Below are positions 1 to 34,111 of a DNA stretch of 34,111 nt, in pieces. Origin of the DNA: Candidatus Parabeggiatoa sp. nov. 3 (GTDB lineage: Bacteria; Pseudomonadota; Gammaproteobacteria; Beggiatoales; Beggiatoaceae); NCBI GenBank assembly GCA_003645185.1, contig QNEL01000019.1, positions 1 to 34,111 of the forward strand, read 5' to 3'. The notes under the pieces were generated by a model. The model worked only from the letters and a program-made list of their open reading frames with translations, searched no databases and was not told the origin of the DNA. The position numbers and the translations under genes are program-made. The stretch's first letter is position 1. Each line of letters opens with the position of its first letter.

Positions 1-20
1 AACAGATATTTTAGCGCAAA

Positions 21-82
21 GGGCAACCACAAGGGATTGCCCCTACATGGCATTGCGTAGGGGCAATCCCTTGTGGTTGCCC
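21..82. repeat. REP-like palindrome, 26-bp perfect stem, 10-nt loop
   Basis: gggcaaccacaagggattgcccctac (21-46) is the exact reverse complement of 57-82. Confidence 0.9.
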
Positions 83-663
83 CATTTCAAAATACACGAA
101 AATTTATGCTTCAGTACTTAATACCCGCATTTTCGCAACTTGATATTGTACCCAAAATCATTATGACCAAAGGGGGTAAAAAAGGGGGTAGTGTTCACTA
201 TGAAGATTTTCTAAAACAAGTTAAGAATATTCTTCGTAATACTCAATTAACGCTTTTGCTGACAATGTTTGATTTAGCTGGCATCCCCCTGAGCAGGTGG
301 AATGGTACAAAAAGCAAATGTCCAGGGCAGCTTAATGAAAAATTGAGGAGGGATATTAGGGATACCAGATTTTATCCAGTGTGGATGATTTATGAATTTG
401 AACTATTGGCATTTATTGCACCCAAAATAACTGGTGAAGTTATTGGCAAGCAATACATTGTTTCGTTAGAAAAAGTGTTGAAAAATAACCAACATAATCC
501 CGAAGCAATTAATCATAATCATTACCCATCTCAACATCTTTTGCAGATTTGCGGAAAACACGGTTATCAAAAAACAATAGATGGTATTCAAATTGCAAAA
601 AGGTTGACTAGAGAACAACTGAAAACCACCAAAAGCTTTGCGAGGCTACTTGATAAATTATGA
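73..663 (+). pseudogene. DUF4276-family (TOPRIM-like) protein, 5'-truncated
   Basis: Motifs typical of DUF4276: 'LLLTMFDLAGIP', 'FYPVWMIYEFELLAF', 'NPEAINHNHYPSQHLLQI'. The expected N-terminal 'VEGxTE' strand is missing. The ORF start lies in a palindromic repeat (21-82) and in a motif (95-120) repeated elsewhere in the window. Confidence 0.6.
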
Positions 664-746
664 AATTCATCAGAACGCCTATAAATAAGTCAACAAGGCT
701 CTCGGCATAAAGGGCATTAGATTATTCTAATACTCAACAAGTCGTG

Positions 747-772
747 GTAGGGGCAAACCTGCGTGTTTGCCC
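747..772. repeat. Half-unit of the same REP-like family
   Basis: gtaggggcaaacctgcgtgtttgccc; forms its own hairpin gggcaaac/gtttgccc. Confidence 0.7.
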
Positions 773-1024
773 TTTTCATTTTTGCGTTAAATTTTCATAA
801 CACTTTTAATAAATAGTTTATATTGGTATTCCAAGTTTTATGAAGACAAATCATGTGATAGAACGCTGACGCTCATGTGGGTAAATAGGTGAAATGTAGT
901 CATAACTTATTGATAATAAACGGACAAATCAAAATTTAACCCGTTTCCCCATATGAGCGAACGCTGATTGCACTGATTGAATTGATAATCTACGATATCA
1001 GTGTAAATCATGATAGATCAGCAT

Positions 1025-1063
1025 TTCACGCAAAAGTATTTGCTTAAAAAACTTTTGCGTGAA
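1025..1063. repeat. Inverted repeat, 13-bp perfect stem
   Basis: ttcacgcaaaagt (1025-1037) and acttttgcgtgaa (1051-1063). Confidence 0.8.
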
Positions 1064-1125
1064 CCGAAGGTGGGCTACGCTAAATATCAGCCTTCTATTG
1101 ATTTTTGAATTAGAGAAATATTGAT

Positions 1126-1872
1126 ATGAGCGATAAATACCGCATTGATACCCATAAACTGATCTACCATCCTCAACAGGTGGCTGATTTCCTTGCTGTG
1201 AAGGGTGAATGGGAAAAAGCAAAATCAATCTATCCCATCTATGTAGAAGTCGCGCCTGTAGGCGCTTGTAACCATCGCTGTACCTTTTGTGCGGTAGACT
1301 ATATTGGTTATAAACCGGTGCAACTGAAACTGGATTTATTACAGCAACGCTTGCCCGAAATGGCGCGCTTGGGGGTTAAAAGTATTATGTATGCAGGATA
1401 AGGTGAGCCTTTGCTGCATAAAAAAATCAATGAAATTGTTGCCATAACCAAAAAAGCCGGAATTGATGTTGCTTTCACCACCAATGGTACAGTGATAACT
1501 GATCGTTTTATTGAAGACAGTATGCCATTGACTTCTTGGATAAAGGTTTCTATCAATGCCGGTACACAAGCCACATCTCATCAGATTCATCGCGGCAAAG
1601 CAGATGATTTTTTTAAGGTTATCAATAATCGGAAACGTTTGATCACCTATAAGCGTCAACATAATCATGACTGCACTGTCGGGGCACAATCTTTGTTATT
1701 ACCCGAAAATGCGGATGAAATGACGGAACTGGCACGTATTTGCCGTGATGAAATCGGTTTGGATTATTTGGTGATCAAGCCCTATTCGCAGCATAATTTC
1801 AGTCTTACCCATGAATATGAGAACATTAATTATAGTCCATTTTTAAATCTAGCCGAAAAATATCTTTCATAA
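1126..1872 (+). pseudogene. Radical SAM protein interrupted by an in-frame TAA (1399-1401), probably also C-terminally truncated
   Basis: CxxxCxxC motif 'CNHRCTFC'. The same frame continues across the stop: '[14 protein letters not shown]', where the conserved radical SAM motif is normally GEGEP. Confidence 0.8.
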
Positions 1873-2230
1873 TGTAAAGCCTCGCGTTCTTCTTCTAAAA
1901 AATCAATGGCGATCATCTTGTTCTCCAAATAGGTGATTATTAAATTAGACAGTATTATATCATTAATTTCATCCACTAAAAAACATCAAAAAAAAGTTGA
2001 GTTTATTACCGTGTTAAGTATAGTATTAGGATATGCTATCATTCTTTTAGTGATTGACAGAATGTTTTATATGATTGTGGTTGGCGTTTTCAGACTGCTA
2101 GTGCTTTGGATACATAGCCATAGAATTGAGTTTTGCGATTATGGGAATACAGCGTAGGGTGGGTAGCTAAACCCATTGCAACCATTCAATTAATGAAAAA
2201 TGATTCTTGTCAACATTGAGATTAGGAACG

Positions 2231-2378
2231 GGGTGTGATTAAAAGTGCATGGTTTTTTCATAATTTTTAGGTCACTTGTCAGCTCAATTTTTGATTGACT
2301 CGAAGTAATGCTTTCATGATAGCGTAAGTCCAACATCAATTGAGTCTTATAGCTATCCATGCACTTTTAATCACACCC
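2231..2378. mobile_element. MITE-like element, 22-bp perfect TIRs, 10-bp target site duplication
   Basis: TIRs gggtgtgattaaaagtgcatgg (2231-2252) and ccatgcacttttaatcacaccc (2357-2378). Flanked by direct repeats attaggaacg at 2221-2230 and 2379-2388. Confidence 0.85.
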
Positions 2379-2380
2379 AT

Positions 2381-2508
2381 TAGGAACGTGCATAAATTAA
2401 ATTCGACAACAATAGGGCCACCATAAAGGATTGCCCCTAGAACAATTGAGGATTCGTAGGGGCAATCCCTTGTGGTTGCCCTCTAATTTATTTTATGCAC
2501 GTTCCTTA
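2381..2508. mobile_element. MITE-like element with TIR taggaacgtgcataaa and an internal REP-like palindrome (2415-2481)
   Basis: Left taggaacgtgcataaattaaa; right tttattttatgcacgttcctta. A shorter version of the same ends occurs at 28115-28162. Confidence 0.75.
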
Positions 2509-2587
2509 GGTGGGTTTTCTACTCACCCAACGCTCGCTTGATTTTCTAAAACTCAGTTTTTTAAGACTCATGAAGGAGAACAACTAA

Positions 2588-3316
2588 ATGACTAGAGATC
2601 GAGAGTTAGAATTATTAGAACGTATCGCTTCTTTAGAACGAATTATCAAGGATAAGGTATCAGTCGCACCTAAAATTCCTACGTATAATTTTGGCAAGAT
2701 AACCATTAAAGAATTAAGAACATTATTCGATCTTGAAAGAATATATGATCATCAGGTATTTAATCATTGGTTAAATTGCGATTTGGTGTTGACTGAGCAA
2801 GAAATCCAATTTTTAACCACATTATTAGAACGAGAAATTGATCTAATCAAAGTTTACAATGAAGAAGATTTTAAAATCCATTTTATTGCACCAATTTTAA
2901 ACAAAATTGATTATAAATCTTTTAAACATAAAATTCGAGATTTTTATGAAGAAACTTTAGTTTATGAAACCCAGCAATTCATCCTAAGTGGTATCACAGA
3001 TTTTGTCGTGGCAACCGGTTTGGAATATCCAGAAAAACCTTACTTTTTTATTCAAGAATTTAAAAACGGACTACAATATTCTAATCCAGAACCCCAACTA
3101 TTGGCAGAATTGATTGCAGCAGTCGAATTAAATGATGTTCAAACCATAAAAGGAGCTTATATTATCGGTGGCAATTGGAGTTTTATGATTTTAACCAAAT
3201 TAGATCAACATAAGTATCAATATTCCATCAGCAAAAATTATGACAGTACCGATTTGGATAAATTAATTGGCATTTATAAAAATTTGCAGTTTGTTAAACA
3301 AGAAATTCTTCGTTAA
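2588..3316 (+). CDS. Hypothetical protein, possible PD-(D/E)XK-like fold
   Basis: 242-aa ORF with upstream 'aaggag'. 'ITDFVVATGLEYPEKPYFFIQEFK' gives a D...ExK pattern. Confidence 0.7.
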   Translation: MTRDRELELLERIASLERIIKDKVSVAPKIPTYNFGKITIKELRTLFDLERIYDHQVFNHWLNCDLVLTEQEIQFLTTLLEREIDLIKVYNEEDFKIHFIAPILNKIDYKSFKHKIRDFYEETLVYETQQFILSGITDFVVATGLEYPEKPYFFIQEFKNGLQYSNPEPQLLAELIAAVELNDVQTIKGAYIIGGNWSFMILTKLDQHKYQYSISKNYDSTDLDKLIGIYKNLQFVKQEILR

Positions 3317-3452
3317 TAAGTGCTAAAAGACCAAATCATAAGATACTGAAAACTCAGAAAAAATGGAATATAATTTTTAATTGTTGCTATTCAATCGGTT
3401 GCAATAGTTTTTCAAATTCAATTAACTTATGAAACTTGCTGTTTAAATGCCA

Positions 3453-3568
3453 TGAACTAAAGTTCAGGGTTAAAAGCTAAAGTACCCTAAAGGGCACTAA
3501 ATATATTCTGGTAGAATTAGTCTGCTTTAGCAGACTTGAGCTTTTAGCTTAGGGATTTACCCCTAAGC
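3453..3568. repeat. Cluster of small hairpins enclosed by an imperfect stem
   Basis: tgaac/gttca (3453-3466), agtctgc-ttta-gcagact (3519-3536), gcttaggg/ccctaagc (3547-3568). Outer pairing taaaagctaaagt (3471-3483) with acttgagctttta (3534-3546), one mismatch. Confidence 0.6.
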
Positions 3569-3711
3569 AATAAATCGTAGATGATAAACTGACAATCATA
3601 AATCTATTTAGAAATTGGAAAATAAAAGTAAATAATTGGACTCATCGTAAAATTCATAAGGTACAATAATAGGCGAGTAACATTTATCAAGTAAGTAGCT
3701 TGTGTATTGGC

Positions 3712-3871
3712 TTTAGGATTGTATGGGATTGATCAAACTCTCGCTGTTGCTTATTCAATCGTACTACAATTATTAAGTTTTGCGATTATGGGAATACAGG
3801 GTATACTGGCAACGGCTTTGTGTGGTTTTAATTTATCGCGAGAACGGCAACAGGATTTATCTCAAATTTAA
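3712..3871 (+). pseudogene. C-terminal remnant of a multi-TM protein, possibly a flippase-like/LPG-synthase TM (UPF0104) family member
   Basis: Without a start codon it translates as LALGLYGIDQTLAVAYSIVLQLLSFAIMGIQGILATALCGFNLSRERQQDLSQI*. Degenerate copies near 2126-2150 and 4535-4620. Confidence 0.45.
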
Positions 3872-3885
3872 AGTGGAATCAATTT

Positions 3886-4497
3886 ATGACAAAACAATAC
3901 AAAACGCCCAACGACTGGTATCGTTCCTGTAAAAGTGAGTTAAGAAAATACAAATCTGAGTGGATTGCTTTTACAAATGAAGGTGTTATCGCGCATGATA
4001 AAAACATTGTAAACGTGGCTAATGCCACCAATAATATGCCGTCATCTCAATATATCATGGATTACATTTTTGACAGCGATTTTGTCGAACCGGTGAGGTT
4101 TTTACCGATCAGATTTAAAAACGTCAAGCATCACGAATGGCAACCTAAGTATCCTGTTGTACTCAAAGTGAAAACGTCAAAATCACTTAAAATGTTAGTC
4201 GATTCTGGTGCTGATTTCAGCCTTATACCTAAAGATTTGGGACTTCTTCTAGGTTATGAACTGGCTCATGCAGAGTCTCTTAGTGAAGCTGAAGGCATTG
4301 GTGGTAGCGTTAAATATGTGCTACGGGATATAGAAATACAACTTGATTCTTATAGCTTTACGGCTCCGGTTGCCTGGATGCAAACCGAAGTCTATCAAGA
4401 TGTTCTTTTAGGCAGGGAAGTGGTATTTGATTTATTCGATGTTGAATTTAAACAAGCAGACGAAAAAATTGTTTTAAAAAAAAGACTTGATAATTAA
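3886..4497 (+). CDS. DUF5678-like N-terminal region fused to a retropepsin-like aspartic protease domain
   Basis: C-terminal 'MLVDSGADFSLIPKDLG...LLGREVVFDLFDVEF' (DSGA motif, second hydrophobic-hydrophobic-G motif). N-terminal 'WIAFTNEGVIAHDKNIVNVANATNN' resembles DUF5678. Confidence 0.7.
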   Translation: MTKQYKTPNDWYRSCKSELRKYKSEWIAFTNEGVIAHDKNIVNVANATNNMPSSQYIMDYIFDSDFVEPVRFLPIRFKNVKHHEWQPKYPVVLKVKTSKSLKMLVDSGADFSLIPKDLGLLLGYELAHAESLSEAEGIGGSVKYVLRDIEIQLDSYSFTAPVAWMQTEVYQDVLLGREVVFDLFDVEFKQADEKIVLKKRLDN

Positions 4498-4694
4498 TTA
4501 GTATATTGCTTGCTCTTGAGTTTATTGAAAACCAATTATTAAGTTTTACGATTATGGTAGACAAGGTATATTGGTAACGGCGCTGTGTGGTTTTAATTTT
4601 CAAAGGAACGGCAACAGGGTACTGGGGTCGTTGGGTGGGAAAGCTTCAAAAGCTGAGAAATTGCTAATTGTTAACGAAAAACACTACGCAAAAC

Positions 4695-4922
4695 TTGAGG
4701 CAAACAAAAACTTTTGCGTAGCTCATTAATTGTTTTTTAGGGATGTCATAAAAATAGAACCATTTTGAAATGAGACCTAACGACAGCACCCCAAATTGAT
4801 TCAAATCACAAAATCACGCCAATTTATTGAAGGTGATTCAAATCACAAAATCACGCCAATTTATTGAAGGATTTATCATTAATAATTAACAATTTCACTT
4901 AACAAGTTTTTGTTTGCCTCAA
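4695..4922. repeat. Inverted repeat pair, 19-bp perfect arms
   Basis: ttgaggcaaacaaaaactt (4695-4713) and aagtttttgtttgcctcaa (4904-4922). Confidence 0.8.
4797..4870 (+). repeat. Perfect tandem duplication, 2 x 37 bp
   Basis: tgattcaaatcacaaaatcacgccaatttattgaagg at 4797-4833 and 4834-4870. Confidence 0.95.
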
Positions 4923-4941
4923 CTTTAGCGTGAAAAACAAC

Positions 4942-5192
4942 TGATTATAACGGATTTTGGGGAGGGCCATTTTTAATGAGTTTTTAATTACTAATTGTTA
5001 ATTGATAATTGTCATTATCAATTCCGTTATTTAGAGTAACTGATTGTTTTTGAATGATAAATCAATAAGTCTCCGATCACTTAAAAACCATAAATAAAAT
5101 AACGTATTGATCCAAAATAACTCTTTAAAAAATACTCAAACTATATACTGTATGCTTTGAAATAAGTGCCTCCCCAAAATCCGTTATAATCA
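4942..5192. mobile_element. MITE-like element, 24-bp perfect TIRs
   Basis: tgattataacggattttggggagg (4942-4965) and its exact reverse complement (5169-5192); no ORF inside. Confidence 0.75.
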
Positions 5193-5385
5193 TAATAAAT
5201 TCTATCAAAATTGATTCAACTCAATTACTTCGAGAAATACGCGATACCGAATAGTCTTTTTGGTGATTAGACTTGTCCCTTAATAATTATCTTTTGTATT
5301 TCATAGACTTATATCGTCTTCAAAATTTAAAGTCATTAAAAATCAATCTGTTATGATAAGACTGTAACGGCAAAACTATTTGTAA

Positions 5386-6573
5386 ATGAACCCTAAACAT
5401 AAAAAAATGCTGATTGTTGGTGGTGGATATGCGGATATTCCACTGATTTTATCTGCAAAAAAACTTGGCTATCATGTTATTACAACTGGAAATCGTCCCA
5501 ACGAATTAGGGCATCTTTATTCTGACGAATACCATCAAGCCGATTTTTCTGAGATCAAAGCAATGCTTACACTAAGTGAGCAATTAAAAATCAGTGCCAT
5601 TTGTGCTTGTTGTAACGATTTTTCTGCACTATCATCTGCCTATGTTGCTGAAAAATTGGGGCTACCAGGCCATGATTCATACGAAATTGCAAAAATTATT
5701 CATCATAAAGATTTGTATCGTCAATTTGCCCTAGAAAATGCTATATCATCACCTATAGCTATGGGGTTTGCAAATATAAAAGAAGCCTTAAACCGTATTG
5801 AATCATTATCTTTTCCTTTAATTATAAAACCGGTAGATTTGACGGGTGGTAAAGGTATTTCTATAATTAATTATATTGCCCAAGCTAAACCGGCGTTAGA
5901 AAAAGCATTCTCGGCTTCACCGGCAAAACGCATCGTTGTAGAAGAATTTATTAGCGGAAGTCGTCATGGTTTTTCAGCTTTTTTGCATAATGGGCATATT
6001 ATTTTTTTCTTTTCTGATAATGAACATTATTTTAAAAATCCTTATTTAGTTTCCGCAGCATCAACACCTAGTATTGTATCTTCAACTATAGAAAAAAAAC
6101 TTTGTTTAGAATCTGATAAAATTGCAAGTTTGTTATCTTTAAAAACGGGGATTTTTCATGTTCAGTATATTCTTAGAAAAGGAAAACCGGTCATTATTGA
6201 AATTTGTCGGCGTGCCCCCGGTGATCTCTATATTAAATTAGTTGAACATGCTACCGGTGTGTTATACCCTGATTGGATTGTTAAAGCCTCTGCCGGATTG
6301 GATTGTAATGGGTTATCTCATGTTGAGCCTAAAGGTTTTTTTACGCGCCATTGTGTGATGAGTGCTAAACATGGTAGGATAAAAAACATTATTTATGATT
6401 CTTTTATTAAAAAAAATATCATAGATCAATTTATGTGGTGGAAAAAGGGTGATTATGTTTCTGATGTGATGACTTCAAAATTTGGTATCGTTTTTCTGCA
6501 ATTTGACTCTATGGAAGAAATGCTAACAAAAACTGAGCGTATGCAAGAATTGATCTATGTTGAAGTTGAATAG
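5386..6573 (+). CDS. ATP-grasp domain-containing protein (carbamoyl-phosphate synthase L/biotin carboxylase-like)
   Basis: 'FPLIIKPVDLTGGKGISIINYIAQA', 'VVEEFISGSRHGFSAF', 'PVIIEICRRAPGDLYIKLVEHATG'. Confidence 0.85.
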   Translation: MNPKHKKMLIVGGGYADIPLILSAKKLGYHVITTGNRPNELGHLYSDEYHQADFSEIKAMLTLSEQLKISAICACCNDFSALSSAYVAEKLGLPGHDSYEIAKIIHHKDLYRQFALENAISSPIAMGFANIKEALNRIESLSFPLIIKPVDLTGGKGISIINYIAQAKPALEKAFSASPAKRIVVEEFISGSRHGFSAFLHNGHIIFFFSDNEHYFKNPYLVSAASTPSIVSSTIEKKLCLESDKIASLLSLKTGIFHVQYILRKGKPVIIEICRRAPGDLYIKLVEHATGVLYPDWIVKASAGLDCNGLSHVEPKGFFTRHCVMSAKHGRIKNIIYDSFIKKNIIDQFMWWKKGDYVSDVMTSKFGIVFLQFDSMEEMLTKTERMQELIYVEVE

Positions 6574-6612
6574 CAACTACTTTTTCTAGGAATTTAACAA
6601 GTCAACAAAATA

Positions 6613-7362
6613 ATGGAATTGCTTAAAAATAAGGTTGCTATAGTAACTGGTGGCTCACGTGGGCTTGGTAAAGCCATTGCACTTAAATTTGCGTCTCATG
6701 GTGCATCATTGATATTAGTTGCAACAAATCAAGAACGCTTAAATCAAGCCGCATACGAAGTGCGGAATATGGGAGCAAAAGCTGAGATTGTTGCCGGGGA
6801 TATTGCTAAACCAGAGTTTTCTGAAGAAATTGTAAAAGTGACACTAGATCATTTTGGTCAAATTGATGTTTTAGTAAATTGTGCAGGTGTGATTACTCGC
6901 ACGCCAGTAGAACAATTACCCCTTGAAGAGTGGTACAGAGTGATTGACGTTAATTTACATGGCACATTTCATGCTTGTCGTGCGGTTCTGCCTTTGATGC
7001 GTGCTCAAGCGTCTGGCAAAATCATTAATATGACATCGCAAATGGCAAAATTGCCGCATCCAAGTGCCTCACCAAGTTATGAAGTGTCTAAAGCTGGACA
7101 AATTGCTTTAACTCGCCATCTAGCTTATCATTATGCACAATATAATATTTGTATTAATGCAATAGCGCCAGGTTCAATTAATACCGATATGCCAAAAAGC
7201 ATGAATCCTGAAGCACGAGAACGTTTGCGTCGTGCCATTCCTCTGCGCCGCCTTGGTGAGCCTGATGAAGTGGCAAATTGCGCGCTTTTTCTTGCCACAT
7301 CTCTATCCGATTATATTACCGGGGAAACGATTGATATCAATGGTGGCACATTAATGGATTAG
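6613..7362 (+). CDS. SDR family oxidoreductase (FabG-like)
   Basis: 'VAIVTGGSRGLGKAIA' (TGxxxGxG), 'VNCAGV', S...YxxxK ('PSYEVSKAG'), 'GETIDINGG'. Confidence 0.95.
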   Translation: MELLKNKVAIVTGGSRGLGKAIALKFASHGASLILVATNQERLNQAAYEVRNMGAKAEIVAGDIAKPEFSEEIVKVTLDHFGQIDVLVNCAGVITRTPVEQLPLEEWYRVIDVNLHGTFHACRAVLPLMRAQASGKIINMTSQMAKLPHPSASPSYEVSKAGQIALTRHLAYHYAQYNICINAIAPGSINTDMPKSMNPEARERLRRAIPLRRLGEPDEVANCALFLATSLSDYITGETIDINGGTLMD

Positions 7363-7553
7363 TTATAGCATTTTTCGATTGGGTTAAATACAATTATTAT
7401 GTCATTGAAATAAATAAGTATTTCGTCTGGTGGGTGTAGCTAAAAAAAGTCGGAAAACGCTCTCTATAAATATTTAGGTTGTTGATTATACTGACAATAG
7501 GCCTTTGCACCAATCCGCTCAATCCCCTGATCCGTTGTACTAATAGATAGGTT

Positions 7554-8573
7554 ATGGAAACAAGCCAGTTAAATAAAATATCGACGCGCTATTATTGGGA
7601 ACACTTTTTATTAGTACCAGATAACCTCCTAAAATCTCTGTTTTATCCTACAAACATGGCGACTGATGAACAAAGCGCATTATTTAAAAAGTTTGTTTGT
7701 ATTGTCAATCTAGAAACGAGCAAGTATTGTAATAGAAAGTGTTCGTATTGCCCGGTATCGTTAAATGACAGTAGAAAAAATAAGTTATACATGACAGATG
7801 AACTTTTTAACAACATTTTGAGTGAACTAGAAAGCATCAATTATTCGTCTACAATTGTTTTTAATCTTTACAATGAACCATTAGCCGATAAAAATATTTA
7901 TTTTAAAATCAAACAAGTACGAAAAAGCTTACCTTATTCATTCCTCATGTTCAATTCCAATGGTGATTATGTTGAGTCAGATATCTTAAATCAATTAAGT
8001 CAAATAGGTTTAAATGCACTATTTGTGACATTACATCCTCCTGTTAATAAACCTTATCAATTAGAAGATCGACTGAAAGCGTTTAAAAAATTTAAAAAAA
8101 AAATAGGACGAGATATAAGTCAATCTGAAATCAGTGCGCCTTTAGAAAACGGACAGATTGAATCAAATCTTGATTGGAACGGTATGAGACTGCGTATCAT
8201 GGCTAATGATTGGTTAAAATATGGTAACTCGCGTGCAGGTACACTTAGTTTTCTCAATGCCTCAACAACTAGAACATTACCATGTGCACGTTCGTTGCGT
8301 GAGTTGACTATCAGTCATGATGGTAATGTTTTTCCATGCTGTCAGTTTTTTCCAGATAGTGTGGAAAATGAAAAGTATAAAATAGATAATGTGTCATCTA
8401 AAAGTATTTTTGAAATATATGCCTCAAACGCACTAGCAAAATGGCGCAAAAACCTTTTTACTTTTGGGGAAAAAGAAACGCCATGCGATAGTTGTCGGGA
8501 TGAAGATTTTTCAAAACAAGATTCTTTGGAAATAAGAAAAACTATTCTTAATAGGTTAAGTACTAAAGCATAA
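7554..8573 (+). CDS. Radical SAM/SPASM domain protein
   Basis: 'CNRKCSYC' (CxxxCxxC); C-terminal Cys-rich 'ISHDGNVFPCCQFF...CDSCRDEDF'. Confidence 0.9.
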   Translation: METSQLNKISTRYYWEHFLLVPDNLLKSLFYPTNMATDEQSALFKKFVCIVNLETSKYCNRKCSYCPVSLNDSRKNKLYMTDELFNNILSELESINYSSTIVFNLYNEPLADKNIYFKIKQVRKSLPYSFLMFNSNGDYVESDILNQLSQIGLNALFVTLHPPVNKPYQLEDRLKAFKKFKKKIGRDISQSEISAPLENGQIESNLDWNGMRLRIMANDWLKYGNSRAGTLSFLNASTTRTLPCARSLRELTISHDGNVFPCCQFFPDSVENEKYKIDNVSSKSIFEIYASNALAKWRKNLFTFGEKETPCDSCRDEDFSKQDSLEIRKTILNRLSTKA

Positions 8574-8590
8574 TTTTTCAGAGGAGTACC

Positions 8591-9925
8591 ATGCGTGCTA
8601 ACAAATTCGCAAATTTTGTGCTAATCAGTGGAATATTATTTTTCCTCATGGCACTTATTTATGACTTATACAAGATCATGATATTATCTAGCCTAGATAA
8701 ACATCGTTTGATTTTTGCGGTAATTTCCCTCGCTGGCGTTGTTATATGTTCCTTTGCCCTTAGATTGCGTCAAGATTACAAGATAAATTTGGTTCTAACT
8801 GGTTTATCGATATGTGTTAGCGTATATTCGGTAGAAATTTTCCTCTTTTCTCAGAAAACAGATATTCGTCAACGACTAGCGCAAAAAATGGAAATCCCTT
8901 TTGATACCCGATCAAAACGGGAGATTATTCAGGAAATGAAAGAACAAGGTGTAGATACCTTCCCATCTTTTTATACTCATTTAATAATTCCTAAAAATGG
9001 TTTAGAAATCAACGGAGAAAGAATTTTTCCATTGAGTGGTGTATCACTAAAAAACACCGTTTTGTGCAACGAAAGCGGAAAATGGGTAAATTACAAGAGC
9101 GATGAACATGGTTTTAACAATCCAAGCGGACTATTTGAAGTTGAGGGAATAGATGTTGCGTTGGTTGGTGATTCATTTACCCAAGGTATTTGTGTTAAAC
9201 AAGGTGAAGATATCGCAAGCCAACTACGAAGGATGTCAGGACTACAAGTAATCAATTTGGGGAATGGTGGTAATGGCCCTTTGCTTGAATTGGCAAGCCT
9301 AAAAGAATATGCAGAACCTCTGAAGCCGAAATACGTGTTGTGGCTGTATTATGAAGGAAATGATTTGGGAGATTTAGTTTCAGAACAAAGTTCCCCCTTC
9401 CTTTTGAAATATCGTAATCACCGATTCTCGCAACACTTAATCAATAGACAATCAGAAATAGACTCGATATTGATTAAATATATGGAAGAAATAGGTGGAG
9501 AAACAGTATTAGATAATATAGTCAATATAATAAAGCTTTGGCACTTGCGTCTGTTGTTAATTAAACCATCATTACCACCGCTGTTTACAGAACTGCTTAA
9601 AAATGCGAAGAATTTAACATCTGCTTGGGGAGGTAAACTTTATTTTGTCTATCTTCCTGCATGGAATAGATATGCAACGGATTTAGAACATGGCACTTTT
9701 TACCATCGTCATCAGGTATTGTCTATTGTTCAACACCTGAAAATTCCAATCATAGACATACATGATAGAGTTTTTGCTACTCATCCCGATCCACAGTCAC
9801 TCTTTCCATTTAGAGTTTTTGGACATTATACGAGTGAAGGGTATAGCTTAATAGCTCAAGCAATACACGCCTCTTTGAAGAACGATGGTTTTTTAAAACA
9901 AGAGAAGGTAAAATCAGAAAAATAA
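8591..9925 (+). CDS. SGNH/GDSL hydrolase-like protein with N-terminal TM segments
   Basis: 'VALVGDSFTQGICVKQGED' (GDS block I), 'INLGNGGNGP', 'WLYYEGNDLGDL'; N-terminal hydrophobic helices; good upstream 'gaggag'. Confidence 0.75.
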   Translation: MRANKFANFVLISGILFFLMALIYDLYKIMILSSLDKHRLIFAVISLAGVVICSFALRLRQDYKINLVLTGLSICVSVYSVEIFLFSQKTDIRQRLAQKMEIPFDTRSKREIIQEMKEQGVDTFPSFYTHLIIPKNGLEINGERIFPLSGVSLKNTVLCNESGKWVNYKSDEHGFNNPSGLFEVEGIDVALVGDSFTQGICVKQGEDIASQLRRMSGLQVINLGNGGNGPLLELASLKEYAEPLKPKYVLWLYYEGNDLGDLVSEQSSPFLLKYRNHRFSQHLINRQSEIDSILIKYMEEIGGETVLDNIVNIIKLWHLRLLLIKPSLPPLFTELLKNAKNLTSAWGGKLYFVYLPAWNRYATDLEHGTFYHRHQVLSIVQHLKIPIIDIHDRVFATHPDPQSLFPFRVFGHYTSEGYSLIAQAIHASLKNDGFLKQEKVKSEK

Positions 9926-10007
9926 TGTCACACGCATGAGGGCAAACACACAACTCTGCCCTACATGAATGTGAAATCATTTACCGGCCTATAAAGGAAA
10001 TATTGTT

Positions 10008-11375
10008 ATGCAAATTAAAATCAGAAATTTTGGCCCTGTAAAAGAATTTAATTTTGATTTCACCAAAGACTTTGTGGTTATTTTCGGCAAAAATAATCTT
10101 GGTAAGTCTTATGCTCTTTCTGCGGTTTATTTAGTTTTAAAGAATCTGTTGAACATGAAAATGGACCGAATTAGGAAAGATGAGGTATTATCACAGCTAG
10201 TTTCATATTCTCAGATTCAGTTTCGGGTTAATATGGCAGTGAAGGAGGCTCATGAAATAATAAATCCACAGAATGAAATGATAAGCACACAGCTTTTTTC
10301 ACTGTTCCAAGAGTTGCTGGAAGAAATTGAAGAGTCTTTTTATAACACTTTTGATAATATGACTAACCAATTTTCTAAAGAGATACCGAGTGTGACAATC
10401 AAGAAAGGTTCGGATGAATTCACAATGGAAATTCAAGAACAAAAATTGGTACCTAAAACGACAGATATTGTTGCTAAAATAAACAAATTATTTAGAGAAT
10501 ACAGAGAAAAGTTTTCTTATGAAGCGCTGACAGAAGACGAATATGATGATGAGCTTAGGGCAGATATTGATCTGGTTTTAGAACAAGCTTTATTTTTTCT
10601 TGACGACGAATATTTGGGTAAAGTTAAAAAAGAAACTTCGCTGATATTTTTACCGGCTTCCCGTTCTGGTTTATATCAAGGATTAAATAGCCTTTCTCAA
10701 ATTATGGTTGAGTTATCAAAAAGTCGGAGATTTACCACCAAAAAACTTGAACTCCCCAATATTTCTGAACCATGCAGCGACTATTTTTTAGGTTTATCTA
10801 GTCTGCAACCCAAAAACTTGAAGGATGATAATCCGATTTTAGGCATTGTGAATGAGATAGAACAAACGATTCTCAAAGGTGAAGTCATTTTTGATGAAGT
10901 GACTAAAAAAATGTTTTATAACCCTCATCAAACCGATTTAGTGTTAGATATCTCTGCAACCTCTTCAATGGTTTCAGAACTATCCCCTATAGTTTGTTAC
11001 CTAAAATATCAAGTGGCTGTGGCAAACTCAAAATCTATTATTTTTATAGAAGAGCCAGAAGCTAATTTACATCCAGAAGCCCAGATACAACTAATGGAAA
11101 TATTGGCCAAATTGGTTAAAGCGAACGTCAAAATTGTAATCACATCTCATAGTGATTATCTGTTTAACAAACTGAACAACCTCATTTTAGAAGGAAAAAT
11201 TGATATAGCTTCCATACAAGCAACTGTTTTCAAAGAAACACCTCAAGGTAGCATTGCTAAAGATGTTCCTATAGACAAGCTAGGCATTGATGATGAAAAT
11301 TTTCTGGAAATTGCTGAAGATATCTTTAACGAAAAATTAGCCGCAATAGAAAAATTGAATGATGAGGATTCATGA
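10008..11375 (+). CDS. AAA family ATPase (OLD/RecF/AAA_15-like, no TOPRIM)
   Basis: Walker A 'GKNNLGKSYALSAVYL', Walker B 'SIIFIEEPEANLHPEAQ', D-loop/switch region 'VKIVITSHSDYLFNKL'. Confidence 0.9.
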   Translation: MQIKIRNFGPVKEFNFDFTKDFVVIFGKNNLGKSYALSAVYLVLKNLLNMKMDRIRKDEVLSQLVSYSQIQFRVNMAVKEAHEIINPQNEMISTQLFSLFQELLEEIEESFYNTFDNMTNQFSKEIPSVTIKKGSDEFTMEIQEQKLVPKTTDIVAKINKLFREYREKFSYEALTEDEYDDELRADIDLVLEQALFFLDDEYLGKVKKETSLIFLPASRSGLYQGLNSLSQIMVELSKSRRFTTKKLELPNISEPCSDYFLGLSSLQPKNLKDDNPILGIVNEIEQTILKGEVIFDEVTKKMFYNPHQTDLVLDISATSSMVSELSPIVCYLKYQVAVANSKSIIFIEEPEANLHPEAQIQLMEILAKLVKANVKIVITSHSDYLFNKLNNLILEGKIDIASIQATVFKETPQGSIAKDVPIDKLGIDDENFLEIAEDIFNEKLAAIEKLNDEDS

Positions 11376-11896
11376 TGTTTGACAAAATTATAAATTCAGA
11401 TTTAGTTGGTTTACGTCGAGAAACTTGTGAGGAAAATAATGCTCGTGTTGAATTTAGCAAGCAATTAGCAGAAGATAACTACATTGTCTTAAAAATTGAT
11501 GCATACTATAACTCAAAAAGAGAACCTAACCCTCCCCCCTCTATTGACTGCTTAATTCTTGTTAAATGTGATACTAATGAATGTTATGACTTTTACTTAG
11601 TAGAACTGAAAGACATTAAGTCTTTAAAAGGTCTTAACATTAAAAACATACAACAAAAATTTGCAACAACAATCAATGATTTCTTAAATAAGGAATTTAA
11701 AGATATTTTTGATGCTTACTGCATAAATGATTTTAAACTTTACTTGGTGTTAGGTGAAACATTCTCAAAAAAATACGGGAAAAAGATGGGTTCTTCGCAA
11801 TTAAAAATTTTTACACTCCAAAAATTATATCACTTTAGAAATAAAATAGCAGCAATTAACCCAATACCATCAGATTATCAGGTCAAAGAATGCTGA
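11372..11896 (+). CDS. Small PD-(D/E)XK nuclease-like partner protein
   Basis: Start overlaps the upstream stop by 4 bp (ATGA). E...'SIDCLIL'...'FYLVELKD' fits E-xn-D-xn-ExK. Confidence 0.6.
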   Translation: MMFDKIINSDLVGLRRETCEENNARVEFSKQLAEDNYIVLKIDAYYNSKREPNPPPSIDCLILVKCDTNECYDFYLVELKDIKSLKGLNIKNIQQKFATTINDFLNKEFKDIFDAYCINDFKLYLVLGETFSKKYGKKMGSSQLKIFTLQKLYHFRNKIAAINPIPSDYQVKEC

Positions 11897-11933
11897 TGAT
11901 TCAAGCGGGAATGTATAAAAATTTGAAATTTAT

Positions 11934-12067
11934 TATAGCGTTTCTCAATTTAGTGATGGACAACCACCCCCTAGCCCCTTATCAAGGATGGGGAACTCTC
12001 CTCCTTACGAATGAGGGGTAGGGGGAGGTTATGAAGTTTGTCCCTTATCAAATTGAGAAAGACTATA
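11934..12067. mobile_element. MITE-like inverted-repeat element
   Basis: ~30-bp imperfect TIRs tatagcgtttctcaatttagtgatggacaa (11934-11963) and ttgtcccttatcaaattgagaaagactata (12038-12067). Confidence 0.7.
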
Positions 12068-12110
12068 ACCGAATGGTAAACAATAAACTAAAAATAGAAG
12101 CTAAATAAAA

Positions 12111-13526
12111 ATGAAATGCCTTTTAATTTCGCCCCCCTTTGATCCTAACAGAGTTACAAGGCGGTTTCCGCCAATGTCTCTGCTTTATCTTGCTGCCAGT
12201 TTAAGAAAATTTGGTCATGAACCCGTTATATCCAATCTTGGCGTATTCATTGGCACAGATGAGAATACTTTAAAAGAAATCACGCTGCAAACAGTTAATG
12301 AATATCAACCGGAATTAGTTGGTTTTACCTGCTCAAGTTCATCATTCCCTCTCGTAAGAAAAAGTGCGGCTTATATCAAAGAATCCTTTCCCAATGTCAA
12401 AATTATAGTTGGAGGTATGCACCCAACACTATTTCCTAGAGAAATTTTAGAGAATTGTTCTTTTATAGATTATATTGCGATTGGTGAGGCTGATTACACC
12501 TTCGTAAAACTTTGCGATATGCTTGATGCGAATGAGACAGATTTTACTACGCCTGGAATAGCCCAAAGAACAAAATATGGAAAAATTGTTATCGGAGAAC
12601 GTCCAGAACCCATCAAAAATCTTGATGACTTACCGATGCCAGCATGGCAAGATATTTCTATCAATGATTATCGCTTTGATTATTCTGCATGGCTTAATCC
12701 CAAAAAACATAAGATTGACATCGTAGCTCCCATATTAACCAGTCGCAGTTGTCCTTTTGACTGTAATTTCTGTGCTTTTAATACTTTAATGGGACGTGGT
12801 TTTCGTTATCATAGTCCGGCACGAGTTGTTGATGAAATTGAAAGACTGCATAAGCAATTTGGGGTAAATTATTTTGAATTTATTGACGATAATATGGGCA
12901 TTAAAAAATCTCGTTTAATCGCAATATGCAATGAGATATTAAAAAGAAATTTGGATATCCAATTTACTTCTATGAGCGGGCTTCACATTGCGACGATTGA
13001 CCAAGATATAGTTGATGCCCTATGTGACGCTGGATATTGACATGCCATCCTTCCCGTTGAACATGCTTCAGAGTTCATTCGGAACAAAGTGATTGGAAAA
13101 AAACTATCTCGTGATAAAATTTTTGAAGTGGCAGAGTTATTTAAGAAAAGAGGACTCATGACTCGTGGTTTTTTTATTATTGGATTTCCTGAAGAAACTG
13201 ATGAAACCATAAAAGAAACTATACAGATGATCAAAGAACTTGATTTTGATCTTGTCAATGTATTTAATTTGATTCCATTTCCGGGAACACGACTGTTCCA
13301 ACAGTGTTTGGAACATAAATTATTTCTAAACAAAGTTGATACCAATACTTTATGGAAAGGAGAATTGGGTTTAGATACATCAGACCATAGTGGCTTCTAT
13401 TTAAAACCTTTTGCTATGCCGATGGAAAAATTAATAGCGTATAGACAAGAAATCGATCAGTTAGTTCGTGATAAGCAACAACAAACTCAATTAAAAATCA
13501 AAAATCAGAACTTAGTCTTTGTCTAA
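12111..13526 (+). pseudogene. B12-binding radical SAM protein interrupted by an in-frame TGA (13038-13040)
   Basis: N-terminal B12-binding-like Rossmann region 'LAASLRKFGHEPVIS...GGMHPTLFPREIL'; 'SRSCPFDCNFC'. The frame continues after TGA: 'CDAGY*HAILPVEHASEFIRNKVIGKKLSRDKI', as expected for this family. Confidence 0.85.
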
Positions 13527-13656
13527 TCAGTCGATTATTTATAGATATTTTTGGTTGAATAAATTACCAAAAAAAATACCCCCTTTACCAAAGTAAGTGG
13601 GGAACTCTATTAATTTCCCACTTTCGGAAAGGGGGACTGAGGAAGAATTTTAAAAT

Positions 13657-13683
13657 ACCTGAAAACTTATGCTTCAGTACTTA
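13657..13683 (+). repeat. Copy of the 'GAAAACTTATGCTTCAGTACTTA' end motif
   Basis: Also at 95-120 and 18436-18460; inverted partial copy at 18341-18355. Confidence 0.75.
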
Positions 13684-13698
13684 AACAAGGAACAAAAA

Positions 13699-15873
13699 AT
13701 GGTAACAGACAATAGACAATTTGATGCCAATAAAAAACAAGTCAGCTTGAAAAATTTATATTTGGATCCAAACAACTTTCGTTTAATCCATGAGCCTGAC
13801 TATAAAGAAGTTCCAGAACAATCGTTCAAAGAAAAATCGGTTCAGCATCGAACCTCTCAGTTATTAGTGGGTCATAAAAATCAGAATATTAAAGATATTC
13901 TGGACAGTTTTAACGCGAATGACTACCTACCGGTTGATCAGATACAAGTTCGCCCATTGGAGGTGGGAAGATATGTTGTTGTTGAAGGTAATCGGCGGAT
14001 TGCAACCCTGAAATATCTCCAATCAGAGTATGAGCAAAAAGGTATTGATCTGGGTAAACTCAATTCGGATATTTTTAGTAAAGTCCCGGTGGTTTTATAT
14101 ACTGATAGCGATGAAATGCATCATCTTACTTTGATGGCCCTGAAACATATCAGTGGCAACAAAAAATGGGGAGAATGGAATCAGGCTAAGTTGCTTGACA
14201 AAATGCATTCTACCTACGAACTTGCAGAAGAAGAAATATGCAAACGGGTAGCCATTACTAAAATAGAACTACGCCGTTCTTTAAGGGCTTTGTCATTTCT
14301 TCAGCAATATCAGGATTCTGATTATGGTGATCAATTTAACGAAAATAAATTTCCCATTTTTCGCGAAATTGTTCGTAATGCGGTTTTAAAAAAGTGGTTA
14401 AAATGGGATGATAATGAATATAAGTCCCAAAATGCTCAAAATTGTGAATTTTTATTTTCCTTAATATCCACAGAACCGTTGGAAAATGAAGATGATGACG
14501 GCAGTGTATCTTATGGAGATGATCACCTGAAACCGGCACTGGTGACACGAGATGATATCAGATTATTAGGCCAGATAATTAATGATGAAAAAGCACTTGA
14601 ACAATTAAAACTCACTCGTGATATCAATGCAGCGTACCGTTCTAGTAGTCTGATGTTTCGTGAACATCAACAGGCTGCTATAAAATCAATCAGCAATGAA
14701 ATTGACACTTTAGGACAAATGGTGATTCAGGAAGATTCTTTGCCGGATATTGAATCCGTTCTTGGTCGTCTTCAGGGCATTATAAACCGAGCGAAAGCAT
14801 CTAGTATTATCAGTCTTGTCGGTGTGGAGCAAAAAATCGTGTTTCATGATCGCATTGATGCTCATTTTTCTGAACTGTCAGTGTCTAACTATAAACGATT
14901 GCAAAATCTAACCATTTCAAAGTTGTCCCGTATCAATCTTATTACTGGTATTAACAATTCAGGAAAAACAACATTACTTGAGGCTGTCTATCTACTTTGT
15001 CGTCAGAATGATTTTGGGGGTTTGTTGGAAGTGATTCGACGGCGCGGAAAAATGACTGAAGATCGGATCAATCCAGAATGGTTTATTGAGCAGATACCAC
15101 CGGTGATTGAGATTAGTGGACAATTTGATAACTCTAATGCAACTATTTTGATAAAACACTATAAAGAAAAGAATAGCAGCATCGACAAATCACATTATCT
15201 TGAGTCGGTAGAAATTTCTTCATGTTATGCCGAAACGTCGCTCAAATCTCTTATCAGAATATTCAAAGGGCAAGATCGTGAAACTCAGGCGGAGCGTATT
15301 AAAATTCTTTGTCCATCCGTGTTTAGTAGTCCTTTTTTCTTAAATGAACCACACCGCTATGCACAGCACCACTATAAAAGTGTGCAATCCAAAAGCTTAC
15401 CTAAAATCGTTGAATTCATTCGTGAAAAGGTGGTAGAAACGGTTGAGGATATTCGACTGGCTGATGAAATGCAACGCTTTCTGGTTACTGATCGTGTATT
15501 CCAGGAAACCTTAGACTTAACCGGATACGGTGAAGGGTTACAGCGTATTTTTTTCCTTTCACTACTATTTGCCTCGGCACAAAATGGAATTATTCTTATT
15601 GACGAGTTTGAAAATGCCATTCATACGAAATTGATCGCTCAGTTTGCGGGATTTATTGATGAACTCTCGAAACTTTTTAATACCCAAGTATTTTTGACTA
15701 GCCATAGTAAAGAGTGTATTGATGCTTTCGTTAAAAATATGCCACAAATAGATGATCTATCCGCGTGTGCTTTAGTGGAAAATGAAGAAGGTATTGTTGC
15801 CAGAGAATTCACAGGCAAAAAATTCAGGCGACTTGTCGAGGCTGGTAATGTTGATCTGAGGAGGGCAAAATAA
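13699..15873 (+). CDS. ParB/Srx-like N-terminal domain fused to a C-terminal AAA/ABC-like ATPase (OLD/RecF type)
   Basis: N-term 'VSLKNLYLDPNNFRL...VRPLEVGRYVVVEGNRRIATLKYL' (ParB-like). Walker A 'LITGINNSGKTTLLEAVYLL', Walker B 'GIILIDEFENAIH', 'VFLTSHSKECIDAF'. The track start at 13669 (MLQYL) lies in a repeat, so 13699 is more likely. Confidence 0.85.
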   Translation: MVTDNRQFDANKKQVSLKNLYLDPNNFRLIHEPDYKEVPEQSFKEKSVQHRTSQLLVGHKNQNIKDILDSFNANDYLPVDQIQVRPLEVGRYVVVEGNRRIATLKYLQSEYEQKGIDLGKLNSDIFSKVPVVLYTDSDEMHHLTLMALKHISGNKKWGEWNQAKLLDKMHSTYELAEEEICKRVAITKIELRRSLRALSFLQQYQDSDYGDQFNENKFPIFREIVRNAVLKKWLKWDDNEYKSQNAQNCEFLFSLISTEPLENEDDDGSVSYGDDHLKPALVTRDDIRLLGQIINDEKALEQLKLTRDINAAYRSSSLMFREHQQAAIKSISNEIDTLGQMVIQEDSLPDIESVLGRLQGIINRAKASSIISLVGVEQKIVFHDRIDAHFSELSVSNYKRLQNLTISKLSRINLITGINNSGKTTLLEAVYLLCRQNDFGGLLEVIRRRGKMTEDRINPEWFIEQIPPVIEISGQFDNSNATILIKHYKEKNSSIDKSHYLESVEISSCYAETSLKSLIRIFKGQDRETQAERIKILCPSVFSSPFFLNEPHRYAQHHYKSVQSKSLPKIVEFIREKVVETVEDIRLADEMQRFLVTDRVFQETLDLTGYGEGLQRIFFLSLLFASAQNGIILIDEFENAIHTKLIAQFAGFIDELSKLFNTQVFLTSHSKECIDAFVKNMPQIDDLSACALVENEEGIVAREFTGKKFRRLVEAGNVDLRRAK

Positions 15874-16790
15874 TGGAAAAGATTAATGTCCTACTGGTAT
15901 TTTGTGAAGGTCCACACGATGTTGCTTTTTGTCGTCTGATGTTCAAGTATTATTTTGATATTAAACAAATTAGTTGGAAATTTAGCGAATATCCGGCACC
16001 GTTTAATCAGTTATTCAAAACCAGCATGGAAAATCATGCCGCGCAGGATATGAGTCTGGATATGGCACACAAGTTTTTTCTGCCGGATAAAACATTATAC
16101 AATGAAAACAGAAAATTGCTGGTATTGCTTTTTAACACAGGGGGAAAAACCAAAACAAATAATCCGAAAGATTTTCTTAAAGATTTCTTGCCGCTATTTG
16201 AAGACCGAGAATCCTTTTCTGACGATGCGAAGAAAATAGTCAATAACTGTAACTACCTGTTTCTGTACGATAGAGATTACAAAGAACCTTCTGATGTGTT
16301 TTCATGGTGTAAGAATGAATTTGCACAGATTGGAGATGATGATATTATTTTTCTCGAAGAAAATTTTATAATAGATGATGGAAACAATCTCGCCGCAAGC
16401 TGTATGAAAAAAACGGTTGGCGTTTATGTATTTGCAAAACCCGATTCTCTAGGAACACTGGAAGACATTCTTCTTCCCATGTTGGAATCCGCACAAAGCG
16501 AGTTGTTCAATAAAGCTGAAAAATTTATTGATAGTGCATTCACTTGGAAACCGGAACAAGATAAGGTTAAGAACAGGGTTGCTGAAATTGCGAAAAGGAA
16601 AAAAGCGATAATCACAACAATGGGGCAAAGAAAAAAGCCGGGTTCATCCATGAACGTTGTTATTGATCAAGGAAAACTGATCTCAACAGACATTTTCACC
16701 CAAAATAATGATGTCAAACTGTTTGTTGATTTTGTTGCCTCTTTGGCAGTATTAAGAACCGAAGAATTTACCCAAAATAATCGGAGCTAA
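15873..16790 (+). CDS. TOPRIM-like protein (DUF3226/OLD-TOPRIM type)
   Basis: 'LLVFCEGPHDVAFCRLMFKYYF' (catalytic-Glu strand), 'NYLFLYDRDY' (DxD), 'GTLEDILLPML'. Start overlaps the upstream stop (TAATG). Confidence 0.65.
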   Translation: MEKINVLLVFCEGPHDVAFCRLMFKYYFDIKQISWKFSEYPAPFNQLFKTSMENHAAQDMSLDMAHKFFLPDKTLYNENRKLLVLLFNTGGKTKTNNPKDFLKDFLPLFEDRESFSDDAKKIVNNCNYLFLYDRDYKEPSDVFSWCKNEFAQIGDDDIIFLEENFIIDDGNNLAASCMKKTVGVYVFAKPDSLGTLEDILLPMLESAQSELFNKAEKFIDSAFTWKPEQDKVKNRVAEIAKRKKAIITTMGQRKKPGSSMNVVIDQGKLISTDIFTQNNDVKLFVDFVASLAVLRTEEFTQNNRS

Positions 16791-16805
16791 TACGCTTATA
16801 ATAGG

Positions 16806-17744
16806 TTGAAATTGAAATTTATGATACTTTCTATCATTATTCCGGTTTATCATTGTGAAGCTTGTTTGGCACGATTACATGAACGGATTACTCAGACGAT
16901 AAATACACTGAATGGGGTTACTGATTATGAAATCATTTTTGTTGAAGATTGTGGACTAGATGGTTCATGGGAAACGATTGAAATCCTTGCTAAAAAAGAT
17001 GTTCATGTTCGTGGTATTCAATTTAGTCGTAATTTTGGTCAACATCATAGCATTACGGCAGGAATAGAATTGTGTAGAGGAGATTGGGCGGTTGTGATGG
17101 ACTGTGATCTTCAGGATCGCCCTGAAGATATTGCGCTTTTATGGCAAAAAGCACAAGCTGGATATGACATTGTCAATGCGCGACGACAAAAACGCCAAGA
17201 TTCATGGTGGAGAAAAATGACTTCTAGTTTGTATCATATCATTTTTGAATGGCTCTGTGGTCTTTCCTATGATCCCCAAGTAGCTAATTTCAGAATTGTT
17301 AGTAGAAAAGTTATTTCTGCTTATAATACTATGCAGGAAAGTTCAAGGGCATTTGGAGCCCAAATTCAATGGTTAGGTTTTGCAACCGGTTATATAGACG
17401 TACAACATGATATGCGCTATGAAGGAGAAAGTGCTTATACTTTCAGAAAATTACTTCACTTAGCCATAGAAGTAAGCATCTCTTATTCTAACAAACCACT
17501 TAGACTTTCTATTGGTTTAGGAATTACCATATCATTTTGTGCGGCAATGGCTTCAATTTGGATTATGATACAAGCTCTTTATTGGGGCATTCCAGTTGAA
17601 GGTTGGGCAAGCTTAATGGTATCTATATGGTTTTTGGGTGGTATTATTATTGCGAATCTTGGTATTATTGGTCTCTATATTGGTAAGATTTATGACGAAA
17701 CACGGAAACGTCCAATCTATGTTATTTCTAAGAGAGTCAACTGA
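16806..17744 (+). CDS. GT2 family glycosyltransferase (DPM1/GtrB/ArnC-like) with two C-terminal TM helices
   Basis: 'SIIIPVYHCEACLARL', 'FVEDCGLDGSWETI', 'GDWAVVMDCDLQDRPEDI', C-terminal TM pair, 'IGLYIGKIYDETRKRPIYVI'. The likely start is the in-frame ATG at 16821. Confidence 0.95.
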   Translation: MKLKFMILSIIIPVYHCEACLARLHERITQTINTLNGVTDYEIIFVEDCGLDGSWETIEILAKKDVHVRGIQFSRNFGQHHSITAGIELCRGDWAVVMDCDLQDRPEDIALLWQKAQAGYDIVNARRQKRQDSWWRKMTSSLYHIIFEWLCGLSYDPQVANFRIVSRKVISAYNTMQESSRAFGAQIQWLGFATGYIDVQHDMRYEGESAYTFRKLLHLAIEVSISYSNKPLRLSIGLGITISFCAAMASIWIMIQALYWGIPVEGWASLMVSIWFLGGIIIANLGIIGLYIGKIYDETRKRPIYVISKRVN

Positions 17745-17764
17745 ATTCATCTCTACACTAAAGT

Positions 17765-18028
17765 ATGGAAATCGAATTTGATCCAAATAAAGCATCATCA
17801 AACCTCATCAAGCATGGCATTTCTTTTGAAGAATCATCAACGGCACTTCTTGACCCATTAGCTTTGGTTCGAGAGGATCCGGATGCTGAGGGTGAGAACC
17901 GCTGGGTGCTGATAGGTATGAGTAATCAAGCGAGATTGCTAACTGTCGTTTATACGCTACGAAATGAACGTATTCGTCTTATTTCGGCGCGTAAAGCAAC
18001 TAAAAAGGAGGCAAAAATTTATGCGTGA
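17765..18028 (+). CDS. brnT: BrnT family toxin
   Basis: 'EIEFDPNKASSNLIKHGISFEES...RWVLIGMSNQARLLTVVYTLRNERIRLISARKATKKEAKIYA'. Confidence 0.95.
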   Translation: MEIEFDPNKASSNLIKHGISFEESSTALLDPLALVREDPDAEGENRWVLIGMSNQARLLTVVYTLRNERIRLISARKATKKEAKIYA

Positions 18029-18257
18029 AGAATATGATTTTTCAAATGCAAAAAGGGCTAAGGACGTACCTCATCTCTCAAAATTGCAAGCCGAAGCCAA
18101 AGATAAAACTTGTGTTATTATCATGCTGGATAATGAAGTTCTTCAAAGCTATCAAGCAAAAGCAAAAGAGAAAGGACTTTCATATCAAACACTTATTAAC
18201 CATACTCTGATGGAATCAATGGCTTATCGGAGCATTGATGAAGCTTCACCCGCATAG
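18021..18257 (+). CDS. brnA: BrnA family antitoxin
   Basis: Start 18021 after 'aaggaggc', overlapping brnT by 8 bp; 'MREEYDFSNAKRAKDVP...SYQTLINHTLMES'. Confidence 0.9.
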   Translation: MREEYDFSNAKRAKDVPHLSKLQAEAKDKTCVIIMLDNEVLQSYQAKAKEKGLSYQTLINHTLMESMAYRSIDEASPA

Positions 18258-18340
18258 CTAAGATTTGAAGAGGTACACAAAAGCTTTTTTAACATTTATA
18301 ACCGGCTCAACAAAATACTATTTAAATTGGATATTGAATG

Positions 18341-18455
18341 ACTGAAGCACAAGTTATCGAATATTTTGTAGCTCATTAAAAAATAAGGTGGGCAAGAACC
18401 TTGCCCACCCTACATTATTATTCGGTTTATAATGTTAGAAAACTTGTGCTTCAGT
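18341..18455. mobile_element. MITE-like element with internal hairpin (18387-18409)
   Basis: 15-bp perfect TIRs actgaagcacaagtt / aacttgtgcttcagt; internal ggtgggcaag-aac-cttgcccacc. Confidence 0.75.
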
Positions 18456-18464
18456 ACTTATCTC

Positions 18465-18542
18465 GACAATGTCATATTACCCAATTCATGGGCATGGTGG
18501 GTTTCCGCTACGCTCCTACCCACCCTACAATGTGACATTGTC
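18465..18542. repeat. Second small inverted-repeat element abutting the previous one
   Basis: gacaatgtca (18465-18474) and tgacattgtc (18533-18542). Confidence 0.6.
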
Positions 18543-18579
18543 AAATTATACTATTGTTAATAAATGAAGAAAATGTAAA

Positions 18580-20121
18580 ATGAATATCATTCTTATCCAT
18601 CCATACATTGTTGTGCGTAATCTGGACATTCACATGTCAGAACCGTTAGGATTGGTTTCTCTAGCAACTTATTTGGCACACATTTTTGGGGAAGAAATCA
18701 ATGTTTCTATTCTGGACCTTTACGCGATGGGGACAGACAATCCTAAACCTAAGGGGAATATGTATGTCAAGGGCATAGATGATGAAGCACAAATTCATGC
18801 GGAAATGAGCAAAGCTAAACCAGATATTATTGGTATTACCTGTTGCTTTACGGGCTATTTTGCAGAAGCTTTAGAAGTTGCTGCTATGGCTAAACGGCTC
18901 TATCCCTCTGTGCCCATTGTAATAGGTGGTGCTCATGCGACTTTAGATGCAAAATCTATTCTTCGTGATAATTCCTTTGTGGACTTTATTGTGTGTCATG
19001 AAGGTGAGATCACATTAGAACAATTGGTCAGATCACTGAGAGGAGAGCTGCCTATTGAGTCGGTAGATGGGTTGTGCTTTCGTGCTTATGATAACATGGT
19101 GGTAGAAAACTCGCCAAGAAAATTAATTTCAGATTTAGATATATTACCGATTCCAGATCGTAAATTTATTGATATGGAATTCTATAAAAGATACAACCAT
19201 CGACTATTTAATTTTTCCCGCAAAAAACCTATTGCGACAATCATGACTTCTCGTGGCTGTCCTTATAAATGTGTCTTTTGTTGCAGTAAAAATATGTGGA
19301 AACGCCAATATAGGTCAAGAGGACTAGCGCAAGTCTTTAAAGAGATTGAAATGTTGGTTTCAGAATATGGTATTCGTGAAATCTGCATCCTTGATGATCA
19401 GTTTATCATGAAAAAAGAACGGATTTATGAGTTTTGCGATTACTTTATTAGTGATGATAAGAAAGGTAATAAATTGGGTATTGCGTTGAGTAATATCGCT
19501 GGAATAAGTGCATGGCTGGCAGATGATGATATTCTACTTGATAAAATGCGTAAAGCTGGGTTTTATAAGATGACTGTGCCAATTGAGACGGGTAACGCTG
19601 AAACGCTTAAGTTCATCCAAAAGCCCATCGATTTGGAACAAATTGGCAGATTGATTACAAAAGCCAATAAATTAGGTTACTGGACTGGTGCATTTTTTAT
19701 CATTGGTTTTCCTTATGAAACCAAAGAACAAATTATGGAAACGGTGAATTTTGCCTATAATTCAGAAGTGGATTTTGCTCACTTTTTTGTTGCCCAACCT
19801 TATATTGGGACGGAACTATACGATATATTCCAACAAGAACAATTGCTTGGTAAAGAAATCATTCAGGGTACTTTTATCTTTCATGGCTGGCATGACACAC
19901 TCAAAATGACTGCTGATGAGCTTAATGAAATTCAAGCAAAAGCTTCAAGAGGGTGGATTGCCCATAAATTCTTTTTTTATCTCAAGCCAAAAAACTTCTT
20001 GAATAGTCTGTGGCCCAAATTTAAAACGCTGGCCGATTTTCGCTATAGTTTTGGTGTTTTTTGGATGCTTATCAGCAGAAACATCAAAGATATGTTCAAA
20101 AAGACATTCAAAGTAAAATAA
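18580..20121 (+). CDS. B12-binding domain radical SAM protein
   Basis: 'IIGITCCFTGYF...VPIVIGGAHATLDA', 'TSRGCPYKCVFCCSKNMWKRQYRSRG', 'MTVPIETGNAETLKFIQKP'. Confidence 0.95.
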   Translation: MNIILIHPYIVVRNLDIHMSEPLGLVSLATYLAHIFGEEINVSILDLYAMGTDNPKPKGNMYVKGIDDEAQIHAEMSKAKPDIIGITCCFTGYFAEALEVAAMAKRLYPSVPIVIGGAHATLDAKSILRDNSFVDFIVCHEGEITLEQLVRSLRGELPIESVDGLCFRAYDNMVVENSPRKLISDLDILPIPDRKFIDMEFYKRYNHRLFNFSRKKPIATIMTSRGCPYKCVFCCSKNMWKRQYRSRGLAQVFKEIEMLVSEYGIREICILDDQFIMKKERIYEFCDYFISDDKKGNKLGIALSNIAGISAWLADDDILLDKMRKAGFYKMTVPIETGNAETLKFIQKPIDLEQIGRLITKANKLGYWTGAFFIIGFPYETKEQIMETVNFAYNSEVDFAHFFVAQPYIGTELYDIFQQEQLLGKEIIQGTFIFHGWHDTLKMTADELNEIQAKASRGWIAHKFFFYLKPKNFLNSLWPKFKTLADFRYSFGVFWMLISRNIKDMFKKTFKVK

Positions 20122-20126
20122 GTAAA

Positions 20127-20501
20127 ATGAATAACTATATTGGACATATTGGTGTATTGATGACAATTGTTTTTACAATGTATAGTCAACTTGTTATAAA
20201 GTGGCAAGTCAACAATGCCGGAGAACTTCCATTAGATAATTTTGGAAAATTAAAATTTTTATTTATTTTATTATTAAACCCTTGGGTCATTTCTGCAATC
20301 CTAGCAACATTTGCTTCCGGACTCAGTTGGATGTTAGCAATGTCAAAATTTGACCTGAGTTATGCATACCCTTTTTTAAGCCTCATATATGCTTTTATGA
20401 TGGTTGCTAGCGTTGTATTTTTGAACGAATCACTGACCATGAATAAAATAATAGGCGTATTTTTCATTATGATAGGTATTATTATTTTAGCTAAAGGTTA
20501 A
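20127..20501 (+). CDS. EamA/DMT-like small membrane transporter
   Basis: Four predicted TM helices; 'LSYAYPFLSLIYAFMMVASVVFLNESLTMNKIIGVFFIMIGIIIL' typical of DMT/SMR proteins. In-frame start 20127. Confidence 0.8.
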   Translation: MNNYIGHIGVLMTIVFTMYSQLVIKWQVNNAGELPLDNFGKLKFLFILLLNPWVISAILATFASGLSWMLAMSKFDLSYAYPFLSLIYAFMMVASVVFLNESLTMNKIIGVFFIMIGIIILAKG

Positions 20502-20619
20502 GGTTCTATTTAAGTAGGTACACATAATTCTACTTTGTAACATTAATTTCCTGATACTCAATGTTCAAGTTTTCTTGTTGATTAATCCGGTGGATACGCT
20601 ACAGTGAAAGGAGCCCTAT

Positions 20620-22314
20620 ATGAAATCTAACAAAGTAGAACTAATCAAGTTAATTCAACAATTCAATCGTCAAATTTGTCAGTTATTTAGGAATGATATC
20701 TTTTCATTTTCCTTTGCGGTGTTGTTTGTATCTTGTTTACTACTTTTTCTTCCCAGAACCTATAGTATTAATGATAACGTAGGTATTTTATTTAACGCAA
20801 AACAAGGGTTGATCTCAGAATTTACATCCTTTTTTTACATGAAATTGCTCCATCTTTTGTATCATATAACCCATGATATACCATGGTACGGATTAACCTT
20901 ATATTTTGCACATATTTTTAGTTTGTTTATTTTTGTCAGAAGTTTGGCAAGGATAAAAAACTTTGACACTTTTTTCATTCCTTTTCTCATTGTATATCTT
21001 TACTTTTACAGTTTTTTTATTACCCAAGTAGATTATACATCAACCAGTATAATGGTTGGTGCAAACAGCCTATTCGCTTTTTTAGTTTTATTAAACAATA
21101 GAAAAATTTCTATTTTCTATGTGTTAGGATTAGGCATATTATTTTCATTGTCATTTTCGATACGAATACCCGGCGCATTTGCGGTTTTTGTTTATGGGCT
21201 TCCAATCATAGGCTTGTTTTTAATTTACCAATATCAAAAAACCAAGTATTTTGTGATTTTCTTTATGCCATTCCTATTATTATTTATTGGAGATAATCTA
21301 GCACGTACTTATTTGACTTCACCTGAATATCAACAATACCATGACTTCAATAGTTTAAGGAGGGAATTACATGAAAATCCAATATTGAGGGATAATCAAA
21401 ATAATCATAAGATTTTAGAGGCCAATAATTGGACACCGGATGACTACAATAGATTTCAAAGGTGGAATTTTTTTGACGAGAGAAAATATAATACTCATAC
21501 GCTTGGCAATATTTTTAAATACTCTGTATCAATAGAGGAAAATAAAATACAAAAATATATGAGTTTGTATTCTCAAAAATTAGGTGAACTAATAAAACAT
21601 CCCGATATAAAGTGGCATATTTATTTTCTATTACTGATTTCTATGCTTATCATCTTTAAGTTTTACTGGTTTATCGTTTTGGCAATATTATGTTATCTTT
21701 CTTATGCCATTTCCGTCTGTATATATCTTGATATTTTTTACCGTTTTCCCGTTAGAATTGCACATCCTATTTTATTAATATGTGCTAGTTTTGTCATTTT
21801 ATTAATATTTCATTTATGGTCACATAAATTTACGACCAAAAATACTCATGGTATTTTTGTAACAACTTTTATTATTGGCGTTTTCTGGTTTCTGTTTAAT
21901 ATTGGTATACACCATAATATTTCTACAAACATTGCCTTTAAATTATCTCTAAATAGATTACAATCTGCATATCAAGGTAAAATATTGTATATTCCGCCTA
22001 ATGTACTTCGCTGGGAAAAAATGGATCCGTTAAAGAGATATCATTTTAATTTTCATAAGATAGTATACGCTGGTGGTACTGGTACTTTTTCACCCGGTTT
22101 TTACAACGAGTTGGAAAAATTGGGGGTAAAAAAAGGTTATGAAATGATACCGGCTTTGATAAACAATCCCAATGCTTATATAGTAGAAACGAAGACTAAT
22201 CCCTATTGCGTGCCCCCCTTTATGGAAAATTATAACCTCGAATGCGATGGAGTTATCATTGAGCAGCTACCAAATGATCGTGTAGTTATTAAACTAAACC
22301 CAAAAACACTATAG
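20620..22314 (+). CDS. Multi-TM membrane protein, GT-C-like, paralogue A
   Basis: 564 aa, many TM segments, 'RTYSINDNVGILFNAKQG' loop; strongly similar to the next ORF. Confidence 0.8.
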   Translation: MKSNKVELIKLIQQFNRQICQLFRNDIFSFSFAVLFVSCLLLFLPRTYSINDNVGILFNAKQGLISEFTSFFYMKLLHLLYHITHDIPWYGLTLYFAHIFSLFIFVRSLARIKNFDTFFIPFLIVYLYFYSFFITQVDYTSTSIMVGANSLFAFLVLLNNRKISIFYVLGLGILFSLSFSIRIPGAFAVFVYGLPIIGLFLIYQYQKTKYFVIFFMPFLLLFIGDNLARTYLTSPEYQQYHDFNSLRRELHENPILRDNQNNHKILEANNWTPDDYNRFQRWNFFDERKYNTHTLGNIFKYSVSIEENKIQKYMSLYSQKLGELIKHPDIKWHIYFLLLISMLIIFKFYWFIVLAILCYLSYAISVCIYLDIFYRFPVRIAHPILLICASFVILLIFHLWSHKFTTKNTHGIFVTTFIIGVFWFLFNIGIHHNISTNIAFKLSLNRLQSAYQGKILYIPPNVLRWEKMDPLKRYHFNFHKIVYAGGTGTFSPGFYNELEKLGVKKGYEMIPALINNPNAYIVETKTNPYCVPPFMENYNLECDGVIIEQLPNDRVVIKLNPKTL

Positions 22315-22425
22315 AAATGATAACTATTCATTAAAACGATGGTATAGATGTCCAGATAAGTTTCAGCCTATACCTGCTAGGTTTTTAAAACCTATAGACG
22401 TTCAGAAAAATAAATTCAAAATCTA

Positions 22426-22458
22426 AAACCTGCTAGGTCTTGAAGACCTAGCAGGTTT
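22426..22458. repeat. Perfect hairpin, 15-bp stem, 3-nt loop
   Basis: aaacctgctaggtct-tga-agacctagcaggttt. Confidence 0.9.
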
Positions 22459-22583
22459 GTGAAGCTATTTACCTGAAAAACTATAGCAGGTCTTTTCGCA
22501 GGGACAAAACTTTTCTGGCTAACTATATACGCTCAATTATCTTCCTTGTCTATTCAGAAAAGTCACTTTAGAAAAAAACAAAA

Positions 22584-24275
22584 ATGAAATATCTAATCAA
22601 GTTAATTCAAAAATTCAATCGTCAAATTTGTAAGTTATTTAGAAATGATATCTTTTTATTTTTTGTGGTGGTGTCGTTTGTAGCTTCTTTGCTACTGGTA
22701 CTTCCTAGAACTTATCGTATTAATGATAACGTAGCTATTTTATTTAAGGCAGAACAAGGATTCATCTCAGAATTTACATCTTTTTTTTACATGAAATTGC
22801 TCCATATTTTATATCAAATGAGCAATGACATGCCATGGTACGGATTGACATTATATTTTGTACATATTTTGAGTTTGTTTATTTTTGTCAGAAGTTTGGC
22901 TAGGATAAAAAACTTTGACACTTTTTTCATTCCTTTTCTTATTGTATATTTCTACTTTTACAGTTTTTTTATTCTTCAAGTCGATTATACCTCAACCAGT
23001 ATAATGGTTGGTGCAAACAGCCTATTTGCTTTTTTAGTTTTGTTAAGCAGTAGAAAAGTTTCTATTTTCTATGTGTTAGGATTAGGGCTATTATTTTCAC
23101 TGTCATTTTCGATACGAATGCAAAGTGCCTATGCGGTTTTGGTTTATGGGCTTCCAATCATAGGCTTGTTTTTAATTTACCAATATCAAAAAACCAAGTA
23201 TTTTGTGATTTTCTTTATGCCATTCCTATTATTATTGATTGGAGATAATCTAGCACGTACCCATTTGACTTCACCTGAATATCAACAATACCATGAGTTC
23301 AATAATTTGAGAGGCAATTTACACGGATACCCAATAATAGAAGCTAATCGAAATAATAATAAAATTTTAGCAAAAAATAATTGGACAAAGAATGATTATG
23401 ACAGTTTTGCAAACTGGGTTATATTCTTTGATGAAAGAAAATATAACACTAATACGCTTGGCAATATTTTTAAATATTCTGTCTTAGAAAAAGAAAATAA
23501 AATACAAAAATACTTTGATTTGTATTTTTATAGATTAAAAAGATTAATCAAACACCATATACAGTGGTCTGTTTTTTTAATATTATTTATTGCTATGCTT
23601 ATAGTTTTTAAATTTTATTGGTTTATTGTATCAATAATATTTTGTTATCTCTTTTATGCCATTTCATTCTCTGTGTATATGGATATTTTTTATCGCTTCC
23701 CTGACAGAATTGCCTTTCCAATTTTATTAATGTGTGCTAGTTTTATCATTTTATTAATATTTCATTTATTGCCACCCAAATTTTCAACCAAAAATACCAA
23801 TCACCGTATTTTTGTAGCTACTTTTATTTTTAGTGTTTTATGGTTTTTGTTTAACATTGGTATATACCAGAATCTTTCCCCAAACACTGCCTTTCAATTA
23901 TCCCTAAATAAATTACAGTCTTTATATAAGGAAAAAATATTTTTCTTTGTTCATCCGGCATTTGGACTCAAATTGGAAAATTTGGATCCATTAAAAAAAT
24001 ATCATCTGAATTTTGAAATGATTCCCAATGGTACCGGTACTTTTTCTCCTCGTTTTTACAATAGTTTGGAAAAATTAGGTATAAAAACAGGTTATGAAAT
24101 CATACCTGTTTTAATAAACAATCCAAATGCATATATCATAGCACCGAGCAAAAAGAATGATTTTCTAACACTCTTTTTAAACTATATAATGGCAAACTAT
24201 CAAATCAAATGCAAAGTGGTTTTAATTGACCAGTTAGCAAATGGTAGTGTGATTCTTAAACTCAAGCCAAAATAA
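22584..24275 (+). CDS. Multi-TM membrane protein, GT-C-like, paralogue B
   Basis: 563 aa; aligns along its length with 20620-22314, including a 95-bp identical DNA stretch. Confidence 0.8.
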   Translation: MKYLIKLIQKFNRQICKLFRNDIFLFFVVVSFVASLLLVLPRTYRINDNVAILFKAEQGFISEFTSFFYMKLLHILYQMSNDMPWYGLTLYFVHILSLFIFVRSLARIKNFDTFFIPFLIVYFYFYSFFILQVDYTSTSIMVGANSLFAFLVLLSSRKVSIFYVLGLGLLFSLSFSIRMQSAYAVLVYGLPIIGLFLIYQYQKTKYFVIFFMPFLLLLIGDNLARTHLTSPEYQQYHEFNNLRGNLHGYPIIEANRNNNKILAKNNWTKNDYDSFANWVIFFDERKYNTNTLGNIFKYSVLEKENKIQKYFDLYFYRLKRLIKHHIQWSVFLILFIAMLIVFKFYWFIVSIIFCYLFYAISFSVYMDIFYRFPDRIAFPILLMCASFIILLIFHLLPPKFSTKNTNHRIFVATFIFSVLWFLFNIGIYQNLSPNTAFQLSLNKLQSLYKEKIFFFVHPAFGLKLENLDPLKKYHLNFEMIPNGTGTFSPRFYNSLEKLGIKTGYEIIPVLINNPNAYIIAPSKKNDFLTLFLNYIMANYQIKCKVVLIDQLANGSVILKLKPK

Positions 24276-24371
24276 ATTGGTTAAATCGGATATTCACATA
24301 AAAATTCAGCCAAACACGGTTAGCTTACTTGTGTGCGTTAATCATTAATTGGAGCCAAAACATACATCACT

Positions 24372-26552
24372 ATGGAAATAACAACTACTCATCAAAACGA
24401 TGCTTCTAAAACGGTAGCCGTTTTTTGTTCAATTATGGCAGGCGTATTCGCTCTGGTTTGCTACTTGATTCAACAGGGTTATCCGTTTCAATTGGAAATA
24501 GACAGGAGCCATTTTTATGATTCTAAGCATTTTTTCTCACCAATATTAAGTGCCTTAGTACTGAGTATTTTTTTACTCAATTTTCCACAAGCTTATCGCA
24601 TCTTAGAAAATAAGTTTAAGTTGTCTTTCCGCAATACTTGGCTCACTTCAGATGCAACGCTTTCTCTAATTGGGCTAATAATCCTGATTATTGCGGGTAA
24701 GATTTTTTCATTTTATATCCTACCTATTTTTTACTTAATTAGTTTTATCTTGTTTGCTTATGTTTTTTATACTTGGTTTAAAGGAGGCCATCATAGGCAC
24801 AGTTACCTATTTATTGCCATGAGTATCTTATTCTCTATTTGGGTAACCAGCCATTTTTACGGATATTGGATGAAACACCCATTATATTTTGAAGGACTGA
24901 TTTTTTTTGAAAGCCTCCCCTTTTTTAAAGGCTTTAAAGATGTTCTGTTTCATTCGGCTATTATCAATATGATACAACTTCATGGCGTTGCCAGTAGCGG
25001 TTTAAATGGTATACCTTCTTTTTTTTATCACTTTGGTACTCATTGGATTTTTACAGACATAATAAAGTTACTAGGTACCTCAACAATTACATTTTATAAT
25101 ATCGCCCTTGCCATTATTTTTATTCCTTTTTGGTTTAGTAGTTTATTATTACTAGCTATTAACCTTAAAAAGTGGCGGGAAAAAAGCGATTTATTTGCGA
25201 GTTGGCATTTGAGGAGTGATATTAAATTTTGGCTCATTTTGTTTGTGGCTAATATTGGACTGCTATACTATCCCCTTGCGCATGATGGACTATTTTTGTA
25301 TTGGAACTTACATATACATCTGGCTTCTTATTCTTTAAGCCTGACATTTTCATTTTTATTTATAGGGATGTTACTGTCATTTGCTGTCAGTCATAATCGC
25401 ATTTTAACTAAGAAAACAGAACCTATTTTTCTTATACTCGTTTTACCCTTTATGGTTGCTTTAATTGGTTTTACCAAGTTAACCACGGTATTTCTCATTT
25501 TGGCTTTCCTGTTTTATCTATTTATACGGCTAAAGCTGTATAAGAGTGTTCTATATAATTTATCTTTTTTAATCATCAGTGGGATGGGCATTGCAATTGT
25601 AATAATTAGCCTCTCTATTGCTTTTAGTGCTAAAAGTACTGTGGATTTTGGTTCCCAAGCAACCTCTATTATTTACCCGTTTCATTTTCTTAGGACTTGG
25701 TTACATCCAAGTATGTGGTTAGTTTTCCTATTTTTTTGTTGTTTTTGGTCAATACTCTTTATAACACTAAGACTTTGGTACGAAAAAAGTATCAACCATT
25801 CATTTCACTTAAACACTTTGTTTATTGACAGAAAATGGCTTGATATAGAAATTGTCATGCTTTTCTGTATTGCGGGACTCTTACCGGGCATGATATTTCA
25901 CCTACCACCATATAATCAAATTACCTCCGCAACTGGTAATGTGTATTTTTATGATTTTCAAAACTGGATTGGTGTTTCCTTTCTTCTAGCAAGTCTAAGT
26001 CAATTTAATTTTCTTATTAAGAGGAGCAAGAAACTCGTTTTTATTTTATTGATTCCGGTGATGGTTGGCAGTTATTATGTTGTTGTCAACTATCATCTTC
26101 AAGTGAGCTATTTATATAAAACGGAATTACATCTCAGTCAATTGATAAAAAATAATCCAAATTATTTATCCACCACTGAAGGTAGAATACTGAAATTATT
26201 ACACCAAATAGGCAGAGATATGCCCGTCTCAGAAAAGAAAAAGACATTGGTTTTTATTCCACAATCGAATACGGATTTTTGGAACGCAAAATTCGAGGTA
26301 TGCTACGCGATTCCTTTTTCAGTACCTGCTATTACCGGGATGGCTATGTTAGATGGATTTCCTCCAAGTCACTGTAAGCCAATGGCATTTAGCTATGAAA
26401 ATTATGAAAATTCTGGGATGAGAACGAAAAAACAGACAAACACTAACGATAAAGCACTCTGTTCCCAAGCCCTTGACAAAGAATTTTCACAAATTTTAAG
26501 GATAGACAATATCTACACTCAGCCCAGACTTATTGCTTGTGAGAAAAAATAA
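24372..26552 (+). CDS. Large multi-TM membrane protein, GT-C-like
   Basis: 726 aa, many TM helices, C-terminal soluble region, in the glycan locus. Confidence 0.7.
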   Translation: MEITTTHQNDASKTVAVFCSIMAGVFALVCYLIQQGYPFQLEIDRSHFYDSKHFFSPILSALVLSIFLLNFPQAYRILENKFKLSFRNTWLTSDATLSLIGLIILIIAGKIFSFYILPIFYLISFILFAYVFYTWFKGGHHRHSYLFIAMSILFSIWVTSHFYGYWMKHPLYFEGLIFFESLPFFKGFKDVLFHSAIINMIQLHGVASSGLNGIPSFFYHFGTHWIFTDIIKLLGTSTITFYNIALAIIFIPFWFSSLLLLAINLKKWREKSDLFASWHLRSDIKFWLILFVANIGLLYYPLAHDGLFLYWNLHIHLASYSLSLTFSFLFIGMLLSFAVSHNRILTKKTEPIFLILVLPFMVALIGFTKLTTVFLILAFLFYLFIRLKLYKSVLYNLSFLIISGMGIAIVIISLSIAFSAKSTVDFGSQATSIIYPFHFLRTWLHPSMWLVFLFFCCFWSILFITLRLWYEKSINHSFHLNTLFIDRKWLDIEIVMLFCIAGLLPGMIFHLPPYNQITSATGNVYFYDFQNWIGVSFLLASLSQFNFLIKRSKKLVFILLIPVMVGSYYVVVNYHLQVSYLYKTELHLSQLIKNNPNYLSTTEGRILKLLHQIGRDMPVSEKKKTLVFIPQSNTDFWNAKFEVCYAIPFSVPAITGMAMLDGFPPSHCKPMAFSYENYENSGMRTKKQTNTNDKALCSQALDKEFSQILRIDNIYTQPRLIACEKK

Positions 26553-26565
26553 TACTTTAAAAACT

Positions 26566-27198
26566 ATGTCCCAAGTTCATCATGGAATCCGTTCCATTTT
26601 ATCAATTCCAGCCATTTACAATCTGTTTGGAGAACTTCTTGATAGAAAAAAAAGTGGTGGCAACACCGTTTTGGTTAAGGAATATATACGACCAAAACCA
26701 AATGAAAAGCTGTTAGACATCGGTTGTGGAACCGGTAATATTTTAGGCTATTTACCGGAAAACATAGAATATACTGGTTTTGACGCTAATCATCAGTACA
26801 TTGAAGCCGCCCAAAAACGTTATGGTCATAGGGCCACTTTTATTTGTGAGCGAATCAATACAACCAATCTTGGAAAATATTCACAGTTTGATCTGGTTCT
26901 CGTAGATGGGGTATTACACCATTTGGATGATATGGAGGCATTGCAACTCTTCAAAATGGCTCATGTTGCCCTTAAAAATGGGGGAAGACTGATTACAATG
27001 GATGGTGTTTTTGTGGAAAATCAATCCTCAGTCGCCAGATGGCTCATTTCCAAAGATCGGGGACAAAATGTCAGAACTCAAGAGGGTTACCTTGAACTCG
27101 CTTCTCAAGTCTTTTCAAATATCACCACCGATATTCGCCATGATTTATTGAGAATTCCTTATACTCATTTTATATTAGAATGTGTCAAAACAGACTAA
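26566..27198 (+). CDS. Class I SAM-dependent methyltransferase
   Basis: 'LLDIGCGTGNILGYLPENIEYTGFDANHQYIEAA', 'DLVLVDGVLHHLDD'. In-frame start 26566 preferred over 26533. Confidence 0.9.
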   Translation: MSQVHHGIRSILSIPAIYNLFGELLDRKKSGGNTVLVKEYIRPKPNEKLLDIGCGTGNILGYLPENIEYTGFDANHQYIEAAQKRYGHRATFICERINTTNLGKYSQFDLVLVDGVLHHLDDMEALQLFKMAHVALKNGGRLITMDGVFVENQSSVARWLISKDRGQNVRTQEGYLELASQVFSNITTDIRHDLLRIPYTHFILECVKTD

Positions 27199-27264
27199 AG
27201 ATAAAACCCAAATAAATCAATATGGTCACTTTTTTTAGGAGGCCATCTATCTCTAGTAAAAACA

Positions 27265-27453
27265 ATGAAAAGCTCAGATATTATTAAGCGATTGATTGAT
27301 GAGGGCTGGCTTAAAGTAGGCGGTAAAGGTGATCATGAGAAATTTAAACATCCCAATAAATCTGGTCATGTTGTCGTACCACATCCGCGTAAAAATATTG
27401 CGGTTGGTACTTTGCGTAATATCTATCGTCAAGCTGGTTGGAAATGGAGGTAA
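27265..27453 (+). CDS. hicA: HicA family toxin
   Basis: 'MKSSDIIKRLIDEGWLKVGGKGDHEKFKHPNKSGHVVVPHPRKNIAVGTLRNIYRQAGW'. Confidence 0.95.
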   Translation: MKSSDIIKRLIDEGWLKVGGKGDHEKFKHPNKSGHVVVPHPRKNIAVGTLRNIYRQAGWKWR

Positions 27454-27458
27454 CTAAA

Positions 27459-27863
27459 ATGCTTTATCCCGTTTATGTTCATGAAGGTGATGTCGAACAT
27501 GCTCATAGTGTGACTATCCCTGACTTTCCTGGTTGCTTTTCGGCGGCTGATAACTGGGATGAATTACCCGCTATGGTTCAAGAATCTATAGAACTTTATT
27601 GTGAAGGTGAAGATATGGATCTGCCAGAACCAAGTTCTTTAGAACAACTCATAAAAAAACGGGAATATAACGGAGGGTTTTGGATGATGCTAGATATCAA
27701 TATTTCCAAATTGAATCTAAAACCCGTACAAATTAACATTTATTTGCCGGAAAGATTGCTTTCACATATTGATGATGCGTGTGCCAATAATCAGCAAATG
27801 ACTCGTAGTGGTTTTCTGGCAATGGCAGCACAAAAAATGTTATCAGTAAATACAATAGACTAA
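27459..27863 (+). CDS. hicB: HicB family antitoxin
   Basis: 'YPVYVHEGDVEHAHSVTIPDFPGCFSAADNWDE', C-terminal RHH-like segment. Confidence 0.92.
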   Translation: MLYPVYVHEGDVEHAHSVTIPDFPGCFSAADNWDELPAMVQESIELYCEGEDMDLPEPSSLEQLIKKREYNGGFWMMLDINISKLNLKPVQINIYLPERLLSHIDDACANNQQMTRSGFLAMAAQKMLSVNTID

Positions 27864-28114
27864 ATTTTGTTAGCCTCTCATCAACATATCAAAGGTAATA
27901 CGCCGGTTTTTCTAGGTAAGGAGATTGCGTATGGCCCAGCAATCATAGTTGTAGGGTGGATACGCTACAGCGAAAGGAGCTACATAAAATTGTAATAAAG
28001 TAGAAATAATAAAGGATTTATAAAAAGGGATTTTTAGCTCACAGCTACAGCATTTGTTACATGGAATTTCTATAGTTCTTTTGGTAAATCCTTTTTTATA
28101 AGTTCTTTATGTAT

Positions 28115-28162
28115 AAGGAACGTGCATAAAATTTCCTAAGTTGTTTTATGCACATTCCTAAG
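28115..28162. repeat. Short version of the 'aaggaacgtgcataaa' inverted-repeat family
   Basis: aaggaacgtgcataaa ... ttttatgcacattccta; same ends as 2381-2508. Confidence 0.75.
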
Positions 28163-28197
28163 CAATCCTTGTAGTTCTTGTCATGTAAAAAAATAAT

Positions 28198-29325
28198 ATG
28201 ATTCCTTTCAATCGTCCTTGTTGGGTAGGTAATGAAGCAGAACTCATTGCTGAAGCATTTGCCAGCCAATCTATTGCCGGTGATGGCCCTTTTGGTAAAA
28301 AAGTACAGACTTTGCTTGAAAAGCAATTAGGTATACAAAAAGCACTACTTACAACCTCTTGTACTCATGCACTAGAAATGGCAGCTATGCTTCTGAATTT
28401 GCAACAAAAGGATGAAGTTATTGTGCCGTCCTACGGTTTTGTCACCACCGCCCTTGCTTTTGTCATGCATGGTGCTAAACCGGTATTTGCTGATATTCGC
28501 CCCGACACCTTAAATATTGATGAAACCAAATTAGAACAACTGATAACTGATCGTACTCGTGCCATTGTATTAATACACTATGCTGGAGTAGGTTGCGAGA
28601 TGGATGCCATCATAGAAATTGCGAAACAGCATAATCTTGTGGTTATTGAAGATAATGCTCATGGACTCTATGGCAAGTACCGAGAAAAATACTTGGGAAC
28701 CTTCGGCATCTTAGCTACTCAAAGTTTTCACGAAACCAAAAATATTACTTGTGGTGAAGGCGGTGCATTGCTTATCAACGAAACTTCTTATGTAGAACGC
28801 GCTGAGATCATTAGAGAAAAGGGTACCAATCGCTCCCAGTTTTTTCGGGGGCAAGTCGATAAATATACTTGGATAGATAAAGGTTCTAGTTATGTGATGT
28901 CTGATATTCTTGCGGCTTTCCTTTATGCTCAAATAACTCAAAAAGACGAAATTCAATCTAAACGTAAGATTATTTGGGAATATTATAATCAACATCTCCA
29001 AGATTGGGCAACCCAAAATAATGTGTGCCTTCCTACCATACCGGAGCATTGTGAGTCTGCATACCATGCATTTTATTTACTAATGCCCTCACTTAACGTT
29101 CGTACTCACTTTATTAAATACCTAAAAGAAAATGGCATAAGTGCTGTATTTCACTACTTGCCATTACATAAATCAGAAATGGGGCGCAAACTAGGTGGGG
29201 AACAGTACTATTGCCCGGTTACGGAAGACATTAGCGACAGATTGGTGCGGTTGCCATTCTTTAATGATATATCTAAAGAGGAGTTAGTTGTTGTGATTGA
29301 AGCAATTCAATACTATGCAGTATAG
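28198..29325 (+). CDS. wecE: DegT/DnrJ/EryC1/StrS aminotransferase, WecE/RffA-like (dTDP-4-amino-4,6-dideoxygalactose transaminase)
   Basis: Very close to WecE motifs: 'DEVIVPSYGFVTTALAFVMHGAKPVF', 'LIHYAGVGCEMDAI', 'SFHETKNITCGEGGALLIN', 'EIIREKGTNRSQFFRGQVDKYTW', 'AVFHYLPLH'. Confidence 0.93.
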   Translation: MIPFNRPCWVGNEAELIAEAFASQSIAGDGPFGKKVQTLLEKQLGIQKALLTTSCTHALEMAAMLLNLQQKDEVIVPSYGFVTTALAFVMHGAKPVFADIRPDTLNIDETKLEQLITDRTRAIVLIHYAGVGCEMDAIIEIAKQHNLVVIEDNAHGLYGKYREKYLGTFGILATQSFHETKNITCGEGGALLINETSYVERAEIIREKGTNRSQFFRGQVDKYTWIDKGSSYVMSDILAAFLYAQITQKDEIQSKRKIIWEYYNQHLQDWATQNNVCLPTIPEHCESAYHAFYLLMPSLNVRTHFIKYLKENGISAVFHYLPLHKSEMGRKLGGEQYYCPVTEDISDRLVRLPFFNDISKEELVVVIEAIQYYAV

Positions 29326-29366
29326 GTTTTTGGTACTTCCCACAAATAAATAGAGGTATTCAAACC

Positions 29367-31181
29367 GTGAAATCAATATTGATGTCTTTGAACAAAAGAA
29401 CAACCAAAGAAAACCTCCCTTATTTGTTATCGTTTATATACCCTTTACTGTTTATATGGCAAGGGCTTGACGTTACTGATATGGGGTTTTCCCTTTCTCA
29501 TTATCAATTAATCTTTCAAGATTCAGGGACTTTTCTTGCGGGTTATATTTTGTGGTTGACAAACGTGATAGGTGGTCTATGGTGGGAGGTATTTGGTTTT
29601 CTTGGCGTTATCGGATTTAAACTGCTTCGGGCCTTATTGATTTGGGGCTGTTTTTACTTATCATACCGCTTGCTACGACCATACGCTTCAAAGCAAACTC
29701 TTGGATGGGCATTATTTATAACCCTAATAGTGGTCAGTAATCATTTAGGAAATTGGTTTGATTACAATACAATGACTTCTTTGCTATATCTAGCCGGTGC
29801 TTTGACGTTGTTAGAAGGATTAGGATTACCCTCTCGTAATTTTTTAATTGCTAGCGGATTCTTGTTAGGGATAAGTGTGTTTGCCCGTTTTCCAAATATA
29901 TTGGGAATTAGTTTGGCAGCGATAATAGTCATACATGGCATTGTAGTCAATAACCAATTCCGAGTGATTATAAATAATCTCTTATTTTTTTGCTTAGGTG
30001 TTGTCATGTCATTTACAGTTGTTTTCATCATAATGGAATGGCTAAACCACCGGCAAATGTTTATTGAGGCAGTGCAGAGCCTATTTTTTCAGTCAGAAAA
30101 TGTTCATGACTCAATTCGTCATTCAATTGATCATTTGTTCTTCCTATTTATAAAAGATCAATCTCTTGCCTTGTTGCTTGGAGGAGCCTGTTTGTTAACA
30201 GTCGTAGCTATCTCTGCATTCGTAAGACGGTTGCAACTTCAGTTAAGCTGGTTTCCTATTTTAGCATTGACAAGTGGATTAGCACTAATCGCATTGCTTG
30301 GCTTATGGTGGATGGCAACTGTTGGTTTGATTGGAAACTTGACAATCGCAGTATATTCAATTTGGAACGTTTTTTGGAAATGGATACTCACAGGAACACT
30401 ATATATCATACTGATAGCTTATGTGTTTGGCCTCATCAAACACTCTATAGAATATAGAATACTTTCTCTAGTCGCGCTTGCTGTATTGGTTTTAGTGCCA
30501 CTGGGTAGTGGTAACGGCATATACAACGCCATTTATGGTATGTGGTTAGCTTTACCGATAGTATTGTTGTTCTTTCTGCAAGGTACAACATCAGCCATTA
30601 AGAATTGGAAATTGCACCCACAAACCTTTGATTATGGAAGAATATTCATTATAGTAACGCTAGTGTTAGCATCAGTAGCTCAGGCTTCTTTTCCTTATCG
30701 AGATAGTAAAAATCGTTTAGAAATGACAGCTACCATAGAACATCCCCTATTAAGAGGAGTATTTACAACCCCCGAAAGAGCTAAAGTCATGCAAGAATTG
30801 CTGGATGAATTGAAAAATTATGTGAAACCCGGGGATGTGCTATTTGCTTATGAAGGCATTTCACTAGTCTATTTTTTAACCCAAACTCATCCTTACTTAT
30901 ATAACACTTGGCCGATGTTAGAAGCGTCTTCAAATTTTCAGGCACTTATAAAAAAAGCTGAAACTAAGCAACCGTATTATCCAATTGTTGTCCGTGCCAA
31001 AGCTTCAACACAAATAGGTTCAAAGACTTGGCCTCATAAAGTAACTGAGTTAACTTCTTATACGCCAATGAGTCGCAATCGTCAGTTAGCTGAGGATTTT
31101 TTAAAACGGCATCAATATATCAAGGTTTGGGAAAATTCATTTTTTGAAATCTTACAACCTTTGGGTAAGCACAAATCCTAA
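29367..31181 (+). CDS. Multi-TM membrane protein, GT-C/GT39-like
   Basis: 604 aa, many TM helices, 'QGLDVTDMGFSLSHYQ' luminal-loop acidic motif, soluble C-terminus. Confidence 0.75.
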   Translation: MKSILMSLNKRTTKENLPYLLSFIYPLLFIWQGLDVTDMGFSLSHYQLIFQDSGTFLAGYILWLTNVIGGLWWEVFGFLGVIGFKLLRALLIWGCFYLSYRLLRPYASKQTLGWALFITLIVVSNHLGNWFDYNTMTSLLYLAGALTLLEGLGLPSRNFLIASGFLLGISVFARFPNILGISLAAIIVIHGIVVNNQFRVIINNLLFFCLGVVMSFTVVFIIMEWLNHRQMFIEAVQSLFFQSENVHDSIRHSIDHLFFLFIKDQSLALLLGGACLLTVVAISAFVRRLQLQLSWFPILALTSGLALIALLGLWWMATVGLIGNLTIAVYSIWNVFWKWILTGTLYIILIAYVFGLIKHSIEYRILSLVALAVLVLVPLGSGNGIYNAIYGMWLALPIVLLFFLQGTTSAIKNWKLHPQTFDYGRIFIIVTLVLASVAQASFPYRDSKNRLEMTATIEHPLLRGVFTTPERAKVMQELLDELKNYVKPGDVLFAYEGISLVYFLTQTHPYLYNTWPMLEASSNFQALIKKAETKQPYYPIVVRAKASTQIGSKTWPHKVTELTSYTPMSRNRQLAEDFLKRHQYIKVWENSFFEILQPLGKHKS

Positions 31182-31200
31182 TCACCTATGAATAATTTGA

Positions 31201-31261
31201 GGGCGAACACATAGGTTCGCCCCTACATTGCGTCCGTAGGGGCGAACCTATGTGTTCGCCC
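31201..31261. repeat. REP-like palindrome, 26-bp perfect stem
   Basis: gggcgaacacataggttcgcccctac (31201-31226) is the reverse complement of 31236-31261. Confidence 0.92.
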
Positions 31262-31840
31262 AAGATGCGTATTCACCCAATTATTAAACAAGGAATAAAG
31301 TTGTCAATATTCAAACGATTAGGGTTCCGCTTAAATCCGAGTACAAAGATGGTTCGATTTTTACAAACCAATTTTCTAATCGTCCTCATTTTAAACTCAG
31401 GTTATTTTTTTAATTATTTATTCCAGCTTATCATTGCTCGCTCACTGCCCGCAGCGGATTATGGTATTTTTAATGCCTTAAATTCCTTTCATCTGCTCGT
31501 ACTGGCACCTCTTGGTGTGATGCCTTTGATTATCACCCGCTACACCGTTCGGCTGGGTACAAACCAATTTGATCAGGTGAAAATGCTAATGTGGAAATTT
31601 TTCCAAGGCATCTTATTACTTGGCATAGCCCTTCTCATCATCGGTTTGCTAACACTGTCTTGGTTAAAATCCTACTTACATATCACCTCAAATAGCCCAA
31701 TTTTAATTACCATTATAACTGCGGTAGTCGGCTTATCTCTACCCATATTCTCAGCGACGCTACAAGGATTACACCGAATAATTGCTTTTAGTTGGGTTAA
31801 CACGGGTTCGATAATAATACGGGTTATACCCAAGTCATAA
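31250..31840 (+). pseudogene. Oligosaccharide flippase (Wzx/MATE-like), C-terminally truncated by repeat DNA
   Basis: 'FNYLFQLIIARSLPAADYGIFNALNSFHLLVLAPLGVMPLIITRY' is typical of Wzx N-termini. Homology stops near 31815, where palindromic repeat sequence begins. Confidence 0.75.
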
Positions 31841-31930
31841 TGGGAACAGTGGCAATGCCCAATAGCTTGCCCACCATTCATCAATGGTGGGCATAGCGAC
31901 AATAGGCAAGCACAAGGGGTGGGATTGCCC

Positions 31931-32899
31931 CTACGACAAAATAGCTGGATTTTTCAACAATCGTCGTGCTTGTGGCGACAACAGTTGTTGCCAAATGCGC
32001 GGGAGCGCATACAAAGGATTAATCAACATCGACAATCCTAAATAGGAAAAAGCCGTTATGTATTCTTTTTCAAAAAAATACACCCCAGCTTTTTGGTAAA
32101 AAAAACTGCTTGAACTCATGAAACAACGTAAACGTGTTAACCAAGAATGCGGCCGAGATTTTTCCAAAAAGGCTTCAAAGCTCAATGCAGGATACCCAGC
32201 TAACCGCGCTTGGTGACGAATCTTAAGATATTGAGCTACAATCCATTGATTAAAACGGTTTTGAATAGACGTATTTTTAGGATGCAAACGATAAAGCACC
32301 AAAGGTTCAGGAATCACCAACAAAGGCCCGTGATTACCGAGTCGATCAATCAGTTCAACATCAGCCACGGTTTGATACTTTCGTAAATAGCCCCCTTCTT
32401 TCAGAAAAATATCTTTTTTGACAAACAGTGTCGCTTGGTAAACAATCGGATTTTTTCCCTGACGGCGTAAGGTGTCAAATTCTTGTTCCGATACGGGGCC
32501 CCAAATTTTCACACTCAAATTTTGCCCCGTTGAACGCATGAAACAAAAATAACTCCCCCAACCCACAATATGAGGATGAGTTTCAGCCGCTTTAAGTTGC
32601 TTTTCCAAACGAGAAGGCACGGCAATATCATCACTATCAGCAAAAGCTAACCAAGGATAACGGGCCGCTTTAACACCCACATTCGTCGCACCGGCCATGC
32701 CACTATGGGCAACTTCGATAACACGTATTCGGCTATCTTGTTGAGCATACTGATTGATAATGTCGACTGTCTTGTCGGTAGAACCATCATCAACAATAAT
32801 CAATTCAAAATCTTTAATGGTTTGATTTAAAATGCTCTCAATAGCCTCCTCAATAAACTTTGAGGTATTATAGGCGGGCATGATAACGCTAATCATCAT
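31931..32899 (-). CDS. GT2 family glycosyltransferase (GT-A)
   Basis: 'ISVIMPAYNTSKFIEEAIESILNQTIKDFELIIVDDGSTDKTVDIINQY', 'WLAFADSDDIAVPSRLEKQ'. Confidence 0.95.
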   Translation of the reverse strand: MMISVIMPAYNTSKFIEEAIESILNQTIKDFELIIVDDGSTDKTVDIINQYAQQDSRIRVIEVAHSGMAGATNVGVKAARYPWLAFADSDDIAVPSRLEKQLKAAETHPHIVGWGSYFCFMRSTGQNLSVKIWGPVSEQEFDTLRRQGKNPIVYQATLFVKKDIFLKEGGYLRKYQTVADVELIDRLGNHGPLLVIPEPLVLYRLHPKNTSIQNRFNQWIVAQYLKIRHQARLAGYPALSFEAFLEKSRPHSWLTRLRCFMSSSSFFYQKAGVYFFEKEYITAFSYLGLSMLINPLYALPRIWQQLLSPQARRLLKNPAILS

Positions 32900-33086
32900 A
32901 TTAAAAAGACTCGCTGTTCACTCATTGTCAGTGAACAGTAGTGGAAGTACAAGGGATGATCGAGCGAAGCTCGGAACGACATTTTGCGAACCGAAGGTTT
33001 GTTTCGCTAAATCAATTTTATATATAAAGAGTTTTTCTAATGCTTGGGCATTGGATACCCTCTTTATGAAAGGCTCAATCTTCGTA

Positions 33087-33196
33087 GGGTGGGTAGCGTC
33101 TTTTTGCTGCCCACCATTGGAACTGTTCATGCTGATCTTAACTATATTGTAGCTCAAAAAATTAATGGGGCCGGCACAAAAAGACGCTACCCACCC
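33087..33196. mobile_element. MITE-like inverted-repeat element
   Basis: 20-bp perfect arms gggtgggtagcgtctttttg (33087-33106) and caaaaagacgctacccaccc (33177-33196). Confidence 0.75.
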
Positions 33197-33577
33197 GACG
33201 TTGAACATTGAACTAATATTAACAATATCTAATATATAATAAATTCAATAACTTATCTATCATCTTTTTGACTTACATAACAGATAAAAACGGCCTTTCA
33301 CGAAGGATTGAAAATCAATCAAAAAACGAATAATGTAAAACACAATCCTTGGGATGATTTTCACGCTTTTCAATTCAATATCCATACCGAAAAAAATGAG
33401 AGATTTTTCAGTTGGTTTAAATGCTATAAAAAATAAGATACTCATTGTGTGTCGTGTTTGATTTGATTAGAATGACTTGCATCATATAAAATTAAATCAA
33501 TAGCTTACATTAATTAATTAATTAAATTAGTCTAAACACTCATATCAAAATGCCACACGGCACTCAGAAAATTAACG

Positions 33578-34111
33578 ATGATATTCAATAACAATCACAC
33601 CCCACAGTCACCCAAACCAATGCAATATTTTTGGGCAGTTGTATTGCTCATCATAGGATTCTCTATCCTACTCAAATTACCCACCTTGAATTTGCGACAT
33701 GAAGAGGGCGATGAAGTGCGTTTTTGGTACTTGACTAAAAATTGGATTGCCACCGAGCATTATACATTGCAAGGCTCCCCTATTTTTAATATACCCACTT
33801 TTAAAGCCCATTACGCCTATCGCGAAATACCCGTGCATCCCCCCTTATTTCCAGCCGTACTCCGCCCCTTTGCCCAGTATGAGAGGATACCCCATCACGC
33901 CGTCATGGCCTCTTGGCTGGGCCATCTGTTAGCGATCTTCGCTGTCGCCTTGATAGGGCGATATTTGATACACGATCATAATTTATCCCTATCCGCACTT
34001 TCACCCTTATTTTGGCTACCCTTATTGGGCATCGCCACCGATCCCATTATGACTTAGGTATCGGGCAAACTGTGGTTTGATAATTTACACGCCGGCTTAG
34101 CCGCAATGTCA
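33578..34111 (+). pseudogene. GT39/PMT-like membrane glycosyltransferase with in-frame TAG (34055-34057), continuing past the window
   Basis: 'HEEGDEVRFWYLTKNW', 'YREIPVHPPLFPAVLRPF'; the frame stays open after the stop: 'ATDPIMT*VSGKLWFDNLHAGLAAM'. Confidence 0.75.

Follow-up and report, generated by a model that had tools for sequence, protein, structure and literature searches.

The stretch of DNA analysed here (the window, 34,111 nucleotides) is the whole of contig C19 of the 8.4-Mb genome of Candidatus Parabeggiatoa sp. nov. 3. It carries two adjoining forward-strand genes, A and B, with the features below; residue numbers of protein A are counted from the ATG at 13669.

13687-13691, + strand: ribosome-binding site AAGGA of gene A, 7 nt upstream of the ATG at 13699.
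13699-15873, + strand: gene A, ParB-HTH-ABC ATPase protein (PDC-M38A), 724 aa from the ATG at 13699; the open reading frame 13669-15873 gives 734 aa if the ATG at 13669 is used.
13726-14148, + strand: divergent ParB_N (ParB/Srx) domain, residues 20-160, with motifs DPNN.R and EGNRR (hhalign; Pfam in homologues; AF2 pLDDT about 90).
14173-14313, + strand: ParB-type helix-turn-helix (HTH) region, residues 169-215 (collinear hhalign; Pfam HTH_ParB).
14314-14853, + strand: helical middle and linker, residues 216-395 (DSSP on the model); the natural ParB deletion described below ends inside it, near residue 320.
14854-15870, + strand: OLD/AAA_15/AAA_21-type ABC ATPase domain, residues 396-734 (Pfam; Foldseek).
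14947-14970, + strand: Walker A, GINNSGKT, residues 427-434, conserved.
15589-15606, + strand: Walker B, LIDE (ILIDE region), residues 641-646, conserved.
15703-15705, + strand: H-loop histidine H679 (TSHSKEC), conserved.
15859-15865, + strand: ribosome-binding site AGGAGGG of gene B, read from the sequence.
15873-16790, + strand: gene B, TOPRIM-like protein (PDC-M38B / DUF3226), 305 aa.
15906-15908, + strand: E12 of CEG..D, immediately following strand 1 of the protein (DSSP), invariant in 25 homologues.
16269-16277, + strand: D133-x-D135 (YDRD), at a strand end before helix 139-150 (DSSP); D133 invariant, D135 conserved in at least 90%.
16452-16466, + strand: GTLED, residues 194-198, E197 invariant in 25 homologues.
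16602-16604, + strand: K244, invariant in 25 homologues.

The two genes share one base (TAATG at 15871-15875), and both frames are present as the initial annotation had described them. That annotation had also given gene A a start at 13699 and a length of 734 aa; the start stands, but 734 aa requires the ATG at 13669. The ATG at 13699 is likely the better start, giving a predicted 724 aa, because AAGGA precedes it at a distance of 7 nt and because ribosome site, start and first codons are positioned in the relatives as they are here. A dN/dS of 0.16-0.26 (pairwise Nei-Gojobori estimate) shows purifying selection on the frames, which are therefore not open by chance. Candidatus Thiomargarita nelsonii is the closest named relative in A (86-87% identity). 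The genes close to the pair in the window encode radical-SAM proteins and glycosyltransferases and do not belong to BREX.

Several other features were observed in the window. At its edge (73-663) lies a gene for a DUF4276 protein that matches HEC-01B (E=2e-27), whose ATPase partner would fall beyond the contig. Another ATPase pair, whose genes overlap by 4 nt (10008-11896), encodes a 455-aa AAA_15 protein (PDC-M47A, E=1e-34; PD-T4-4_A, E=4e-32) and a 174-aa protein with no Pfam or PADLOC match. A B12-binding radical SAM gene (12111-13526) occupies two frames, with an interruption at about 13040-13089; overlapping genes for a BrnT toxin and a BrnA antitoxin lie at 17765-18257, and two tandem genes at 20620-24275 encode 563/564-aa proteins that are 70% identical to each other and have no Pfam match. 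The same genome (G000) also holds four DUF4435 (AriB-type) genes (L082, L085, L086 and L087, on contigs C428, C99, C110 and C381).

The arrangement had been taken for one without a name. On the basis of profile matches, however, the pair is a member of PDC-M38, a PADLOC "phage defence candidate", and hence not unnamed. Model PDLC04607 (PDC-M38A, 715 positions) covers the whole ParB-ATPase fusion, aligning residues 19-731 of A with its positions 7-714 of 715 (E=5.4e-264), and model PDLC04617 (PDC-M38B) covers the adjoining partner, aligning residues 2-291 of B with positions 3-285 of 289 (E=1.2e-92). Both proteins match over their full length, the ParB part of A included, the two genes stand side by side, and no difference from the candidate was found; other PDC-M38A models (360-383 positions) are without the ParB part. 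In the literature collection that was searched, no published study of PDC-M38 or DUF3226 was found.

The C-terminal half of A is a complete ABC/OLD-type ATPase, as first annotated, with Walker A, Walker B and H-loop (TSHS) intact and conserved; a GEGLQR signature-like motif is conserved as well. Pfam assigned it to AAA_21/AAA_15, and Foldseek matched it to PtuA, Rad50, SMC, GajA and retron ATPases. Among defence profiles, the domain matched AbiLi models at E=7e-33 and AriA models at E=5e-24.

The ParB-like N-terminus was more difficult to recognise from the window protein by itself, which has no Pfam ParB_N match at E<=1 and scores 18.8 bits with TIGR00180, under the cut-off; in the PDB profile search the best match of this part was the ParB-like protein 6ryk (E=0.04). 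Chance was nevertheless rejected as an explanation, since the evidence is weak for the single sequence but convincing for the family profile. Profile-profile comparison of the A family with canonical ParB gave E=1.9e-7 (hhalign probability 93.7, 119 columns), and the alignment spans the ParB_N fold and then, collinearly, the HTH (residue 20 to about 215). Pfam ParB_N was detected in 23 of 35 A homologues (weak in each, best E 5e-4) and HTH_ParB in 9 of the 35 (weak in each, best E 2e-4). EGNRR (E106-GNRR-110) is invariant in all 35, and further invariant positions include D33, N35, N36, R38, H160, G163 and W167. The ParB assignment of the initial annotation was thereby borne out: a ParB_N fold with a G.RR motif, followed by an HTH, places the N-terminus of A in the ParB/Srx superfamily. 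Its order of domains is that of canonical ParB/Spo0J CTPases, but GERR is replaced by an invariant GNRR and ENIQRE by KHISGN, and membership among the canonical ParB CTPases was rejected for the replacement of the GERR and ENxQRE motifs. The replaced residues are the ones that ParB enzymes need for CTP hydrolysis, and a plain CTPase is therefore unlikely, as judged from the alignment. The ParB part is conserved like the ATPase, with 63 of 330 versus 54 of 340 positions reaching at least 90%. The AF2 model of A has a pLDDT of 87 and a pTM of 0.53, the latter leaving the arrangement of its domains unsure.

Protein B was annotated at first as TOPRIM-like. The motifs CEG..D, YDRD and GTLED are conserved in 25 B homologues; E12, D133, E197 and K244 are invariant, and D16, D135 and D198 nearly so. 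In the AF2 model of B (pLDDT 88, pTM 0.89), E12 comes right after strand 1, D133-x-D135 ends strand 121-133 and E197 lies beyond the next strand pair, a predicted placement of acidic residues that is the TOPRIM pattern. Sequence profiles were less decisive. The Pfam match of B is DUF3226; when the B profile was compared with OLD TOPRIM and DUF4435 sets, the EG..D motif was correctly aligned but the match was not significant, and hhalign of B against six proteins from a DUF4435 search, one of which was a neighbouring ATPase, gave P=0.15 over the EG..D motif only. A PDB profile search and a search of a viral fold library with B gave no match, and the sole significant match in the PDB fold search was 2p62/PH0156 (E=2e-6). 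The TOPRIM call is therefore supported by predicted topology and motif placement, not by profile homology, and a TOPRIM fold is likely rather than proven.

To find relatives, species genomes were scanned by the conserved ParB motifs, which returned 40 loci in several phyla; given this choice of query, ParB-less relatives are under-counted. A simple ORF picker supplied the neighbouring genes, selected ones being scanned singly, and genome bins may include foreign contigs. Wherever the contig extends past A, B adjoins it in all but about one relative, which bears out the conserved pairing that the neighbourhood check was meant to find; in a few, B is shortened or broken. Its frame is cut short in L016 and L024, A runs into B in L048, and no B was found within the bases read of L044. 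The loci with B beside A, mostly with an overlap of 1 or 4 nt, belong to Pseudomonadota, Bacteroidota, Campylobacterota, Bacillota, Acidobacteriota and other phyla. Distance matrices of A and B are correlated (r=0.89, p=2e-4), with host phylogeny uncontrolled but phyla mixed on the tree of A. That tree shows 16 changes of phylum, the distribution is patchy (6 of 399 genomes of the phylum), and one relative (L056) is carried on a viral contig. The pair is thus a mobile and probably anti-phage module.

Three unusual forms were also seen. In a Blautia bin (L048, 7941-10202), A continues in frame into the DAD strand region of B, which looks like the result of a deletion. On a Balneolaceae chromosome (L055, 7833-9888), the ParB-helical half of A stands alone as a 406-aa protein without the ATPase, followed by a different protein of 285 aa. 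In a P2-like phage (L058, 3920-6017), a separate ParB-like protein related to the module of A lies beside an unknown 330-aa protein, their genes being placed between the portal and DNA methyltransferase genes.

The initial annotation had proposed a split-OLD/PARIS-like module, and the comparison with known systems upholds this in outline only. PARIS likewise has a split ABC ATPase (AAA_15/AAA_21) and links to restriction and BREX, and its TOPRIM-type partner has a counterpart in the TOPRIM-like B. The pair is not PARIS, however, because B lies outside the AriB family: AriB is DUF4435, whereas B (DUF3226/PDC-M38B) has no detectable relation to it, with no AriB model among the PADLOC profiles matching B at E<=1 and no significant DUF4435 comparison. 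The AriA model (304 positions) matches only residues 422-685 of A, without ParB and HTH, and far more weakly than PDC-M38A does. AbiL is a two-gene Abi system whose AbiLi model matches the ATPase domain of A over the AbiLi length but is without a ParB part; membership was rejected, as no AbiLii model among the PADLOC profiles matched B at E<=1. OLD nucleases (class 1-3, GajA) couple an ABC ATPase to a TOPRIM nuclease in one chain, whereas here the ATPase and the TOPRIM-like part are in two frames and the profile of B does not match OLD TOPRIM significantly; this membership was rejected also. Two systems resemble the N-terminus but have no ABC ATPase. PD-Lambda-5, described as a compact R-M+Abi system (PMC9519451), has a related ParB-like N-terminal module (PD-Lambda-5_A to A residues 22-165, E=1e-10), and a ParB protein of the P2-like phage vB_EcoM-12474 is 22% identical to A residues 61-368. 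With full-length PDC-M38 matches and no AriB or AbiLii match, the pair was filed as PDC-M38 and described as PARIS/AbiL-like in its presumed working.

The search for defence genes around the pair, suggested with the first annotation, gave a positive answer. We found the pair inside BREX operons in five loci and inside a type III restriction operon in one Sulfurospirillum bin, both of which are new observations for this pair. It lies between the PglX and PglZ genes in L021, L023 and L031, between the PglZ and BrxL genes in L053, and directly 3' of pglZ, at the contig end, in L027. It overlaps by 4 nt with PglX in L031 and with PglZ in L021; L031 also carries BrxC, and its PglX is a tblastn match only. 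In the Sulfurospirillum bin (L038), the pair is flanked by type III mod and res, with a DrmD-like helicase upstream; L041 holds near-identical copies from the same MAG and is therefore not independent. In L042, a cytosine methyltransferase gene follows the pair, and an HpaII restriction enzyme is among the scanned neighbours (HpaII-type R-M). The large neighbours in L043 and L044 were considered as defence operons and rejected, being beta-oxidation genes and two-component and ligase genes, respectively. BREX association changes at least three times on the tree, and most loci, the window included, have no adjacent BREX or R-M system; in the parts of the window that were scanned, no BREX gene lies beside the pair, which is thus not placed in a BREX operon there. 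Recruitment of TOPRIM-linked OLD-ABC pairs into BREX operons has already been reported (PMC12839542), and the passages of that paper's main text that were consulted mention no ParB fusion.

Natural loss of the ParB module was found within the genus of the window. A 412-aa form of A starting at residue ~320 is present on contig C43 of the window's own genome and in a second genome of the genus (G400), 85-87% identical to the A of the window. The accompanying B is intact in G400 (300 aa) and cut at 216 aa in C43, and no ParB remnant was detected near either copy. Compared with the fused gene of T. nelsonii, these ParB-less genes retain ribosome site, start and five opening codons, after which they jump in frame to codon ~318 (junction local alignment score 47 versus a shuffle maximum of 28). 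The C43 copy was considered as an eroded fragment, which was rejected because the G400 pair is intact and the shared junction indicates an in-frame deletion; since both copies have one junction, the loss predates their split. Pairwise Nei-Gojobori dN/dS since that split is 0.22 for A and 0.18 for B. A clean in-frame deletion, described here for the first time, hence took the ParB and HTH parts only, with purifying selection continuing to act on the ParB-less genes. The ParB part looks detachable because close relatives lost exactly this part and kept the rest: ParB plus HTH can be removed as a module, leaving the ATPase-B core in place. Whatever selection preserves the rest of the pair does not depend on the ParB module, as the persistence of these copies shows, and an intact version lacking ParB speaks against ParB as the only sensor. 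A third, more distant ParB-less PDC-M38-type pair (391 + 265 aa) was seen beside a 1549-aa protein in the window's genome, on contig C146 (L090, G000:C146:6000-16000, 5616-7592, - strand).

We lean towards the interpretation that A and B are an immune module of split-OLD type, with sensor and effector encoded by two genes and a PARIS/AbiL-like working. In PARIS, AriA holds the tRNase AriB, senses the anti-restriction protein Ocr and then releases AriB (PMC11455837, PMC12409363). By analogy, the ABC ATPase part of A would assemble with B and hold it inactive, and the ParB-HTH module may bind DNA and/or a nucleotide and add specificity for an infection signal. That signal could arise when a phage attacks the BREX or restriction system hosting the pair; the placement in BREX and R-M operons makes restriction inhibitors the first trigger candidates. 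The trigger, together with ATP binding or hydrolysis, would free or activate B, which may then cut nucleic acid, either tRNA, like AriB, or DNA, like OLD, so that the infected cell is stopped or the invader destroyed. Domain make-up, intact motifs, pairing in nearly all relatives, correlated divergence, selection, siting in BREX and R-M operons and the loss of ParB as a unit are observed; from these we infer the defence function and the complex, sequestration, trigger and substrate, and the role of ParB would likewise be that of a sensor. Counted for this mechanism were the full-length PDC-M38A/B matches, the AbiLi/AriA-related ATPase with its fold matches to immune ABC ATPases, the conserved catalytic-type residues in both proteins, the adjacency and correlated distances of A and B and the placement in BREX and R-M operons; counted against it were the lack of a detectable relation of B to AriB or OLD TOPRIM, the non-BREX neighbours in the window and the persistence of ParB-less copies.

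Other explanations were weighed on the same evidence. The pair may be a DNA-targeting split OLD, in which ParB and HTH recognise invading or unmodified DNA and A loads B as a DNA nuclease, with a restriction-like or anti-plasmid outcome and not that of an abortive tRNase. ParB_N followed by HTH is the DNA-binding arrangement of canonical ParB, domains of the ParB/Srx type are used in restriction (GmrS/DUF262; PMC10952713), the ATPase resembles Rad50, SMC and OLD, and the systems whose operons house the pair, BREX and R-M, mark self DNA. The ParB-less copies persist under purifying selection, however, so that DNA recognition by the ParB module is not essential, and B lacks a profile relation to OLD TOPRIM DNases; we therefore consider this explanation somewhat unlikely. 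Quite improbable, in our estimation, is an accessory or regulatory part of BREX or R-M, such as a modification checkpoint, that is no independent defence and persists by itself in some genomes that have lost the host system: the embedding between core BREX genes and the 4-nt overlaps with PglX and PglZ fit such a role, but most loci stand apart from BREX and R-M, and the association varies between operon types. A non-immune housekeeping or DNA-repair pair of the RecF/OLD kind, to which a RecF/Rad50-like ATPase and an archaeal OLD-family ATPase with a cell-cycle role (PMC12796447) would be congenial, is very improbable in view of the patchy distribution over many phyla, the repeated phylum changes, the relative on a viral contig and the defence-operon context.

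A more speculative reading, which we hold to be unlikely as a whole, would make A a one-chain ParB-plus-SMC-like machine. Its ParB module, without the canonical residues for CTP hydrolysis, might load the OLD/Rad50-type ATPase on invading DNA, or read nucleotide or DNA-modification state, and so switch on a TOPRIM nuclease outside the AriB family; ParB would then be an exchangeable sensing cartridge, and the pair would guard BREX and restriction operons from within. One genus supplies natural alleles that differ in having or lacking ParB and are otherwise about 85% identical, and a comparison of their phage range would show what ParB senses. If the proposed working holds, a ParB-type sensor would be added to the PARIS/OLD group of immune ATPases.
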